Positions 1 through 64,000 of a stretch of 64,000 nt of DNA are shown one piece after another. Position 1 is the first letter of the stretch; each line of letters begins with the position of its first letter. The notes below the pieces were generated by a model. It saw only the letters and a program-made list of their open reading frames with translations, made no database searches and was not told where the DNA came from. This stretch comes from Kribbella kalugense (GTDB lineage Bacteria > Actinomycetota > Actinomycetes > Propionibacteriales > Kribbellaceae): positions 1,488,001 to 1,552,000 of the forward strand of contig NZ_SODF01000001.1 in the NCBI RefSeq assembly GCF_004365875.1. The letters are read 5' to 3'. Position numbers and translations under genes: made by a program.

Positions 1-1
1 G

Positions 2-340
2 GCGGGTGTGGTCGCGGCCGGCCGGTCCGCGCTGGTGGACGAGTTCGCCGACCGGCTGCCGTTCGGCTACGACACCCCGCTCGGCGAAAGCGGCGTACGA
101 CTGTCCGGTGGTCAGCGCCGCCGGGTCGCACTCGCCCGGGCCGCGGTCTCGTCGGCGCCGATGGTGCTGCTCGACGAGCCGACCGCGTCGCTCGACCCGG
201 TCTCCGCGGCCGCCGTGATCAATGCGATCCGGACCACGACCGCACACCGCACGGTCCTGCTCGTCACCCACGATCGCGACCTGGCGGCCATCGCCGACCG
301 GGTCGTCACGCTCGACCACCAACTCGCCGGAAGGAGGTGA
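2..340 (+). CDS. ABC transporter ATP-binding protein, C-terminal part (cut by window edge)
   Basis: Only the last 112 residues are in the window; the frame is open from the first bases, so the true start lies upstream. Visible are the ABC signature [14 protein letters not shown], the Walker B segment with catalytic Glu ([12 protein letters not shown]) and the H-loop (LLVTHDRD), that is, the second half of a nucleotide-binding domain. The style resembles CydC/CydD-type half-exporters, but the membrane domain is not visible, so the substrate is unknown. The last codons carry the ribosome binding site AAGGAGG (331-337) of the following Arg-Ser peptide gene, and the stop (338-340) is 5 nt before that start, implying translational coupling. 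Transport of the peptide is an inference from position only. Confidence 0.85.
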
Positions 341-345
341 ACCTC

Positions 346-438
346 ATGCGTATCAAGCCAGTCATGCACCACGGGCGGTCCCGGAGCCGGTCCCGTTCGC
401 GCAGCCGCAGCCGTTCCCGCAGCCGCTCGCGCGGCTGA
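346..438 (+). CDS. 30-residue peptide with nine Arg-Ser repeats, candidate modified-peptide precursor
   Basis: A short gene with a near-perfect ribosome binding site (AAGGAGG, 331-337) 8 nt before ATG. The product starts MRIKPVMHHG, continues as nine RS dipeptides and ends RG. Arg is written with cgg, cgt and cgc and Ser with tcc, tcg and agc; mixing TCN and AGC boxes argues for selection on the protein, although an 18-nt unit looks partly duplicated. There is no signal peptide, Cys or Thr. It lies between an ABC transporter gene and a Ser/Thr-kinase-like gene, with a hairpin after it. Known eukaryotic SR proteins are phosphorylated on RS repeats by SRPK kinases; here the kinase could act on the nine Ser residues, which is inference. 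Alternatives are a nucleic-acid-binding basic peptide or a chance ORF inside an upstream extension of the kinase frame, which is open back to 222. Confidence 0.6.
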   Translation: MRIKPVMHHGRSRSRSRSRSRSRSRSRSRG

Positions 439-444
439 CCCACC

Positions 445-478
445 AGCCTGCCGCCGGGCCACCACCCGGCGGCAGGCT
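445..478 (+). terminator. 14-bp hairpin between the Arg-Ser peptide gene and the kinase gene
   Basis: A perfect inverted repeat: AGCCTGCCGCCGGG (445-458) pairs with 465-478 across a 6-nt loop (ccacca). It starts 7 nt after the peptide stop and ends 22 nt before the kinase ATG. Only TTC follows, so it may be a leaky terminator or a 3' stabiliser. Such an element would leave more peptide mRNA than kinase mRNA, as is usual for precursor-enzyme operons. Confidence 0.6.
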
Positions 479-500
479 TCGACCCTTCTGGAGACTGATC

Positions 501-1277
501 ATGCTCATCGACACTGCTACCGATGACGTGGACGGACTGGCTGTCTGGGACTGGGCCGAAGGCTGCGAACTGCCGGGCGGAACATTCGCCATCGACCGCC
601 TCGGCGTCGGCCACCGCTCCGAGACCTGGCTGGTCTGGTCGGTCGCACTCTGGGCACCCGCCGTACTCAAAGCGGCCCGGCCCCATCAAATCCATCACCC
701 CCGCGCCGTCAAGTCCCTCCGCCGCGAGACCGCCGCGCTGTCCGGCAACCTGCACCCGGCCGTCCCCAGACTCCTGGCCGACGGCACGGACGAAGCGATC
801 CCGTACATCTTGGTCGAGTACGTCGACGGCCCGACCCTCGCCGACGAGCTCGAGGACAACGGCCTGCTCACCGGGCCCGAGGCCGCACTGCTCGGAGCAC
901 AACTGCTCCCTGCGCTGATGGCCCTCCACCATCGCGGCCTCGCACACCTGGACGTCAAACCCGACAACGTGGTCCTGCGCGACGGGCGACCCGTGCTGAT
1001 CGACTACGGCAGTGCGAGGCGGCTGGGCAGCGAGCAACCGGCCGGTCATCCTGTCGGCACGGAAGGCTATGCCTCGCCCGCCCAAGAAGCCTGCGAGCCA
1101 GTGTCCGCCGCGATGGACCTTTACAGCCTCGGCCGAACCCTCGCCGAGGCTTGCGGCGAGCTGCCCGACAGCCTGCAACTCCTCCTCGCGCCGCAACCCA
1201 ACTCAGCTGAAGCTTTGACAGCGCTCGCGGACGCGGCCGGCGAACTCCGGCCGTGGCCCGAATGGCTCAGGGCGTGA
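501..1277 (+). CDS. Stand-alone Ser/Thr-protein-kinase-like protein
   Basis: A 258-residue soluble protein that is essentially one kinase domain. Visible elements in order: a glycine-loop-like stretch (RLGVGHRSETW, residues 33-43), Lys57 in AVLKAA, Glu76 in LRRETAAL, the catalytic loop HLDVKPDNVVL (H149, D151, N156), DYG in place of DFG (168-170), the activation/P+1 segment GTEGYASPAQE and the D206-x-YSLG helix. All catalytic residues are present, so it should be active. There is no transmembrane or sensor domain, unlike Pkn-type kinases. The ATG at 501 is chosen because GGAG (490-493) sits 7 nt upstream, though the frame is open to 222. It follows the Arg-Ser peptide gene, the obvious candidate substrate by inference. 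Its 3' end overlaps the convergent SnoaL-like gene by 11 nt. Confidence 0.85.
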   Translation: MLIDTATDDVDGLAVWDWAEGCELPGGTFAIDRLGVGHRSETWLVWSVALWAPAVLKAARPHQIHHPRAVKSLRRETAALSGNLHPAVPRLLADGTDEAIPYILVEYVDGPTLADELEDNGLLTGPEAALLGAQLLPALMALHHRGLAHLDVKPDNVVLRDGRPVLIDYGSARRLGSEQPAGHPVGTEGYASPAQEACEPVSAAMDLYSLGRTLAEACGELPDSLQLLLAPQPNSAEALTALADAAGELRPWPEWLRA

Positions 1278-1719
1278 GGTCCATCGCCGCGCGCCCCTCC
1301 GGGAAGTACGTCGGGACCGATACCTGGTCGTGCACGACCATCCACTGTCCGTCGATCTTCTGCCACGCCGACGTCCAGCGCAGCCAGTAGTCGATCTTGC
1401 CGCCGTTGCTCAGACTGGCGTTCATATGGTTGAGGCTGTAGACGACGGCGAGGTTGCCGTCGACAAGCACGGTCAGGTCGCGGGTCTCGTACTCGAGCGG
1501 CAGCTGGAACATCGTGAAGACCTGCTTCCAGTTCGCCGCCTTCTTCTCCGCGCCGAGGTGCCGGAGCGGCGCTTCGATGTCGAACGAGACGATGTTCGGC
1601 GCGAAGATCGTCTTGAGCGTCTCCAGATCACCGGTGCGGACGGCGTCGAGCAGGCTCTCGATACGCTCGCGGATATCGACTTCGGCCAGTGCGTTCTGTG
1701 TGGCGTTGTCTGTGGTCAT
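1267..1719 (-). CDS. SnoaL-like/NTF2-fold protein
   Basis: 150 residues from MTTDNATQ, with the usual pattern of a SnoaL/DUF4440-type cone fold: an N-terminal helix (IRERIESLLDAVRTGDLETLKTIFAPNIVSFD) and strands ending WLRWTSAWQKIDGQWMVVHDQVSVP. Family members range from small hydrolases and isomerases to ligand-binding proteins, so no reaction can be assigned. A GTG at 1761 would add 14 residues, but this extension looks like promoter DNA, so ATG at 1719 is preferred. It is divergent from the ECF41 sigma gene, whose own C-terminal domain has the same fold, and the short shared intergenic region holds the candidate sigma promoter. Confidence 0.75.
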   Translation of the reverse strand: MTTDNATQNALAEVDIRERIESLLDAVRTGDLETLKTIFAPNIVSFDIEAPLRHLGAEKKAANWKQVFTMFQLPLEYETRDLTVLVDGNLAVVYSLNHMNASLSNGGKIDYWLRWTSAWQKIDGQWMVVHDQVSVPTYFPEGRAAMDLTP

Positions 1720-1755
1720 GATCGGTACGACGAGACAGCCGCGCGGACTGTCAGA

Positions 1756-1782
1756 CGTCACAGTTCGCCGGGCTGTCCCGTC
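1756..1782 (+). promoter_or_regulatory. Candidate ECF41-type autoregulatory promoter
   Basis: CGTCACA (1756-1762) and CGTC (1779-1782) are separated by exactly 16 bp. The published ECF41 consensus is close to TGTCACA-N16-CGTC, so one base differs. It lies 29 bp upstream of the chosen sigma start at 1812, in the right orientation. Seen directly: the two boxes and spacing. Inferred: that the sigma factor drives its own gene. Confidence 0.5.
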
Positions 1783-1811
1783 GTACGGGTATGAACGAGG
1801 AGAGGAGCGCC

Positions 1812-2708
1812 ATGAGCGAGCCGGGTCTGAGCGCGATCATGAGCGAGCGGCGGCAGCTGATCAACCTCGCCTACCGGCTGCTCGGATCGCTGGCCGACGC
1901 GGAGGACGTGGTCCAGGAGACGTACGCCCGCTGGTACGCGATGTCGCCGGCCGAGCAGCAGGCGATCGACAACCCGGCCGCCTGGCTGACCAAGGTCGCC
2001 AGCCGGGTCTGTCTCGACCTGCTGAGGTCCGCGCGATCGCGACGCGAGCGGTACGTCGGCGAGTGGATCCCGGAGCCGTTGCCGGAGAGCACCGAATGGC
2101 ACACCGGCCAGCCCGGGACCGCCGATCCGGCCGATCGGGTGACGCTGGACGAGTCGGTGAACATGGCGTTCCTCGTCGTCCTCGACGCGATGACACCGGC
2201 CGAGCGGGTCGCGTTCATCCTGCACGACGTCTTCCGCTACCCGTTCCCCGAAGTCGCCGAGATTGTCGGCCGGACCCCGGCCGCCTGCCGGCAGCTCGCC
2301 TCGTCGGCGCGGCGCCGGATCCAGGATGCCGAGATTCCGGCGGCGCCGTCGCCGCGTCGGGCGGAGCTGATCCGGCAGTTCAAGGCAGCTTGGGAGTCGA
2401 CCGACATCGCGGCGCTCGTCAACCTGCTCGACCCCGACGTGACGGCGGTCGCCGACGGCGGTGGCGTGGTGCAGGCCGCGCTCGCTCCGGTCCACGGTGG
2501 CGTCAATGTCGCGCAGTACTTCACCGGCCTGCCCATCTTCCAGCTCGGCCGCACGTTGCTCGAGCGGACGGTCAACGGCCAGCCGGGTCTGGTGATCCAG
2601 TTCGAGGGTGTCACCGAGACCGTGATCGCGTTCGACGTGGACGGCGACCACATCACCAACATCTGGGCGGTCAGGAACCCGGAGAAACTGCACCCCTGGA
2701 CGAACTGA
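1812..2708 (+). CDS. sigJ: ECF41-family (SigJ-like) RNA polymerase sigma factor with SnoaL-like C-terminal domain
   Basis: 298 residues. The N-terminal part holds sigma region 2 (LINLAYRLLGSLADAEDVVQE) and region 4 (LVVLDAMTPAERVAFILHDVF through PAACRQLASSARRRI), separated by the ECF41 linker signature WIPEPLP. A SnoaL-like regulatory domain follows (about residues 190-298) with the DGGG and NPEKL motifs typical of ECF41, where the C-terminal domain replaces a separate anti-sigma factor. ATG 1812 is chosen over 1791 because GGAGAGGAG lies directly upstream. A divergent SnoaL-like gene and a convergent ferredoxin-reductase gene flank it; ECF41 genes usually sit beside oxidoreductases or NTF2-like proteins. 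The 3' end overlaps the reductase gene by 38 nt. Confidence 0.88.
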   Translation: MSEPGLSAIMSERRQLINLAYRLLGSLADAEDVVQETYARWYAMSPAEQQAIDNPAAWLTKVASRVCLDLLRSARSRRERYVGEWIPEPLPESTEWHTGQPGTADPADRVTLDESVNMAFLVVLDAMTPAERVAFILHDVFRYPFPEVAEIVGRTPAACRQLASSARRRIQDAEIPAAPSPRRAELIRQFKAAWESTDIAALVNLLDPDVTAVADGGGVVQAALAPVHGGVNVAQYFTGLPIFQLGRTLLERTVNGQPGLVIQFEGVTETVIAFDVDGDHITNIWAVRNPEKLHPWTN

Positions 2709-3945
2709 CCAGCGTCATCACGGTCTCCTGGGCGCAGGCCTTGTTCACGCCGATCCCACCGCGAGCGCCGCGTTTGATCCAGCCCGCCACGTAGTGACCG
2801 GGCCGGTCGACGACGGCGCCGCGGACGTTGGGGACGATCCCGCGCTCCGGGTCGAACGGCAGTCCTTCGATCGGCTTCCCCTCGAACCCGATCGCGGTGA
2901 ACAGGTTGCCCGCAGCAATCGTCTCGCCATCGTCGAGCGTGAGCCCTTCGGGGCTCCATGCCGTCGGGCGGGCGTGGTAGCGCAGCTCAACCCGATCACC
3001 AGCTGCGGCCAGCAGTTCCTGCAGCGCTGACTGCGTGTACGCCGCTTCGGCGGGACCGCGTCGGCCGAGCAGCACGACTTCCTTGATCCCGCTGGCCGCG
3101 AGGGTCTCACGTACCTCGGCCGGGACGTTTGCCGATCGCAACCGTTCGTCGCCGCTCAACAGCATCCGCGCCAGGTCGAGCGCGACGTTTCCGTTGCCGA
3201 CGACAACCGCACGCGGACCGACGAGGTTGACCGGCAAGGTCGCTCCCGGCCGACCGTTGCACCAGGCAACGAAGTCTTCCGCGGTGCAGGCCGCGTCCTC
3301 GCCGGCGAGTCCGAGCCGACGGCTCCGGCGGGCGCCGACGGCGTGGACCACAGCGTCGTACCCGTCCGGCAGCTCCTCCGCGGCGGATCTGTTCCGCAGC
3401 TCGCTTGCGTCGCTTCCCGGGTGCCAGCGCACGCGTCGGTGCTCGACGATCCGCTCGAAGGTGTCGATGATCTGCTTGGTCTTCGGATGATCCGGCGCGA
3501 CGCCGTACCGCACGAGCCCGCCCACCTGCTCGAGCCGGTCGACCAGCGTCACCTCGGCCGTTGTCCGCAGCAACAACTCGCGGGTCGCATACATCCCGGC
3601 CGGCCCGGCCCCGACCACCAGCACCCGCCGCGGCCCACCACCCCAAACCTGGTACGACGGCGGCTCCCAAGTATCGAGGTCCATCGCCTCAAGCGGCTCC
3701 CGATCGGCGAAGTACTCAAGGTTCCGCTCGACATCCTCAGGCGCCGCCTGATCGGCCGGCTGGGCCGCGTCGACCGGGCAGATGTCCGCGCACGCTCCGC
3801 AGTCGATGCACGTCCGCGGATCGACGAACAGGCTCACGCCCGTGCCGAATCCGGGCTCACCGGGCGACGGATGGATGCTGTTCATCGGGCAGGCGGCGAC
3901 ACAGCTCGCGTCCGAGCAGCACTCCCCCGAGATCGCGTAGCTCAC
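2671..3945 (-). CDS. fprB: Compact FprB-like ferredoxin/ferredoxin-NADP reductase
   Basis: 424 residues. The first ~65 form a two-cluster ferredoxin (GECCSDASCVAACP and CIDCGACADICPVD) like mycobacterial FprB. An FAD/NADP reductase follows, with the FAD site VLVVGAGPAGMYATRELL, the motif GGLVRYGVAPDHPKTK, a second nucleotide site VVVGNGNVALDLARMLL, and the closing GHYVAGWIKRGARGGIG. FprB proteins are about 550 residues; here the stretch between the NADP site and the C-terminal FAD motif, and the tail after it, are short, so the protein is compact although its key motifs remain. Its ATG overlaps the stop of the diiron oxygenase gene by 4 nt, so the two are co-translated. It probably passes electrons from NADPH to that oxygenase; this is inference from the operon. 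Confidence 0.83.
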   Translation of the reverse strand: MSYAISGECCSDASCVAACPMNSIHPSPGEPGFGTGVSLFVDPRTCIDCGACADICPVDAAQPADQAAPEDVERNLEYFADREPLEAMDLDTWEPPSYQVWGGGPRRVLVVGAGPAGMYATRELLLRTTAEVTLVDRLEQVGGLVRYGVAPDHPKTKQIIDTFERIVEHRRVRWHPGSDASELRNRSAAEELPDGYDAVVHAVGARRSRRLGLAGEDAACTAEDFVAWCNGRPGATLPVNLVGPRAVVVGNGNVALDLARMLLSGDERLRSANVPAEVRETLAASGIKEVVLLGRRGPAEAAYTQSALQELLAAAGDRVELRYHARPTAWSPEGLTLDDGETIAAGNLFTAIGFEGKPIEGLPFDPERGIVPNVRGAVVDRPGHYVAGWIKRGARGGIGVNKACAQETVMTLVSSSRGAVSPGS

Positions 3946-4808
3946 AGCAGACCGGTCCGCCGATACACCCGGCTCGCGGCCGGCGTCAGCAGCCCGACCG
4001 AGCCGAGGAAGTCCATCAGGTTCGAACAGCTTGTCCGCAGCAACGACCGGTGATGCTCGTTCCGCCGCGCCTCGCGGACCGCCCGGTCAGCATCCAGGCC
4101 GACGTTCGCATAGACCTCGCGGCTCACCATGCTGGACACGATCATGTCCGCCGCGATCGCGATCACCAGCGCACTCACCCAGCGCCGACCGCGACTCGCC
4201 CCAGCGAGACGGTCCCGAGTCTCCTCGCGGGCGAACACCATGTGCCGCGACTCCTCGACGACATGGATGTGGTTCACCGTCCGGACCAGCGGCTCGACCC
4301 GGCGATCACGCATCCAGTCCCGCTGCATGACGTCCAGGACTTCCTCTGCCACCAGAATCGCGGCGTACGCCGACTCGCCGGTGGCGACCGTCTTGAACAT
4401 CCGCCCGAGCTCCCGGGCCAGCAACCGCGGCCGGTACGACGGCTCGACCAACCGCTCCGTCGCCCGCGCGAACATGATCGAGTGCCGGCACTCGTCGGCG
4501 ATCTCGGTCAGCGCCCACTGGAACTCGGCACTCCGCGGCTGCTTGTCGTACACGTCCCGCAGGATCATCTGCTGCAGGATCAGCTCGAACCAGATCCCGG
4601 TCGTCGCCACCGACGCCGACTCGTGCCGGGTCAGCTCCCGCTGCTGTGTGTCGGTCAGCTCGTCCCAGTACGGCGTGCCGTAGAGCGTGCTCCACTCCGG
4701 CGACATCCCGTACCCGTCGCCGATCGGCGCATCCCAGTCGATCTCGGTCTCCGGATCCCGGGACAACCGGGCGGCCGATCCGAGCAACCGCTGAGCGGTC
4801 TCGTCCAT
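3942..4808 (-). CDS. AurF-like diiron oxygenase
   Basis: 288 residues. Four helices carry carboxylate/His motifs of a diiron site: RHESASVATTGIW, TEIADECRHSIMFARATE, ESAYAAILVAEEVLDVMQRD and VNHIHVVEESRHMVFAREE. This is the pattern of the AurF (p-aminobenzoate N-oxygenase) family, cytosolic diiron enzymes that oxidise amines or hydroxylate substrates; the substrate here is unknown. ATG 4808 is set by GGAGGTG just upstream, although the frame runs to 4997. It overlaps the FprB-like reductase gene, its likely electron donor. A strong palindrome lies 22-50 bp before the start and probably controls the operon. Confidence 0.85.
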   Translation of the reverse strand: MDETAQRLLGSAARLSRDPETEIDWDAPIGDGYGMSPEWSTLYGTPYWDELTDTQQRELTRHESASVATTGIWFELILQQMILRDVYDKQPRSAEFQWALTEIADECRHSIMFARATERLVEPSYRPRLLARELGRMFKTVATGESAYAAILVAEEVLDVMQRDWMRDRRVEPLVRTVNHIHVVEESRHMVFAREETRDRLAGASRGRRWVSALVIAIAADMIVSSMVSREVYANVGLDADRAVREARRNEHHRSLLRTSCSNLMDFLGSVGLLTPAASRVYRRTGLL

Positions 4809-4829
4809 CCCACACCTCCGGCGCGATAT

Positions 4830-4858
4830 GACATCGTCTATGTAACATAGCCGCTGTC
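4830..4858. promoter_or_regulatory. 29-bp near-perfect palindrome, operator of the diiron oxygenase operon
   Basis: The core CTATGT-A-ACATAG (4838-4850) is a perfect inverted repeat, and symmetry extends to outer GACA (4830-4833) and TGTC (4855-4858), with only two of fourteen pairs mismatched. It lies 22-50 bp upstream of the oxygenase ATG. Size and symmetry suit a TetR-family dimer pair; the TetR gene 0.7 kb away is a candidate, but its own operator-like palindrome (6143-6156) differs. Confidence 0.65.
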
Positions 4859-4875
4859 CTAACCGCGCACAAGAG

Positions 4876-5493
4876 TCAATGAGTGAAGCTGAACAGGCTC
4901 TGACCGGTGACCAGCGGATCGGGCACGCCGTTGAAGCGGTGAACACCGACCCCGAATCCGGCGTCAGGTTCCGACACCCACACCCGCTCGAAGCCACGCG
5001 ACTCGAACCACTCGCAGATCGTCGGTACGAGGTCCGGTTCTTCGCGATGGCGGGTCCAGATCACCGTGGCGCCGGTGCGGCACAACTGTGGACTCGCGTC
5101 GACGGTCCGCTGGATGTCCTCGGGCGAGATGTTGCCGAAGATCCCGCACAGCAGAACCAGCTCAGCCGGCACCACGCCGACGTACTGATCCGTCAGGGAC
5201 GCGTCACCGGTGACAACCTCAACCTGGTCGAAGTCGCCGGCCCGCTCCCGCGCGGAGGCCGCTAGCTTGGGGTCCAGCTCGACGAGTCTGGCCTGAACGT
5301 CCGCCCGCCGCGGATGATCCGCCAGCACCTCGAGCAGGTCCCGGCCCTGCCCCGCACAGAGGCTGACCACCGGAACCGGACCGGCCGGCGCACGATCCAG
5401 TGCGTCCCGGACCTGCGCCTTCACGGCCTCCAGGCGACGGGACAGTTCGGATCCAGGTTCGTCGTACCGCTGATGCCACGTCTGCCAATCCAT
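4876..5493 (-). CDS. Putative SAM-dependent methyltransferase
   Basis: 205 residues from MDWQTWHQRYDEPGSELSRRL, an N-terminus typical of a class I methyltransferase-like family in actinobacteria. The nucleotide-binding loop reads VVSLCAGQGRDLLEVL (motif I), followed by the acidic strand end VELDPKL and TGDAS. The C-terminal half (VWTRHREEPDLVPTICEWFESRGF) suits a Rossmann methyltransferase, with FNGV near the end. The substrate is unknown. A GTG at 5523 would add ten residues and overlap the TetR gene; ATG 5493 keeps the conserved start. It lies 10 nt after the TetR stop on the same strand, so the two are probably co-transcribed. Confidence 0.7.
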   Translation of the reverse strand: MDWQTWHQRYDEPGSELSRRLEAVKAQVRDALDRAPAGPVPVVSLCAGQGRDLLEVLADHPRRADVQARLVELDPKLAASARERAGDFDQVEVVTGDASLTDQYVGVVPAELVLLCGIFGNISPEDIQRTVDASPQLCRTGATVIWTRHREEPDLVPTICEWFESRGFERVWVSEPDAGFGVGVHRFNGVPDPLVTGQSLFSFTH

Positions 5494-5503
5494 GCCCGGA
5501 AGG

Positions 5504-6106
5504 CTATTGGCCACCACCGACACTCCGGTCGAGCAGGTCGAAGGCCCGGTTGATCAGGGCAACCACTCGATCCCGGATCTCGTCGGCCTCGACTCCCTCC
5601 TGCGTCCAAAGCTCGACCATCCGCAGTGCGAGCGGATGAATGCTGAACACCTGATGCGCCAGGACTCGCGCGGTCAACTCGTCCACCTCGGTCGCCAGCG
5701 CGGCAGCGACCGCATCCTCGTGCCACGCCCACATCTGCTGACCCTTGGCCTGCAGCAACGCACTGCTGCCCAGGATCTTGCGGAAGTGCGCCGTCGCGCC
5801 GCTCGGATGATCCGCGAACCGTCCCAGCGACCGCCGGCGCAGGCCGGCGAGCAGACTCTCCCCGTCCCGCCTGTCCGCGACCGCCTCCAGCCAGCGCTGC
5901 TCGATCTCCTCGGCGCGGTCGAAGAACAGGTCCTCCTTGGCCGGGAAGTAGTTGAACACGGTCTTCACCGACACGTCCGCCGCCGCGGCGACCTCGGCGA
6001 CCGTGGTCTGGTCGAAGCCGCGCTCGGCGAACAACGCCAACGCCACATCGGCGATCCGCGCCCTGGTCTCCCGTTTCTTGCGTTCCCGCAGGCCGGTTTC
6101 CGCCAT
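5504..6106 (-). CDS. TetR-family transcriptional regulator
   Basis: 200 residues. A typical TetR helix-turn-helix spans residues ~9-55 (RKKRETRARIADVALALF, then TTVAEVAAAADVSVKTVFNYFPAKEDLF). The ligand domain follows and is unassigned. ATG 6106 is preferred over 6130 because AAGGAGG lies 8 nt upstream. The gene is divergent from the flavin monooxygenase gene; the 87-bp gap contains the palindrome CTATAACTTTATAG, a likely operator for both. The methyltransferase gene follows directly, and the diiron oxygenase operon beyond may be a second target. Confidence 0.9.
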   Translation of the reverse strand: MAETGLRERKKRETRARIADVALALFAERGFDQTTVAEVAAAADVSVKTVFNYFPAKEDLFFDRAEEIEQRWLEAVADRRDGESLLAGLRRRSLGRFADHPSGATAHFRKILGSSALLQAKGQQMWAWHEDAVAAALATEVDELTARVLAHQVFSIHPLALRMVELWTQEGVEADEIRDRVVALINRAFDLLDRSVGGGQ

Positions 6107-6142
6107 CTCCGCAACCTCCTTGCGACGCAAGCTTACATCCGG

Positions 6143-6156
6143 CTATAACTTTATAG
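6143..6156. promoter_or_regulatory. Candidate TetR operator between divergent genes
   Basis: CTATAA-CT-TTATAG is a perfect 14-bp palindrome in an AT-rich patch of otherwise GC-rich DNA. It is placed between the TetR start (6106) and the monooxygenase start (6194), where a repressor would cover both promoters. A related AT-rich half-site (TGTAATTTTAT) follows at about 6162-6172. Confidence 0.6.
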
Positions 6157-6193
6157 TCGAGTGTAATTTTATCCCAGAGTGTAGGAGACCATC

Positions 6194-7675
6194 ATGGCGC
6201 GGACTTCGGTGCTGATCGTCGGAGGCGGGCTCGTCGGCCTGTCGGCGGCACTGTTCCTGCAGTACCACGGCGTGGACTTCGTGCTGGCCGAACGCCGTAC
6301 CGGTGCGTCGGTGTTGCCGAGGTCGCGCGGTGTGCACGTGCGGACGGTCGAGCTGTTCCGGCAGATCGGTATCGAGGACCGGGTGCAGAAGGTCGCCGCG
6401 ACGGCGTTGAAAGCCGGTGCGTTCGGCGGCGCGCGCCACGGCCGCAACCTGATCGACTCCGAGGCGCTCGATCTCAAGGCCATCCACAAGATGGGGCTCG
6501 GCCTCGACCCGAGTCCGGCGAACTTCTGCTTCTGCCCGCAGGTGCTGCTGGAGCCGGTGCTGGCCGACATCGCGAGAGAACGTGGTGGCGATGTGCGGTT
6601 CGGCACTGAGCTGACGGCGTTCAGCGCCAGCCCTGACGGGGTCACGGCAACGATCGGCGGCGAGCAACTCGAAGCCGATTATCTCCTTGCCGCTGACGGC
6701 ACCGGTAGCGGGATCCGGACCGAGCTCGGCATCACCGGCTGGACCCTGCCGCCGACGCATCAGTACCTGAATGTCTTCGTCCACGCCGACCTGACCGAGA
6801 TCGTCACCGGACGCACATTCAGCCAGTGCGAGGTCGCGAACGAGGTGGTCCGCGGCATGATCCTCGCGAAGAACAACACTGACGAGTGGTCGTTCCACCT
6901 CGAGTACGACGACACTCCCCCGGACAACCCGCTCGAACAGATCCACGCGGCAATCGGCAAGGAAGGTATGGACGATATCGACGTCGAGATCCTTGCCCGC
7001 AGCACCTGGGACACCCGGGTCCACGTCGCCGACGAGTACCGTCGCGGCCGGGTCTTCCTGGCCGGCGACGCGGCGCACCAGCACGCACCCTGGGGTGGGT
7101 ACGGCGCCAACACCGGAATCGCCGACGTGCACAACCTGACGTGGAAGCTCGCGATGGTGCTGAACGGACACGCCACACCGGATCTTCTGGACACCTACGA
7201 GCCTGAGCGGCGGCCCCGCGCCGTACTCGCCGCGGAGCAGGCACGCCTCCGGACCGACTTCCTCGGCCGCTACGGCATCGAGACGCCCGCCAACGCCGCC
7301 GAGGTGGCGCAGCAGATCGACACCGGCGCGATCATGATGCGCTACAGCTATGCAAGTGATGGGTACGTCGACGAGCTGACCGGTCAGGTAGGCACCCGGC
7401 TGCCACACGTCGCGCTGTCGAACGGTCAGTCCACGCTCGATCTCTGTGGGCCGGGGTTCGTGATCCTGGCTGGGCCGGACGCCCCGGACTTCGGTGAGAC
7501 CGTCCCGGTGCACCGGATCGGGAAGGGCACGGAGCTGGTCGATGTCGACGGCGATTGGGCCGATCGGATCGGTCTGTCCGCGGACGGCGCGTTGCTGGTT
7601 CGGCCGGATCAGCATGTCGCCGCGCGCTCCGATGCCGGTCTCACCCCGGCTACTCTGGCCACTTACCTGCCGTAG
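6194..7675 (+). CDS. FAD-dependent aromatic monooxygenase (PHBH fold)
   Basis: 493 residues with the three group A flavin hydroxylase motifs: the FAD-binding VLIVGGGLVGLSAALFL near the N-terminus, the DG motif LLAADGTGSGIR (~residues 175-187), and the GD motif RVFLAGDAAHQHAPWGGYGANTGIAD (~285-310). A C-terminal thioredoxin-like domain without active cysteines (about 400-493) matches enzymes that hydroxylate phenols or polyketides. It uses NADPH and O2; the substrate is not predictable. GGAG lies 7 nt before ATG. Divergent to a TetR gene and preceded by a palindrome, it is probably substrate-induced. Confidence 0.88.
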   Translation: MARTSVLIVGGGLVGLSAALFLQYHGVDFVLAERRTGASVLPRSRGVHVRTVELFRQIGIEDRVQKVAATALKAGAFGGARHGRNLIDSEALDLKAIHKMGLGLDPSPANFCFCPQVLLEPVLADIARERGGDVRFGTELTAFSASPDGVTATIGGEQLEADYLLAADGTGSGIRTELGITGWTLPPTHQYLNVFVHADLTEIVTGRTFSQCEVANEVVRGMILAKNNTDEWSFHLEYDDTPPDNPLEQIHAAIGKEGMDDIDVEILARSTWDTRVHVADEYRRGRVFLAGDAAHQHAPWGGYGANTGIADVHNLTWKLAMVLNGHATPDLLDTYEPERRPRAVLAAEQARLRTDFLGRYGIETPANAAEVAQQIDTGAIMMRYSYASDGYVDELTGQVGTRLPHVALSNGQSTLDLCGPGFVILAGPDAPDFGETVPVHRIGKGTELVDVDGDWADRIGLSADGALLVRPDQHVAARSDAGLTPATLATYLP

Positions 7676-7774
7676 CTCGGTCGATCTGTAACCTCACAGT
7701 GACAGAAGGGCAGGAACTTCAGGGGCCGATGGATAGTTGTCTTTGAGGGTCCTGGGGGCAACTGGAGGAGAGTC

Positions 7775-8692
7775 ATGGCAAGGCGTGTCGAACAAAAAGC
7801 TGCGGCCCGTCAGCGGATCGCAGCGCAGCTGGCCGCCCAACAGGCGGCAGAGCGGCGACGGCGCCTGCTGCTCGCGGTCGGAGCGGTCGTACTGGTCGTG
7901 GTGATCGTCGGCGGGCTGGTGACGATCCGGCTGGTCGGCGGCGGCAAGAAGACGGCGACCGGTCCGACCGGTGCGGCCGACTCGGCTCTCATGACCGCGC
8001 TCACCTCGATCCCCGAGTCGACCTTCTCCGCAGTCGGCTCCGCCGGCGTCACGGTCGCACCGTCGGCGATCAACAACGCGCCGGCGCTCACCGACAACGG
8101 CAAGCCGAAGGTGCTCTACATCGGCGCGGAGTACTGCCCCTTCTGCGCCGCCGAGCGTTGGCCGGTCACGGTCGCGCTGATGCGGTTCGGCACGTTCAGC
8201 GGTCTCGGTACGACGCATTCGGCGGCCGCCGACATCCACCCGAACACACCGACGCTGTCGTTCCACGGAGCGACGTACACCAGTCAGTATCTGGCGTTCA
8301 CCGGTGTCGAGACGACGACCAACGAGCCGGAGGGCAACTCCTACAAGGCGCTCGACACTCCGACGGCCGCGGATCAGCAGACGCTGCAGACCTACGACAA
8401 CCCGCCGTACGTCGACAAGGACAGCGCCGGATCGATCCCGTTCATCGACCTCGGCAACAAGTTCGTCGGGTCCGGAGCGACGTACGACCCGGATCTGCTG
8501 GCCGGTAAGACCCAGCAGCAGGTCGCCGACGCGCTGAAGGACCCGTCCAGCCCGATCGCGAAGGCGGTCATCGGGTCAGCCAACGTCTACACCGCGGCGA
8601 TCTGCAAGCTGACCAACAACCAGCCGGCGAACGTCTGCTCGTCCGCGGCCGTCACCGCGGCTGCCGGCAAGCTCGGCGCTGCGAAGGCCTGA
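7775..8692 (+). CDS. DUF929 membrane-anchored thioredoxin-like protein
   Basis: 305 residues. A basic N-terminus (~residues 1-30) precedes one transmembrane segment (31-53), so the rest lies outside the cytoplasm. The extracytoplasmic domain has KVLYIGAEYCPFCAAERWPV with a CPFC redox site at 121-124, the hallmark of DUF929 thioredoxin-like proteins. The gene is followed after 3 nt by a VKOR-family gene, so the pair probably forms disulfides in exported proteins: DUF929 as the DsbA-like donor and VKOR as its re-oxidiser (inference). GGAGGAGA lies upstream of ATG 7775. Confidence 0.85.
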   Translation: MARRVEQKAAARQRIAAQLAAQQAAERRRRLLLAVGAVVLVVVIVGGLVTIRLVGGGKKTATGPTGAADSALMTALTSIPESTFSAVGSAGVTVAPSAINNAPALTDNGKPKVLYIGAEYCPFCAAERWPVTVALMRFGTFSGLGTTHSAAADIHPNTPTLSFHGATYTSQYLAFTGVETTTNEPEGNSYKALDTPTAADQQTLQTYDNPPYVDKDSAGSIPFIDLGNKFVGSGATYDPDLLAGKTQQQVADALKDPSSPIAKAVIGSANVYTAAICKLTNNQPANVCSSAAVTAAAGKLGAAKA

Positions 8693-8695
8693 GGG

Positions 8696-9178
8696 ATGAC
8701 GGAATCGAACGTGGGCACCGTGCAGCGGTCGTCTCGGGCGCCCCTCGGAGTGATCCCGTGGGCGACCCTGGTGGTGTCGATCGCCGGCCTCGCGGTCGCG
8801 GCGTACCTGACCTATGAGCACTTCACGGCGGGTACGACGCTGGCGTGCCCGGAGACCGGGGTGGTGAACTGCGCCAAGGTCACCAGCAGCCAGTACTCGA
8901 AGGTTCTCGGGATCCCGGTCGCGCTGCTCGGGCTCGGCTTCTTCGTCGGGATGACTGCGCTCTCGGTGCCGCCGTTATGGCGCACCTCTTCGCCCTGGCC
9001 GGGACGCCTGCGGCTGGCCGCCGTACTCGTCGGTGTCGTGTTCATCTGCTACCTGATCTGGGCCGAACTGTTCCAGATCAACGCGATCTGCCTGTGGTGC
9101 ACGGTCGTCCACGCCCTGACCCTGGTCCTGTTCGCCCTCGTCATCATCCGCCAGGCCCTGCTCCCACCCACCTCATGA
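8696..9178 (+). CDS. Vitamin K epoxide reductase (VKOR) family protein
   Basis: 160 residues, four predicted membrane helices. It has the loop cysteines C51 and C59 (CPETGVVNC) and the membrane redox motif ICLWC (C132/C135) with VVHALTL after it. Bacterial VKOR homologues take the place of DsbB and pass electrons from the thiol oxidase to quinone. The start is 3 nt after the DUF929 stop, with GAGGG overlapping that stop. This closeness supports function as a pair. Confidence 0.9.
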   Translation: MTESNVGTVQRSSRAPLGVIPWATLVVSIAGLAVAAYLTYEHFTAGTTLACPETGVVNCAKVTSSQYSKVLGIPVALLGLGFFVGMTALSVPPLWRTSSPWPGRLRLAAVLVGVVFICYLIWAELFQINAICLWCTVVHALTLVLFALVIIRQALLPPTS

Positions 9179-9207
9179 ACTGAGGCCCATTCGGGTACTC
9201 GGACGGC

Positions 9208-9825
9208 ATGACTGAGTACGCCGGGGCTGAGAAGTGGGTGCCGCGGGACGGTGGGATGCGGAAGCTACGCGCCACCATCGGGGACTGCCGCGGCTGTGAC
9301 CTGTGGAAAGACGCCGAGCGGTCCGTGCCGGGCGAAGGACTGGTCCGGGCGCGGATGATGCTGGTCGGCGAGACTCCGGGTGATCACGAGGACAAAGAAG
9401 GGCACGTCTTCGTCGGGCCGGCCGGGCAGCTGCTCGACAAGGCGCTGGTCGAGGCCGGGATCGAACGGTCCGAGGTCTACCTCACCAACGCGGTCAAACA
9501 CTTCCGCTTCGAACTGCAGGGCAAGCGCCGGATCCACAAGACCCCGTCCGCCGGCCAGATCGACGCCTGCTCCCCCTGGCTGCAGCGCGAACTCGCGATC
9601 GTGAAGCCTGACCTGGTCGTCATCCTCGGCGCGGTCGCCGCCCGATCCCTGATGGGCACCGGCTTCAAGGTGACAGAGCGCCGCGGCGAAGCCGTCAAAC
9701 TCCCCGACGGCCGCGCCGCGCTCGCAACCGTGCACCCCTCCGCGGTCGTCCGCTCCCAGAACTTCCGCCGCGACTTCGCCCAGTTCGTCGACGACCTCCG
9801 CACGGCGGCCAGCCTGCTCGATTAG
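9208..9825 (+). CDS. udgX: UdgX, uracil-DNA-binding/crosslinking glycosylase homologue
   Basis: 205 residues. It carries motif A GETPGDHED (54-62), an iron-sulfur-associated CRGC (27-30), the TNAVKHF segment, and the diagnostic loop KRRIH (106-110) that separates UdgX from ordinary family 4/5 glycosylases. In mycobacterial UdgX the His of this loop attacks the deoxyribose and leaves the protein covalently bound to uracil-containing DNA; H110 is the equivalent. The C-terminal ATVHPSAVVR matches the second active-site motif. Length equals that of the family. It overlaps the convergent small basic gene by 4 nt (shared TTAG). Confidence 0.93.
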   Translation: MTEYAGAEKWVPRDGGMRKLRATIGDCRGCDLWKDAERSVPGEGLVRARMMLVGETPGDHEDKEGHVFVGPAGQLLDKALVEAGIERSEVYLTNAVKHFRFELQGKRRIHKTPSAGQIDACSPWLQRELAIVKPDLVVILGAVAARSLMGTGFKVTERRGEAVKLPDGRAALATVHPSAVVRSQNFRRDFAQFVDDLRTAASLLD

Positions 9826-10145
9826 CGCCCGACGGCCTTCTCGAGCTGAGCCTTCGTCATCTTCGAGCGGCCCTTGATGTTCTTGTGCTTCGCCTCGTTG
9901 TAGAGCTGCTCCTTGGTCCGGCCCTTCGACCCGCTGTGCGAGCGGAGGCCGCCGCGCCGGCCCGACGAGATGTCGTCCGTCGAGGTCCGGCTCGCCTCCT
10001 TCGCCTCACCCGACCGGGCACGTTCCTTGTTCACCGTCCGGGCCGCGATCTCCTCGGCGACGTCCTCGCTGCGACCCCGGTCCTTCAGGCCCGCCTTGAT
10101 GTGCTCGTACTGCCGTTCCCGCTTACGGCTCGCTCCTGCAGGCAT
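9822..10145 (-). CDS. Small basic protein with Rho-N/SAP-like C-terminal motif
   Basis: 107 residues, Lys/Arg/Glu-rich and without membrane segments. The C-terminus (SKGRTKEQLYNEAKHKNIKGRSKMTKAQLEKAVGR) contains two helix-extended-helix units like the Rho N-terminal/SAP nucleic-acid-binding fold. Such proteins are often labelled plasmid stabilisation proteins, but the role is unproven. ATG 10145 follows AAAGGAGG, so the long upstream extension of the frame is rejected. It is convergent with udgX. Confidence 0.75.
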   Translation of the reverse strand: MPAGASRKRERQYEHIKAGLKDRGRSEDVAEEIAARTVNKERARSGEAKEASRTSTDDISSGRRGGLRSHSGSKGRTKEQLYNEAKHKNIKGRSKMTKAQLEKAVGR

Positions 10146-10415
10146 CGTGATGCCTCCTTTCAACCGCCTGTCCGGTACCCGGCGACGGCGGCCACATTCA
10201 CGGGCTGACGGACGCGCTGGGGTCCGGTAGGGGTGGTTGGACGGGACTGAGGGTAGGATGGGTAGTCGATCGCGCATACAGGAGCGGTGAATTCTGAGGC
10301 CGTGTTCCTGGGGGCATCTCTGGACGGCTCCGCGTGGCATCTCGTCGCCGGGTCGATCCTCGTGCGATCAGGCGTTCCGCCGCGGCTCCGTCGTGGCACG
10401 ACACAGGAGGAAACG

Positions 10416-12584
10416 TTGGCCCGACGAGGTCAGCGCCAGCCCGGCGCTACCCGTTCCGCAGCACCGCGTCGGCGGCGTCGCGTCCGCGACGGCGAGTCGG
10501 ACGGTCTGATCCAGGTCCTGGCGCAGGCCGTGCGCGAGGTCGAGACCGCGATCACCCGCGGCGCGATGCAGCGTGGAGACCGTACGGCATCGACCCGGAC
10601 GAAGTTCCAGATCGTCGCCCTGCTGGTCCGCGAGGAGCGGGCCCGGGTGAACGGCGCGACATCCGCCACCGAGGCGTACCGCGCCGAGCAGCTCCGGCGG
10701 CTCGACGGGATCGCCACGATCCTGGCGAAGACCGCCGCAATGGACCCGTCGCTGCTCGGTCTGCTGGCCGAGGACGCGGTGATCTCCGAGGCCGCGGCCG
10801 CACTCCGGCGGCAGATGCTCGAGGACGCCGGGATGGAGGCGCCCGAGGAGCCGGAGCCGGTCCAGCAGGTCGCTCCCCCGGACACCCAGACCCGCCGGGT
10901 GGTGCCGCAGGCCGTCGTCTCGCGGCAGCTCGCAAACCCATTCCTCGCCCCGGACTTCTCCAGCGCTCCGCCCCGGCCGACGCGTGCCGGTCGGCTCGCG
11001 GGCTGGGAGCTGATCGGGCCGCTGCTGCGATCGTTCGAGCAGACCGGCGCTTCGGCCAGCATGGCGCTGCCCGACCCGACGTACCTCGGCCTGTCCGGCG
11101 GCATCGACGCGCTGCGGCTCCGCGGTCTCGAACTCATGCCGCACCAGGCCAAACTGATCGCCTCCGCCGCGGCCGGTCACCGGACCTTCCTGCTGGCCGA
11201 CGAGCCGGGTCTCGGCAAGACCGCGCAGGCGCTGCTTGCCGCGCAGGCTGCCGACGCCTATCCCCTGCTCGCCATCGTGCCGAACGTCGTCAAGACCAAC
11301 TGGGCGCGCGAGGCCGGCCTGTGGACACCACGCCGTACGCCGACCGTGATCCATGGCGACGGTGACACGATCGACGGCTTCGCCGACATCGTCGTGGTCA
11401 ACTACGAGGTCCTCGACCGGCACGTCGGCTGGCTCGGCGACCTTGGCTTCCGCGGCATGGTGGTCGACGAGGCGCACTTCATCAAGAACAAGAAGTCCCA
11501 GCGGTCCCGGAACGTGCTCGACCTGGCGAACCGGATCCGCAACCGGACCACCCGTCCGCTGATGATGGCCCTCACCGGTACGCCGTTGATCAACTCGATC
11601 GAGGACTTCACCGCGATCTGGGAGTACCTCGGCTGGATCGACGAGAAGGCACCGCGGCCCGAGCTGATGGAGAAGCTCGACGAGACCGGGCTGACGCCGG
11701 CCGACCCCGGCTTCTCCGCGTCCGCGCGGGCCAGCGTGATCGACATGGGCATCGTCCGCCGCCGCAAGGTGGACGTGGCCGCGGACATCCCGGCCCGCCG
11801 GATCGCCGACCTGCCGGTCGAGCTGGACGGCGCGGTCGGCCGCTCGATCCGGGCCGCCGAGCGGGAGCTCGCAGACCGTCTGGTCGAGCGCTATCGGACC
11901 GCTCTCGAGACCCGCCGGTCCGGTGTCGTCGTCGACGGTATCGACCACGACCTGGTCCGCCAGGTCGCCGGCTGGGAGCGGACCGAGATGGCGGCCAAGA
12001 AGACCGGCGAGAACGTCTTCAGCCTGTTCCGCCGGATCGGTCAGGCCAAGGCCGGGCTGGCCGCGGACTACGCGGCCCAGCTGGCGCAGAACGTCGGCAA
12101 GGTGGTGTTCTTCGCCCGCCACATCGAGGTGATGGACGCCGCCGAGGAGCTGTTCGCCGAACGCGGCATCCGGTTCGCGTCGATCCGCGGCGACCAGACC
12201 GCCCGGACCCGGCAGAAGAACATCGATGCCTTCGTCAACGATCCCGACGTGGCGATCGCGGTCTGCTCGCTGCTGACCGCGGGCGTCGGCCTGAACCTTC
12301 AGGTCGCCTCGAACGTCGTGCTCGCCGAGCTGTCCTGGACCAACGCCGAGCAGACCCAGGCGATCGACCGGGTGCACCGGATCGGCCAGGACGAGCCGGT
12401 CACCGCGTGGCGGATCATTGCCGCGCAGACGATCGACACCCGCATCGCCGACCTGATCGACGCCAAGGCCGGTCTTGCGGCCAAGGCACTCGACGGCTCC
12501 GACGAGGAGGTCGGCGCCTCGGCAGACTTCCAGCTCGAAGCCCTGGCCGCACTGCTCACCCAGGCCCTGGAGGCCTCAGCCTGA
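10416..12584 (+). CDS. SNF2/RapA-like DEAD-box ATPase helicase (TTG start)
   Basis: 722 residues if started at TTG 10416, which has AGGAGG 5 nt upstream (10405-10410); the frame is open to 10287 without a ribosome site. An N-terminal basic and coiled region (~1-230) precedes the SNF2 core: Walker A LADEPGLGKTAQA (~residue 262), DEAH (VVDEAHFIKN, ~350), the SAT-like LTGTP, and helicase C with SIRGDQTARTRQK and DRVHRIGQ (~651). It should translocate on double-stranded DNA and remodel bound protein. Its 3' end overlaps the DUF1684 gene by 9 nt. Confidence 0.9.
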   Translation: MARRGQRQPGATRSAAPRRRRRVRDGESDGLIQVLAQAVREVETAITRGAMQRGDRTASTRTKFQIVALLVREERARVNGATSATEAYRAEQLRRLDGIATILAKTAAMDPSLLGLLAEDAVISEAAAALRRQMLEDAGMEAPEEPEPVQQVAPPDTQTRRVVPQAVVSRQLANPFLAPDFSSAPPRPTRAGRLAGWELIGPLLRSFEQTGASASMALPDPTYLGLSGGIDALRLRGLELMPHQAKLIASAAAGHRTFLLADEPGLGKTAQALLAAQAADAYPLLAIVPNVVKTNWAREAGLWTPRRTPTVIHGDGDTIDGFADIVVVNYEVLDRHVGWLGDLGFRGMVVDEAHFIKNKKSQRSRNVLDLANRIRNRTTRPLMMALTGTPLINSIEDFTAIWEYLGWIDEKAPRPELMEKLDETGLTPADPGFSASARASVIDMGIVRRRKVDVAADIPARRIADLPVELDGAVGRSIRAAERELADRLVERYRTALETRRSGVVVDGIDHDLVRQVAGWERTEMAAKKTGENVFSLFRRIGQAKAGLAADYAAQLAQNVGKVVFFARHIEVMDAAEELFAERGIRFASIRGDQTARTRQKNIDAFVNDPDVAIAVCSLLTAGVGLNLQVASNVVLAELSWTNAEQTQAIDRVHRIGQDEPVTAWRIIAAQTIDTRIADLIDAKAGLAAKALDGSDEEVGASADFQLEALAALLTQALEASA

Positions 12585-13199
12585 CAACTCGCCCACCGGC
12601 AACTCAACAGCCAGCCTGTTGGTTGCCGGTGCGAGTGGGCAGGTCCATTCCGGGCTGTACGCGCACGACGGGTTGTAGGCGAAGTTCAGGTCGACAACGA
12701 GCCGCCCGGTGCGGAGATCGCCACCGAGATCGGCGCCCTTAACGGTGTCGATCAGGTAGCGACCACCGCCGTACGACGACTTGCCGGCGAGGGCGTCCTT
12801 GATCGGGACGAAGATGCCCCCGCCGTACGACTCGAGCCACCAGACGTCGAGGTCTCCTACCGGCAGGTGCAGTACGCCGACCCGCGAGAACGGGATCACC
12901 CCGTCGGTCGCCGACTCGAACTCCCAGGCCGACGGCTCAACATCGGTGTCGATCACGGCGTCGAACCGCAACTCCGAGCGGTAGTCGCCGATCCGGACAC
13001 CCTTGAACCCGGACCGCTCGTCCTCCGGCACCGGCGACGCTGGATGGGTCGCCAGCAGCTCGTCCCGCCCTCGGCGCCACAAGTCGTGCGCCGCGGCGGG
13101 ATCCGCCTCCGCGCGGACCTCGCCGTACAACGCGAACACCTGCCGTCGCCAGTCCGCCACGGCCAGCGCCGATGATCCCCGGAACTCGATCTGATCCAT
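12576..13199 (-). CDS. DUF1684 family protein
   Basis: 207 residues from MDQIEFRG. It shows the DUF1684 pattern: an N-terminal WRRQVFALYGEVR helix, FKGVRIGDYRSELRFDAVI, FVPIKDALAGKSSYGGGRYLIDTVKG, and the closing VVDLNFAYNPSCAYSPEWTCPLAPATNRL. No enzymatic role is known. There is no signal peptide, so it is cytosolic. A 15-bp palindrome stands 10 bp upstream of its start. Confidence 0.85.
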   Translation of the reverse strand: MDQIEFRGSSALAVADWRRQVFALYGEVRAEADPAAAHDLWRRGRDELLATHPASPVPEDERSGFKGVRIGDYRSELRFDAVIDTDVEPSAWEFESATDGVIPFSRVGVLHLPVGDLDVWWLESYGGGIFVPIKDALAGKSSYGGGRYLIDTVKGADLGGDLRTGRLVVDLNFAYNPSCAYSPEWTCPLAPATNRLAVELPVGELSG

Positions 13200-13208
13200 G
13201 TCAGCAGT

Positions 13209-13223
13209 ATCTCCGACGGAGAT
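13209..13223. promoter_or_regulatory. 15-bp perfect palindrome before the DUF1684 gene
   Basis: ATCTCCG-A-CGGAGAT is placed 10-24 bp upstream of the DUF1684 ATG, in the gap shared with the divergent MFS gene. It could be a repressor site or a 5' hairpin of the DUF1684 mRNA, where it would cover the GGAG. Confidence 0.35.
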
Positions 13224-13319
13224 GGAACCGATCTCTTGCTGGCCCGGCCGAGCTGGTATGCGTGCTGATCGCCGCCCGGTTTTAACAGGTGTCCACCAGA
13301 CTTCCGAGGAGAAGTGTTG

Positions 13320-14549
13320 ATGAGCACCACCACCGCACAATCCGCACACACCGCGGGTCAGCCGCGCATTCGGCACAAGGCCGGGTTCTGGTTCGTCACA
13401 GGCGCGTTCCTGACTCTGATGGCGTTCGGCACCGTGCCCACCCCGCTCTGGCCGATCTACCAGCAGCGCGATCATTTCGGCGCCACCACGGTCACGGTCG
13501 CCTTCGCGGTCCTCGTGGTCGGCGCCGCCGCAGGCTTCCTGCTGCTCGGCCACCTGTCCGACCGACTCGGCCGCCGCCGGATCATCGTCCCGGCTCTGCT
13601 GATCGGCGTACTCGCGGCCGCCGTACTCGCGATCTGGCCGACGCTACCTGGGCTGATCGTCGGCCGGATCCTGAGCGGCGTCGCGATCGGGTTGATGGCC
13701 TCGACGGCGACCGCCTACCTCAATGACCTGTACCACGAAGCGCATCCGGACCGTCCGGGTTCCGCCGTACCGACGGTGGTGGCGACCGCTGCCAATCTCG
13801 GCGGGCTCGCTGTCGGTCCGCTCGCCGGAGGGGTGCTTGCTCAGTGGGCGCCGGCGCCGTTGCACACCGGCTACATCGTGTTCGCCGGCTTGATGACCCT
13901 GTTCCTGCTGGTCGTCCTCGCGAGTCCCGAGACGGTCGACACCGGCCGGGATCGTCCGGTGCGGTTCGCTTTGCAACCGGGCCGGCGTACGACGTTCGGC
14001 GCGGCTGCGGCCGTCGGAGCGTTCGCCTTCGCGGTGATGGGGTTGTTCTCGTCGCTCGGCGCGATCATCGTCCGCGGTGAGCTCGGCATCACGTCGTACT
14101 TCGTCGCCGGACTCGCACCGTTCACCGCGTTCGCGGCCTCGGCGGTGGCTCAGCTCGCGCTCGCGCGCTGGACCGACAGGTCGGTTCTCGCGATCGGTAC
14201 GACGCTCTTCCCAATCGGGCTCGCCTTGACCGCTGCGTCGCTCTACCACCCGGCCCTCTGGCTGGCGTTGGTCGCGGCAGCGCTGGCCGGCGCGGGCGCG
14301 GGCTTGCTCATCAAGGGTGGCGTTGCCGAAACTGTCCGCGCAGCCGTCCCGGCATCCCGGGCCGGGGTACTGGCGACCTTCTTCGTCATCGCCTACATCG
14401 GAATGGGACTGCCGGTCGTCGCCTTCAGCGTGATCGTCCGGTACGCCGGCCTCCGCCCGTCGATGATCGGCTTCGCCGCCGTACTGTCGATCGGCGCGTT
14501 CATCGCCGTCACGATCGCCCGGCGATCGTCGAGTGAGGTCAGCCGCTGA
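13320..14549 (+). CDS. MFS transporter (DHA1-type efflux permease)
   Basis: 409 residues with 12 predicted membrane helices. Visible family motifs are LMAFGTVPTPLWPIYQ in helix 1 and the loop 2-3 signature GHLSDRLGRRRIIV. There are no binding residues to tell the substrate; drug or metabolite efflux is likely. ATG 13320 is chosen with AGGAGAAG upstream; the GTG at 13314 would place the ribosome site too close. It overlaps the convergent lipoprotein gene by 11 nt. Confidence 0.88.
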   Translation: MSTTTAQSAHTAGQPRIRHKAGFWFVTGAFLTLMAFGTVPTPLWPIYQQRDHFGATTVTVAFAVLVVGAAAGFLLLGHLSDRLGRRRIIVPALLIGVLAAAVLAIWPTLPGLIVGRILSGVAIGLMASTATAYLNDLYHEAHPDRPGSAVPTVVATAANLGGLAVGPLAGGVLAQWAPAPLHTGYIVFAGLMTLFLLVVLASPETVDTGRDRPVRFALQPGRRTTFGAAAAVGAFAFAVMGLFSSLGAIIVRGELGITSYFVAGLAPFTAFAASAVAQLALARWTDRSVLAIGTTLFPIGLALTAASLYHPALWLALVAAALAGAGAGLLIKGGVAETVRAAVPASRAGVLATFFVIAYIGMGLPVVAFSVIVRYAGLRPSMIGFAAVLSIGAFIAVTIARRSSSEVSR

Positions 14550-15189
14550 CGGCCTGGCCGGCTTTGGTCCAGTTGTCGTGCAGGCGGTCGAGGTACGACG
14601 ACGCCTGCGCGCCGGCCTTCCGTCCACGGGCGAAGATCCGCATGTTGCCGCCGCCGGCGTTGTAGCCGAGGGCAAGCAACTCGTCCTTCGTATAGAGGTC
14701 GGCGCGCTTGGCCGGGAGTCGTTTGGCCAGGTCGTGCAGGTGCCAGGCGGCGGCCTCGATCGCCAGCGCCGGGTTGTCCGGCAGCTCCTCCCACTTGCGC
14801 TTGGCGAAGTCGCGGCCGCGTTTGGTCTCGTCGAACGCGGGACGGTGCATGTTCGCGATCCCGAAGGCGGGGTCCGAGTCGACCTGGGCCCATTGCCGTT
14901 CGAACTTCGGGTCGTGCGGTTTGTACGCCTCGTTGTACAAGATTGCCATCAGCAACTGTGGGTTGATCCCGGCCTGCTTGGCGTACCGGCGTACCTCGGG
15001 AGCGAAGCGGGCCGGGTCGTAGTCGTCGTACCACGGCTTCGTACTCGTGGTGGATGCGGTCGGTTTGGTGACCGCAGGCTTGGTTGTGGACGGCTGGGAC
15101 GTCGGCTTGGTGGCGTTGTTGTCCGAGCACGCCGCCCACACACCGACCACCAGTACGCCGACTGCCGCCCAAGCCCACCGCTTCGCCAC
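14539..15189 (-). CDS. Lipoprotein with transglycosylase (SLT-like) domain
   Basis: 216 residues from GTG 15189. The signal VAKRWAWAAVGVLVVGVWAAC ends in a lipobox with Cys21, giving a lipid-anchored surface protein. A Thr/Ser/Pro-rich linker (TKPTSQPSTTKPAVTKPT) leads to a lysozyme-like fold: LLMAILYNEAY with the putative catalytic Glu, FGIANMH, and LALGYNAGGGNMR (YNAG motif of Slt enzymes). It probably cleaves peptidoglycan glycan strands. A TACGGT box 6 nt upstream suggests a leaderless mRNA. Confidence 0.8.
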   Translation of the reverse strand: MAKRWAWAAVGVLVVGVWAACSDNNATKPTSQPSTTKPAVTKPTASTTSTKPWYDDYDPARFAPEVRRYAKQAGINPQLLMAILYNEAYKPHDPKFERQWAQVDSDPAFGIANMHRPAFDETKRGRDFAKRKWEELPDNPALAIEAAAWHLHDLAKRLPAKRADLYTKDELLALGYNAGGGNMRIFARGRKAGAQASSYLDRLHDNWTKAGQAVSG

Positions 15190-15195
15190 GCCACC

Positions 15196-15201
15196 ACCGT
15201 A
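15196..15201 (-). promoter_or_regulatory. -10 box (TACGGT) of a probable leaderless start
   Basis: TACGGT on the minus strand is 6 nt before the lipoprotein GTG at 15189. Confidence 0.45.
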
Positions 15202-15237
15202 GTCAGTCCGGCCAATGGCAGGACGTGGCGACACAGC

Positions 15238-15272
15238 AGTGGCCTCCGGTTCGCTCGGAACCGGAGGCCACT
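15238..15272. terminator. 15-bp perfect hairpin, probable phoA terminator
   Basis: AGTGGCCTCCGGTTC (15238-15252) pairs with 15258-15272 over a 5-nt loop. It starts 10 nt after the alkaline phosphatase stop in the minus direction and lies before the lipoprotein start. There is no U-run, as is common for actinobacterial terminators. Confidence 0.7.
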
Positions 15273-15282
15273 TTCAGGCGTG

Positions 15283-16689
15283 CTACTTGCCCTGGAGGAC
15301 GTTGAAGAGGTGAGTGTGGTCGTTCGTGCCGAGGACCGCGTCGGCGCCCGGGCCGTTGGCCCAGACCGGGACGACCGCACCGGTGTGCTGCTGGCTCGGC
15401 GGCGTGGCCACCGGGGCCTTGCCGTCGCCGCCGAAGCCGGCGGTGCCGTAGGTGAGGGTCAGCGTCTGACCGTCCTTGGTGGTCAGGTTGGTCGACCAGC
15501 CGGTCGGCAAACCCGAGCCGGAGGCGTCCTCGCCGACGATCTGGCTGGTGTGCGCGTGGTCGGCGGTGACGACAACCAGCGTGTCGGGGTGCTTCTTCTG
15601 GTAGTTCAGGGCGACGCCGATCGCCTTGTCGAAGTTGACCGTCTCACCGATCTGGCCGCACGCGTTGGTGGCGTGGTCCTGCTTGTCGATCGAGGCGCCC
15701 TCGACCTGCAGGAAGAAGCCCTTCTGGTTCTCCAGCAGGTCGATCGCCTTCGAGGTCATGTCCGACAGGCTCGGCTCGTTCGACGGCCGCTGGTTCTCCT
15801 TGCAGGCCTGCGACGTGTTGCCCTTGCCGAGCGAGGCGGCCGGGCCGCTCCACTCCAGCGACATGTTGCTGCTGTGGAACAGGCCCAGCACCGGCTTGTT
15901 GCCCTTGACCGACTTCAGCCCGGCGGCGTCCGTGACGTACTGGATGCCCTTGGCCTTGGCCTGGTCGACGACCGTCTTACCGGCGTACGGACCGCCGGTG
16001 ATCTGCTGCTCGAACCGGGCGCGACCGCCACCGAGCAGTACGTCGATCTTGTGGTCGACCTCCTGTTCCGCGATCGACCCGAGACCGCCGGCCGCCTTGG
16101 TCTCCTTCGGGCAGGCGGCCATGTCGGCCGGGCCCTGGCAGCCGCGCAGCGACATGTGCGAGGCGAGCACTGCCGGTGTGGCGTCGGTGATCTCCGCGGT
16201 GGAGACGTTGCCGACCTTCAGGCCGCGCTTCTGCGCCAGCTCGAGCACGGTCTGGTAGTTCGTGCCCGGCACGTTGTCGGCGCTGCTCGGACCCTGCGAG
16301 ATCCGCTCGTCGATCGTCTTCTTGCCGGTCGCCCAGCTCGAGCCGGTCGAGGCCGAGTCCGGGTCGTAGTCCGGCTTGTACGGCGGCTTCGCGGCGGGCT
16401 TCACCGACCACGTCGTGTCGAAGCCGGTGTAGCGGGCCCGGTCGACGTTGAGCTTGTTCTGGACGCCCTGGTAGTACCGGGCCGCGGTGATCTCCTGGGT
16501 ACCCATTCCGTCACCGAGGAAGAAGATCACGTTCTTCGGGCCACGCTGCGGGTGCTTGGCGGTGTCGGCAGTAGACTCGTCGGCGCGGGCGTTGCTGAAT
16601 GCTCCGCTGGCGGCGGCCGAGGCCATTCCCGCCGCGGCGATCACCGATACCGCGGCGAAGGCAGCCACGAAAGCCTTTTTCCTGATCAT
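15283..16689 (-). CDS. phoA: Secreted alkaline phosphatase, PhoA family
   Basis: 468 residues. A Sec signal peptide (MIRKKAFVAAFAAVSVIAAA, cleavage near MASAAAS) directs export. The metal-binding and nucleophile elements are IFFLGDGMG (D60), DSASTGSSWATGKKT (nucleophile Ser112), VEGASIDKQDH, VVVTADHAHTS and QHTGAVVPVWANG. It hydrolyses phosphomonoesters outside the cell using Zn2+/Mg2+. Four cysteines (RGCQG, MAACP, QACKE, NACGQ) may form disulfides. ATG 16689 is preferred to 16761, which would precede the signal. An upstream PHO box (16744-16776) points to PhoP control under phosphate limitation. Confidence 0.93.
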   Translation of the reverse strand: MIRKKAFVAAFAAVSVIAAAGMASAAASGAFSNARADESTADTAKHPQRGPKNVIFFLGDGMGTQEITAARYYQGVQNKLNVDRARYTGFDTTWSVKPAAKPPYKPDYDPDSASTGSSWATGKKTIDERISQGPSSADNVPGTNYQTVLELAQKRGLKVGNVSTAEITDATPAVLASHMSLRGCQGPADMAACPKETKAAGGLGSIAEQEVDHKIDVLLGGGRARFEQQITGGPYAGKTVVDQAKAKGIQYVTDAAGLKSVKGNKPVLGLFHSSNMSLEWSGPAASLGKGNTSQACKENQRPSNEPSLSDMTSKAIDLLENQKGFFLQVEGASIDKQDHATNACGQIGETVNFDKAIGVALNYQKKHPDTLVVVTADHAHTSQIVGEDASGSGLPTGWSTNLTTKDGQTLTLTYGTAGFGGDGKAPVATPPSQQHTGAVVPVWANGPGADAVLGTNDHTHLFNVLQGK

Positions 16690-16743
16690 TGCGGGCCTTT
16701 CTGGTCGGGCAAGACCTCCGGAACGTATTGGTCCCCCCAAGAC

Positions 16744-16776
16744 GCAAGGTGACCGGAACATGGCCGACAGGTGACC
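16744..16776 (-). promoter_or_regulatory. PHO box: three 11-nt direct repeat units before phoA
   Basis: On the minus strand three contiguous units read GGTCACCTGTC, GGCCATGTTCC and GGTCACCTTGC. The outer two fit the Streptomyces PhoP repeat G(G/T)TCAYYYR(G/C)G well; the middle one is degenerate. The block ends 55 bp upstream of the phoA ATG. The family knowledge is firm; binding here is inferred. Confidence 0.72.
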
Positions 16777-16833
16777 GCACGTGCGGTGAAACTGAGAGAA
16801 CTCTCAGTTGCGACGCGATCGGAAAGCGCTTGC

Positions 16834-16839
16834 TAGGAT
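16834..16839 (+). promoter_or_regulatory. -10 box (TAGGAT) of a probable leaderless start
   Basis: TAGGAT lies 6 nt before the GTG of the VOC gene at 16846, so transcription should start at or near the start codon. Confidence 0.5.
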
Positions 16840-16845
16840 GAGTGG

Positions 16846-17493
16846 GTGATCTACGAGCTGAACCACGTCGGCGGCCGGGTGCGGGATCTCGATGCGAGCT
16901 TGTCGTTCTACGACGCGCTCGGCGCGGAGGTGGTCGACCGGCTGTTCATGGCCGGCTCACGCGTCAACCGCGTCCACATCCAGCTCGCGACGGGCCTGGT
17001 CGAGCTGCTCCACCACGAGGAGCCCGACCCACAGGCGACATACGGGCTGAATCACGTCGGCTTCATGACGGACGATCTCGACAGCGACTACGCGCGACTG
17101 ATTGCGCTGGGGTACGCCGAGATCTCGACGCCTCGCGTCGCGGGCAGCGGACAGGGCCGGCTCGCGTTCCTGTCCGACCCGAACGGGGTCCGCGTCGAAC
17201 TGCTGCAACGCTCCGAGGAGTTCCGCGTCCCGCCTCTGACCTCGGGCTCACTGCAGGGCCTTTCGTACGTCGCTTTGGCCGCACCGGATCTCGATGCGGC
17301 GGCCGAGTTCTACGGCACGCATCTCGGGATGGAACGAGTCGCAGACGACACGTTCCGGCTCGGCGCCGACGCCGTCAAACTCGTCCCGTCCGGAACGACC
17401 ACGATCGACCACCTCGGCCTCGCCACCACGTCATCAGACGCAAACACCGAGGACCCAGACGGCAACCGCTTCGTCTTCCTGCCCGCCGCCTAA
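16846..17493 (+). CDS. Two-domain VOC/glyoxalase-fold protein
   Basis: 215 residues made of two vicinal-oxygen-chelate modules. Module 1 (1-~130) has YELNHVGGRVRDLDASLSFYDALG, NHVGFMTDDLDSDYARL and FLSDPNGVRVELLQ; module 2 (~140-215) has LSYVALAAPDLDAAAEFYGTHLG and DPDGNRFVFLP but is shortened. Metal ligands would be His7 and Glu in each module. Family members include dioxygenases, lyases and drug-binding proteins; no specific reaction can be assigned. It starts with GTG and no ribosome site, with TAGGAT 6 nt upstream. Confidence 0.8.
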   Translation: MIYELNHVGGRVRDLDASLSFYDALGAEVVDRLFMAGSRVNRVHIQLATGLVELLHHEEPDPQATYGLNHVGFMTDDLDSDYARLIALGYAEISTPRVAGSGQGRLAFLSDPNGVRVELLQRSEEFRVPPLTSGSLQGLSYVALAAPDLDAAAEFYGTHLGMERVADDTFRLGADAVKLVPSGTTTIDHLGLATTSSDANTEDPDGNRFVFLPAA

Positions 17494-17543
17494 CGTCCCG
17501 CGGGCCCACTCGACCACCGGCCGCCTAACCTGCCGCGACCCAA

Positions 17544-17583
17544 CCGGCCACCGGTCACCGGCCACCGGCCACCGGTCGGCCGG
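17544..17583. repeat. Short CCACCGG tandem repeat between convergent genes
   Basis: Four to five copies of the 7-8-nt unit CCACCGG(C/T) follow each other after the VOC gene. They can fold into several GC-rich hairpins and may serve as a bidirectional transcription barrier between the VOC and HD genes. Confidence 0.45.
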
Positions 17584-17589
17584 CGGCGC

Positions 17590-18138
17590 TCAGCCGCGGG
17601 CTGCGGCGACTCGCTCGACGACCGGCCGCCAGGACTCGAGCAGCGCGACCTCGAGCCCGAGGACCTTGCCTGCGTCGTCCGCTCGCCGCAACGCGACCGC
17701 CGCCGCAAACGCCGGATCGCCCTCGAAGGCGCGGACCTCCTCCGCGGACATCGCCCCACCTTGAGCGACCAACGTACGACGACTCGACGCTGACAACCGC
17801 GCCGCATGGACCGCATCCGTCGCCGCCAGATACCGCTTAGCGACCACGTGCAGCTCCACCAATCGAGCGACCCGCTCCCCCAACAACGCCCGTACCGCAT
17901 CCGCTCCGTGCCGGCCATGACCAGCATCATCACCGGGCCGCAACTGATGCCCGATGTCATGCACCAGGCCAGCAACCTGCAGCTCTTCGTCAACCGGGTA
18001 GTCCCGCCGCAACAACTCAGCACACTGCCGATCGTGGTCGAGAATGTCCACCGGATCCCCACTCCGATCAGGCATGTCCCACACGCCCGCACCCTCACCC
18101 AGCAACGTCATCAACTCGTCCACAGTTGCGATCGGCAT
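17590..18138 (-). CDS. HD-domain metal-dependent protein
   Basis: 182 residues. The HD signature is spread as expected: DHDRQCAELL (residue ~34), LVHDIGHQL (His-Asp pair, ~58), GHGRHGADAV and HVVAKRYL. It resembles the PhnZ/MIOX-like HD proteins, some of which are mixed-valent diiron oxygenases rather than phosphohydrolases, because of the early conserved His and the YLAATD segment. Which of the two applies is open. The start MPIATVDELM lies 7 nt after a TAGGGT box (leaderless). Confidence 0.78.
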   Translation of the reverse strand: MPIATVDELMTLLGEGAGVWDMPDRSGDPVDILDHDRQCAELLRRDYPVDEELQVAGLVHDIGHQLRPGDDAGHGRHGADAVRALLGERVARLVELHVVAKRYLAATDAVHAARLSASSRRTLVAQGGAMSAEEVRAFEGDPAFAAAVALRRADDAGKVLGLEVALLESWRPVVERVAAARG

Positions 18139-18145
18139 GCCACGC

Positions 18146-18151
18146 ACCCTA
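18146..18151 (-). promoter_or_regulatory. -10 box (TAGGGT) of a probable leaderless start
   Basis: TAGGGT on the minus strand is 7 nt before the HD gene ATG at 18138. Confidence 0.5.
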
Positions 18152-18405
18152 AGCACCCCGAATGAACTCCCGGTGCACCAACCCTCTACCCCAGCGCTCC
18201 TGCTGATGTGCGGGTGCTGCAGTCGGATCGTGAGGCGCCGGGGCCGCGGCTGTCGGTCATGTGGACAGGACGTGTCCGGCGACCGGTGGTACACCTGAGC
18301 GTGGAAACGCCCGCGCGTACGGCGTATCACGGGTGTACTACCAGTCGACCTGCAGATCGCCGGCGCGTAACCGCCGCACCGCTCGGCCGGCCCCGACGAG
18401 GCCCA

Positions 18406-18438
18406 CCCCAACCAGCCCCACGGGCGGGGTGGTTGGGG
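18406..18438 (+). promoter_or_regulatory. Stem A of an overlapping three-stem array
   Basis: CCCCAACCA (18406-18414) pairs with TGGTTGGGG (18430-18438), extended by three further pairs inside. Its 3' arm shares TTGGGG (18433-18438) with stem B, so A and B exclude each other. Confidence 0.45.
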
Positions 18439-18476
18439 AGGATTTCTGCCCGGAGCGGGGGGAATATCCTCCCCAA
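18433..18476 (+). promoter_or_regulatory. Stem B of an overlapping three-stem array
   Basis: TTGGGGAGGAT (18433-18443) pairs perfectly with ATCCTCCCCAA (18466-18476) around a 22-nt loop. Its 3' arm overlaps the 5' arm of stem C by 6 nt. Confidence 0.5.
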
Positions 18477-18521
18477 GGCTTGAATGCCAGCCTGGGTGCG
18501 AGCGCAGCACTAGCCTTGGGG
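18471..18521 (+). promoter_or_regulatory. Stem C of an overlapping three-stem array, ending at the methyltransferase start
   Basis: CCCCAAGGCT (18471-18480) is a perfect inverted copy of AGCCTTGGGG (18512-18521). The 3' arm ends 1 nt before ATG 18523 and contains the TAGCCT promoter-like box, so it could act as a DNA operator or as an RNA start-blocking stem. Confidence 0.5.
18511..18516 (+). promoter_or_regulatory. -10 box (TAGCCT) of a probable leaderless start
   Basis: TAGCCT is 6 nt before the methyltransferase ATG at 18523. Confidence 0.45.
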
Positions 18522-18522
18522 A

Positions 18523-19254
18523 ATGTTCGACTACGACGCCGAGGTGCGGCTTTACCGTGAGCACTTTCGGGGTGCGTGGGGCGTGCAGCCGGACGATCGG
18601 GTGCTCGACGTCGGTTGCGGCGGCGGGCAGACCACGCGGGACGCGGCGGAGGGGGCAGCACGGGTGCTCGGCGTGGACATCTCGGAGCCGATGCTTGAGC
18701 ACGCTCGCAGTCAGCCGTTGCCGAATGTCTCCTATCTGCTGGCGGACGCCGCGACCCACGACTTCGAGCCGGAGTCCTTCGACCTGGCCATCAGCAGATT
18801 CGGCGTGATGTTCTTCGATGACCTGGTCGGTGCCTTCGGCAACATTCGGCGAGCGCTCCGTCCGGAGGGCCGGCTGGTCGTGCTGGTCTGGCAGTCGCGG
18901 ACGGAGAACGAGTGGGCGCAGGTGATCCCGGAAGCCATCGGCGGATCGTTCCGCGACGACTCCCCGTTCGCCCTCGGCGACCCGGCCGTCACGCGGGACA
19001 TCCTCACGGAAGCGGGGTACGCCGACCCGACGTTCACCGCGGTCCGCGAGCTGCTCTACTACGGCCCCGACTCCGAGGCGGCGTACGACAACGTGCTCAG
19101 ACTACGAGAGCCTCAAGCACTCCTCGCGGACCTCGAACCCGCGGCCGCCGACCGCGCACACGCGTCTCTGCGTGCGACCCTCGATGCCCACGACACCGGC
19201 TCCGGCATCCAGTTCGAGTCGAGTGCGTGGATCGTGAGCACCCAGCGAGCGTGA
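18523..19254 (+). CDS. Class I SAM-dependent methyltransferase
   Basis: 243 residues. Motif I is VLDVGCGGGQTTRDAA, motif II VLGVDISEPMLEHAR, followed by LLADAATHDFEPESFDLAISRFGVMFFDD and the strand LRPEGRLVVLVW. This is the UbiE/type-11 methyltransferase pattern for small molecules; the substrate is unknown. There is no ribosome site before ATG 18523, but TAGCCT lies 6 nt upstream. The unusual set of overlapping inverted repeats before it suggests dedicated regulation. Confidence 0.88.
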   Translation: MFDYDAEVRLYREHFRGAWGVQPDDRVLDVGCGGGQTTRDAAEGAARVLGVDISEPMLEHARSQPLPNVSYLLADAATHDFEPESFDLAISRFGVMFFDDLVGAFGNIRRALRPEGRLVVLVWQSRTENEWAQVIPEAIGGSFRDDSPFALGDPAVTRDILTEAGYADPTFTAVRELLYYGPDSEAAYDNVLRLREPQALLADLEPAAADRAHASLRATLDAHDTGSGIQFESSAWIVSTQRA

Positions 19255-19336
19255 CCGGGGTCACACCAAAGGACATGTCGCATCCAGCGGACCCCACTCG
19301 ACGCAGTGGCATAACCCCAAACCAAGGAGCACCAGA

Positions 19337-19912
19337 ATGCGTACCCTTATCTCCACCTCGTTCGTGTCGCTCGATGGCGTCGTCGACTCGCCCGGCGGCG
19401 AGTCTGGCTACCGAAACACGGGCTGGACGTTCAAGGACCTCCCGTTCGACGAGGCGGCGTACGAGCTGAAGGGCACCGAGCAGGCCGAGGCGACCGCGAT
19501 GCTGATCGGGCGGATCAGCTACCAGGCGTTCTCGCAGGTCTGGCCGGGGATGACCGTCGAGTTCGCCGGCTACAACGCGATGCCGAAGTACGTCGTCTCG
19601 ACCACCCTGAAGGACAGCGACCTGGTGTCGAACTGGGGTGAGACCACGATCCTGCGCTCGCTCGACGACGTAGCCGCTCTGAAGGAGACCGAGGGCGGGC
19701 CGATCATCGTCCACGGCAGCGCCAACCTGAACCGCAACCTGTCCGACGCGGGCCTGATCGACCGGTACAACCTGCTGGTCTTCCCGGTCCTCCTCGGCGC
19801 GGGCAAGCGCCTGTTCAGCGACGCCGACCGCGACAAGCTCAACCTCGAGCTCGCCGACAGCGCCGCCTACCCCAACGGCATCCAGAAGCTCGTCTACAAC
19901 GTCAAGCACTGA
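19337..19912 (+). CDS. Dihydrofolate reductase/RibD-C family reductase
   Basis: 191 residues with the RibD C-terminal/YyaP-like fold: TLISTSFVSLDGVVDSPGG, AEATAMLIGRISYQAFSQVWPG, PKYVVSTTL, IIVHGSANLNRNLSDAGLIDRYNLLVFPVLLGAGKRLF. Members bind NADPH, but few have known substrates; a trimethoprim-type folate role should not be assumed. AAGGAG precedes the ATG by 8 nt. The spacing to the next gene (21 nt) leaves room for that gene's own promoter. Confidence 0.88.
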   Translation: MRTLISTSFVSLDGVVDSPGGESGYRNTGWTFKDLPFDEAAYELKGTEQAEATAMLIGRISYQAFSQVWPGMTVEFAGYNAMPKYVVSTTLKDSDLVSNWGETTILRSLDDVAALKETEGGPIIVHGSANLNRNLSDAGLIDRYNLLVFPVLLGAGKRLFSDADRDKLNLELADSAAYPNGIQKLVYNVKH

Positions 19913-19921
19913 CCGCTGTAC

Positions 19922-19927
19922 TACGGT
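19922..19927 (+). promoter_or_regulatory. -10 box (TACGGT) of a probable leaderless start
   Basis: TACGGT is 6 nt before the glycosylase ATG at 19934. Confidence 0.5.
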
Positions 19928-19933
19928 TCGGAC

Positions 19934-20584
19934 ATGGGTGACACCCCGGAGGACTACCTGCGTAAAGCCGATCCGGTGCTCGGGAAGATCATTGACGAGG
20001 TGGTGCGGGCCGAGGGTGGGCTGTTGTCGGAGAGCTCGGACACCGGTGTGCCTGACCTGCCGTCGGAGCACTACGGGGTGCTTGTGCGGGCGATCGTCGG
20101 GCAGAACATCTCGAACGTCGCCGCTCAAGCCATCTATCGGCGGATCGTCGAGCGGTACGGCGGGCACGCGCCCGCACCCGAGGAGCTGCTCGCCGACGAG
20201 CCCGACGCGCTCCGGACCGCGGTCGGGCTGTCGCACGCCAAGACCGCTTCCCTGCGGTCCTTAGCCGAGCACGTGATCTCCGGCGAGCTGGAGCTCGAGC
20301 GGCTGCCGGATCTGCCGGACGCCGAGGTGGTCGCTCAGCTCACCGCGATCAAAGGCATCGGGCGATGGACCTCGGAGATCTTCCTGATCTTCCACCTGCA
20401 CCGGCCGGACGTGCTCGCGGTCGGCGACCTGGAGATCCGGCGGACCGTCGAGACGGCGTACGGACTGCCCGAGCTACCCAAGCAAGCCGAGGTCGAGCAG
20501 CTCGGGGAAGCCTGGCGGCCGCAGCGCACGCTCGCCGGGCTGTACCTCTGGCGCTGGCGAGCGGTACGTCGGGCTGAGGGATGA
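19934..20584 (+). CDS. AlkA-type DNA-3-methyladenine glycosylase (HhH-GPD)
   Basis: 216 residues. The helix-hairpin-helix LTAIKGIGRWTSEIFLIFHL is followed by DVLAVGDLEIRRTV, where the Asp of VGD is the catalytic aspartate of the HhH-GPD superfamily. VLVRAIVGQNISNVAAQAIYRRI is the typical substrate-side helix. There is no Cys cluster for iron-sulfur, which excludes Nth/MutY. It removes alkylated purines in base-excision repair. It is followed at once by a RecQ-like helicase gene, so a small DNA-repair operon is likely. Confidence 0.9.
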   Translation: MGDTPEDYLRKADPVLGKIIDEVVRAEGGLLSESSDTGVPDLPSEHYGVLVRAIVGQNISNVAAQAIYRRIVERYGGHAPAPEELLADEPDALRTAVGLSHAKTASLRSLAEHVISGELELERLPDLPDAEVVAQLTAIKGIGRWTSEIFLIFHLHRPDVLAVGDLEIRRTVETAYGLPELPKQAEVEQLGEAWRPQRTLAGLYLWRWRAVRRAEG

Positions 20585-20585
20585 T

Positions 20586-22193
20586 GTGGCGATGTGGGAC
20601 ATTGCCGGGCTCGCTCGGGAGCGGCTTGGGTACGACGGGTTGCGGGCCGGCCAGGAGGACGCCGTACGCGCGGTGCTCGATGGACACGACACACTAGCGG
20701 TCCTCGCCACCGGGACGGGTAAGACCGCGATCTATCAGCTCGCCGGCCTGGCGCTCGGTGGCGTTACGGTCGTCGTGAGCCCGTTGGTCGCGCTGCAGCG
20801 TGACCAGCTGCGTGCGCTGTCCAAGGGCGGCGTCGAGGTCGCTGAGCTGAACTCGACCGACCACGCCGGCCGGCGCCTTGCCCAGGATCTGCTGACCAGC
20901 AACAGGCCCGGCTTTGTCCTCCTCTCCCCCGAGCAGCTGACGCACGCCGCCGTACTCGATCTGCTCGCAGCCTCGCGTCCTCGGTTGGTCGCGGTCGACG
21001 AAGCGCATCTGGTCAGCGAGTGGGGCCAGGACTTCCGGCCCGACTACCTCCGCCTCGCGGCTGCGATCCAGGCGATGGGACGGCCGCCGATCGTCGCGCT
21101 GACCGCGACCGCCGCGCCGCCGGTCCGCAAAGAGATCGTGCACCGCCTCGAGATGAACGACCCGGAAGTCGTCGTCGGCGGGTTCGACAGGCCGAACCTC
21201 AACCTGGCCGTGTTCGCGTTCGCCGACGAGGACACCAAGAACCGCCGCCTGCTCAGCCACGTCCGGTCGTCACGCGGCCCTGGCATCGTGTACGTCGCGA
21301 CCCACCGTCACGCCGAGGAACTCGCATCCGACCTGCACACGGCCGGCGTATCAGCGCAGGCGTACCACGCCGGGCTGACGGCCAAGCAGCGCCGCGAGGT
21401 CCAGGACACGTTTCTCGCCGGTGACTGCCGAGTTGTCGTCGCGACCATCGCGTTCGGGATGGGGATCGACAAGCCCGACATCCGCTGGGTCAGCCATGCC
21501 GAGGCGCCCTCCTCGGTCGATGCGTACTACCAGGAGATCGGCCGGGCCGGCCGCGACGGCGAACCGGCCGATATCGAGCTCTTCTTCCGGCATGCCAACC
21601 TCGGTCTCAACCGCTTCTTTGCCTCCGGAGGCGTCACCGACGAGGACCTCCTCGCCGTCGCGACGGCGATCTCCGAGCACAAGCCCACGGACATCGCCGC
21701 CCTTGCTGCCGCAGCCGGCCTCAGTACGGCCCGCGTCGAGCGTGCACTCGGTCGCCTGACGGATGCTCGGGTCGTTGCCATCGGCCACAAGTTCCATCTC
21801 GCCCGCGGCGTCGACGTCGATCGGGCCGTCACGGCCGCGTCGGCGGTCGAGCACGACCGGCGTGAGGTGGCCCGGTCCCGGGTCGAGATGATGGCGGCGT
21901 ACGCGGAGTACGGCGGCTGCCGGCGGGAGTGGCTGCTCAGCTACTTCGGCGAGCAGTACGACGGACCGTGCGGCAACTGCGACAACGACCTGGCCGGCCG
22001 TACGGCGGCTCCGCCCGAGGACCAGCCGTTCCCGATCGGCAGCCGGGTCGTCCACCGCACCTTCGGTCCCGGTCTGGTCGAGCACTACGACGGTACGACG
22101 ATGACCGTCCTCTTCGACCGCGTTGGCTACAAGGAACTTCGGACCGCGTTCATGATCCACAACCACCTGCTGCAACCCGAGGTCGCTCCATGA
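20586..22193 (+). CDS. recQ: RecQ-like ATP-dependent DNA helicase
   Basis: 535 residues. Walker A is LATGTGKTAIY (~residues 40-50), the DEAH box VAVDEAHLVSEWGQDFRPDY (~137), and later motifs IVYVATHRHAEELA, VVVATIAFGMGIDKPDIRWV and YYQEIGRAGRDG. The RQC-type zinc cysteines are in YGGCRREWLLSYFGE...CGNCDN (~442-467). A short C-terminal domain (HRTFGPGLVEHYDGTTMTVLFDRVGYKEL) replaces HRDC. The start is GTG 20586, 1 nt after the glycosylase stop; ATG 20592 is an alternative. It unwinds DNA 3'-5' in repair. The stop overlaps the acetyltransferase ATG. Confidence 0.9.
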   Translation: MAMWDIAGLARERLGYDGLRAGQEDAVRAVLDGHDTLAVLATGTGKTAIYQLAGLALGGVTVVVSPLVALQRDQLRALSKGGVEVAELNSTDHAGRRLAQDLLTSNRPGFVLLSPEQLTHAAVLDLLAASRPRLVAVDEAHLVSEWGQDFRPDYLRLAAAIQAMGRPPIVALTATAAPPVRKEIVHRLEMNDPEVVVGGFDRPNLNLAVFAFADEDTKNRRLLSHVRSSRGPGIVYVATHRHAEELASDLHTAGVSAQAYHAGLTAKQRREVQDTFLAGDCRVVVATIAFGMGIDKPDIRWVSHAEAPSSVDAYYQEIGRAGRDGEPADIELFFRHANLGLNRFFASGGVTDEDLLAVATAISEHKPTDIAALAAAAGLSTARVERALGRLTDARVVAIGHKFHLARGVDVDRAVTAASAVEHDRREVARSRVEMMAAYAEYGGCRREWLLSYFGEQYDGPCGNCDNDLAGRTAAPPEDQPFPIGSRVVHRTFGPGLVEHYDGTTMTVLFDRVGYKELRTAFMIHNHLLQPEVAP

Positions 22194-22762
22194 GCATCGA
22201 CGTACGCCCGGCGACCGTCTTCGAGGACGTCCGCCAGGTCATCGGACCGAAGTCGCCGACGGCCACTGTCTGCTTCTGCCTCAGCTACCGCATCCCGTCG
22301 AAGCTGAACAACACCCTCCGCGGCGACGCGCGCAGCGAGTACGTCGCTGAGCTGTGCCGAGAGAAACCTGCTCCCGGCGTCCTCGCGTACGACGGTGACA
22401 CGCCGGTCGGCTGGGCCGCGATCGCACCGCGGGCGGCGACCACCTTCGCCCGCAACCGGAAGATCCCGCATGTCGACGACCTACCGGTCTGGTCGCTCTG
22501 GTGCATCCGGGTCCGCCCCGGCCATCGCGGTCAAGGAATCTCTCACGCCCTCATCGCCGGCGCCGTCGACTTCGCCCGTACCAACGGCGCTCCGGTTGTC
22601 GAGGCCTATCCCCTCGACAGCGGCGACAACAAGGTCGACCTCACGATGGCGTACGCCGGCATCCGGAAGAACTTCGAGCACGCCGGCTTCACCAAGGCCG
22701 CCGACACCACGTCGACGCTGGCCGGCCACCCCCGTGTCCTCATGCGTCTCAACCTTTCTTGA
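22190..22762 (+). CDS. GNAT-family N-acetyltransferase
   Basis: 190 residues starting inside the RecQ stop (ATGA). The acetyl-CoA site is WCIRVRPGHRGQGISHALIAGAVDFARTNG, the R/Q-x-x-G-x-G/A loop of GNAT enzymes, and PVGWAAIAPR precedes it. A CFCL segment sits near residue 25. The acceptor is unknown. Its 3' end overlaps the convergent gene by 14 nt. Confidence 0.88.
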   Translation: MSIDVRPATVFEDVRQVIGPKSPTATVCFCLSYRIPSKLNNTLRGDARSEYVAELCREKPAPGVLAYDGDTPVGWAAIAPRAATTFARNRKIPHVDDLPVWSLWCIRVRPGHRGQGISHALIAGAVDFARTNGAPVVEAYPLDSGDNKVDLTMAYAGIRKNFEHAGFTKAADTTSTLAGHPRVLMRLNLS

Positions 22763-23126
22763 TCCAGCGGGACGCGGCCGTGTAGGTGTCGGACGGCGTG
22801 CTGTTGAAGGCGATCGCGGCGTCTGGAGCATGACGTCGTACCAGGTTGACGATGTTCTCGAACAGCCCGAGCTGCTCCTCGTTTCTGCGGATCCCGCCGC
22901 CCACGACGACGCACTCCCAGGGGTGCGCAGCCAACGCCGCGGCCACCACGGCCTCGACGTCGTCGCTTCCGTCCAGGCCGACGAGACACGTCTCGGCGCC
23001 CACGCCATGGTCCGCGAAATCAGCCATCCCGACCTGGATCCCGGTCGCCACCGGCTCAGGATCCCACGGCCCGGGAACGCGATACGGATCAAGCCCGATC
23101 ACCAACACCCGCGGCATCTTCACCAT
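22749..23126 (-). CDS. Conserved hypothetical protein, Rossmann-like
   Basis: 125 residues, not recognised as a named family. It starts VKMPRVLVIGLDPYRVPGPWDPEPVATGIQVGMADF, then has ETCLVGLDGSDDVEAVVAAALAAHPWECVVVGGGIRRNEEQLGLFENIVNLVRRHAPDAAIAFNSTP. The alternating strand-helix layout and VVVGGGIR suggest a flavodoxin/response-regulator-like single domain. Similar small proteins occur alone in actinobacteria. A TATGGT box 6 nt before ATG 23126 supports this start over 23117. Confidence 0.65.
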   Translation of the reverse strand: MVKMPRVLVIGLDPYRVPGPWDPEPVATGIQVGMADFADHGVGAETCLVGLDGSDDVEAVVAAALAAHPWECVVVGGGIRRNEEQLGLFENIVNLVRRHAPDAAIAFNSTPSDTYTAASRWIKKG

Positions 23127-23132
23127 CCCCGG

Positions 23133-23138
23133 ACCATA
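23133..23138 (-). promoter_or_regulatory. -10 box (TATGGT) of a probable leaderless start
   Basis: TATGGT on the minus strand is 6 nt before ATG 23126. Confidence 0.5.
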
Positions 23139-23141
23139 CGC

Positions 23142-23657
23142 TCAGTCCTTCGCTGCTCGGGCTCGGTAGGCGGCGACTGTTGTGCGGCTTGCGCAGGGGT
23201 TTGAGCAGAAGCGGCGGGTTCGGTTGCGGGACTGGTCGACGAAGTAGTTCTCACAGCCGGCGGCAGCGCATCGTCCCAACGTCACGGCCGGGTCGCCGGC
23301 CGCGACCAAGGCGAGCTTGGCGGCGGTCAGCTGGCCGAGCCACTTCTTCGCCGGCGTGCCGTTGCGGCTGAAGTGGATGTGCCAACCGTCGAGGCCGTCG
23401 TGGTCCGACAGGTGCATGTCCGGCGGGTATTCGCGAAGCAGCCGATGTACGGCGTCAGGCGCGGTGCCGTCGACCAACTCTGCCAAGGCGGTGCGCACAA
23501 GCTCCGGCAGGTCGCCGTAGTCGCCGTCCCGCGGCGGAGTGATCTCGTGCTCTGCGAAGAACGCGGTCACCAGCTCACCGTCCTGGTCGAGCGTGCCGGT
23601 GTTGGCCACCTCGACGGCCAGCCGGGTCACGTTCCCGATGTAGTCACCGTACTGCAC
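23142..23657 (-). CDS. CGNR-type zinc-finger transcription factor (ABATE family)
   Basis: 171 residues from GTG 23657. The N-terminal stress-response part includes VTRLAVEVANT, LREYPPDMHLSDHDGLDGWHIHF and WLGQLTAAKLALVAAG. The C-terminal treble-clef zinc finger is RCAAAGCENYFVDQSRNRTRRFCSNPCASRTTVAAYRAR. The usual CGNR is CASR here, but all four zinc cysteines are kept. Such proteins are thought to bind DNA. It is divergent from the repeat-protein gene at 23695 and shares a 37-bp promoter gap with it. Confidence 0.85.
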   Translation of the reverse strand: MQYGDYIGNVTRLAVEVANTGTLDQDGELVTAFFAEHEITPPRDGDYGDLPELVRTALAELVDGTAPDAVHRLLREYPPDMHLSDHDGLDGWHIHFSRNGTPAKKWLGQLTAAKLALVAAGDPAVTLGRCAAAGCENYFVDQSRNRTRRFCSNPCASRTTVAAYRARAAKD

Positions 23658-23681
23658 TTGACCACCTACCTCGCATCTTCC

Positions 23682-23687
23682 TATGGT
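23682..23687 (+). promoter_or_regulatory. -10 box (TATGGT) of a probable leaderless start
   Basis: TATGGT is 7 nt before ATG 23695; the upstream ATG at 23683 falls inside this box and is therefore unlikely to be used. Confidence 0.5.
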
Positions 23688-23694
23688 AGGCGTC

Positions 23695-24378
23695 ATGCTA
23701 CCTGACGCCACCTACCTGGCCCGTCGTCTGCACCTGCTCGGCGAGTGGGATGCCGCGCTCGCGGTCCTCGGCCCGGACGCCGATCCCGAGCTGTTCGCGG
23801 AGATCGCCGTCGACCGCTGGTTCTTCCAGATCGAGCATCACGACGAGGCCGAGAAGGCAGTCGAGGCACTCGACCCGACCTCGTGGACCGCGCAGTTGCT
23901 CACGGCACGACTGGCCTACAGTCGGCTGCTGTTCGACCGCGACACTCGCGCCGACGACCGCGCCGTGTCCGAGGCCAGCTATCGCGCAGCGGCACAGAGC
24001 GACGACGAGCTGCAGCGCGGCTGGGCGGAGTACCACTGGGGCGTCTTGCTGGACAACATCGACGAGGACTCAGCCGGCGCCCTCGCACGCTACGAGACGG
24101 CCCTCGAGATCGCGACGAAGTACGACGACGGCTTCTTCGAGTCGTACATCATCCGGCACATCGCCCATCTCAAGGAGCCGGCCGAACGGATTGCGATGCT
24201 GCGCCGCTCGCTCCACCTCCGCGGCGCGCTCGGCGCCCGGCCGCAGACGATCGCGGCACAGGCCGTCCTCGCCAACGATCTCCCCGAAGACGACCCTGAG
24301 CGCGCCGAACTCACGCGGACCTACCGCCCAGGTGCGGAGGAACTACACATCGGCTGGCTCCTGTCGTCCATAGACTGA
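23695..24378 (+). CDS. TPR-like helical repeat protein
   Basis: 227 residues, all alpha. Repeated helix pairs (LHLLGEWDAALAVLG, HHDEAEKAVEALDPTSWTAQLLTARLAYSRLLF, AGALARYETALEIATKYDDG) give a short tetratricopeptide-like scaffold. No catalytic residues or export signal are seen. It may bind a partner protein; its neighbours (divergent CGNR regulator, downstream sulfatase starting 6 nt later) do not define the role. Confidence 0.72.
   Translation: MLPDATYLARRLHLLGEWDAALAVLGPDADPELFAEIAVDRWFFQIEHHDEAEKAVEALDPTSWTAQLLTARLAYSRLLFDRDTRADDRAVSEASYRAAAQSDDELQRGWAEYHWGVLLDNIDEDSAGALARYETALEIATKYDDGFFESYIIRHIAHLKEPAERIAMLRRSLHLRGALGARPQTIAAQAVLANDLPEDDPERAELTRTYRPGAEELHIGWLLSSID
24371..24376 (+). promoter_or_regulatory. 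-10 box (TAGACT) of a probable leaderless start
   Basis: TAGACT lies within the last codons of the preceding gene and 7 nt before the sulfatase ATG at 24384, so the sulfatase can be transcribed independently. Confidence 0.45.
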
Positions 24379-24383
24379 GGCGT

Positions 24384-25784
24384 ATGCCGCCAAACGTCTT
24401 GCTTGTCTGCACCGACCAGCAACGGTTCTCCGCACTCGGTGCCTATGGCAACGATGAGATCGAGACGCCGAACCTCGACCGGCTCGCGGACCAGGGTGTC
24501 CTGTTCGAGAACTGCTACGTACAGAACCCGGTCTGCGCGCCGTCCCGGGCCAGTCTGATGACCGGTCGCTACGTTCACGCCCACGGCCTGTGGGCGAACG
24601 GTGTCGGCCTGCCGGACCACGAGCGCCTGTTCAGCAAGGACCTGGCCGAGGCCGGCTACGACTGCGGGCTGGTGGGCAAGTTCCATCTGAACGCGTGCTT
24701 CGGCGGCCGTTCCGAGAAGCGGCACGACGATGGGTTCCGGGTCTTCCGGTGGGCGCACGACCCGTACCCGGGCTCGTCGGAGAACGAGTACCACTGCTGG
24801 CTGTACACGCTCCGTCCCGAGCTGGCCGGCGCGGAGGTCGACTACGACACGCTGCCGACCGAAGTGCACTACAGCCGATGGATCGGCGACCAGACGATCG
24901 ACTTCCTGACCCGCTCCCGGGATCGCGACAAGCCGTTCCTGTTCATCGCCAACTTCTTCGATCCGCATCATGGTTTCGGCGCGCCGGAGGAGTACGTACG
25001 GCGTTACCGCGAGAAGACCCTCAGCCGGCCGATCCCCGACGACCTCGCCGGCAAGCCACCGATCCAGTCCGACGCGTCACAGTCGTCGTACGCCGGACAT
25101 GCCCGCGGCTACACGTCGTACACCCCGGAAGAGCTTCAAGACGTCAAGGCGGCGTACTACGCGATGGTGACGCTGGTGGACGACGAGGTCGGACGCATCC
25201 TCGACGCGCTCGACGCCGAGGGTCTCAGCGAGAACACGCTCGTCGTCTTCACGAGTGATCACGGCGAGATGCTCGGCGATCACGAGCTCATGCTGAAGGG
25301 CCCGATGATGTACGAGCAGGCGGTCCGCGTTCCCCTGATCGTTCGCTGGCCTTCCGTCGTACCGGCTGGGACCCGCTGCGACGAGCTGGTCCAGTGGATC
25401 GATCTCTCGTCGACGATCCTCACCGCGGCAGGGTTGGAGCCTCGCGGCCAGGGTCAGGATCTGTTGCCGTTGGCCACCAAACCAACCCGGGGTCGTGGAT
25501 GGGCGCTGAGCGAGTACCGGAACAGCGGTCATCCCTACACTCGCGCGGTCCACCTCACGATGCTTCGCCGCGACCACTGGAAGCTCGTCGTCCAGCACGG
25601 CTCCCCCGCGACCACCCGCGACCACACCGGCGAGCTCTACAACCTGACCGCCGACCCAGCCGAACAACACAACCTCTGGGACGATCCCCTTCACCGCGAG
25701 ATCCGCACCGAGCTGCAGGAGTTCCTCCTCGACGTCCTGGTCGCCACCGAGGACCGCAGTCAGGACCGCGTCGCCGACTGGTGA
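24384..25784 (+). CDS. Type I (formylglycine) sulfatase
   Basis: 466 residues, no signal peptide, so cytosolic. The active-site motif is CAPSRASLMTGR with Cys51, to be converted to formylglycine by a maturase encoded elsewhere. Calcium ligands sit in VCTDQQ (D11) and FTSDHGEMLGDH. The C-terminal subdomain includes HWKLVVQHG and ELYNLTADPAEQHNLWDD, usual for aryl or choline sulfatases. It hydrolyses sulfate (or possibly phosphonate) esters; the substrate is unknown. Confidence 0.9.
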   Translation: MPPNVLLVCTDQQRFSALGAYGNDEIETPNLDRLADQGVLFENCYVQNPVCAPSRASLMTGRYVHAHGLWANGVGLPDHERLFSKDLAEAGYDCGLVGKFHLNACFGGRSEKRHDDGFRVFRWAHDPYPGSSENEYHCWLYTLRPELAGAEVDYDTLPTEVHYSRWIGDQTIDFLTRSRDRDKPFLFIANFFDPHHGFGAPEEYVRRYREKTLSRPIPDDLAGKPPIQSDASQSSYAGHARGYTSYTPEELQDVKAAYYAMVTLVDDEVGRILDALDAEGLSENTLVVFTSDHGEMLGDHELMLKGPMMYEQAVRVPLIVRWPSVVPAGTRCDELVQWIDLSSTILTAAGLEPRGQGQDLLPLATKPTRGRGWALSEYRNSGHPYTRAVHLTMLRRDHWKLVVQHGSPATTRDHTGELYNLTADPAEQHNLWDDPLHREIRTELQEFLLDVLVATEDRSQDRVADW

Positions 25785-25815
25785 AAAGCGTTGGCTCAGG
25801 CGGCACGCGGCCGAG

Positions 25816-25821
25816 TACGGT
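25816..25821 (+). promoter_or_regulatory. Candidate promoter of the leader peptide-hydrolase unit
   Basis: TACGGT (-10) with TTGGCT (25791-25796) 19 bp upstream as a possible -35. The transcript would carry a ~35-nt leader before the small ORF at 25859. Confidence 0.35.
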
Positions 25822-25858
25822 ACGAGCGAACGTGACATCGCACGAGGAGGTGAGCACC

Positions 25859-25918
25859 ATGCACGCTGCATCGAGCTGGGTGCTCCCTCTCACCGTCACG
25901 GCTGGGCGACCGAAGTAA
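25859..25918 (+). CDS. 19-residue leader peptide upstream of the hydrolase gene
   Basis: ATG 25859 follows AGGAGG (25845-25850) by 8 nt, an excellent ribosome site. The peptide reads MHAASSWVLPLTVTAGRPK and ends TAA. It has no repeated amino acid that would suggest classical amino-acid attenuation. A hairpin (25926-25954) lies between its stop and the hydrolase ATG at 25967, so ribosome position on the leader could control hydrolase translation, as in drug-inducible leader peptides. The arrangement is seen; the mechanism is inference. Confidence 0.5.
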   Translation: MHAASSWVLPLTVTAGRPK

Positions 25919-25925
25919 GTGCCGC

Positions 25926-25954
25926 CAGGAGCGCCAACACGTCAGGCACTCCTG
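25926..25954 (+). promoter_or_regulatory. Hairpin between leader peptide and hydrolase
   Basis: CAGGAGCGCC (25926-25935) pairs with GGCACTCCTG (25945-25954) with one mismatch and a 9-nt loop. It begins 8 nt after the leader stop, so a terminating ribosome would cover its 5' arm. The weak ribosome site of the hydrolase (GAAAGG) directly follows the 3' arm. Confidence 0.45.
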
Positions 25955-25966
25955 AAAGGCACCGCC

Positions 25967-26701
25967 ATGACTGATCTGAAATTCATCAGCACCACCTCCG
26001 CGAACGGCGTTCTCGAGCGCGAGTTCACCCTCGGCGACCTGCACGGCATGCTCTGGTCGCCCGCATCCGCCGACCCCGCGCCGTTGATCCTGCTCGGACA
26101 CGGCGGCGGTCGTGACAGCAAGGCGGCTCCGATGGTCGGCCGCGCCCATCGGCTCACCGCCGAAGGGTTCCACGCCGTCGCCATCGACGCTCCCGGGCAC
26201 GGCGATCGGCCGCGTACGGCGCTCGACGACGAGCAGATCGCCGCGATGCAGAAGGCGATGGCGACCGGCGTACCCGTCGGGCCGATCGTCGTCCCGTACA
26301 ACCTCCACCTCGCCGACCTCGCCGTACCGGAGTGGCAGGCGACGCTCGATGCCCTCGAGCAGCTTCCTGAGCTCGACGGCCGGTTCGGGTACTTCGGACT
26401 CAACATGGGCACTGCGATCGGCGTACCGCTGACGGCTGTCGATCCGCGGATCAGCGCCGCGGTCTTCGGCATCTTCTGGTACGACGAGGTGCTTGCGGAG
26501 CATGCCCGTCGGATCAAGGTGCCGATCGAGTTCGCCCTGCAATGGGACGACCAGCACATCCCGCGGGAGTCGTCGCTGGCGTTGTTCGACGCGTTCGGGT
26601 CGACGGAGAAGAGCCTGCATGCCAACGCGGGCGCACACAAAGAGGTGCCGCGCTTCGAGGTCGAAAGCATGGTCCGCTTCTTCGCCCGGCACCTGCGTTA
26701 G
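25967..26701 (+). CDS. Alpha/beta-hydrolase-fold protein with Asn at the nucleophile position
   Basis: 244 residues. Fold landmarks are LILLGHGGGRDSKA (oxyanion region), VAIDAPGHGDR, the nucleophile elbow YFGLNMGTAIG and a late HKEVPRF that offers the His. The elbow should read G-x-S-x-G but has Asn (GLNMG), so ordinary serine-esterase chemistry is unlikely; it may be a binding protein, or use a different chemistry. ATG 25967 is preferred over GTG 25919, which abuts the leader stop. The leader peptide and hairpin upstream suggest inducible expression. It overlaps the antiporter gene by 4 nt. Confidence 0.8.
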   Translation: MTDLKFISTTSANGVLEREFTLGDLHGMLWSPASADPAPLILLGHGGGRDSKAAPMVGRAHRLTAEGFHAVAIDAPGHGDRPRTALDDEQIAAMQKAMATGVPVGPIVVPYNLHLADLAVPEWQATLDALEQLPELDGRFGYFGLNMGTAIGVPLTAVDPRISAAVFGIFWYDEVLAEHARRIKVPIEFALQWDDQHIPRESSLALFDAFGSTEKSLHANAGAHKEVPRFEVESMVRFFARHLR

Positions 26702-28413
26702 GCAGAGCTGAAGCGCTGCTCGACCGCGTCCAGGAAGCCCTGGACCTGGCGATAGGTGTCGGAGCTGTACACGCCGATGCTGCGTTCGGTGCCGAGGGCT
26801 TCCCGCATCGCGTCCAGGTACCGGCCCTGGACGATCGCCAGTTGGTCGCGTGTGTCCGGCTTGGTCTCCAGGAGCTGCCGGCTCCCGGAGACCAGGCGGG
26901 GCACGATCCGGTCCTTCAGGGTGCTGACCACGACCGGATCGAGCGGCTCGCCTTCGACGGTCTGCTGATCCAGTGGGCCGACGGCGTCGATCGCCGCCTC
27001 GCCGATCTGCCGCATCAGCGCCTGGACGGAGTCGCGCTTGTCCTCGGCGCTCTCCTCGCTGAACCGCATCCGCGCGATCACCGCAGGCAGCGACAGGCCG
27101 AACAGCACCAACGTGATCAGGGCGACGATGAATGCCGCGAGTACGACGGTTGCACGGTGCGGCGTACCGGCCGGGATGGTCTGGGCGGCGGCGACCGTGA
27201 CGACGCCGCGCATCCCGGCCCAGGCCAGCACCACCATGCCGCGGCCGGTGATCGGCTCGCGCTCCTCGAAGTCGACGTCCGCCTGGCTGCGGGCGAGCCG
27301 CTTGCGGGCCCACGCGACGCGATTCTCCTCGCGCTCCCCCGACGGCTCCATGGAGTCCAGGTTCTCCTCCAGCTGGCTCAGCTTGGCCCGGACCTGGTCG
27401 TGACGATCGCCCGAGCCGAAGCGGCCGAGCAAGGCCGGCCACGCCAGGCCGACGAACCGCAGCACCACCAGCAGGCCGACCACCAGCAGGACCAGCCCGG
27501 CGATCTCGCCGACCGTCGTCTCGGCGCGGGCATCGTCGACGAGCTGCGGCAGCTCGTACCCCATCGCGAGGAAGACGCCGCTCTCCAGGACGAAACTGAT
27601 CGTCGTCCAGGTGGTGGTCTGGGTCTGCCGGTCGCGGGCGCTGAACCTCCGGCTCCCGAGCGCGCCGGTCAACAAGCCGGCGATCACCACGGCGAGTACG
27701 CCGGACCCCCGCAGCGCCTCGGCCAGGAAGTAGGCGAGGAACGGTACGGCGAACGAGATCGTGGTGTTGAGAACCGGATCGTCGAGGCGCTGGCGCAACC
27801 GGACCGTGAGTACGCCGACGACCAGCCCGATCAGGATCGCGCCGACCACAGCCCAGGCGAAGTCCAGGACCGTGTGGCCGAGGTTGAAGTGGGTGGTGAC
27901 GGCGAGCGCGGCCACCGCCGTACGCAGGACGACGAGCGCCGACGCGTCGTTGACGAGACTCTCGCCTTCGAGCACGGTCATCAGTCGCGGCGGCAACCCG
28001 ACCCGGTGCCCGATCGCCGTCGCCGCGACCGCGTCCGTCGGGCTGACCACGGCCCCGAGCGCGGTCGCCAGCGCGAACGAGATGCTCGGGAACAGCGCGT
28101 GCACCAGCGCCCCGATCGCCAGCGCCGACACGATCACCATCACGACCGACAACCACGAGATCAGCCCGAAGTTCCGCCGTACGTCGAGAACCGGCAGTTG
28201 GACCGCCGACGCGTAGAGCAGCGGCGGCAGCACCCCGGCGAGGATGATCTCCGGCTCGATGTGGATCGCCGGCGTACCCGGTAGGTAACTCGCCCCGATC
28301 CCCAGCGCGACCAGCAGCAACGGCGCCGCGACACCGGTCCGGCGTGCGAACACCGACGCCGCGATCATGATCGCGAGCCCCGCACCGGCAATCAGAACAA
28401 TCTGATGGTCCAC
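26698..28413 (-). CDS. CPA1-family Na+(K+)/H+ antiporter
   Basis: 571 residues: about 12 membrane helices (1-~430) and a C-terminal cytosolic helical tail. Signature sites are GAVVSPTDAVAATAIG, EGESLVNDASALVVL (the Asn-Asp pair of CPA1 ion-binding helices) and GMRGVVTVAAAQTIP. It exchanges monovalent cations for protons for pH and salt balance. A cytosolic insert (residues ~335-385, rich in Glu/Arg) interrupts the helices. The start is GTG 28413 with TAGTGT 7 nt upstream. Confidence 0.9.
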   Translation of the reverse strand: MDHQIVLIAGAGLAIMIAASVFARRTGVAAPLLLVALGIGASYLPGTPAIHIEPEIILAGVLPPLLYASAVQLPVLDVRRNFGLISWLSVVMVIVSALAIGALVHALFPSISFALATALGAVVSPTDAVAATAIGHRVGLPPRLMTVLEGESLVNDASALVVLRTAVAALAVTTHFNLGHTVLDFAWAVVGAILIGLVVGVLTVRLRQRLDDPVLNTTISFAVPFLAYFLAEALRGSGVLAVVIAGLLTGALGSRRFSARDRQTQTTTWTTISFVLESGVFLAMGYELPQLVDDARAETTVGEIAGLVLLVVGLLVVLRFVGLAWPALLGRFGSGDRHDQVRAKLSQLEENLDSMEPSGEREENRVAWARKRLARSQADVDFEEREPITGRGMVVLAWAGMRGVVTVAAAQTIPAGTPHRATVVLAAFIVALITLVLFGLSLPAVIARMRFSEESAEDKRDSVQALMRQIGEAAIDAVGPLDQQTVEGEPLDPVVVSTLKDRIVPRLVSGSRQLLETKPDTRDQLAIVQGRYLDAMREALGTERSIGVYSSDTYRQVQGFLDAVEQRFSSA

Positions 28414-28420
28414 CCTGACG

Positions 28421-28426
28421 ACACTA
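28421..28426 (-). promoter_or_regulatory. -10 box (TAGTGT) of a probable leaderless start
   Basis: TAGTGT on the minus strand is 7 nt before the antiporter GTG at 28413. It overlaps the 3' end of the Lrp gene. Confidence 0.4.
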
Positions 28427-28852
28427 AAGCGTTTTCATCGTCACGTAGCTCGTCACCGCCGCGACACCCGGGAGGTCGGCAAGGCGGTTTGCGTGGAAGT
28501 CCTCGTACGCCGGTAGGTCGGCGACCTCGACCTGGAGCAGGTAGTCGAAGTTGCCGGTGACGTGATGGGTCTGCACGACCTCGGGCAACTGCTGGACAGC
28601 GCGCTCGAACGCGACCACGTTCTCCCGAGCGTGTCGAACCAGCCGAACGCCGGCGAACACCCGCAGGCTGCGGCCGACCGCGGAGGGATCGACCAGCGCG
28701 CGGTAGCCGCGGATCGCGCCGATCTCCTCCAGCCGCCGTACTCGCCGCAGGCACGGCGACGGCGACAGGCCGACGCGAGTCGCGAGGTCGGCGTTACTGA
28801 TCCGTCCGTCCCGCTCGAGCATCGCCAGGATCGCGCGATCGACATCGTCCAT
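28424..28852 (-). CDS. Lrp/AsnC-family transcriptional regulator
   Basis: 142 residues: an N-terminal winged helix-turn-helix (DRAILAMLERDGRISNADLATRVGLSPSPCLRRVRRLEE) and a C-terminal RAM/ligand domain (VVQTHHVTGNFDYLLQVEVADLPAYEDFHANRLADLPGVAAVTSYVTMKTL). It binds DNA as a multimer and senses an amino acid or similar ligand. It is divergent from an amidohydrolase gene, the likely target. TAATCT lies 6 nt before ATG 28852. Confidence 0.92.
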   Translation of the reverse strand: MDDVDRAILAMLERDGRISNADLATRVGLSPSPCLRRVRRLEEIGAIRGYRALVDPSAVGRSLRVFAGVRLVRHARENVVAFERAVQQLPEVVQTHHVTGNFDYLLQVEVADLPAYEDFHANRLADLPGVAAVTSYVTMKTL

Positions 28853-28858
28853 GTTGGC

Positions 28859-28864
28859 AGATTA
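28859..28864 (-). promoter_or_regulatory. -10 box (TAATCT) of a probable leaderless start
   Basis: TAATCT on the minus strand is 6 nt before the Lrp ATG at 28852, in an AT-rich patch (ATTATTG) likely to be the regulator's own binding region. Confidence 0.5.
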
Positions 28865-28975
28865 TTGCTCAAGTTGTGCCGCTACCACATCAGCTGTGTC
28901 AGCGCACGACGCCATTTGCTGCCAAAGTTGCCCGAAACAGGCGTACGGCGCCAGCCCGTCGGAGAGCCTGGTGGC

Positions 28976-30256
28976 ATGTCAATCCTCATCACCGGCGGCA
29001 CCGTCGTCAGCATGGATCCGGCCATCGGCGACCTCGAGCGCGGCGACGTACTGGTTGCCGACGGCATCATCGTGGAGGTCGCCGAGCGGATCTCGCGCCC
29101 GGACGCCGAGGTCATCGACGCGACCGATCGGGTGGTGATGCCCGGGTTCGTCGACACGCATCGGCATACCTGGCAGACCGCCTTCCGTGGCGTCGGGGCG
29201 GACTGGACGTTCGCCGACTACGCGGCCGCGATGCATGGGACGTTGAAGCCGCACTTCCGTCCCGAGGACGTGTACATCGGCAACCTGTTCGGCCGGCTGG
29301 AGGCCTTGTACTCCGGTGTGACCACGATGCTGGACTGGTTCCACGCGGCGCAGACTCCGGCGCACGCCGATGCCGCGGTCGCCGGGCTGCGCGATGCGCC
29401 GGGGCGGTCGATCTTCTGCTACGGCGCGGGATATCGCACCGACGACTCCATCGACGCTGAAGTACGCCGGGTCCGTGCGGAGCTCTCCGACGACCACGGT
29501 CTGCTCACGATGGCGTTGGGACTGCGCGGGCCGGACGAGACCACGATGGACAACGTTGTTGCGGACCTGAAGCTCGCAACCGAGCTGGGTCTGCGGACGA
29601 GTGTCCACGTCGATGGCCTGAGCGGCAGTCGTCCGATCGCCGCTCTGCAGGAGCACGGTCTTGTCCAGGACACCACGACGTACGTGCACGCCAACGGCAT
29701 CAGCGACGAGGAACTGCGCATGCTGGCCGATGCGGGCAGCTCGGTCTCGATCAGCCCGGACGTGGAGCTCAAGATGGGCTTCGGCCAGCCCGAAACCGGC
29801 CGGATGCTCGCGGCCGGACTGCGTCCGACTCTGTCCGCGGACGACGTACCGTCTGCCGCCGGCGATCTGTTCGCGACCATGCGCACGGCGTACGCCGCCC
29901 AGCGTGGTCTGGACGGTGGCCTCAACGCGCGACAGTTGCTTGAGTTCACCACCAGCAACGCCGCTGCCGCCTGTGGGGTCGATGCCGGAACGCTCACCCC
30001 AGGCAAGGCCGCCGACGTGATCCTGCTCCGCACCGACGACCCAACCGTCTTCCCCTTCAACAACCCAGTCGGCACCATCGTCAGCGCTGGGCACCCGGGA
30101 CTGGTCGACACGGTCCTCGTGGACGGTCGGATCGTCAAACGCGACGGTCGGCTCGTCGGGGTGGATCTGCCCGCGTTGCAGACTCGCCTGCTCGACTCCC
30201 GCAACCACGTCGCCGCCGCAGCCGGCTTCGCGATCGACGGCAGCTGGCGCGCGTGA
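28976..30256 (+). CDS. Amidohydrolase/aminohydrolase (cytosine deaminase-MtaD-like)
   Basis: 426 residues. The TIM-barrel metal site is visible: GFVDTHRHTWQTAF (HxH), TSVHVDGLSG, TTYVHANGIS and the catalytic Asp in LSADDVPS. The flanking beta-sandwich begins ILITGGTVVSMDP and ends VLVDGRIVKRDGRLVG. This set matches the SAH/MTA/cytosine/atrazine-type deaminase group; the substrate cannot be read off. ATG 28976 has GGAG 10 nt upstream. The divergent Lrp regulator probably controls it. Its stop directly abuts the convergent methyltransferase gene. Confidence 0.88.
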   Translation: MSILITGGTVVSMDPAIGDLERGDVLVADGIIVEVAERISRPDAEVIDATDRVVMPGFVDTHRHTWQTAFRGVGADWTFADYAAAMHGTLKPHFRPEDVYIGNLFGRLEALYSGVTTMLDWFHAAQTPAHADAAVAGLRDAPGRSIFCYGAGYRTDDSIDAEVRRVRAELSDDHGLLTMALGLRGPDETTMDNVVADLKLATELGLRTSVHVDGLSGSRPIAALQEHGLVQDTTTYVHANGISDEELRMLADAGSSVSISPDVELKMGFGQPETGRMLAAGLRPTLSADDVPSAAGDLFATMRTAYAAQRGLDGGLNARQLLEFTTSNAAAACGVDAGTLTPGKAADVILLRTDDPTVFPFNNPVGTIVSAGHPGLVDTVLVDGRIVKRDGRLVGVDLPALQTRLLDSRNHVAAAAGFAIDGSWRA

Positions 30257-31171
30257 CTACGTCGCGCTGAGAGTGCCGCTGACATAGCGCATGTCGCCCA
30301 TCCGCATCTCGTCGTCGGAGAGGGAGGCGAGGTCGTTCGCGGCCAGGAGATCGCGGATGGTGGACCCGCTCAGGGTCCAGCCGCGGTCGACCAAGTAGGG
30401 CGCCGCTTCGTTGCGCTCACCGAAGTACCGCAGCCTGGTCATGTCCGAGTCGAAGCTCTCCGCACGCCAGCGTTCGGACAGGCGGTCCAGGCGTTCCTTC
30501 GTCCTGTCCTCGTCGCCCGGCCGCAGGTTGGGTTTGCTTTCGGTGGCCAGCCGGCTTCCTGGCGCGCTGAGCTCGGTGATGGTGTCCAGCAGGTTGTCCT
30601 GCGCCTCGGGCGGCAGGTAGCCGAGCAGGCCTTCGGCGCTCCAGGCAGTTGGCTGGGACGGATCGAAGCCGGCGGCACGAAGTACTGCGGGCCAATCGTC
30701 GCGGAGGTCGACTGCAGCCACTCTGCGATCGGCGGTGGGCGCCGAACCCAGCTCGGCCAGCGCCCGGGTCTTGAACTCGATGACCTCTGGCTGGTCGAGC
30801 TCGAACACCACAGTCCCCGTCGGCCAGGGCAGACGGTACGCGCGGGAGTCCAGCCCGGAGGCCAGGATCACGACCTGGGTGATACCCGCGTCGGTGGCGT
30901 CGAGGAAGAACTCGTCGTAGAACTTGCCACGGATCTTGGCGACATCGATCCAGACCTGCTCGACCAAGTCGCCAGGCGGCAGTTCACCGGACGCCAGCTG
31001 GGTGAGTAGTTCGATGCCGACCGCCCGGACGAGCGGCTCGGCGAATGGATCGTCGAAGAGTCGCGGATCCGTGCGGGTCGCTATCGCCCGGGCCGCCGCG
31101 GCCATGGTGGCGGTCGAGCCGACGCTGGATGCCAGATCCCAGGTGTCTCCGTCATGTCTGGTCGAGGTCAT
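30257..31171 (-). CDS. SAM-dependent methyltransferase, leucine-carboxyl-methyltransferase-like
   Basis: 304 residues with the large actinobacterial pattern: [86 protein letters not shown] and [18 protein letters not shown]. Such proteins occur in many paralogues in mycobacteria and relatives; substrates are mostly unknown. ATG 31171 is chosen: TACAGT is 7 nt upstream, while the longer open frame has no start signal. Confidence 0.88.
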
Positions 31172-31178
31172 GCGTGGC

Positions 31179-31184
31179 ACTGTA
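31179..31184 (-). promoter_or_regulatory. -10 box (TACAGT) of a probable leaderless start
   Basis: TACAGT on the minus strand is 7 nt before ATG 31171. Confidence 0.5.
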
Positions 31185-31315
31185 GGAGTCAGGTCCGACA
31201 GTCTGTTGCGAGACCCGTGCGCCGAGGGGAATGACCAGGGACTCTCACTGGGGCCATCGCGGTTCCGAGGCGGCAGATTGGTGACCACGCAGCGAGTTGA
31301 TCCCTGGAGGAAGTT

Positions 31316-31939
31316 ATGAGCACCGATCTGAAGTTTGAAGCTGTGGTGATTCCGGTGGCGGACGCCGACCGGGCGAAGGAGTTCTACAGCGGGCTCGAGT
31401 GGCGGCTTGACGCGGATTTCGCGTTCCCCAACGGGTTCCGCGTCGTACAGTTCACGCCGCCGGGCTCCCCCGCGTCGGTCCAGTTCGGCACGAACATCAC
31501 ATCGGCCGAGCCTGGTACGGCGCAGGGGCTTTACCTCGTCGTCTCCGACATCGAGGCCGCGCGGTCCGAGCTGCTCTCGCACGGCGTCAAGGTCAGCGAC
31601 GTCTTCCACCCAGGTGCACCGGGCGCGCAGTTCGAGGCCGGCGACACCAGTCAGCGCGTGGAGGGGCCGGCGGACGGCCAGTCCAGCTACAGCTCGTTCG
31701 CGACGTTCAGCGACCCGGACGGCAACACGTGGCTGCTGCAGGAGGTCACCACTCGACTGCCCGGCCGGGTCACGGAGTCGACGTACACCTCGGTCGAGGA
31801 TCTCGAGGCTGCCCTGAAGCGCGCGGCCGCCGCCCACGGTGAACACGAAGCGCGCACCGGCCAGGCGGACGCCGAGTGGCCGGCCTGGTACTCCGCCTAC
31901 ATGGTCGCGGAGCGCACGGGCGCCGAACTCCCCCAATAA
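31316..31939 (+). CDS. VOC/glyoxalase-fold protein
   Basis: 207 residues. One VOC module ([30 protein letters not shown] ... [27 protein letters not shown] ... [23 protein letters not shown]) is followed by a helical tail ([37 protein letters not shown]). The tail resembles the segment found in extradiol-type VOC proteins with an AWYAxYM ending. The reaction is unknown. GGAGG precedes the ATG by 6 nt. The WYL regulator follows after 29 nt. Confidence 0.85.
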
Positions 31940-31956
31940 CTGTCCGTGGCGGTGCC

Positions 31957-31962
31957 TAGCCT
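31957..31962 (+). promoter_or_regulatory. -10 box (TAGCCT) of a probable leaderless start
   Basis: TAGCCT is 6 nt before the WYL regulator ATG at 31969. Confidence 0.5.
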
Positions 31963-31968
31963 GCCTAT

Positions 31969-32703
31969 ATGAACCGGATCGATCGCCTGTACGCCCTCGC
32001 TGAGGAGCTCCGCGCAGCCGGGCCAAGAGGGCGTACGGCGCGACAGCTGGCGGAACGTTTCGAGGTCAGTGTCCGGACCATCGAGCGTGATCTGAGCGCG
32101 CTCGGGCAGGCCGGAGTACCGCTGGCAACGAAACAGGGCCGCACGGGCGGCTACAGCGTGGACCGGGCGATGAGCCTGCCGCCGCTCAACTTCACCGCCC
32201 GCGAGGCGATGGCGGTCGCGGTGGCGTTGAGCCGCGGCGCTCACGTGCTCTTCGCCCGCGACTCGCGCAGCGCCTTGCAGAAGATCGTCGCCGCGATGCC
32301 GCAGCGCGCTCTCGACGAGGCACGGACCGCGGCGGCGAAGGTCCGGCTGCTGGTTCAGCCGGTGCCGGATCCGGATGGCGAGGTCGCCGAGCAGATCTGG
32401 CGAGCGGTCCGCGACAACCAGGTACTGCGGATCGCGTACACCGATGTCGGCGGTGTCGAGACACTCCGGGACGTCGAGCCCCAGCATGTCGTCGTCGGGC
32501 CGAACGGCTCGTACCTGACGGCGTGGTGTCACCTACGTCAGGAGGACCGGGTCTTCCGGATGGATCGCATCACCGTCGCCGAGCGCAGTTTGACGCCGCC
32601 CTGCCGACCACCCGCTACCGGCGACCTGGAAGTCGACGGCCACGAGACCAAGCTGCCCGAAGCCGCACTGCGTCCCGAGGATCTTTTCCCAACTCCGACA
32701 TAG
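31969..32703 (+). CDS. WYL-domain helix-turn-helix regulator (YafY-like)
   Basis: 244 residues. The N-terminal winged helix reads [43 protein letters not shown]; the WYL region ([11 protein letters not shown] ... [33 protein letters not shown]) follows a helical linker. WYL domains bind nucleic acid or nucleotide ligands. VOC genes flank it on both sides, so it may regulate them. Confidence 0.9.
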
Positions 32704-32767
32704 GGCTGTCGCGAACCCCTGAAACCTTGGGCTTGTTGACCGATTCACCCTCTGAAGGAGACATCAC

Positions 32768-33151
32768 ATGCCTACTCCCGCGCCCGGCACGCTGGCTTGG
32801 TTCGAGGTCGCGTCCGACGACCCCGAGACCACTCAGAAGTTCTACGGCAGCCTGTTCGACTGGACCTTCGAGTCCGACGGCGACGTCGCCCCCAACGGGC
32901 TGGACTACCGCAACATCAAGGCCTCCGGCGCGGACCACCCGATGGGCGGCATCTTCGGCACCGCCGGACAGTTGCCGAACCACGCGATCTTCTACATCCT
33001 GGTCGCCGACCTCGAGGCCACCTGCGCCGACGCCGAACAGCTCGGCGGTACCGTGATCAGCAAGCAACTCGACGCCAAACCGGCGTTCGCGTACCTCCGC
33101 GATCCGGCCGGCAACCAGTTCGGCGTCTTCACCCCGCCGCCCGCGCCATGA
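32768..33151 (+). CDS. VOC-family protein, single module
   Basis: 127 residues: LAWFEVASDDPETTQKFYGSLFDWTFE, then GGIFGTAGQLPNHAIFYILVADLEATCADAEQLGGTVI and YLRDPAGNQFGVF. This short type usually dimerises to complete its metal site. AAGGAG lies 8 nt before the ATG. Its stop overlaps the next gene's ATG, so the two are co-translated. Confidence 0.88.
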   Translation: MPTPAPGTLAWFEVASDDPETTQKFYGSLFDWTFESDGDVAPNGLDYRNIKASGADHPMGGIFGTAGQLPNHAIFYILVADLEATCADAEQLGGTVISKQLDAKPAFAYLRDPAGNQFGVFTPPPAP

Positions 33152-33522
33152 CGCCGGTGTCCCCGCCTGAGTCGGCCGGCTCCGGCGGGGACGCCCCGGA
33201 CGAGCTGTACGAACAGCTCACCGACGATCTGCTTTACGACCCGGCGATCGGTCGCGGCACGATCATGGGCCACCCCTGCATCCGCCTGGCCGGCCGCTTC
33301 GTCACCAGTCTCGAAAGGAACGGCACCGGGCTGATCCTCAAACTCCCCAGCGACCGGGTCACCGACCTGATCACCACCGGCGTCGGCGAGCCGTTCGCGC
33401 CGACCGGCAACCCGATGCGCGAGTGGGTCGTCATCCCCGCCGCCGACCGCGAGCTCTGGCAATCCCTCCTCGCCGAAGCCGTCGCCTTCGCCCGGGAAGG
33501 CCTGTCGGCGAGACCGGGCTAG
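33148..33522 (+). CDS. TfoX N-terminal-like (YjbR-type fold) small protein
   Basis: 124 residues beginning within the VOC stop (ATGA). The core GTIMGHPCIRLAGRFVTSLERNGTGLILKLPSDRVTDLI and PFAPTGNPMREWVVIP matches the TfoX N-terminal/MmcQ-YjbR group of small alpha-beta proteins. These bind DNA in some cases, but function is not settled. The first ~30 residues are disordered and acidic. A competence role should not be inferred. Confidence 0.75.
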   Translation: MTPVSPPESAGSGGDAPDELYEQLTDDLLYDPAIGRGTIMGHPCIRLAGRFVTSLERNGTGLILKLPSDRVTDLITTGVGEPFAPTGNPMREWVVIPAADRELWQSLLAEAVAFAREGLSARPG

Positions 33523-33572
33523 GGGCGGCCGCCCGGCTCGAGGTCGACACCGGGCTCAGGACGGACGCCGGG

Positions 33573-35264
33573 CTAGGTGGACAGACGCCAGGTGAGGTGG
33601 TCGTCGGGGCGTGGGCGGTAGGTGCACTCGGTACCGGTGCGGATCGCGTCGCGGAGGTGAGCGGCCAGCTTGGGATCGACTGCTTCGATGCGGGTGATGG
33701 CGGTCGCGATGGCTTTGGTTGCGGCGACTCGAGCCCGTTCGGCGGTAGAGCCCGTCGCGCGCTGCCGGCCGGCCAACCCTTCGGCCGAGCCGAGTTCGGC
33801 GAGAAGCGCCTCACGCTCAGCGGCCAGCACCTCGACCCGGCCGAGATCCGCCCAATCCTCTGCCTCGGCCAACTCCGCGGCGAGATCAGCGAGGCGCTGC
33901 CGATAGGCGGTGGCAGCCTGACGGTCGAGCTGCGGCCCGCTGTCCGACTGGATCACCGTTCCCGTGCCATCGGTGACGAGGTCAACCGCGGAGATCGTCT
34001 GCCCGGGCTGAGCGAGCAGCCGGTGCACGTACTCGAAGCCACGGAGAGCCCGCATGGGCCGGCCGGAATCGGACCCGATCAGCCACAGCCCGTCCTGACT
34101 CGGACAGAAATGTACGACAGACTCCCCCGACGTACCGCCGGATGCCTGCAACCGGTCGTACCACCAAGTCGCGCCGATCCGCAGATAGGTCGCGAGCGCG
34201 CGAGCACGCAGCCGCTCGGCGCGCTCGTGGTCGCCGGTCAGCGCGGCCGCGCGGGCGAGAGTGTCGTCGGTGACGCCATGGAAGTAGACCGCGCCGGCGT
34301 TGACCACCGGCCGGTCCTCGTACGGCGCGAGCCGCCGGGCCGCCGTACGCACAAGATCCTCGTCGCCGACCGCCAGCGCGGCCTCGAGCACGCACTGCAG
34401 GTTGAGCAGGTAGTTCACATCCCGCGGGAGCGTGTCCAGCACGTCCGCGCCGAGCTGCTCGAGCAGCGCCCGCGCCCGCTCGGGCCGGCCAAGCAACGCC
34501 CACAGCGAAGCGGCCTCCGCCGCCACGTCCGTGACCCCCTCGGAGCGGGCAAACTCTTCCATCAGCTCGAGAACCTCGACCACGGTCGCGACATCCCCGG
34601 CGTGCAGCGCGGTATAGCCGCGCATCAGGCTGGTCACCATCCAGCCGTCCGCCAGCCCGGCCTCCGCCGACGCGTCCTCCGCAACCGAGATCAACTCATC
34701 GGCCCCACCCTCGACACCACGGACATGGTCGTACATCCACCGCCTGGACGCAGCGAAGAACCGCGCCCGCGGCGACTCCTCAGCCAGCGACTCCAAGGCC
34801 CGAAGCTGACGCTGGATCACCGGCAGCCGCAGCGTCTCCCACCCGACCTGCAGACTCCACAAATGACCGCGAAGCCGCGCAGCGGGATCGAGTACGTGAG
34901 CAGACACCTCGTCCAAACGAGCCGCCGTCGTCTGCCGGAGCTCCAGCTCGTCCGGACCCCAATGGGCCGCGAGCACCGCGTCGAGACAGTCCGCGATCAG
35001 CTCCGGATCACCCGACCGTTCCGCGTGCGCCAACGCCTCGTCGGCGAACGGCGCGGCCCGATCGGCATGCCCGCCGTACACCCAGCACCGCGCGAGCGCA
35101 GCCGCCACCCGAGCCCGGTCGGCATCGTCGGTCGTCCGGACGAGTACGTCGTAGAGCTCGGCCGCGAGCCGCCCCGGTTCGGTGCCGAAGACATGACCGG
35201 CGGCCGCGTCGAGAACCGCGCGGGTCCGCGCCGCGAGCTCGGTGTCCCGCCGACTCCCCGTCAC
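33573..35264 (-). CDS. Large helical TPR-type protein, regulator-like C-terminus
   Basis: 563 residues. Most of the protein is TPR-like helix pairs (ARVAAALARCWVYGGHADRAAPFADEALAHAERSGDPELIADCLDAVLA; ALLGRPERARALLEQLG). Near residue 390 comes GLWLIGSDSGRPMRALRGFEYVHRLLAQPGQTISAVDLV, a segment found at the end of some AfsR/adenylate-cyclase-type ATPase regulators, then a basic helical tail. No NTPase or helix-turn-helix is present, so it may be the helical sensor half of such a regulator standing alone. The start GTG 35264 is weakly supported. Confidence 0.65.
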   Translation of the reverse strand: MTGSRRDTELAARTRAVLDAAAGHVFGTEPGRLAAELYDVLVRTTDDADRARVAAALARCWVYGGHADRAAPFADEALAHAERSGDPELIADCLDAVLAAHWGPDELELRQTTAARLDEVSAHVLDPAARLRGHLWSLQVGWETLRLPVIQRQLRALESLAEESPRARFFAASRRWMYDHVRGVEGGADELISVAEDASAEAGLADGWMVTSLMRGYTALHAGDVATVVEVLELMEEFARSEGVTDVAAEAASLWALLGRPERARALLEQLGADVLDTLPRDVNYLLNLQCVLEAALAVGDEDLVRTAARRLAPYEDRPVVNAGAVYFHGVTDDTLARAAALTGDHERAERLRARALATYLRIGATWWYDRLQASGGTSGESVVHFCPSQDGLWLIGSDSGRPMRALRGFEYVHRLLAQPGQTISAVDLVTDGTGTVIQSDSGPQLDRQAATAYRQRLADLAAELAEAEDWADLGRVEVLAAEREALLAELGSAEGLAGRQRATGSTAERARVAATKAIATAITRIEAVDPKLAAHLRDAIRTGTECTYRPRPDDHLTWRLST

Positions 35265-35282
35265 CCCCTCAAGGTACGACCC

Positions 35283-35360
35283 GAACCGCCACGCACGCAG
35301 AACCCCCTCCGGAGCGGCTCAGATCGCGCTTTTGAGGGGGTTCTGCATGCCTGGCGGTTC
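35283..35360. repeat. 27-bp inverted repeat around a 24-nt loop
   Basis: Bases 35283-35309 and 35334-35360 pair over 27 positions with two mismatches; the inner core CAGAACCCCCTC/GAGGGGGTTCTG is perfect. It covers the stop of the SnoaL-like gene and fills the gap to the TPR gene. It could be that gene's terminator (no U-run), an RNA-processing stem, or a dispersed intergenic repeat element. Confidence 0.65.
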
Positions 35361-35781
35361 AGGGTCGAGCGAGTTTGACCTGCGCGGCGTGCTCGGCCTG
35401 CCGCTGCTCGTCCCAGTCGCCGGTGCAATACACCCGCAACTCGGTCATCTCGCCGGCCTCGTTGACGTCGGCGGCGATCTGCTCGCGGCAGTACCAGTTC
35501 TGCCCCTCGTGCCGCCACCGCTCCTCGAACGCGATCACGAACCCGCTCTCGGTCCGGTCAACCCGCTCGACCCGCACCTCCCCCGGGAACGGATGCAACT
35601 CACGCCGCGCCGCGATAGTCGCCGCGCCCGTCTCGAACTGCACCCGCCAGTGCGGCAGGCTCAAGTCGGTGAAGCAGTCCGCCGCGAACGTCCCCTCCGG
35701 CGCCACCCCGCTCTCCAACCACTCGACCAACCTCGCCGCCGACGCATCCACCTGGGCCGGGACAGCCGTCGTACTCGTCAT
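35359..35781 (-). CDS. SnoaL-like/NTF2-fold protein
   Basis: 140 residues. Features are LVEWLESGVAPEGTFAADCFTDLSLPHWRVQFETG, VRVERVDRTESGFVIAFEERWRHEGQNWYCREQIAADVNEAGEMTELRVYCTGDWD. The closing strand pattern (ELRVYCTGDWDE) is typical of SnoaL-like polyketide cyclase or stress proteins with unknown ligand. A GGAGGG ribosome site precedes ATG 35781. It is divergent from pta. Confidence 0.7.
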   Translation of the reverse strand: MTSTTAVPAQVDASAARLVEWLESGVAPEGTFAADCFTDLSLPHWRVQFETGAATIAARRELHPFPGEVRVERVDRTESGFVIAFEERWRHEGQNWYCREQIAADVNEAGEMTELRVYCTGDWDEQRQAEHAAQVKLARP

Positions 35782-35850
35782 GATGCCCTCCTTCTACTCG
35801 GTTACCCGTACGGCGTGACTCCGCGAGGAACGATCGTTACCCCGGTTCCG

Positions 35851-35856
35851 TAGGCT
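35851..35856 (+). promoter_or_regulatory. -10 box (TAGGCT) of a probable leaderless pta start
   Basis: TAGGCT is 6 nt before the pta ATG at 35863. Confidence 0.5.
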
Positions 35857-35862
35857 GCGGGT

Positions 35863-37944
35863 ATGGGTAGCAGCGTCTACGTCGCCTCGGTCGAGGGAAC
35901 AACCGGGAAGTCGACGGTGGCTCTAGGGGTGCTTCATCAACTGTCGCGGCGGGTCGGGCGGGTGGCCGTGTTCCGGCCGATCGTCCGGGCCGACACCGCG
36001 ACGCACGGCGGGCGGGACTACGTCCTCGACCTGCTCATCTCGCAGGATGCGGTCGAGCAGTCGTACGACGACGGGGTCGGCGTCACGTACGACGAGGTGC
36101 ACGAGGACCCCGACGCCGCGCTCGACACCATCGTCCAGCGGTACCACGCGGTCGCCGAGCACGCCGACGCGGTCGTTGTCGTCGGCAGCGACTACACCGA
36201 CGTCGGTACGCCGACCGAGTTCTCGTTCAACGCCAAGATCGCGGCCAACCTCGGTGCCCCGGTCCTGCTCGTCCTGAACGGGTTCGGCCGTACGCCGCAC
36301 GATGTCCAGGCGATCGCCGACATGGCCGTGGCCGAACTCACCGCGAACCACGGCTCGCTGTTCGCGGTGATCGTCAATCGCGTCGACGACGGCCAAGGGC
36401 AACTACTCGTCGCCGCGCTCGACGGTATCGGCGCGCCGGCGTTCGCGATTCCGGAGGAGCCGCTGCTCAACCAGCCCGTGGTCGCCGACCTGCTCGCCCC
36501 GATCGACGGCCGGCTGCTCAGCGGTGACCCACAACTCCTGACCCGTGAGGTCACCGGGTTGATGATCGCCGGGATGACCATGCCGAACGTGCTCGACCGG
36601 TTGTTCGAAGGCGCCGCGGTCGTGACGGCGGGAGACCGGCCGGAGGTCGTCCTCGGCGTACTGATGGCCCACGCTTCCCGGACGTTCCCGCAGATCGCCG
36701 CCATCGTGCTCAACGGTGGATTCGAGCTGCCCGCCCAGGTACAGCGACTGATCGAGGGACTGGGCGTCACCCTGCCCATCATCGAGACCGATCTCGGCAC
36801 CCAGGCGACCTCGACCCACCTCACGGCCGTCCGCGGTCGGCTCACCAAGGACGCGCCGCGCAAGATCGATACCGCGCTGGCTCTCTTCAATCAGTACGTC
36901 GACGGCCCGGCGTTGCTCGACCAACTGGCTCTGGCCCGCAGCAGCGCGGTGACGCCGTTGATGTTCGAGCACCAGTTGCTCGACCGAGCCGTCTCCGACC
37001 GCCGGCACATCGTGCTGCCGGAAGGCGAAGAGGAGCGGATCCTGCGCGCGGCCGACGTACTGCTGCGCCGCGGAGTCGCCGACCTGACCCTGCTCGGCGA
37101 TGCCACCACGATCAGTGCCAAGGCCGCGTCACTCGGCGTGGACGTGTCCGCGGCAACCGTCGTACACCCCGAAGACAGTGACCTGACCGAGCGGTTCGCC
37201 GCCGAGTATCACCGGCTGCGGCAGCATCGTGGAGTCGACCTCGACCGTGCCCGCGAAGTCGTCCGGGACTTCTCGTACTTCGGCACCATGATGGTCCAAC
37301 TGGGTCTGGCCGACGGGATGGTGTCGGGCTCGGTCCACACCACCGCGCACACGATCCGGCCTGCGCTGGAGGTGGTCAAGACGGTTCCGGACGTGTCGGT
37401 CGTCTCGTCGGTGTTCTTCATGTGCCTGCAGAACCAGGTCCTTGTGTACGGCGACTGTGCGGTTAACCCGGATCCGACCGCCGAACAACTCGCGGACATC
37501 GCGATCTCGTCGGCCGCGACCGCGCTCGGCTTCGGCGTCGATCCCCGTGTCGCAATGCTGTCCTACTCCACCGGCACCTCCGGCAGCGGGACCGACGTCG
37601 AAAAGGTGTCGAAGGCAACCAACATCGTCCGCGAACGTGCACCGCAGTTGCCGGTCGAGGGACCGATCCAGTACGACGCCGCGATCGACGCTGCCGTGGC
37701 GAGAACAAAGTTGCCTGACTCCCCCGTCGCCGGCCGGGCCACGGTCTTCGTCTTCCCCGATCTGAACACCGGCAACAACACCTACAAGGCGGTCCAGCGT
37801 TCGGCCAACGCGGTCGCGGTCGGTCCGGTCCTGCAGGGTCTGCGTAAACCGGTCAACGATCTGTCGCGAGGAGCCACCGTGCGGGACATCATCAATACGG
37901 TCGCGATCACCGCGATCCAGGCCCAGCAAGGTGAGGCGAAGTGA
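35863..37944 (+). CDS. pta: Phosphate acetyltransferase
   Basis: 693 residues, the long Pta form. An N-terminal P-loop domain (YVASVEGTTGKSTVALGVL) and a DRTGG-type central domain are followed by the catalytic PTA/PTB domain (~370-690): HIVLPEGEEERILRAADVLLRRGVADLTLLG, GLADGMVSGSVHTTAHTIRPALEVVKT, AMLSYSTGTSGSG and VFVFPDLNTGNNTYKAVQRSA. It interconverts acetyl-CoA and acetyl phosphate. The next gene, ackA, overlaps by 4 nt, giving the acetate overflow/assimilation operon. Confidence 0.96.
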   Translation: MGSSVYVASVEGTTGKSTVALGVLHQLSRRVGRVAVFRPIVRADTATHGGRDYVLDLLISQDAVEQSYDDGVGVTYDEVHEDPDAALDTIVQRYHAVAEHADAVVVVGSDYTDVGTPTEFSFNAKIAANLGAPVLLVLNGFGRTPHDVQAIADMAVAELTANHGSLFAVIVNRVDDGQGQLLVAALDGIGAPAFAIPEEPLLNQPVVADLLAPIDGRLLSGDPQLLTREVTGLMIAGMTMPNVLDRLFEGAAVVTAGDRPEVVLGVLMAHASRTFPQIAAIVLNGGFELPAQVQRLIEGLGVTLPIIETDLGTQATSTHLTAVRGRLTKDAPRKIDTALALFNQYVDGPALLDQLALARSSAVTPLMFEHQLLDRAVSDRRHIVLPEGEEERILRAADVLLRRGVADLTLLGDATTISAKAASLGVDVSAATVVHPEDSDLTERFAAEYHRLRQHRGVDLDRAREVVRDFSYFGTMMVQLGLADGMVSGSVHTTAHTIRPALEVVKTVPDVSVVSSVFFMCLQNQVLVYGDCAVNPDPTAEQLADIAISSAATALGFGVDPRVAMLSYSTGTSGSGTDVEKVSKATNIVRERAPQLPVEGPIQYDAAIDAAVARTKLPDSPVAGRATVFVFPDLNTGNNTYKAVQRSANAVAVGPVLQGLRKPVNDLSRGATVRDIINTVAITAIQAQQGEAK

Positions 37945-39137
37945 GCGCGCACGTGCTGGTCATCAACGCCGGGTCGTCCTCACTCAAGTACAGCCTGGTC
38001 GAAGCGGCGTCGGGTGAGGCCGCTGCGAGCGGTTTGGTCGAGCGGATCGGTGAGGAACGCAGCCACCACGTCCACTCTGGGCCTAAGGGCGAGTACGACG
38101 ACGAGCGGCCGATCGCCAACCACGAGGCCGCGCTGGAGGCCGCCGTACAGGCGTTCGAAACGCAGGGACCGGCGCTTGCCGACGTGGACATCGTGGCGGT
38201 CGGGCATCGCGTCGTCCACGGCGGCGATCGTTTCGCGGCGCCTGCGTTGGTTGATGACGAGCTGATCGCGGCGGTGACCGATCTCGTTCCGCTCGCTCCG
38301 CTGCACAATCCGGCGAACCTTGAAGGGATCGAGGTTGCTCGGCGGCTCTTGCCGGACCTGCCGCATGTCGCCGTGTTCGACACCGCGTTCCACCAGACGC
38401 TGCCGCCGTACGCCTACACCTACGCGGTGCCGTCCGAGTGGCTGGCGTCGTACGGGATTCGTCGGTATGGATTTCACGGTACGTCGCACTCGTTCGTCTC
38501 GGAGCAGGCCGCGAAGCTGCTCGGTCGGGATCCGAGCGAGGTCAATGTGATCGTGCTGCATCTAGGCAACGGCTGCTCCGCGGCGGCCATCCGCGGCGGT
38601 CGATCGGTCGACACCTCGATGGGCCTCACGCCGCTGGAAGGCTTGGTGATGGGCACCCGGTCGGGCGACCTCGATCCGGCCATCCACGGCCACCTCGCGC
38701 GGGTCGCCGGATGGTCTGCCGAGGAGACCGACCGTGCCCTCAACTCGGAGTCCGGGTTGAAGGGCATCACCGGCGCCAACGACTTCCGCGAAGTGTCCCG
38801 CCGACGGGCCGCTGGCGACGAGCAGGCCCAGCTCGGATTCGACATCTACTGCCACCGGATCAAGAAGTACATCGGCGCGTACTACGCCGTTCTGGGAACC
38901 GTCGACGCGATCGTCTTCACCGCAGGCGTCGGCCAACACTCGTCCGAAGTCCGGGCCGCCGCCCTCCACAACCTGACTGCCTTAGGCATCCACCTCGACC
39001 TCGACCGAAACGCCAACCCAGCCCAATCGAAGGGCTTCGTCTCCACCGATGACAGCCCCGTCGCGGTGCTCGTCATCCCCACCAACGAGGAGTGGCAGAT
39101 CGCCCGGCAAGCGGTAGCCGTCATCCGGGCAAGCTAG
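37941..39137 (+). CDS. ackA: Acetate kinase
   Basis: 398 residues from GTG 37941. ASKHA-fold motifs are VLVINAGSSSLKYSLVE, VAVGHRVVHGGDRF, YGFHGTSHSFVSEQAAKLLG, VIVLHLGNGCSAAAIRGGRSVDTSMGLTPLEGLVMGTRSGDLD and IVFTAGVGQHSSEVR. It makes ATP and acetate from acetyl phosphate and partners Pta. The 3' end overlaps the convergent ACT-protein gene by 17 nt. Confidence 0.97.
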   Translation: MSAHVLVINAGSSSLKYSLVEAASGEAAASGLVERIGEERSHHVHSGPKGEYDDERPIANHEAALEAAVQAFETQGPALADVDIVAVGHRVVHGGDRFAAPALVDDELIAAVTDLVPLAPLHNPANLEGIEVARRLLPDLPHVAVFDTAFHQTLPPYAYTYAVPSEWLASYGIRRYGFHGTSHSFVSEQAAKLLGRDPSEVNVIVLHLGNGCSAAAIRGGRSVDTSMGLTPLEGLVMGTRSGDLDPAIHGHLARVAGWSAEETDRALNSESGLKGITGANDFREVSRRRAAGDEQAQLGFDIYCHRIKKYIGAYYAVLGTVDAIVFTAGVGQHSSEVRAAALHNLTALGIHLDLDRNANPAQSKGFVSTDDSPVAVLVIPTNEEWQIARQAVAVIRAS

Positions 39138-39945
39138 TGATGGTCTGGGCTGATTCGGCTAGTTCGGCTAGGCGATGGGCTCGGGCTGACTCGGCCGGGG
39201 TGAAGGGCTCGCCGGGTCGGCTGAAAGCGAACAGGCCGGTCCATGGGGACGGGACTTTGAGGACCGTGCCGTCGTCGGGGAGCTGACCTGCGAGGGTTGC
39301 GCGGTCGGTGACTAGTTGGGCGCCGAGTAGTTCGGCTACCGCGTGTGGGAGCTCGGCGGGGTCGGCGACGACCCGGGCCGACAGGCTCAGGGCCTTGGTC
39401 TGGCCGTCGACCAACGCGAGCGCGGTAGTTGGCCATACGTGAGTCGCGCGACCGCCCGCCGAATCGACCGCTTCCTCCAGGTCGGCGGCGGTGATCGTGT
39501 CTGGCGTCGAGACCACCAGCTCGTCGCGGACGCCGTCGTCGATCGGGTGGACGTGCAGGCCGAGGATGTTGGCGTCCAGATCGGCGAGCCGTCTCGTCAG
39601 ACGCTCGAGGGAGCCGGCTCGATCGTCGAGCGTCACCCGGATCCGCCACAACGTGTCGATCCCGTGCCGCGGACGGACCTTCGGCGCATGCAGCCACGAG
39701 CGCAGCAGCCGCATCGTGGACGGTTCGACCACCCAGATCACCAAGGCCGTGGTCACAGTCGCGAGCACGGCAACCGACACCAGGTACGGCGGATGTGCGG
39801 CAAGAACCACCGCATGCAACGCCAACTCCACCGGAGCCACCGCCACCAGTTTCGCCAGCGTCAACCGCAGCCGACGTGGATGCGGGAGACGTCCACACAC
39901 GTCACAGGCAGTCCCGCCAGTGAGCGTCGTACGCAAGGAGTCCAT
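39121..39945 (-). CDS. Membrane-anchored ACT-domain protein
   Basis: 274 residues. The N-terminus has a CDVC pair and two hydrophobic segments (LTLAKLVAVAPVELALHAVVLAA and LVSVAVLATVTTALVIWVV). A cytosolic ACT domain follows (LWRIRVTLDDRAGSLERLTRRLADLDANILGLHVHPID), which usually binds amino acids, then a second ACT-like half (ADPAELPHAVAELLG). It may be a sensor at the membrane; no partner gene is visible. Confidence 0.7.
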   Translation of the reverse strand: MDSLRTTLTGGTACDVCGRLPHPRRLRLTLAKLVAVAPVELALHAVVLAAHPPYLVSVAVLATVTTALVIWVVEPSTMRLLRSWLHAPKVRPRHGIDTLWRIRVTLDDRAGSLERLTRRLADLDANILGLHVHPIDDGVRDELVVSTPDTITAADLEEAVDSAGGRATHVWPTTALALVDGQTKALSLSARVVADPAELPHAVAELLGAQLVTDRATLAGQLPDDGTVLKVPSPWTGLFAFSRPGEPFTPAESARAHRLAELAESAQTITSLPG

Positions 39946-40013
39946 GCTCCATAGCGTCCCCGCTCCAGATTGCCCACCTATTGCGTCGATATGACGTTTC
40001 CTCCGGCGTCGTC

Positions 40014-40880
40014 CTACTTGGCGACGCTTCGGACGGCGTCGGTTACGGCGGCGAGGGCGAGTAGGCGGACGATGTCGATGTGGGTTTCGACCTGGCCGGT
40101 CGACGCGGCGATGAAGCCGTCTCCGTCGAACTGGGTGTGCGGCGGAGTGACGGCACGAGCGAGTCCGTCATGCGCGCCCTGGGCAACGACCCGGCAGCCG
40201 ACCTTGTCCAGGCGGGCGTTCGTGGCGACGATCCCGATCGTTGTGTGCGCCCGGCTCTCGCCGAACAGCGACGGGTCCGACAAGATGCCCACGGCATCGA
40301 ACGACACATCCGCGCGACCGTCGTCGATGTCACCGAACGCATTCACGACAGCCAGGCACGCGACCACAACCTCGCCAAGCCGATGCTCGGCGTACCCAAG
40401 CCCGCCGGCCCGGCGACCCTGCGGTCCCCGCCAATGCCCGACGTACGCCCCGGTCCCTGCCCCCACCTGACCCTCAAGGATCTGCTCGCCCTGACACGCC
40501 AGCGCAGCCGCGTAACCAGCCTCGGAGTCGGGCGCTGCGGATGGATCACCCGCCATCAGATCGAACAGAGCCAGCGTCGGCACGATCGGCACCGGACCAG
40601 CGGGCGTCTGCACACCACGGCCGAGCTCTCGGTAGTACCGCATGACACCATCCGCAGCGGCCAGACCGAACGCCGATCCTCCGGTCAGTACGACGCCGTC
40701 GATCGCGCTGACCGCCTTACCCGGCTCCAGCAACTCCAGTTCGCGAGATGCCGGCGCACCACCACGCGCCTCGTACGACGCAACCGTCCCCGGCGGCAGG
40801 TCCACCACCGTGCAACCGGTCCGTCCCTCGAAGTCGCTCCAATGCCCCACCCGGATCCCGGCCACACCGAACGTCGTCAT
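40014..40880 (-). CDS. P1-family peptidase (DmpA/L-aminopeptidase-D-esterase-like)
   Basis: 288 residues with the DmpA pattern: GVAGIRVGHWSDFEGRTGCTVVDLP near the start, VLTGGSAFGLAAADGVMRYYRELGRG, GQVGAGTGAYVGHWRGPQGRRAGGLG and a late AHTTIGIVATNARLDK, where the nucleophile after self-cleavage is expected (Ser/Thr). These enzymes process themselves into two chains and remove N-terminal residues. ATG 40880 is preferred to the 27-residue extension. Confidence 0.85.
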   Translation of the reverse strand: MTTFGVAGIRVGHWSDFEGRTGCTVVDLPPGTVASYEARGGAPASRELELLEPGKAVSAIDGVVLTGGSAFGLAAADGVMRYYRELGRGVQTPAGPVPIVPTLALFDLMAGDPSAAPDSEAGYAAALACQGEQILEGQVGAGTGAYVGHWRGPQGRRAGGLGYAEHRLGEVVVACLAVVNAFGDIDDGRADVSFDAVGILSDPSLFGESRAHTTIGIVATNARLDKVGCRVVAQGAHDGLARAVTPPHTQFDGDGFIAASTGQVETHIDIVRLLALAAVTDAVRSVAK

Positions 40881-40906
40881 GCGACCCAACATCGCACACG
40901 CGGGTA

Positions 40907-42103
40907 TCAGGCCCGGTCGGCGGACAACTCCTCGGCGATCCGGTTGCCGATGACGAGACACGCGGTCGCAGCGGGTGAAGGTGCGTTGAGGACGTGCAGC
41001 GCGCGCCCGTCGCGGAGGAACAGGAAGTCGTCGACCAGCTTGCCGTCGCGCGTCACGGCCTGAGCACGGACTCCTGCGCCAGAGCGCCGTACATCAGAAA
41101 CCTGCAGTTCGGGGAGCATGCGCCGGGCCTCGCGGACCAGCGCCCTGCCGGTCAGCGAACGGACGATCTCCTTCGTACCGGTCCGTGCGTACCGGCGGGC
41201 CAGGCGCCAGGTTCCTCGGTACGTCGCGGCTTCCCAGACGTCTCGTGGGACGATCGACGACCACTTGTAGCCCTCGCGGGACAAGGCGGGTACGGCGTTA
41301 GGCCCGACGTGGACACCGCCGTCGATGCCGCGGGTCAGGTGGACGCCAAGGAACGGCAGGTCCGGGTCGGGCACCGGATAGACCAGGCCCTTCACCAAGT
41401 ACTCGCGCCCAGGGACGATCTCGCTGAACTCACCGCGGAACGGGAGAATCCGGACACCAGGCTCGAGCCCAGACGCGCGCGCCAGCCGATCGCTGTGCAG
41501 GCCGGCGCAGACAGCGACCCGCTCGGCCTCGATCACGTCGTCAACCATCCGTACCCGGGCCATCGAACCCGCGTTCTCGACCGACACCACGGACACCCCG
41601 GTCCGGATCTCACCACCCGCCGCCCGTACGTCGTCGGCCAACGCCGCCGCGACCAGCTTGAAGTCCACGCGGCCAGTCGAGTCGACGGCCAGCGCACCCT
41701 TCACGCGCAGATGTGGTTCGCGCTCAGCCACCTCATCGAGCGTCAGCCGGCGGACCGGGACACCGTTCTCCTGGCCGATGCCGAACAACCGGTCGAGCTG
41801 CGGCAGCTCGGACTCCGTCGTCGCCACGACCAGCTTGCCCGGGACGTCGAGCGGGATGCCTTTCTCCTCGCAGTACTCCTTCAGCGCTGCCCCGCCGGCC
41901 ACGGCGAACCGCGCCTTCAGCGAGCCGGGCCGGTAATACAGACCCGAGTGCACGACACCCGAGTTGTGCCCGGTCTGATGCGCGGCGACCGACTGCTCTT
42001 TCTCCAGTACGACGACCGGCGTACCGGGGTCGCGCCGCTGCAAGGCGCGCGCCACCGCCAGCCCGACAATGCCGCCGCCGACTACTACCGCAGATCTCGT
42101 CAC
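40907..42103 (-). CDS. lhgO: L-2-hydroxyglutarate oxidase
   Basis: 398 residues. An FAD-binding AVVVGGGIVGLAVARAL at the N-terminus, then VLEKEQSVAAHQTGHNSGVVHSGLYYRPGSLKA, which is the LhgO signature, LPFRGEFSEI and VHVGPNAVPALSREGYKW follow. It oxidises L-2-hydroxyglutarate to 2-oxoglutarate, passing electrons to oxygen or quinone. The start is GTG 42103. It lies 26 nt upstream of the P1 peptidase on the same strand. Confidence 0.9.
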   Translation of the reverse strand: MTRSAVVVGGGIVGLAVARALQRRDPGTPVVVLEKEQSVAAHQTGHNSGVVHSGLYYRPGSLKARFAVAGGAALKEYCEEKGIPLDVPGKLVVATTESELPQLDRLFGIGQENGVPVRRLTLDEVAEREPHLRVKGALAVDSTGRVDFKLVAAALADDVRAAGGEIRTGVSVVSVENAGSMARVRMVDDVIEAERVAVCAGLHSDRLARASGLEPGVRILPFRGEFSEIVPGREYLVKGLVYPVPDPDLPFLGVHLTRGIDGGVHVGPNAVPALSREGYKWSSIVPRDVWEAATYRGTWRLARRYARTGTKEIVRSLTGRALVREARRMLPELQVSDVRRSGAGVRAQAVTRDGKLVDDFLFLRDGRALHVLNAPSPAATACLVIGNRIAEELSADRA

Positions 42104-42127
42104 GCCTAAGAGAGGTCCTTCGAACGG

Positions 42128-42384
42128 TCAGAAATACAGCCAGTCTCGGAGCAGAGTAGCCAGAGCCACCGGGGCGTCGTACTGCATGAGGTGGCCGGCG
42201 TCCGGCACCTCGACGTACGACGCACCCGGGATGGGGCCCGCCAGCTGCCTCCCGGTCGCCGTCGGAATCCACGCGTCCTCACGGCCCCACACCACCTTGA
42301 CCGCGATCGAGAGGTCGAGCCTTGCCCCAGGCGATCGACCGGCCTTCCCACTCGAACCTCTCGTCGACCTCCATCTCTCCACCT
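42128..42384 (-). pseudogene. Remnant of an alpha/beta hydrolase, truncated and frameshifted
   Basis: The readable part, IAVKVVWGREDAWIPTATGRQLAGPIPGASYVEVPDAGHLMQYDAPVALATLLRDW, is the C-terminal third of an alpha/beta hydrolase with the acid (Asp of GRED) and His (GHLMQ). The segment just upstream (VDERFEWEGRSIAWGKA) is in another frame, so a frameshift lies near 42310-42320, and the nucleophile half is absent. It is a decayed gene between lhgO and the sensor gene. Confidence 0.6.
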
Positions 42385-42412
42385 AACCATCAATGATGGT
42401 CTTGATGGTTAG
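42383..42412. terminator. 10-bp perfect inverted repeat at the end of the sensor gene
   Basis: CTAACCATCA (42383-42392) and TGATGGTTAG (42403-42412) flank a 10-nt spacer. It overlaps the stop of the binding-protein gene and is AT-rich for this genome. It may be a terminator without U-run or a protein-binding site. Confidence 0.4.
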
Positions 42413-43461
42413 TGGGTGTAGGCGATCTGTTCCTGGATCCGGAACTCGAGGCCGTCGGCGACCGCGAGGTACACGTCCTGGTCGACGAGGTTGCCGTCGA
42501 GGCGGAGCAGACCGCGCGGGCTGTCGTAGAAGTGGCCGCTGGGGAGGCCGGCCGACATCGCGATCGAGCCGCTGACCTCGCCGAGGCGGGCGAGGAACCG
42601 GATCGCCTCGTAGCACGACTCGCCGACCGCGTTGAGGGCCGGCGCGAAGGGACCGAAGCGGGCGTAGTACTGCTGGGCGAACTCACTGCTCTCCACGGTC
42701 GACAGCCCGTCGAAGTATGCCGCGGCCGCGTAGACGCCGTGGTTCGCACCAGGTCCGCCGCCGAGCAGCGTGTTCTCCTCGATCGCCGGGCTCAGGCGAA
42801 GTAGGTCCTCACTCAGCCCGGCCCGGGCGAACTGACGGTTGAAGTGGACCGCATCCTGGCCCATCAGCAGCATGATCACGCCGTCGGCCTTAGTTGCCTT
42901 CAGCCCGTTGATCACCTCACTGAAGTCATCGGTGCCGAGGGCAACATAAGCGGAATCGACGATGTCCAAGGCCTCCTGGGCAACGGATCCGGTCACCCGC
43001 GGGTAGACATAGTCGTTGCCGACGACAACCCATCGGCTGGCGCCGTGGTTCTCGCGGAGCCATCGCGCGGCCGGCAGCAGCTGGTTGACCGGGCGCTCGC
43101 CGAGCATGAACACGCCGGGCGTGTCGTCGCCGCCTTCGTGCATCGCGGCGAACGCGTACACAACCCGGCCGCCGATCCGCCGAGTCAGCGCCACCCGGAC
43201 CGCGGAGATATGCCAGCCGGCCACCGCCTCCACCCGCCCGGAGTCGACCAGCCGCCCGACCTCCTCAGCCACGACCGCGGGCGGTCGACCGGCGTCGACC
43301 TGGACGAGCTCGACCTGGCGCCCGGCGATGCCGTTGCGGGCGTTCAGTTGCTCGACGGCGAGCTGTCCGCAGGCGAGGCAGGACGGTCCGTAGATCCCGG
43401 TCGGCCCTTGCAGCGGCACGACGAAGGCGATCGGCAGTACGTCGGAACGCAGTACCGTCAC
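42409..43461 (-). CDS. AmiC-like cytosolic amide/urea-binding protein (periplasmic-binding fold, no signal peptide)
   Basis: 350 residues of type I periplasmic-binding fold: IAFVVPLQGPTGIYGPSCLACGQLAVEQLNARNGIAGRQVELVQVD, then WVVVGNDYVYPRV and GVYAAAAYFDGLSTVESSEFAQQYYARFGPFAPALNAVGESCYEAIRFLARL. This is the branched-chain/urea/amide-binding group, but it begins almost at the fold without signal peptide, lipobox or ABC transporter genes. That matches AmiC, the cytosolic ligand sensor of the Pseudomonas amidase operon. It is divergent from a MarR gene and upstream of an NCS1 permease-urease operon, so a urea or amide ligand is likely. GTG 43461 has GGGAGGAG almost touching it, so the start is uncertain. 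Confidence 0.78.
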   Translation of the reverse strand: MTVLRSDVLPIAFVVPLQGPTGIYGPSCLACGQLAVEQLNARNGIAGRQVELVQVDAGRPPAVVAEEVGRLVDSGRVEAVAGWHISAVRVALTRRIGGRVVYAFAAMHEGGDDTPGVFMLGERPVNQLLPAARWLRENHGASRWVVVGNDYVYPRVTGSVAQEALDIVDSAYVALGTDDFSEVINGLKATKADGVIMLLMGQDAVHFNRQFARAGLSEDLLRLSPAIEENTLLGGGPGANHGVYAAAAYFDGLSTVESSEFAQQYYARFGPFAPALNAVGESCYEAIRFLARLGEVSGSIAMSAGLPSGHFYDSPRGLLRLDGNLVDQDVYLAVADGLEFRIQEQIAYTH

Positions 43462-43524
43462 CTCCTCCCGCCGTACATCCGGTCAAGTGTTGCGGAAGTG
43501 GAGGCGGATCTGCGAGCGAACGGC

Positions 43525-43530
43525 TATATT
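43525..43530 (+). promoter_or_regulatory. -10 box (TATATT) of the MarR-permease region
   Basis: TATATT stands 30 nt before the MarR ATG in the gap shared with the divergent sensor gene, a position where MarR could repress its own transcription. Confidence 0.45.
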
Positions 43531-43560
43531 TCCCAGCACCTGAACGGAGGTGGGGTGCGG

Positions 43561-43956
43561 ATGGCGTCGAGCCTGCTCCTGGTGCTGAAGCGGGTCGAGC
43601 GGGAGATCGAGCTCGGTCTGCAGCCGTTGCTGGACGAGTTCGGGCTGACGATCGAGCAGTGGCGGATCATGGCCGCGCTGCACGAGGAGCCCGGTCAGCC
43701 GATGTCGCTGCTCGCGGAGTCCGCAGTACTGCCGGCCGCCAGTCTGACCCGGCACGTCGACAAGCTGGTCGAGCGCGGACTCGTCGTACGCCGGATCCAT
43801 CCGGACGACAAGCGGCGGATCGTCACCGCGCTCTCCCCCGTCGGCGCAACCGTCGCCGAGCGCCTCGCCACCGCCCAGCGCGCCCTCGAAGCCGACGTCG
43901 CCAATTACTTCCAGATGGAAATACACGAACGTAGCGGCTCGGCAACACGCAGGTAA
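43561..43956 (+). CDS. MarR-family transcriptional regulator
   Basis: 131 residues. Winged helix: LLDEFGLTIEQWRIMAALHEEPGQPMSLLAESAVLPAASLTRHVDKLVERGLVVRRIHPDDKRRIVTALSPVGATVAERL; the DDKRR wing is diagnostic of MarR. It is likely to sense a small molecule, and sits between the cytosolic binding protein and the permease-urease operon. GGAGGTG lies 9 nt before ATG 43561; GTG 43555 is a possible alternative. Confidence 0.9.
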   Translation: MASSLLLVLKRVEREIELGLQPLLDEFGLTIEQWRIMAALHEEPGQPMSLLAESAVLPAASLTRHVDKLVERGLVVRRIHPDDKRRIVTALSPVGATVAERLATAQRALEADVANYFQMEIHERSGSATRR

Positions 43957-44057
43957 CACGGCGTTCCTAGGTTCCTTCCATTCGGGTGCATCCCCGCCGG
44001 CAACGTCGCCGGTCCGCCGGAGCACCGCTCGCCCGAAGGTGCCGCAGGAGTTCCGCC
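43957..44057 (+). promoter_or_regulatory. Structured 5' leader of the permease-urease operon, riboswitch-like
   Basis: Pairings seen: TTCGGG (43981-43986) with CCCGAA (44032-44037); CCGGC (43997-44001) with GCCGG (44008-44012); and GCACC (44022-44026) with either GGTGC at 43985-43989 or GGTGC at 44038-44042, next to the ribosome site GCAGGAG. Two mutually exclusive partners for one segment beside the ribosome site is switch-like. The GGTTCC and GGTCCG blocks faintly recall ykkC (guanidine-I) leaders, but the match is incomplete. Confidence 0.4.
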
Positions 44058-45695
44058 ATGACTGTTGAACCCTCGCTCGACCACCACACCTCCGCCCCAC
44101 CCGGACCGACCACCGCGACCCGCGAGACACTCGAGGACTACACCCTCCGATTCGCGCCGCGCAGCTACCGCAAGTGGACGACCGGCGTCGTCGCCGTCTC
44201 GGCCCTCGGCGGCATCGCCTACCTGGCCGACTTCGCGATCGGCGCGAACATCGGCATCTCGTACGGGACGACCAACGCGCTGTGGGGCATCGGGATCTTC
44301 GCCGTGGTGATCATGGCGACCGGGCTGCCGCTGGCGTACTACGCCGCGCGGTACAACATCGACCTCGACCTGATCACCCGCGGCAGCGGCTTCGGGTACT
44401 ACGGCTCGGTCGTGACGAACGTGATCTTCGCGTCGTTCACGTTCATCTTCTTCGCGCTCGAAGGCTCGATCATGGCGCAGGGCCTGCAACTCGGGCTGCA
44501 CGTGCCACTCTGGCTCGGGTACGCCGTTTCGACCATGGTGATCTTCCCGCTCGTGATCTACGGGATGAAGGTGTTGTCGACTCTGCAAGTGTGGACGACG
44601 CCGCTGTGGCTGATCCTGATGGTGCTGCCGTTCTGCTACCTGCTGATCTCGCACCCGTCGTCGGTGTCGACCTTCTTCGATTACGGCCCTGACGCCGATT
44701 TCGGCTCGATGTTGCTCGCAGCCGGCGTGTGCCTGTCGCTGATCGCGCAGATCGCCGAGCAGATCGACTACCTCCGCTTCATGCCGCCGAAGACGCCGGA
44801 GAACTCACGCAAGTGGTGGACCGCGATGCTGCTGGCCGGACCGGGGTGGGTCATCTTCGGCGCTCTGAAGCAGGTCATCGGCCTCTTCCTGGCGGTCTAC
44901 ATCATCGCGAACGTCGCCGACTCGTCCGCCATCGCCAACCAGCCGGTGCATCAGTTCCTGGAGATCTACCGCGGATTCCTGCCGGGGTGGCTGGCGATGA
45001 CGCTGGCCGTCGTACTCGTCGTCATCAGCCAGGTGAAGATCAACGTCACCAACGCGTACTCCGGTTCGCTGGCCTGGACGAACTCGTACACCCGGCTGAC
45101 CAGGCATTACCCCGGACGGCTCGTATTCCTCGGGTTCAACCTGGTGATCGCGCTGGTTCTGATGGAGGCGAACATGTTCGACTTCCTCAACACCATCCTC
45201 GGCTTCTACGCGAACTGCGGGATGGCATGGATCGTGGTCGTTGCCTCCGACATCGTCTTCAACAAGTACCTCTTGAAGCTCTCACCCAAGGCGCCCGAGT
45301 TCCGGCGCGGCATGCTGTACGCCGTCAATCCGGTCGGATTCGTTTCAATGGCAGCCGCCGCCGGCGTGTCGATCGTCGTATTCTTCGGTGGACTCGGCTC
45401 GGGCATCAAGCCGTACTCGCCGCTCGTCGCGATCGGACTGGCCCTCGTACTGCCGCCGGTCCTGGCCGTGATCACGCGCGGCAAGTACTACCTGCGCCGT
45501 ACCGACGACGGGCTGGACCTGCCGATGTACGACGAACACGGCAACCCGTCAGGCGCCGTACTCACCTGTCATGTCTGCCGCCAGGACTACGAACGCCCCG
45601 ACATGACCGCGTGCGCAACCCACGACGCGGCCGTCTGCTCCCTCTGCCTGAGCACAGACAAGGTGTCCGACCACGTCCTACCGTTGCAATCGTGA
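44058..45695 (+). CDS. NCS1-type permease with a C-terminal Cys/His-rich tail
   Basis: 545 residues, 12 predicted membrane helices. [77 protein letters not shown] and [25 protein letters not shown] fit the purine/cytosine-allantoin permease superfamily. After the last helix comes a cytosolic tail with C504, C507, C519, H522, C527 and C530 (CHVC ... [13 protein letters not shown]), a zinc-ribbon-like arrangement unusual for NCS1 carriers. The position directly before ureA (4-nt overlap) indicates uptake of urea or a precursor. The ribosome site GCAGGAG precedes ATG 44058. Confidence 0.85.
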
Positions 45696-45994
45696 ACTTC
45701 ACTCCCGCTGACGTCGAGAAGCTGCTGCTCTCCGTGGCCGGCATGGTCGCCCGCGACCGGCTGGCCCGGGGAGTGCTGCTCAACCACCCCGAAGCCGTCG
45801 CCCTCCTCAGCACCTGGGTGATCGAACGAGCCCGCGAAGGCGCCCGCGTCGCCGACCTGATGGAAACCGGCCGCACAGTGCTGACCCGAGACCAGGTCAT
45901 GCCAGGCGTCGCAGAACTCCTCCACGACGTCCAGGTAGAAGCCACCTTCCCAGACGGCCGCAAGCTCGTGACTATCCACAGCCCTATCATTTGA
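45692..45994 (+). CDS. ureA: Urease subunit gamma
   Basis: 100 residues, the usual length. [49 protein letters not shown] and VTIHSPI at the end identify UreA. GTG 45692 overlaps the permease stop (GTGA), so translation is coupled. It forms the urease core with UreB and UreC. Confidence 0.96.
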
Positions 45995-46004
45995 GGCGGA
46001 TCTC

Positions 46005-46367
46005 ATGGCTGACGACGTTAGACTTAGCAAGGAAGGTCAGGGGGCGCACACCAGCCCTCCCGGCCCCGGCGCCATCCGCGTCCGACCAGGCACCATTACG
46101 TTGAATGCCGATCGTTCGGACGACGAGCGTTTGCGGCTGGTGATCGTGAACACCGGCGACCGTCCCATCCAGATCGGTTCACATCTGCACTTGCCGGATG
46201 CGAACACTGCGCTGTCGTTCGACCGCGCCGCTGCACAGGGTTTCCGGCTCGACATCCCGTCCGGTACGTCGCAACGCTTCGAGCCGGGCGCGTCCCGGGA
46301 GGTGCAGCTTGTCGCTCTCAGGGGCAATCGGAAGGTTCCGGGGATTCAGGTGAAGCACGATGGTTGA
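46005..46367 (+). CDS. ureB: Urease subunit beta
   Basis: 120 residues. The UreB core [72 protein letters not shown] is intact; the first ~20 residues ([14 protein letters not shown]) are an extra disordered extension. It starts 10 nt after ureA and overlaps ureC by 8 nt. Confidence 0.95.
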
Positions 46368-48063
46368 GATCTCGCGGGCGGCGTACGCCGCGTTGTACGG
46401 GCCGACTGTCGGCGACCAGGTCCGGCTCGCTGACACCGACCTGTGGGTGGAGGTCGAGCAGGACCTGACCGTCGGCGGGGAGGAAGTGGTCTTCGGCGGC
46501 GGGAAGTCGATTCGCGAGTCGATGGCGCAAGGTACGGCGACGCGCGCGGAGGGAGCACCCGACACCGTCATCACCAATGTGCTCGTCGTGGACTGGTGGG
46601 GCATCATCCGCGCCGACGTCGGGATTCGCGACGGCCGGATCGTCGCCCTCGGCCGCGCCGGGAACCCGGACATCGCGGACGGCGTCCACCCGGACCTCCG
46701 GATCGGGCCGTCGACCGACGTGATCGCGGGCGAGGGTCGCATTCTCACCGCCGGTGCGATCGACTCACACGTCCATCTGCTGTCGCCTTCGCAACTCCAC
46801 GAGGCCCTGGCGACCGGGATCACCACGATCGTCGGCGGCGGGACCGGCCCGAGCGAGGGCTCCAAGGCGACCACGGTCACCCCCGGCGCATGGCATCTCG
46901 AGCAGATGCATCGCGCGCTGGACGCCGTACCGCTCAACATCCTCCTGCTCGGCAAGGGAAACACCGTGAGCGCGGAAGCCCTCGCGGAGCAGGCTCTCGC
47001 GGGTGCCGCCGGGTACAAGGTGCACGAGGACTGGGGCTCAACCCCGGCCGCAATCGATTCCGCATTGCGCGCCGCGGACGACTGGGGTCTCCAGGTCGCG
47101 CTGCACGCCGACAGCCTGAACGAGGCCGGCTACGTCGAGTCGACGCTCGCCGCGATCGCCGGGAGGTCGATTCACGCGTTCCACGTCGAGGGCGCGGGCG
47201 GTGGTCACGCGCCGGACATTCTCTCCATCGCGTCGTACCCGCACGTCATCCCCGGCTCGACCAACCCGACGCTGCCGCACACCGTGAACACGGTCGCCGA
47301 GCACCTCGACATGCTGATGGTCTGCCACCATCTCAGCCCGGACGTACCCGAGGACCTCGCGTTCGCCGAGTCCCGGATCCGGGCGACCACGATCGCGGCC
47401 GAGGACATCCTGCACGATCTCGGCGCGCTGTCCGTGACCTCGTCCGACGCGCAGGCGATGGGCCGGATCGGCGAGGTGATCACCCGGACCTGGCAGGTCG
47501 CCCACGTGATGAAGGCCCGCCGCGGTCCGTTAAGCGGTGATCTTCCCGCCGACAACGAGCGGGTCCGCCGGTACGTCGCGAAGTACACCATCAACCCGGC
47601 CGTTGCCCACGGCATCGATCACGAGGTCGGCTCGGTCGAGCCGGGCAAACTCGCGGACCTGACGCTCTGGGATCCCCGGTACTTCGGTGTCCGGCCGAGC
47701 CTGGTGATCAAGGGCGGCGCGATCGCGTGGGCCGCGCTCGGCGATCCGAACGCGTCGATCCCGACCCCGCAGCCCGTGCTGATGCGTCCCGCGTTCGGCG
47801 ACGCGATCGGCGCGGACCTGTCGTTCACGTTCGTCTCCCCTGCCGCCCTCGACGACGGCCTGGCGGAGCGGCTGGGACTGCGCCGGCGACTGCTCGGCGT
47901 ACGGCCGACGCGGGCGATCGGCAAGGCGGACATGAAGAACAACAGCGCCTTGCCGAGCATCGACATCGACCCGGAGACGTTCGCGATCAAGGTCGACGGC
48001 GACCTGGTCGAACCGTCCCCCGCCGAGGTCCTTCCACTCGCCCAGCTGTACGCGATGTTCTGA
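46360..48063 (+). CDS. ureC: Urease subunit alpha (catalytic)
   Basis: 567 residues, full length. The nickel site is visible: DSHVHLLSP (two His), the carbamylated Lys in [38 protein letters not shown], and the catalytic Asp in [35 protein letters not shown] is the mobile flap. It hydrolyses urea to ammonia and carbamate. The stop overlaps the ureF start (TGATG). Confidence 0.97.
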
Positions 48064-48743
48064 TGAGTACTGCGGAACTGGTCGCGCTGATGCTCACCGA
48101 CGGCCGCCTGCCGACCGGTGGCCACACCCAGTCCGCCGGCCTCGAACCCGCAGTACGCGCCGGACTAGGTGCCGACGGCAAGCAACTCGCGGACGTCACG
48201 ACGTACGCCCGAGACCGCCTCCACACCGTCACCCGAGTCGAGGCGGCGGTTGCAGTCCTAGCCCGCTACATCACTCACTCCCATCAGTCCGAAGGGCTCC
48301 GGCTGGTTGAAGGGGCTTGGGCGGCTCGGACTTCGTCGCAGGTTTTGCGGGGGGTTTCTCGGCGGCAGGGGCGCGCGTATTTGCGGTTGGCGGGGCGGGT
48401 TTGGCCCGAGGTGCTTGAGCACCTGCAGGCGGACAGTGAGGTCCCGCGGCCGATTGTCATCGGGGTCATCGGCGCGGTCACCGGACTCTCGGCGGAGCAG
48501 GTGGCTCGCATCATCGCGTACGACGATGTGCAGTCCGTGGTGTCCGCGTCGTTGAAGTTGCTCCCCGTGGACCCAGCTGAGGCGGCGACCTGGCTGGCCG
48601 GGCTTCATGACGACATCGAGGAGCTGGTCGCCGACGTCTCGCCGTTGACCGACATCGAGAAGATCCCAGCCAACGGCGCGCCGCTGATCGATCAGTTCGC
48701 GCAGAATCACGCGACCGAGAGAATGAGGTTGTTCCATGCATGA
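48063..48743 (+). CDS. ureF: Urease accessory protein UreF
   Basis: 226 residues with the UreF landmarks [22 protein letters not shown] and the C-terminal [20 protein letters not shown]. It couples UreG to the apourease and checks nickel loading. Around 48290 synonymous codon choice changes abruptly from C-ending to G/T-ending codons. It overlaps ureG by 8 nt. Confidence 0.93.
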
Positions 48744-49443
48744 GACCCGCTCCTTCCGGCTGGGCGTCGCCGGACCGGTCGGCACCGGCAAGAGCTCCCT
48801 GATCGCGACCGTCTGCCGCGAACTCGCCGACGAACTCCGCCTCGGAGTGATCACCAACGACATCTACACCGACGAGGACGCCCGCCTGCTGCGGTCGGCC
48901 GGCGTACTCGATCCCGACCGCATCCGCGCCGTCGAGACCGGAGCCTGCCCGCACACCGCGATCCGCGACGACGTCACCCCGAACCTGATCGCCGTCGAGG
49001 ATCTCGAGCGCGACTTCGCCCCGCTGGACGTCGTACTCGTCGAATCCGGCGGCGACAACCTGACCGCGACGTTCTCGCCGGCCCTCGTCGACGCGCAGAT
49101 CTTCGTACTCGACGTGGCCGGTGGCGGTGACGTCGCACGGAAGGGCGGCCCGGGGATCGCGCGAGCGGATCTGCTCATCGTCAACAAGACCGACCTGGCG
49201 CCGTACGTCGGGGTCGATGTCGAACAGATGGTCAAGGATGCGAGCGAAGCCCGCGACGGGAAGCCAGTGATCGCACTCTCCCGCACGGATCCCGCCTCGG
49301 TCGCCGAGCTGACCGAGTGGGTCCGGACCATGACGGCCCACGTTCGCACCGGAGGGCACACACCGGTCGACCCCGGTCCGATGGCTCCGCACTCCCACGT
49401 CGGCGAGGACGGCACGCTGATCACCCATGTCCACTCGCATTGA
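48736..49443 (+). CDS. ureG: Urease accessory GTPase UreG
   Basis: 235 residues. P-loop [16 protein letters not shown] metal motif in [14 protein letters not shown], and [13 protein letters not shown] with the GTP-specificity NKTD. The C-terminus carries [17 protein letters not shown], a His-rich tail. As ureE is missing from the operon, this tail may store or receive nickel (inference). It overlaps ureD by 17 nt. Confidence 0.95.
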
Positions 49444-50086
49444 CGTCACCGCCGACCCGGTCCGCGATCGCTGTCTCCTGACGACCGGCCACCTCTCACC
49501 CCGGCGCTTGCATAGCCCACCCGGCGTGGTGCGCGTCGCCCTCGTCGCAGCGGGAGCCCTCCTGCTCGCCGGCGACAAAGTACGTATCGAAATCGTCGTC
49601 GAAGGTCCCGTGCGACTCGAGATCGTGGAAACCGCCGGAACGGTCGCCTACGCGATGCGCGGTGGATCCGCCCGCTGGGACGTCGACATCCGGCTGACGG
49701 ACGGCGCAAGCCTGCACTGGTACGCGGAACCGTTCGTCGTCTCCGCCGGCGCCGACGTCACCCGCACCACAACGGCACGTCTAGCCCCCGGCTGCACCGC
49801 TCAACTCCGTGAGTCACTCGTCCTCGGCCGGTACGGCGAACTCGGCGGCACCGTCCGTACGACCACCCGCGCCTGGATCGACGACCACCTGCTCCTCGCC
49901 GAAGACCTCGACCTCTCCCCCGAGCCCCGCACCGGCTGGGCCATCCTCGGATCGGCCCGGTGCCTGGACACCGTTACCACGCTGGGTTTCCGCCTCCCCG
50001 ACGACCCCAAAACGCTACAACTCGAAGGCTGCGGATCCATCGCCCGCCAACTGCTCGACGAACAACACCAGAGCACCCTGCACTAA
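49427..50086 (+). CDS. ureD: Urease accessory protein UreD
   Basis: 219 residues. [74 protein letters not shown] and [16 protein letters not shown]-like [19 protein letters not shown] fit UreD, shorter than the ~270-residue enterobacterial form, as is common in actinobacteria. It closes the operon, and its stop is 2 nt from the convergent ArsR gene stop. Confidence 0.92.
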
Positions 50087-50088
50087 CT

Positions 50089-50448
50089 TCAGTGCGGCGA
50101 CGGCGAAGCTGCCGACTGGTCCGGGAGATCGCGGTCGAGATGGTCGGCGTGGAACAGGGCCTGGTCGAGCAGGCGACGTACATGATGATCGGCGGCCGAG
50201 TAGTAGACGAACGTCCCTTCTCGACGGCCTTTGACGAGGCCGGCGAGGCGGAGCTTGGCGAGGTGCTGGCTGACGGCGGTCGGCGCTGCCCCGGCCAGTT
50301 CGGCCAGGCAGGCGACCGACGACTCGCCCTGCAGGAGGGCCCAGAGGACCTTGATCCGGGTCGGATCGGCGAGCAGCCGGAACGACTCTGCCGCGAGGTG
50401 TACCTGTTCCTCGTTCGGCATCTCGAAGTCCTCGATCGACGAGTGCAT
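50089..50448 (-). CDS. ArsR-family metal-sensing repressor (KmtR-like)
   Basis: 119 residues. Winged helix: LLADPTRIKVLWALLQGESSVACLAELAGAAPTAVSQHLAKLRLAGLVKGRREGTFVYYSA. After it comes ADHHVRRLLDQALFHADHLDRDLPDQSAASPSPH, with several His as possible metal ligands. The mycobacterial KmtR, which senses nickel/cobalt and represses a divergent CDF exporter, has the same layout. The divergent CDF gene here supports this. Metal identity is inferred from the urease next door. Confidence 0.83.
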   Translation of the reverse strand: MHSSIEDFEMPNEEQVHLAAESFRLLADPTRIKVLWALLQGESSVACLAELAGAAPTAVSQHLAKLRLAGLVKGRREGTFVYYSAADHHVRRLLDQALFHADHLDRDLPDQSAASPSPH

Positions 50449-50500
50449 GCGCCGAGCCTAGCGTTACCTGCCTACTTGCGTACCTGCATGCTTGCGCAGC

Positions 50501-50506
50501 TAAGAT
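50501..50506 (+). promoter_or_regulatory. Promoter of the CDF exporter, leaderless type
   Basis: TAAGAT lies 6 nt before GTG 50513; TTGCGT at 50476-50481 could be the -35 box. The spacer holds a repeated CTTGCG (50475-50480, 50491-50496), where the ArsR repressor probably binds. Confidence 0.5.
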
Positions 50507-50512
50507 GCTCAG

Positions 50513-51478
50513 GTGACGCAGACCCACGGACATGGACACGGCCACGGACACGGCCACGCCAGCGCCGACAAGATCGACTCCGCGCTCGAGGCGAGTCGGG
50601 ACGGCATGCGGTGCCTGAAGATCAGCTTCGCCGGCCTGATCGTCACCGCTGTCATCCAGACCGTCATCGTCATCTACACCGACTCGGTCGCCCTCCTCGG
50701 CGACACCCTGCACAACTACGCCGACGCCCTGACCGCCGTCCCGTTGGGGATCGCCTTCATCGTCGGCCGCCGGCTCGCCACTCGCGCGTACACCTACGGA
50801 TTCGGTCGCGCCGAAGACCTCGCCGGCGTGGTCGTCGTGATGTTGATCGCGGCATCTTCGGCGTACGCCGGTTACGAGGCGATCAGGCGATTCATCCATC
50901 CGGCCGACGTCCACCACGTCGGCGTACTCGTGATCGCCGGCGTCGTCGGCTTTCTGGGCAACGAAGTCGTCGCCCAGTACCGCATCCGCACGGGCCGCCG
51001 AATCGGCTCCGCAGCGCTCGTCGCCGACGGCCTGCACGCCCGGACGGATGGATTCACCAGCCTCGCCGTCGTCCTCAGCGCGATCGGCGCCTGGCTCGGT
51101 TTCCCGCTCGCCGATCCGATCATCGGCCTACTGATCACGGTCGCGATCCTGTTCGTACTGCGCGATGCCGCCCGCGAGGTCTACCGCCGACTCATGGACG
51201 CCGTCGACCCAGCCCTCGTCGACCAGGCCGAGCACATCATCCGATCCACACCCGGCGTACTCGACGTGTCCGACATCCAACTCCGCTGGCTCGGCCACAC
51301 CCTCCGCGCCGAAGCCCGCATCACCATCGACTCCAACACCACACTCGTCGACGCGCACCACCTCAGCCACCAGGTCGAGCACGACCTCATCCACGCGGTG
51401 CCGCACCTCACCACTGCCACGATCCACACCGAGCCGCTCCCCCAGGACGCCACCCCGGCCCGCAACCTGGTGCGATAG
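50513..51478 (+). CDS. Cation diffusion facilitator metal exporter
   Basis: 321 residues. The first 16 residues are His-Gly repeats (THGHGHGHGHGHGHAS), then six membrane helices: SVALLGDTLHNYADALTAVP and DGLHARTDGFTSLAVVLSAIG carry the two halves of the transport site (HxxxD on each helix). The C-terminal cytosolic domain (IIRSTPGVLDVSDIQLRWLGHTLRAEARI) is the dimer domain. It exports a divalent cation, likely nickel, cobalt or zinc. It is divergent from an ArsR repressor and next to the urease genes. Confidence 0.92.
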   Translation: MTQTHGHGHGHGHGHASADKIDSALEASRDGMRCLKISFAGLIVTAVIQTVIVIYTDSVALLGDTLHNYADALTAVPLGIAFIVGRRLATRAYTYGFGRAEDLAGVVVVMLIAASSAYAGYEAIRRFIHPADVHHVGVLVIAGVVGFLGNEVVAQYRIRTGRRIGSAALVADGLHARTDGFTSLAVVLSAIGAWLGFPLADPIIGLLITVAILFVLRDAAREVYRRLMDAVDPALVDQAEHIIRSTPGVLDVSDIQLRWLGHTLRAEARITIDSNTTLVDAHHLSHQVEHDLIHAVPHLTTATIHTEPLPQDATPARNLVR

Positions 51479-51556
51479 TCAACCGGGCTGGTCGGACATA
51501 GGCTGGATCGGGTTCGGCAACCGCGGCGTGGGTCACCGCTGGGAGGGCGGCGGACT

Positions 51557-54322
51557 GTGGAGGGTGCAGGCGGTCTGGAGGGGAGGCGGGTACGGGCAAC
51601 GGAGCTGCTCGGCCGCCGGCCGGAACGCGCCGTTCTCGACCGTTTACTCGCTGAGGTCCGCAGCGGAGGCAGCCGGGTGCTCGTCGTACGCGGTGAGGCC
51701 GGTGTCGGGAAGACCGCACTGCTCAACTACGCCACCGAGGCCGCGACCGATCTGCGCCTGCTGCGCACGGTCGGCGTGCAGTCCGAGATGGAGCTGGTGT
51801 TCGCGGCTCTGCATCAATTGTGTCTGCCGCTACTGGATCGGATGGAGCGGATTCCGGAACCGCAGCGGCGGGCGCTCGCGACGGTGTTCGGGCTTGCGCC
51901 CGGACCCGCTCCGGATCGGTTCATGGTCGGGCTCGCGGTGCTCAGTCTGATCTCCGATCTCGCGGCCGAGCAGCCGGTGCTGGTCGTCGTCGACGACGCG
52001 CAGTGGCTCGACACCGCGACCGCGCAGACGCTCGGGTTCGTAGCCCGCAGGATCGGGAACGAAGCGGTCGGCCTGCTGTTCGGTGCACGCGAGGTCGGCG
52101 TGGAGCTGAACGGACTCGCGGAGCTGGAAGTCGACGGGCTGCCGGACGACGAGGCACGCGCGTTGCTCGGGTCGGCCGTCGAGTTCCTGCTCGATGCTCC
52201 GATCCGGGATCGCCTCGTGGCCGAGACCGGTGGCAATCCGCTGGCGTTGCTGCAGCTGCCACGAGGGCTGACGGCGACTCAGCTGGCCGCCGGATTCGGG
52301 CTGTTCGGTGGGCAAGGTCTGCCCGGGCGGATCGAGCAGAGCTTCCTGTTGCAGGCCGACGCCCTGCCGCAGGAGACGCGGCAACTCTTGCTGGTCGCCG
52401 CGGCCGAGCCGGTGGGCGATCCGGTGCTGGTACGTCGGGCCGCCGATCAGCTCGGGATCGAGGCCGCGTTCGCGGAGATCGAGGGTCTGCTGAGCCTGGG
52501 TGAACGGGTGACGTTCCGCCATCCGCTGGTGCGATCGGCGCTCTATGGGTCGGCGTCCGCCATCGAGCGCCGCGCAGTACACCTGGCGCTGGCCGGAGCG
52601 ACGGACTCGACCACCGATCCCGATCGGCGCGCTTGGCACCTGGCGGCCGCTGCGACCGGGCCCGACGAGAGAGTTGCCGTCGAGCTGGTGCGGTCTGCGG
52701 ATCGGGCTCAGGCCCGAGGCGGGTTCGCGGCGGCCGCGGCGTGCTTGCAGCGCGCGGTCGCGCTGACCCGCGACCCGGTACGCCGTACCGAGCGCGCGCT
52801 CGCCGGTGCGCAGGCGAGTGTTCAGGCCGGCGCGTTCCGGACGGCGTGGGAGTTGCTCGCGACCGCGGAGGCGGGGCAGCTCGACGATCTCGGACGGGCG
52901 CGGATCGATCTGCTCCGCGCGGAGGCGGCGTTCGCCCAACAACGCGGCCGCGACGCGCCGGGACTGCTGCTGCGTGCCGCTCGAACCCTCGAATCGCTCG
53001 ACGCCCGCCTGGCCCGGGATACCTATCTCGACGCGTGGAGCGCTGCCCTGTTCGCGGGCCAACTTGCCGGCACCGGCCTCCGCGAGGTGTCACAAGCGGC
53101 GATGGCAGCCCCACGCCCCGCAGCGCCGGCGCAGAGTTCCGACGTGCTGCTGGATGGGTTTGCGTTGTTGTTCGCGGAGGGACGGGACCGTGGAGTGCCG
53201 TTGCTCAAGGAGGCTGCGGTCGCGTTCGGTGCTGGGGAGGCCTCGGCCGAGGAGATCCTTCGGTGGGGGTGGCTGGCGACTGCCGCGGCCGCCACCGCGT
53301 GGGACTTCGAGGCCTGTCTGGCCGCTTCCGTCCGGCAGGTGGAGACAGCGCGAGGCGCGGGCGCGCTCGCCGTACTCGCGGTCGGCGTCAACGTACTCGG
53401 CCAGGTGTACGCAATGGCGGGTGACTTCGCCGAAGCGACCTCGCTGCGGGCCGAGGCCGACGCGGTCCGCGAGGCAACCGGCACCCACATCGGGCCGTAT
53501 GGCGCGTTGGTGCTGACCGCTCTGCAAGGGCGCCCGGACGACGCGTTCGGGTTGATCGACGACACCATCACGCGGACGACGGCCGAGGGCCAGGGTACGG
53601 CGGCGCAGTACGCGCGCTGGGCGAAGTCCGTCGTACTGAACGGACTCGGCCATCATGACGAAGCGTTGCCGTGGGCAACTGCCGCCAGCGAAGACACACC
53701 GGAACTGTTCGTGTCCTCCTGGGCCCTGAGCGAGCAGATCGAAGCCGCCGCACGCAGCGGACATCCACGCGAGGCTGCCGACGCACTCGCCCGCCTGCAG
53801 GAGAAGACACGCGGCACCGCCGAACGCTGGGGGCTCGGCATCGAGGCGCGCGCCCGCGGACTGGTGCACAAGGGCGCCGCCGCCGAGAAGGCGTACCTCG
53901 AAGCGATCGAGCACCTCGACGGCACCAGACTGCGCCCGGACCTGGCCCGTGCGCACCTGCTGTACGGCGAATGGCTGCGCCGGCGAGCGCGCCGGGGCGA
54001 CGCCCGGTCCGAACTGCGCACCGCCTACGAGCTGTTCTCCGAGATCGGCATGGTCGCCTTCGCCGAGCGCGCCCGCCGGGAGTTGCAGGCGACCGGCGAG
54101 ACCGTACGCCGACGCGCATCCGGATCGACGGCCGGTGCCGAGCTGACCCCGCAGGAACGTCAGATCGCCCTTCTGGTCCGCGACGGTCTGTCGAATCCCG
54201 AAGTCGGCACCCGGCTGTTCCTCAGCCCACGCACGGTCGAATGGCACCTCCGCAAGATCTTCGACAAGCTCTCGATCAGCTCCCGACGCCAACTGCGGGA
54301 CGCGCTGCCCGAGGCCGGTTAA
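51557..54322 (+). CDS. Large ATP-binding LuxR-family regulator (LAL type)
   Basis: 921 residues. An N-terminal AAA-type NTPase has Walker A VVRGEAGVGKTALLNYA and Walker B VLVVVDDAQWLD; the middle is a long TPR-like region; the C-terminal LuxR helix-turn-helix is ELTPQERQIALLVRDGLSNPEVGTRLFLSPRTVEWHLRKIFDKLSISSRRQLR (~865-918). Such proteins activate transcription after sensing a ligand. A TAGGCT box at 51500-51505 may be the promoter. The start GTG 51557 is the only early start in frame, and ELLGR follows as in relatives. It overlaps the SDR gene by 4 nt. Confidence 0.9.
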   Translation: MEGAGGLEGRRVRATELLGRRPERAVLDRLLAEVRSGGSRVLVVRGEAGVGKTALLNYATEAATDLRLLRTVGVQSEMELVFAALHQLCLPLLDRMERIPEPQRRALATVFGLAPGPAPDRFMVGLAVLSLISDLAAEQPVLVVVDDAQWLDTATAQTLGFVARRIGNEAVGLLFGAREVGVELNGLAELEVDGLPDDEARALLGSAVEFLLDAPIRDRLVAETGGNPLALLQLPRGLTATQLAAGFGLFGGQGLPGRIEQSFLLQADALPQETRQLLLVAAAEPVGDPVLVRRAADQLGIEAAFAEIEGLLSLGERVTFRHPLVRSALYGSASAIERRAVHLALAGATDSTTDPDRRAWHLAAAATGPDERVAVELVRSADRAQARGGFAAAAACLQRAVALTRDPVRRTERALAGAQASVQAGAFRTAWELLATAEAGQLDDLGRARIDLLRAEAAFAQQRGRDAPGLLLRAARTLESLDARLARDTYLDAWSAALFAGQLAGTGLREVSQAAMAAPRPAAPAQSSDVLLDGFALLFAEGRDRGVPLLKEAAVAFGAGEASAEEILRWGWLATAAAATAWDFEACLAASVRQVETARGAGALAVLAVGVNVLGQVYAMAGDFAEATSLRAEADAVREATGTHIGPYGALVLTALQGRPDDAFGLIDDTITRTTAEGQGTAAQYARWAKSVVLNGLGHHDEALPWATAASEDTPELFVSSWALSEQIEAAARSGHPREAADALARLQEKTRGTAERWGLGIEARARGLVHKGAAAEKAYLEAIEHLDGTRLRPDLARAHLLYGEWLRRRARRGDARSELRTAYELFSEIGMVAFAERARRELQATGETVRRRASGSTAGAELTPQERQIALLVRDGLSNPEVGTRLFLSPRTVEWHLRKIFDKLSISSRRQLRDALPEAG

Positions 54323-55056
54323 CGCGACACCAATTGCTGACCCCCGTCGATGTCGTACGTCGCACCGGTCAGCGCACCGTTCGTCATCAGGTGGACGACC
54401 AGCGCAGCCACGTCGTCAGGGCCGACGACTCGCCCGATCGGCAATGTGGCACGCAACTCCGCGCGACGGTCCTCGAGCTGATCGCCCAGCAGCCGCGCCG
54501 ACAGCGGTGTGTCGACGAAGCCGGCAGCGACCGTGTTCACCCGGATCGGAGCGATCTCGACGGCCGCGTTCGCGACGATCGCGGACTGCGCAGCCGTCGC
54601 GATGGCGGCGATCATCAGTCCGACCCCCGGCCGCCGGGCGCCCGTACCGCTGATGAACGTCAGCGACCCGCCCGCGCGAACCCTCCCGATGCACAGCCGC
54701 GCGATGCGCAACGATCCGACCACGTGCTGGCTCATGAAGCGTTCCGCCTGCGCAAGATCGAGCTCCGGCAGCGGCGCGTAGAACGGACCGCTGCCGCCCA
54801 CGAGGAGGTGATCGAGCTGCTGCGGCAAGTCCGCGAAGAGCGCTTCGAGCTCGGCCGGATCATACATATCCAGTGTCACCGCGCTCTCCGCGCCGACCTC
54901 TGCGGCCGCCTTCTCGAGCCGATCGCGATCGCGCCCGGTGATGATCACCCGCGCACCCGCCGCACCGGCCTGTCGAGCAGTCTCCAACCCAATGCCCGCA
55001 CTGCCACCCATCACGACAACGACCTGCCCGGCGAGACTCTTCATTGACTCAGCCAT
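54319..55056 (-). CDS. Short-chain dehydrogenase/reductase-like protein lacking YxxxK
   Basis: 245 residues. The nucleotide-binding VVVMGGSAGIGLETARQAGAAGARVIITGR is intact, and the late VNTVAAGFVDTPLSARLL and ATYDIDGGQQL fit the family. The catalytic Ser may be in FISGTGARRP, but where YxxxK is expected the sequence is MIAAIATAAQSAIV, so both catalytic Tyr and Lys are gone. This is known in a divergent SDR subgroup, whose activity is uncertain. An AGGAGAG site precedes ATG 55056. It sits 13 nt after the MFS exporter gene in the same operon. Confidence 0.82.
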   Translation of the reverse strand: MAESMKSLAGQVVVVMGGSAGIGLETARQAGAAGARVIITGRDRDRLEKAAAEVGAESAVTLDMYDPAELEALFADLPQQLDHLLVGGSGPFYAPLPELDLAQAERFMSQHVVGSLRIARLCIGRVRAGGSLTFISGTGARRPGVGLMIAAIATAAQSAIVANAAVEIAPIRVNTVAAGFVDTPLSARLLGDQLEDRRAELRATLPIGRVVGPDDVAALVVHLMTNGALTGATYDIDGGQQLVSR

Positions 55057-55069
55057 CTGCTCTCCTAAT

Positions 55070-56539
55070 TCACGTCGATACCGGTACGGCGCAACCGTGC
55101 ACGCGAGGTGTCGCCGGGAGGTGACTGGTCGTCGGACGACCGCGCGCGACGAACACCATCGTGATCACTGCGGCGACGACGCTCAGGCCTGCCATCACGA
55201 GCATCGCCGTCTGGTACCTGTTCGCCAACGGGCCGGCGAGCTCGTCCGAGCCGCCGACGCCCAGCAGCACGGGAACGAGCGCGATCAGGACCACGCCCCC
55301 GACGCGGGACGCCGCATCATTGATCGCCGAGGCCTCACCGAGATCCGCATCATCGACAGCAGCGAGTACGCCGGCTGTCAGCGGAGCGACGGTCAGTCCG
55401 ATCCCCAGGCCCCACAACAGTGCGCCGGGCAAAATCGCCCGTACATAGCTTTCGCCAGGCTGCGCCGCGGACAGCCAAGCGAACCCGCCGGCCACGATCA
55501 GGATGCCGGCAGCCATCGGCAGGCGAGTACCGACCCGGGCAACCAGACCGCCGACGAACGGCGAGACCAGCAGGAACACGGCCGACTCCGGAATCAGCGC
55601 CGCGCCCGCCTGGGTCGCGCTGTAGCCAAGCCGCAGTTGGCACTGCAGAACAACCAGGTAGCTGGCCGCAGACAACGCCCCATAGAAGAGGACAGTCGCG
55701 GCGTTGATGGCAACGAACTGCCTGATCCGGAACAGCGCAGTACGCAACATGGGCGCCGACAGTCGTTGCTCGACCGGAATCAGCGCGGCCAGGCAGACGA
55801 CGCCGACGACAGCCGACACCACGACCGGCGCGCTGGTCCAGCCTGACGCGGATCCTGCGGTCAGTGCGTAGATCACGCCGCCCAATCCGAGCACGGCCAG
55901 CAGAGCACCGGTGAGATCGACCGACAACGGACGCCGGGGCCGGGTGACCTCCGGTACGCCGCGCAGTACCCACAACGCGGCCGCGATCAGCGGGAAGTTC
56001 AAGAGGAACACGTACCGCCAGGAGCCGTGGTCGATCAACCAGCCTCCGCCGTACGGGCCAAGCGTCGTACCAAGAGTCGACAGGCCGGCCCAGACGCCGA
56101 TCCCCTTGGCACGGTCCGCCTGCTTCAGGGTCCCGTTGAGCAACGCGAGACTGCTCGGCACAACCAGCGCCCCGCCCGCCCCTTGCACCACCCGCCCTGC
56201 GATCAATGCACCGATGTTCGGAGCCGCGGCGCAGCACAACGATGCGACGAGCATGACGATGAGCCCGGCGACGAGAATTCGGCGCCAGCCGAAGTGATCG
56301 GCCAGCGCCCCGGCCAGCAGAAGCAGCGACGCGACGGCGACGAGGTAGCCGGTCAGCACCCACTGAAGCCCACTAACACCGGTCTCCAGATCGCGGCCGA
56401 TCGCGGGGATCGCGACATTGATCATGTACGCGTCGATGAAGCCGACCATCGACGCCAGCACCGTCGCGGTGACCAGAAGAGCGCCGGCCCTCCCGCGCAG
56501 CGCGATCAACCCGGTCCCCGCCACTGCAGGCTCGCTCAT
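55070..56539 (-). CDS. MFS exporter, DHA2 (EmrB/QacA) type with 14 helices
   Basis: 489 residues. Helix 1 is ALLVTATVLASMVGFIDAYMINVAIPAIGRDL, then LQWVLTGYLVAVASLLLLAGALADHFGWRRIL; the antiporter motif C-like GPYGGGWLIDHGSWRYVFLLNFP follows. These features mark proton-driven multidrug/metabolite antiporters of DHA2. It is followed by the SDR gene, and is divergent from the flavoprotein gene 56734; repeated CCCTGG/CCAGGG elements lie in between. Confidence 0.9.
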   Translation of the reverse strand: MSEPAVAGTGLIALRGRAGALLVTATVLASMVGFIDAYMINVAIPAIGRDLETGVSGLQWVLTGYLVAVASLLLLAGALADHFGWRRILVAGLIVMLVASLCCAAAPNIGALIAGRVVQGAGGALVVPSSLALLNGTLKQADRAKGIGVWAGLSTLGTTLGPYGGGWLIDHGSWRYVFLLNFPLIAAALWVLRGVPEVTRPRRPLSVDLTGALLAVLGLGGVIYALTAGSASGWTSAPVVVSAVVGVVCLAALIPVEQRLSAPMLRTALFRIRQFVAINAATVLFYGALSAASYLVVLQCQLRLGYSATQAGAALIPESAVFLLVSPFVGGLVARVGTRLPMAAGILIVAGGFAWLSAAQPGESYVRAILPGALLWGLGIGLTVAPLTAGVLAAVDDADLGEASAINDAASRVGGVVLIALVPVLLGVGGSDELAGPLANRYQTAMLVMAGLSVVAAVITMVFVARGRPTTSHLPATPRVHGCAVPVST

Positions 56540-56617
56540 GTCGTCGGCCTTCCCGCGTTCGAGCTCAGGCTGGTGGGAGTTGGTGCATCCACGATCGCGC
56601 CCGCGGACGGTTTCCGC

Positions 56618-56653
56618 ACCCCTGGCGGTCCCTGGTCGGGTGGAACCAGGGGT
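56618..56653. promoter_or_regulatory. Nested CCCTGG/CCAGGG inverted repeats, possible operator
   Basis: ACCCCTGG (56618-56625) and CCCTGGT (56630-56636) can both pair with ACCAGGGGT (56645-56653). A further CCCTGG follows at 56657-56662. The cluster lies between the divergent MFS and flavoprotein genes. No regulator gene is adjacent. Confidence 0.4.
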
Positions 56654-56733
56654 ACTCCCTGGCCCGGGCGGTCGCTGGCCGGGGCGAGTCTGGATGCGCC
56701 GGTTCGACTGAGCGCGAGGAATGGACCTCCCTG

Positions 56734-58080
56734 ATGAGTGACTACGACGTGATCGTGCTCGGAGCCGGTGCTCCGGGTGAACACTGTGCAGCGACGCTGA
56801 CCAAGGGCGGCGCGAAGGTTGCCGTCGTCGAGCGAGAACTGCTCGGCGGCGAGTGTTCGTACTGGGCCTGCATCCCGTCGAAGACCCTGCTGCGACCCGG
56901 CGAGGCGCTGGCCGAAGCTCTCGACACGCCAGGTGCGCGGGAGGCCGTGACCGGCTCGCTCGACACGCGTGCGGCCCTGGAGTGGCGCGACTTCATGGTG
57001 TCGAACTACGACGACGCCGGCGCGGTGGCCTGGGCCAAGGGCGTCGGCATCGAGGTACTGCGCGGCCACGGCCGACTCGCGGGCGCACACACCGTGGCCG
57101 TGGACGACCGGACCTACACCGCCGAGCACATCGTGATCGCCTGCGGCGCGGATCCCGTCATTCCTCCCGTTCCGGGACTGCGCGAGGTGCCTGGTGTGTG
57201 GACGAATCGGGACGTCACCGGGCTCGTCGACGTACCGGACCGCCTGCTCGTGCTCGGCGGCGGCGCGACCGGAGTCGAGATGAGTCAAGCGCTGGCACGA
57301 ATGGGTACGGCGGTGACACTCGTCGAACGCGCCGATCATCTGCTGCCCCGTGAACCGCGAGCGGTCGGCGAGGCGGTCGCTGTCGCGCTGACCGCCGACA
57401 AGGTCGACGTACGGACCGGTATCGGCGTGGAGCGCGTTCAGCTCGACGGGGCGACGTACGTCATTGACCTCAGCGACGGGACTCAGGTCGAGAGCGACCG
57501 CGTCCTGGTCGCGACCGGCCGCCGGCCACGCGTCGACGACATCGGGCTGGAGACGGTCGGCATCGTCGCCGATCCGCATGGCATCCCGGTCGACGACAAG
57601 CTGTCGGCCGGCCCGAATCTCTGGGCGATCGGCGACGTCACCGGGCTGTGGCAGCTGACTCACGTCGGCGAGTACCAAGGCAGGGTCGCCGCGAGCAACA
57701 TCCTAGGAACTCCGCGTACTGCGGACTACCGGGCGGTGCCGCGCGTCGTCTACAGCTACCCGCAGGCGGCCTCGGTCGGCGCTGCGGACGGACCGTACGT
57801 CAGCACCGTCCAGCTGTCCGGCGTGCCGCGCACGGCGACGTACCTGCGCTCGTACGACACTCAGCCCGGCTTCCTCACGCTCGTGTCCGACGGAAAAGTG
57901 ATCATCGGCGCCTACGCAGTCGGGCCCGAGGCCGGCGAGTGGCTCCAGCAGGCGACCCTGGCGATCCGCGCCGAGGTGCCGCTTCCGGTGCTCCTCGACG
58001 TCATCCAGCCGTTCCCGACCTTCTCTGAATCCTTCCTTCAGGCTCTCCGGGACCTCGAGAGCCAGCTGGCCGTCAGATAG
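56734..58080 (+). CDS. FAD-dependent disulfide oxidoreductase (MerA/Lpd-like)
   Basis: 448 residues. FAD site VIVLGAGAPGEHCAATL, redox disulfide GGECSYWACIPSKTLLRP (C-x4-C), NAD(P) site LLVLGGGATGVEMSQALARMG, second FAD site LWAIGDVTG, and a dimer domain. The C-terminal HPTxSE of lipoamide dehydrogenase is replaced by FPTFSE, so the acid/base His is lacking, as in related MerA-like proteins. The substrate may be a thiol, quinone or metal. It precedes copper genes. There is a weak GAGGAA site 17 nt before ATG. Confidence 0.87.
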   Translation: MSDYDVIVLGAGAPGEHCAATLTKGGAKVAVVERELLGGECSYWACIPSKTLLRPGEALAEALDTPGAREAVTGSLDTRAALEWRDFMVSNYDDAGAVAWAKGVGIEVLRGHGRLAGAHTVAVDDRTYTAEHIVIACGADPVIPPVPGLREVPGVWTNRDVTGLVDVPDRLLVLGGGATGVEMSQALARMGTAVTLVERADHLLPREPRAVGEAVAVALTADKVDVRTGIGVERVQLDGATYVIDLSDGTQVESDRVLVATGRRPRVDDIGLETVGIVADPHGIPVDDKLSAGPNLWAIGDVTGLWQLTHVGEYQGRVAASNILGTPRTADYRAVPRVVYSYPQAASVGAADGPYVSTVQLSGVPRTATYLRSYDTQPGFLTLVSDGKVIIGAYAVGPEAGEWLQQATLAIRAEVPLPVLLDVIQPFPTFSESFLQALRDLESQLAVR

Positions 58081-58588
58081 CCGGGGTCATGAGGGCCAGC
58101 ATGGTCGCCATGCCTGCGCACGAGGCGGCGTGGCAACTGCAGAGCACTCGATGGCCGGCGGCTCGAGCAGCATGGGTCAGCCACCAGCCCGCGGTGATGG
58201 CGAGAAGTCCGACGGCTGCCCAGCTGAGCAGGGTGGTCCAGGCGTCGCCTGACATCAGGAGCGGCATGGCGACCAGCATCCACACCATGCCCAGGCTCAT
58301 CGCCGCGTGAGCCATCGCGCCCGCTCGCTCGGGCACGGTGTCGGAGCCGGACAGGTGGCGGAAGAAGACGACCGCCAGGCCGCCGAAGACCGCGATCTGC
58401 GCCCATTTGCCGGTCGATGCCATCGGCCACCACAGCATCACGAGCATGGCCGGGCTCATCAGGACATGGCTCACGTCGACGACGGTCTCGTGGCCTTGCG
58501 ACCGCCTCGCAGCCAACCGCCAGACGCAGTACAACCCGGTCGCGGCGAAGACCACGGTCAGGACGACCGTCCAGGCTCCAGTCAGCAC
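58073..58588 (-). CDS. DUF5134 membrane protein, Met/His/Cys-rich
   Basis: 171 residues, about five membrane helices. The protein is rich in Met and His (DVSHVLMSPAMLVMLWWPMAS, FFRHLSG, AHAAMSLGMVWMLVAMPLLMSG) and ends with RVLCSCHAASCAGMATMLALM. This matches DUF5134, common near copper genes in actinobacteria. The C-x-C-H cluster and Met residues could bind Cu(I) (inference). It starts at GTG 58588 and is convergent with the flavoprotein gene (8-nt overlap). Confidence 0.75.
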   Translation of the reverse strand: MLTGAWTVVLTVVFAATGLYCVWRLAARRSQGHETVVDVSHVLMSPAMLVMLWWPMASTGKWAQIAVFGGLAVVFFRHLSGSDTVPERAGAMAHAAMSLGMVWMLVAMPLLMSGDAWTTLLSWAAVGLLAITAGWWLTHAARAAGHRVLCSCHAASCAGMATMLALMTPAI

Positions 58589-58698
58589 GATCCTCTAACT
58601 CCAGCAACACGCCAGAAGTTCCACGGCCGGGAACTGTTCCGGACAGTCCTTCGTAGTCACTGATTGGGGGTTATGGCAACCAATCGATCAGGAGTGAC

Positions 58699-60666
58699 GT
58701 GGGTACGACGCGCCACCGGCGGTGGCTGATCGGGTACGTCGTCCTGCTGGGCGTACTCGTGATCGCCGTACCGCTGGTCACCACCGGGCTGATGGGATCG
58801 GCCGGGTACCTGCCGATCTCCCGTGACTATCCGGGCCAGCTGACCGGACTGGTCACCACTTTCGTCCGGGCGATCGCGGAGCTGGCGTCGCTGGTGACCG
58901 CCGGAGGGCTGGCGTCGGCGCTGGTCGCGGGCAAGGCGCGTCCGGTGCGCGAGGCGGGTTCGCGCCGGCAACTGGAGATCGCCGAGTGGTTCGAGCCGAT
59001 CGTCGTACGCCGGGCCGCCGCGGTGTGGGTGATCAGCTCGGGACTGCTGATCGCGTTCGACTCTGCCGACTCGAACGGTCTCTCCCTCGGACGGATCTTG
59101 GATCCGAGCGCGCTCCGGTTCGCTCTGTTCTCCGGTGATTTCGGGCGGGCCTGGATGGTCAACTGTCTGGCCGCGATCGTCGTGTTGGTCACGAGTGTGA
59201 TCAGCGTTCGGTGGGTCGCCTACCTGGTCGCGCTCGGGGCCGCACTCGTCGGTTCGCTCGCCCCGGTCGTGGTCGGCCAGGTCCTCGTCGGCCCGCGGCA
59301 CGACTTCGCCGGCGACTCGGCCGTCTACCAGACCGTCGCCACCCAACTGTTGCTCGGTTTGATCGTGGTCCAGACGCTCAGGACGGCCACGGGCCGGCGA
59401 AACCGGGTCCTCGACCGCATCCACTGGCGCGGCATCGCTCTTGGCGGGCTTGCCGTCCTCTTCGTGACTGAGGCCGTCCTGCTCTGGTTCAAGATGGCGG
59501 GCTCATCGCCGTTCAACTCCGCGACCGGCTGGCTGACACTGGCCCGGCTCGCGGCCTTGGGCCTTGTTGCCGTCGGCATGTACGCCGTTGCCCGCAGCAA
59601 ACTGTCGGCCGGGGGCGTCCTGCTCACTGGCGGCGCGGCGGTCTTTGTTGCCTGCGGCATCGCAATGACCAGGATCCCGCCGCCACAGTTCTTCGTACCG
59701 ACGTCGATCAGCCAGATCTTCTTCGGGTTCGACCTGACCAGCCGACCAAGCTTCGCCTCGCTCGTCGGGCAATGGCGACCCAACCTGCTGTTGGCGACCG
59801 CCGCCGTACTAGCCGTGGCGAGCTACCTCGCCGGCGTCCGCAGGCTGCATCGACGCGGCGAGCCTTGGCCGCTCGGCCGGACCATCGCCTGGCTCATAGG
59901 CTGGGTGCTGGTCGTCGCGGTGACCAGCTCAGGACTCGGGAAGTACTCCGGCGCGGACTTCGCCGTACACATGGCGATGCACATGGCGTTGAGCATGCTG
60001 ATCCCGATTCCGCTCGTCCTCGGTGGGCCACTCACGCTCGCCCTCAAGGCGCTCCCGGCCGGCGCTCAGCCCGGGCCGCACGAGTGGATCGTGGCCGTCC
60101 TCCACTCGCGCCCATTGAAGGCGCTCTATCACCCGTTGCTTGTCTTCGGCATCTACATCGGTTCGTACTACGGGCTCTACTTCACCAACGCCTTCGGCAC
60201 TCTGATGAAGTTCCATTGGGCGCACCAACTGATGAACGTGCACTTCCTGCTCGTCGGTTGCCTGTACTTCGGACTCGTCATCGGCGTCGACCAGACGCCG
60301 CGGAAGCTGCCGTCCTTGGCGAAGCTCGGCTTCCTGTTCGCGGCGATGCCGTTCCATGCGTTCTTCGGCGTGATCCTGATGTCTGACGGCGCGATCATCG
60401 GCGACTCGTTCTACCAGCACCTCGAGCTGCCCTGGAAGACGGACCTCGCCGGCACCCAGCACACAGCGGGTGGGATCGCTTGGGCCGGCGGCGAGATCCC
60501 GCTCCTGATCGTTGTCGTCGTACTCGCGCTGCAGTGGGCGGTCCAGGACAGCAAGGCGGCCAAACGCATCGACCGTCACCTCGACAGCGGCCTCGACGAT
60601 TCGTACGACGCCTACAACGAGATGCTCGAACGGCTGGCTACCCGGACCACCAAGGAACCCCGATGA
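58699..60666 (+). CDS. CopD-CtaG fusion: copper transport/cytochrome oxidase assembly membrane protein
   Basis: 655 residues, about 14 membrane helices in two halves. The N-terminal ~330 residues are CopD-like (helices around AWMVNCLAAIVVLVTSV, LVGPRHDFAGDSAVYQTVATQLLLGLIVVQTL). The C-terminal half is caa3-type CtaG (ADFAVHMAMHMALSMLIPIPLVLGGPLTLALKA, FHWAHQLMNVHFLLVGCLYFGLVIGVD, MPFHAFFGVILM). Conserved His and Met line the helices. It probably moves copper to cytochrome oxidase assembly. GTG 58699 has GGAG upstream; its stop overlaps the copA start. Confidence 0.88.
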   Translation: MGTTRHRRWLIGYVVLLGVLVIAVPLVTTGLMGSAGYLPISRDYPGQLTGLVTTFVRAIAELASLVTAGGLASALVAGKARPVREAGSRRQLEIAEWFEPIVVRRAAAVWVISSGLLIAFDSADSNGLSLGRILDPSALRFALFSGDFGRAWMVNCLAAIVVLVTSVISVRWVAYLVALGAALVGSLAPVVVGQVLVGPRHDFAGDSAVYQTVATQLLLGLIVVQTLRTATGRRNRVLDRIHWRGIALGGLAVLFVTEAVLLWFKMAGSSPFNSATGWLTLARLAALGLVAVGMYAVARSKLSAGGVLLTGGAAVFVACGIAMTRIPPPQFFVPTSISQIFFGFDLTSRPSFASLVGQWRPNLLLATAAVLAVASYLAGVRRLHRRGEPWPLGRTIAWLIGWVLVVAVTSSGLGKYSGADFAVHMAMHMALSMLIPIPLVLGGPLTLALKALPAGAQPGPHEWIVAVLHSRPLKALYHPLLVFGIYIGSYYGLYFTNAFGTLMKFHWAHQLMNVHFLLVGCLYFGLVIGVDQTPRKLPSLAKLGFLFAAMPFHAFFGVILMSDGAIIGDSFYQHLELPWKTDLAGTQHTAGGIAWAGGEIPLLIVVVVLALQWAVQDSKAAKRIDRHLDSGLDDSYDAYNEMLERLATRTTKEPR

Positions 60667-62885
60667 CGCAAGCAAGCACGGTCGAACTACTGGTCGGCGG
60701 GATGACTTGCGCCGCCTGCGCCAACCGGGTCGAGCGTGCCCTGAACAAACTCGACGGCGTCACCGCCAGCGTCAACTACGCCACTGAACGCGCGATCGTC
60801 ACGGGCACCGGACCAGACCTGGCCGACCGTGCCAGCAACGCAGTCGATCGCGCCGGGTACGACGCCATCCTTCGCGATCCGGAGTCCGCCGACGAGCTTG
60901 CCGAGCAGCTGACGGTCAAACGTGTCACCGCGCTGCGCCGCCGGATGATCGTCGCGATCCTGCTGGCGATTCCGCTGATGGACGCGACGATCGTGTTGGC
61001 CGCAGTACCGTCGTTCCGCTTCCCTGGTTGGGAGATCGTTTCACTGCTCGTCGCGCTGCCGGTGGTGACTTGGGCGGCGTACCCGTTTCATCGCGCCACG
61101 ATCCGCAACCTCCGCCATCGCGCCGTCAGCATGGACACGCTGGTCTCGCTCGGGATCGCCGTGTCGTTCGGGTGGGCTGCTGTCTCGGTGTTGTGGCCCG
61201 GGGCATCGACTTCGAGCGGCAGCCATTGGCCCGGGCTGTCCTCGATCCCGCTCGACACCGGCGCTCTGTACCTCGATGTCGCGGCCGGGATGACCGTCTT
61301 TCAGTTGGCCGGCCGGTACTTCGAGACCCGGTCGCGCCGACGTGCCGCGGATGTCTTCGGGGCGTTGAGCCGGTTGGCGACACCGACGGCGCGGGTACGA
61401 CGGGATGGCGCCGAGGTCGACGTACCGACTGGGCAGGTCGTCAAGGGCGACGTCGTCATCGTCAAGGCCGGCGAGATCGTCCCGGTCGACGGCACCGTCG
61501 TGGAAGGGACCGCGGCTGTCGATACCAGCGTTGTCACAGGTGAGCCGCTGCCGCGCAGCGTGCGGGCCGGCGATTCGGTGATCGGCGGCACGATCAGCAC
61601 GGACGGCCGGCTGGTCCTGACCGCGACCGCCGTTGGGGCGCATACCCAGCTCGCTCAGATGGCCGCGGTCGCTGAGCAGGCTCAGGAGCGCAAGGCCCGC
61701 ATCCAGCACACGGTCGACCGGATCATCGTCTGGTTCGTCCCGTCAGTCATCGGCCTCGCGATCGCCGTCACGGTCGCATGGATCCTCTCGGGTGCGTCGG
61801 TCCAGCAAGCGGTGGGCGTCGGCATCTCGGTTCTGGTGATCGCCTGCCCGTGCGCGCTCGGACTGGCCACGCCGACCGCACTGATGGTCGGCATCGGCCA
61901 CGGCGCGACGCTCGGGATCCTGATCAAAGGTCAGGACGCACTCGAGGCCAGCGGAGTCATCGACACCATCGTCCTCGACAAGACCGGCACCCTCACCACC
62001 GGCGAGCTCGTGGTCGAAAGCATCACGCCAACCGCCGACCTCTCCGAGCACGACCTCCTCCGGTACGTCGCCTCCATCGAACACAACTCCGAACACCCAA
62101 TAGCCCGAGCCATCGAACGCCGAGCCACCACCGACAGCATCACCCCCGCCCCCGTCACCCACTTCAAAGTCCACCCCGGCCAAGGCGCAACCGGCAAAGT
62201 CAACGGCCACCAAGTCACCGTCGGCAACCGCACGCTCCTACAGACGGAAGGCATCGCACCACTCCCCGACTCCGCCCCATCAAATGCGTCGGTTGTTTAT
62301 GTGGCGGTGGATGGGCGGGTGGTGGGTTGGTTCGGTGTTGCTGATCGGTTGCGGGCTAGTGCGGCTGCTGCCGTTGAGACGTTGCACCGTCAGAAGCTGC
62401 GGACGATTCTGCTGACTGGGGACAGTGAGGTGGTTGCGCGGTCGGTTGCTGGGGCGCTTGGGATTGACGACGTTCGGGCCGGGGTTCTGCCCGCGGACAA
62501 GGCGGCTGTGATTGAGCAGTTGCGGGCTGACGGGCACCGCGTGGCGATGGTTGGTGACGGGATCAACGACGCCGCGGCGCTCGCAACTGCCGACCTCGGG
62601 TTAGCCGTCGTCACCGGGACTGACATCGCGCTCAAGTCGGCTGACATCATCCTCGTCCGCGACGACCTTCGGGTGATCCCGGACGCCGTCGCCCTGGCCC
62701 GCCGTACTCGCCAGACAATTCACCGCAACTTGATCTGGGCGTTCGGCTACAACGTCGCCGCAGTACCGATCGCCGCCGCCGGCCTGCTCAACCCACTCGT
62801 CGCGGCAGCCGCGATGTCGCTGTCGTCCCTGTTCGTCACCTACAACAGCCTCCGCCTTCGCGACTTCGGCACCGATCCCGACTAG
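60663..62885 (+). CDS. copA: Copper-type heavy-metal P-type ATPase
   Basis: 740 residues. The N-terminal metal-binding domain has GMTCAACANRVERAL; the membrane site is VIACPCALGLATPTALMVG (CPC); the ATPase core has DKTGTLTTGEL, the His-Pro motif HNSEHPIARAI, and MVGDGINDAAALATADLG; YNVAAVPIAAAGLLNPLVAAAAMSLSSLFVTYNSLRL ends the protein. These are P1B-1 features for Cu(I)/Ag(I) export. Codon and skew preference flips sharply near 62285 within the gene. It overlaps the CopD-CtaG gene by 4 nt. Confidence 0.93.
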   Translation: MTQASTVELLVGGMTCAACANRVERALNKLDGVTASVNYATERAIVTGTGPDLADRASNAVDRAGYDAILRDPESADELAEQLTVKRVTALRRRMIVAILLAIPLMDATIVLAAVPSFRFPGWEIVSLLVALPVVTWAAYPFHRATIRNLRHRAVSMDTLVSLGIAVSFGWAAVSVLWPGASTSSGSHWPGLSSIPLDTGALYLDVAAGMTVFQLAGRYFETRSRRRAADVFGALSRLATPTARVRRDGAEVDVPTGQVVKGDVVIVKAGEIVPVDGTVVEGTAAVDTSVVTGEPLPRSVRAGDSVIGGTISTDGRLVLTATAVGAHTQLAQMAAVAEQAQERKARIQHTVDRIIVWFVPSVIGLAIAVTVAWILSGASVQQAVGVGISVLVIACPCALGLATPTALMVGIGHGATLGILIKGQDALEASGVIDTIVLDKTGTLTTGELVVESITPTADLSEHDLLRYVASIEHNSEHPIARAIERRATTDSITPAPVTHFKVHPGQGATGKVNGHQVTVGNRTLLQTEGIAPLPDSAPSNASVVYVAVDGRVVGWFGVADRLRASAAAAVETLHRQKLRTILLTGDSEVVARSVAGALGIDDVRAGVLPADKAAVIEQLRADGHRVAMVGDGINDAAALATADLGLAVVTGTDIALKSADIILVRDDLRVIPDAVALARRTRQTIHRNLIWAFGYNVAAVPIAAAGLLNPLVAAAAMSLSSLFVTYNSLRLRDFGTDPD

Positions 62886-62889
62886 CCGC

Positions 62890-63915
62890 CTACTCGAGCA
62901 GCACCTGCAGGCAGTCTCGCGCCGCGGCCCGGCGAGCGGCTTGCCACTCGGCGCTCTTCTGCCAGTAGTAGTGGGTCTTTGTCTCGGGTGCCAGCGCAAC
63001 GATGTCGAACGTGGTCAGAGCGAGATGGATCTGCTCCCAACTCGGCAGCGGCACTGCACGATGTTCGGCGTACGCCGTCCAGAGGTGCCGACGGAGGTCA
63101 CCGTAGGACCGCTCGGCGGCCCAACTCGCGCTGTCCCACTGGCTGCAGGTGAAGTCGACAAGAGGAGACAGGACACCTCCGAACCCCCAGTCGAGAATTC
63201 CGTTCAACGTCCCGGATTCGTCGAGCAGTAGGTGGCGCTCGTACAGGTCGCTGTGGGCAAGGACCGGGTCCATTAAGTCGACAGCTTCGAGGGCTTCGAG
63301 CAACGTCGTTCGCGCTGCCGGACCGGCGGAAGGTGCGACTGCTTCGACGAGTCGCTCCGCACCGCCCAGTTCGCTGAGAGGGACGAATCGCTCCGCGTCC
63401 GCGAGGTCGCGGAAAGGCGAGTAGCCGGCCAGTTCGCGGAGCGGGGAGTAGCAGTCGGCCGCGGTCGGTGGTGCCGTTGGCGGTTCCGACCAGGCGTTGG
63501 CCCAGAGGCGCCGTGGGACGCGCTCGAGGCTGATGTCATGACACACCGCGAGCGCCGATCCGAGCTGTCCCGCGAGCGCTGGCAGTTGTTCGGGCGACAG
63601 GTCGCCGAGCACGGTGCCCCGGAGCCGAGCCACAGCAAAGAACGGGTACGGCGAGATCGCCGGATCGTCCCAGCGGCCGAGCAGCTTCGAGACGAGCGGG
63701 TGGTCGACGGTTGCGTAGACGTCGCATTCGCGCTTGAGTTGCCCGACGATCGTGTGGTTGCGAGGGAACAGAAACGCGCGATCGTCGGCGAGCAGCACAT
63801 GCTTCGTGGCCCCCTCGAACCGCGGCTCGATCGGCCCCGCTACCTCGCAGACCTCCCTGAATCGCTTGAGCTGGGTCGCGACGAGGACAGCACCGACGGC
63901 TGTTTCGTCATCCAT
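62890..63915 (-). CDS. Aminoglycoside phosphotransferase-family protein
   Basis: 341 residues with the APH/kinase fold. The catalytic loop is VLAHSDLYERHLLLDESGTLNGILDWGFGGV (HSD...; DWG metal site); the N-lobe has HVLLADDRAFLFPRN and the hinge-like PFFAVARLRGTVLG. Most such proteins phosphorylate small molecules, not necessarily antibiotics, so no resistance claim is made. A ~30-residue internal Pro/Ala/Tyr stretch (EPPTAPPTAADCYSPLRELAGYSPFRDL) looks duplicated (SPLREL/SPFRDL). ATG 63915. Confidence 0.83.
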   Translation of the reverse strand: MDDETAVGAVLVATQLKRFREVCEVAGPIEPRFEGATKHVLLADDRAFLFPRNHTIVGQLKRECDVYATVDHPLVSKLLGRWDDPAISPYPFFAVARLRGTVLGDLSPEQLPALAGQLGSALAVCHDISLERVPRRLWANAWSEPPTAPPTAADCYSPLRELAGYSPFRDLADAERFVPLSELGGAERLVEAVAPSAGPAARTTLLEALEAVDLMDPVLAHSDLYERHLLLDESGTLNGILDWGFGGVLSPLVDFTCSQWDSASWAAERSYGDLRRHLWTAYAEHRAVPLPSWEQIHLALTTFDIVALAPETKTHYYWQKSAEWQAARRAAARDCLQVLLE

Positions 63916-63936
63916 GTGTCGGCTCCAGTCGGGAGG

Positions 63937-64000
63937 TTAGCGCGGTACGACGGTATACCCGCGGCCGCGGATCGCCTCGAAGCTCTGCGCTCGTACCTCG
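63937..64000 (-). CDS. C-terminus of an unidentified gene cut by the window edge
   Basis: The minus-strand frame ending at 63937 reads EVRAQSFEAIRGRGYTVVPR and stops. The RGRGY ending recalls the wing of OmpR-type winged-helix proteins, which often end VRGxGY, but 20 residues are too few to assign. It is 21 nt upstream of the APH-like gene on the same strand, so the two may form an operon. Confidence 0.4.
   Translation of the reverse strand, partial: EVRAQSFEAIRGRGYTVVPR

Follow-up and report, generated by a model that had tools for sequence, protein, structure and literature searches.

An RS-repeat peptide gene co-inherited with an ABC exporter and a stand-alone Ser/Thr kinase in Kribbella and its relatives: a candidate secreted phosphopeptide cassette

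Introduction

A very short gene for an Arg-Ser (RS) repeat peptide lies between the genes for an ABC exporter and a stand-alone Ser/Thr protein kinase in Kribbella kalugense, and the three form a real and co-inherited cassette. Sixteen loci are known to date: 14 genomes from three genera share the exporter-peptide-kinase order (type I), and two Nocardioides carry the same components in a second layout. A search of the open-access full-text literature, with subscription journals outside its scope, found no description of this cassette of soil actinobacteria (Kribbella and relatives), which is undescribed as far as that literature shows; it most likely specifies a secreted peptide of a new type, whose phosphorylation we infer.

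Results

Organization of the locus in Kribbella kalugense

The window, i.e., the whole stretch of 64,000 nucleotides that was analyzed, starts at G000:C1:1488001 in a genome of 8.3 Mb, such that the exporter gene (G000:C1:1486658-1488340) begins upstream of it and lies mostly outside. The features at its beginning are collected in Table 1.

Table 1. Features of the cassette in the window (positions are those of the window)
Feature	Position	Strand	Remarks
ABC exporter gene, 3' end	2..340	+	type IV, TMD-NBD fused, 560 aa
Shine-Dalgarno AAGGAGG of peptide gene	331..337	+	overlaps end of ABC gene; read from sequence
RS-repeat peptide gene	346..438	+	MRIKPVMHHG(RS)9RG; net charge +12 without His
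GC-rich hairpin, 14 bp, between peptide and kinase genes	445..478	+	arms 445-458/465-478
Stand-alone Ser/Thr protein kinase gene	501..1277	+	258 aa; all catalytic residues present

The initial annotation had described a 30-residue RS ORF with a strong ribosome site, its coupling to the ABC gene, and a strong hairpin followed by a complete kinase, and direct reading of the window bears out all of these. The exporter frame closes with a TGA at 338-340, within the Shine-Dalgarno region of the peptide gene, so that the ribosome site overlaps the ABC stop codon; the peptide ORF runs from an ATG at 346 to a stop at 436-438; and the kinase behind the hairpin retains K57, E76, H149-x-D151, N156 and D168-Y-G.

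Distribution of the cassette

An orthologue of the kinase is present in 9 of 38 Kribbella genomes and the exporter in exactly the same nine, with the RS peptide between them in every case; the same ORF also occurs in four named Kribbella records retrieved via the kinase. Five cassettes, all with a repeat peptide, were recovered from two other genera—two by a pattern scan (G231 and G092), two more by a kinase profile (G067 and G117) and a deeper member, G1019, by the kinase profile alone in a blind test (E 4e-66). In G1019 the exporter stop overlaps the ribosome site, which is followed by MSTTHSSLIRGLAEAYPAQTSQRRTRTRTRGRTRTGHRRGHGRGHR, with Arg-Thr replacing Arg-Ser (RTRTRT...RTRT). Among 294 genomes of the order, 13 kinases were detected at E<1e-100, with the next matches at about 1e-44; these 13 close cassettes span three genera, and all 13 have an RS peptide between exporter and kinase. 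No further type I cassette emerged from a larger set of 392 genomes from the order. Across the phylum, 396 genomes were scanned with a sequence pattern, and none from outside the order yielded a real RS peptide; the pattern needs GGTGA just before the start codon and would therefore miss a peptide-first layout.

Every genome found with this kinase has the ORF at the corresponding position, which indicates an association beyond chance. The initial annotation had named related genomes with the same kinase and ABC genes and no RS ORF as the observation that would count against it, and the search for such genomes found none. Its postulated precursor-kinase-exporter cassette is well supported in its conserved linkage (9/38 co-occurrence and 16 loci); its comparison with the SRPK kinases is one of analogy (see below). 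The cassette shows patchy presence and absence among species, and no carriage on plasmids was found.

The second layout is seen in Nocardioides halotolerans (L018:2939-3097) and in G072 (L255, reverse complement from about 6577), where a ribosome site, peptide, hairpin, ABC exporter and kinase follow in that order. Their peptides bear Gly/Arg-Thr (GT/RT) repeats and end in GTGTGTRTRTRTRG or GTGTQTRTRTHG, and the exporters of the two loci share about 35% identity with that of the window. The type I kinases constitute one clade and the type II kinases a separate one; moreover, similar kinases with neither ABC gene nor peptide are common in Nocardioides, and no convincing peptide was found within 1.5 kb of the second-tier Nocardioides kinases that lack an adjacent exporter. 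Given the separate clades and the many unpaired kinases, the pairing of kinase and peptide could have arisen twice or could reflect a looser link. A second-clade kinase of Nocardioides aequoreus (L019:4301-5819) has two-component genes and an ABC gene that appears truncated as its neighbors; a repeat peptide was not found at this locus.

The repeat peptide

The Kribbella peptides take three forms: MRIKPVMHHG(RS)9RG and near copies, MLRIKPTMHHGHGRG(RS)8RD, and MPRIAPTMYHKRHKRHNKHSRSHSRSCSRSRSRSRSRC with a near copy. Across the family they span 25-53 aa, with a conserved N-terminal segment (RIK...HG) preceding the repeat, and in all type I cassettes the gene is preceded by a strong ribosome site. 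The peptide matched no NCBIfam family, and Pfam returned only insignificant low-complexity matches. G231 carries two tandem peptide genes, a habit of precursor genes, and this was counted in favor of a precursor.

In a comparison of six close orthologues from Kribbella, six codons vary, five of them synonymously (p=0.007), which, as judged from these codons, is the mark of purifying selection on the peptide. The repeat is built of up to six different hexamers and draws its Ser codons from both the TCN and AGY families, so that plain microsatellite slippage is ruled out; the initial annotation had surmised selection for the protein from the mixed codons. The peptide frame is the only one open in all members, the other two having stops in many orthologues. 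In particular, read-through from the frame at position 222 into the kinase, initially named as a refuting alternative, encounters stops inside the peptide gene in most Kribbella orthologues, and the 351-aa fusion ORF is therefore incidental. The conserved ORF, ribosome site, purifying selection and sole open frame together point to a ribosomally made peptide.

The residue alternating with Ser/Thr is Arg at 84% of positions in Ser/Thr-anchored tracts, and that alternating with Arg is Ser/Thr at 89% of positions in Arg-anchored tracts. With Arg about as conserved as the hydroxyl residues, alternation alone does not tell phosphorylation from charge, and it may be charge, not phosphorylation, that the Arg-Ser/Thr pattern serves. 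Under residue shuffling alone, the alternation seen in G1019 does not reach significance (p=0.23).

The kinase and the exporter

The candidate modifying enzyme, i.e., the kinase, is always adjacent to the peptide gene or within the cassette and has intact catalytic residues, with G35, G37, K57, E76, D151, N156 and D168 invariant in 13/13 sequences. Its structure is predicted with confidence (pLDDT 91.9) as a PknB-like fold, and among solved bacterial kinases PknB, PknG and PknA come closest to it in sequence as well as fold. This grouping, along with the absence of the spacer insert, excludes it from the SRPK family; the eukaryotic comparison made initially is one of analogy only. Two other assignments were rejected, namely a PknB/PASTA receptor kinase (kinase domain only; 89 versus a cut-off of 450 bits) and a class III/IV lanthipeptide synthetase (a 258-aa kinase only; 75.7 and 49.4 versus 650 and 575 bits). 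A role in anti-phage defense was also discarded: the PADLOC matches of the kinase are to generic kinase models, and those of the exporter are partial matches to ATPases. The L115 kinase contains an in-frame tandem-repeat insertion, DGTDGTDGTD.

The exporter, with its fused membrane and ATPase domains, falls below every curated cut-off among the models listed, including those of the CydCD thiol exporter, which was rejected at 290.9 versus 435 bits (CydD) and 271.3 versus 329 bits (CydC). Conserved acidic residues occur in its membrane part. One exporter has an in-frame tandem-repeat insertion, AGTTGTTGTTGTTGT, in its ATPase domain (L002 about 4680-4720).

Hairpin and two-component genes

A stem of 12-21 bp starts 4-25 nt past the peptide stop in 16/16 loci, though in one of these its energy z-score is weak (-1.3). 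The kinase has its own, weaker ribosome site behind a hairpin. The U tracts after the hairpins are poor or weak, which leaves terminator, attenuator and stabilizer all as candidate roles. The coding region pairs with the 5' arm of the stem no better than its synonymous variants do (z -0.9 to 2.0, mostly >0), and so gives no sign of an antiterminator; no Rfam family matched. The simplest reading would be a stoichiometry hairpin, by which more of the peptide is made than of the product that follows.

In Kribbella, the genes for a histidine kinase and a NarL-type regulator lie divergent to the exporter gene, and the sensor kinase is present in all nine cassette-bearing genomes as well as in G030. 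The latter retains the two-component genes (L246, G030:C1:3294000-3309000) and lacks exporter, RS peptide and kinase altogether, with no significant remnants of any of them in the gap. In genus g2, two of the loci have a regulator next to the cassette. The search beside the cassettes of G117, G092 and G1019 found no two-component genes. The position of these genes suggests that they may control the cassette. The short gap between the histidine kinase and ABC genes contains a palindrome-like element, GTCCTAGTACCAAGGTGCACTACC, kept in the seven Kribbella compared; at L141:8600-8660, between sensor kinase and exporter, it is a candidate response-regulator site. Several Kribbella cassettes also have, beside the response regulator, a gene for a conserved 159-aa protein (L141:6108-6584, minus strand) with no Pfam or NCBIfam match.

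Discussion

Proposed mechanism and alternatives

The reading that best unites the expression signals of the peptide gene, the adjacent exporter, the intact kinase and the hydroxyl repeats is that of a secreted phosphopeptide: the locus is probably, if only just so, a RiPP-like operon in which a cationic repeat precursor is made in excess, phosphorylated on Ser/Thr and exported. In Kribbella, the divergent two-component system would switch on all three genes of the cassette; the peptide would be kept in excess over the kinase by its strong ribosome site and the hairpin downstream of its gene; the kinase would phosphorylate the regularly spaced Ser/Thr residues and thereby convert a strongly basic peptide into a phosphopeptide of alternating charge; and the fused exporter would secrete it as a signal or as an interaction or defense peptide. 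While the genes, their order and co-inheritance, the catalytic residues and the RS/RT alternation are direct observations, phosphorylation, export, regulation and biological role are what these would imply. The Ser-to-Thr swap in the relatives fits phosphorylation of the peptide but does not prove it. No protease gene was recognized in the cassette, and the peptide has no clear leader/core boundary.

The main rival casts the peptide as a cationic toxin or antimicrobial, the unmodified Arg-rich chain binding nucleic acids or membranes, with the kinase neutralizing the charge within the producing cell and expulsion left to the ABC protein. A net charge of +11 to +14 in every member, the patchy distribution among species, and the exporter and two-component genes next door, as in many bacteriocin loci, speak for such self-protection; yet, the peptides contain no amphipathic or hydrophobic stretch, and neither an immunity-like extra gene nor a phosphatase was found. 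Sequence does not separate this toxin from a signal peptide, and on balance it appears unlikely. More improbable still is a lack of any action between peptide and kinase, in which case the kinase would regulate the exporter or some other protein and the peptide would be cargo or regulator of the exporter. PknB-like kinases do have many substrates, and this one has its own, weaker ribosome site behind the hairpin, but such independence sits poorly with the co-inheritance of all three genes in 16 loci and with repeat hydroxyls that are kept as either Ser or Thr.

Two further explanations may be considered very unlikely. A codon-repeat ORF placed closely before a hairpin in 16/16 loci, and standing as the first gene in the Nocardioides layout, recalls a transcription attenuator that acts on the following gene and has the ORF as its Arg/Ser-codon leader peptide; against this stand the weak U tracts, the lack of antiterminator pairing beyond synonymous variants or of an Rfam match, the strict dipeptide alternation across Ser codon families, the conserved RIK...HG segment, the tandem copies and the Ser-to-Thr swap. 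Marginally the least credible is a lanthipeptide-like dehydration, in which Ser/Thr would be activated by the kinase and then stripped of phosphate by a lyase encoded at an unlinked locus, to leave dehydro-residues: LanL/LanKC kinase domains are among the better curated matches of the kinase, but at the bit scores given above they lie far under their cut-offs, no lyase or cyclase was recognized beside the cassettes among the part of the neighbors that was domain-scanned, and most peptides lack Cys.

Relationship to known systems and significance

The secreted phosphopeptide reading places the cassette close to the RiPP cassettes, with which it shares a short precursor gene, a strong ribosome site, a hairpin, an adjacent candidate modifying enzyme, a fused ABC exporter and a two-component neighbor. 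It differs from them in having a stand-alone kinase as the sole candidate enzyme and an Arg-Ser/Arg-Thr core; neither a lyase nor a cyclase nor a C39 peptidase was recognized. A parallel might be struck with LanKC/LanL, the kinases of class III/IV/V lanthipeptides, in the proposed action of a Ser/Thr kinase on a small precursor and in a weak kinase-domain similarity, although the window kinase has neither a lyase nor a cyclase domain and scores far under the family cut-offs. Lasso peptide kinases are RiPP-associated, have an HPr-kinase-like fold and act on a single C-terminal Ser, the phosphate being retained in the product; the cassette would resemble them in pairing a RiPP-associated kinase with a retained phosphate, while the fold, the single terminal Ser and the lasso machinery remain theirs.

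In eukaryotic SR proteins, the substrates of SRPK kinases, RS dipeptides are phosphorylated (PMC11809128, PMC4841541). The likeness lies in an RS dipeptide repeat alongside a Ser/Thr kinase; here, in contrast, the kinase is PknB-like without the SRPK spacer insert, the peptide is free and of 25-53 aa, and the setting is a bacterial exporter cassette. There is no sign of shared ancestry between the two systems, and the parallel is best taken as analogy. It is quite possible, if somewhat short of probable, that the cassette represents a bacterial phospho-RS system under two-component control, in which a free Arg-Ser/Arg-Thr repeat peptide is phosphorylated at several sites by a dedicated kinase and passes out through a dedicated exporter; this peptide class would have no described counterpart and would parallel, by convergence, the RS domains of eukaryotes and the kinases that act on them.

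Should the kinase prove to modify the peptide, the cassette would define a new class of ribosomal peptides, with a protein kinase as the sole enzyme and, as the core, an RS repeat—a motif hitherto familiar mainly as a eukaryotic phosphorylation platform. Such peptides would escape genome pipelines that discard very short ORFs. The peptide, kinase, exporter and sensor make up a small, fully testable system, and one that offers a specific candidate substrate for the otherwise orphan Ser/Thr kinases of actinobacteria.
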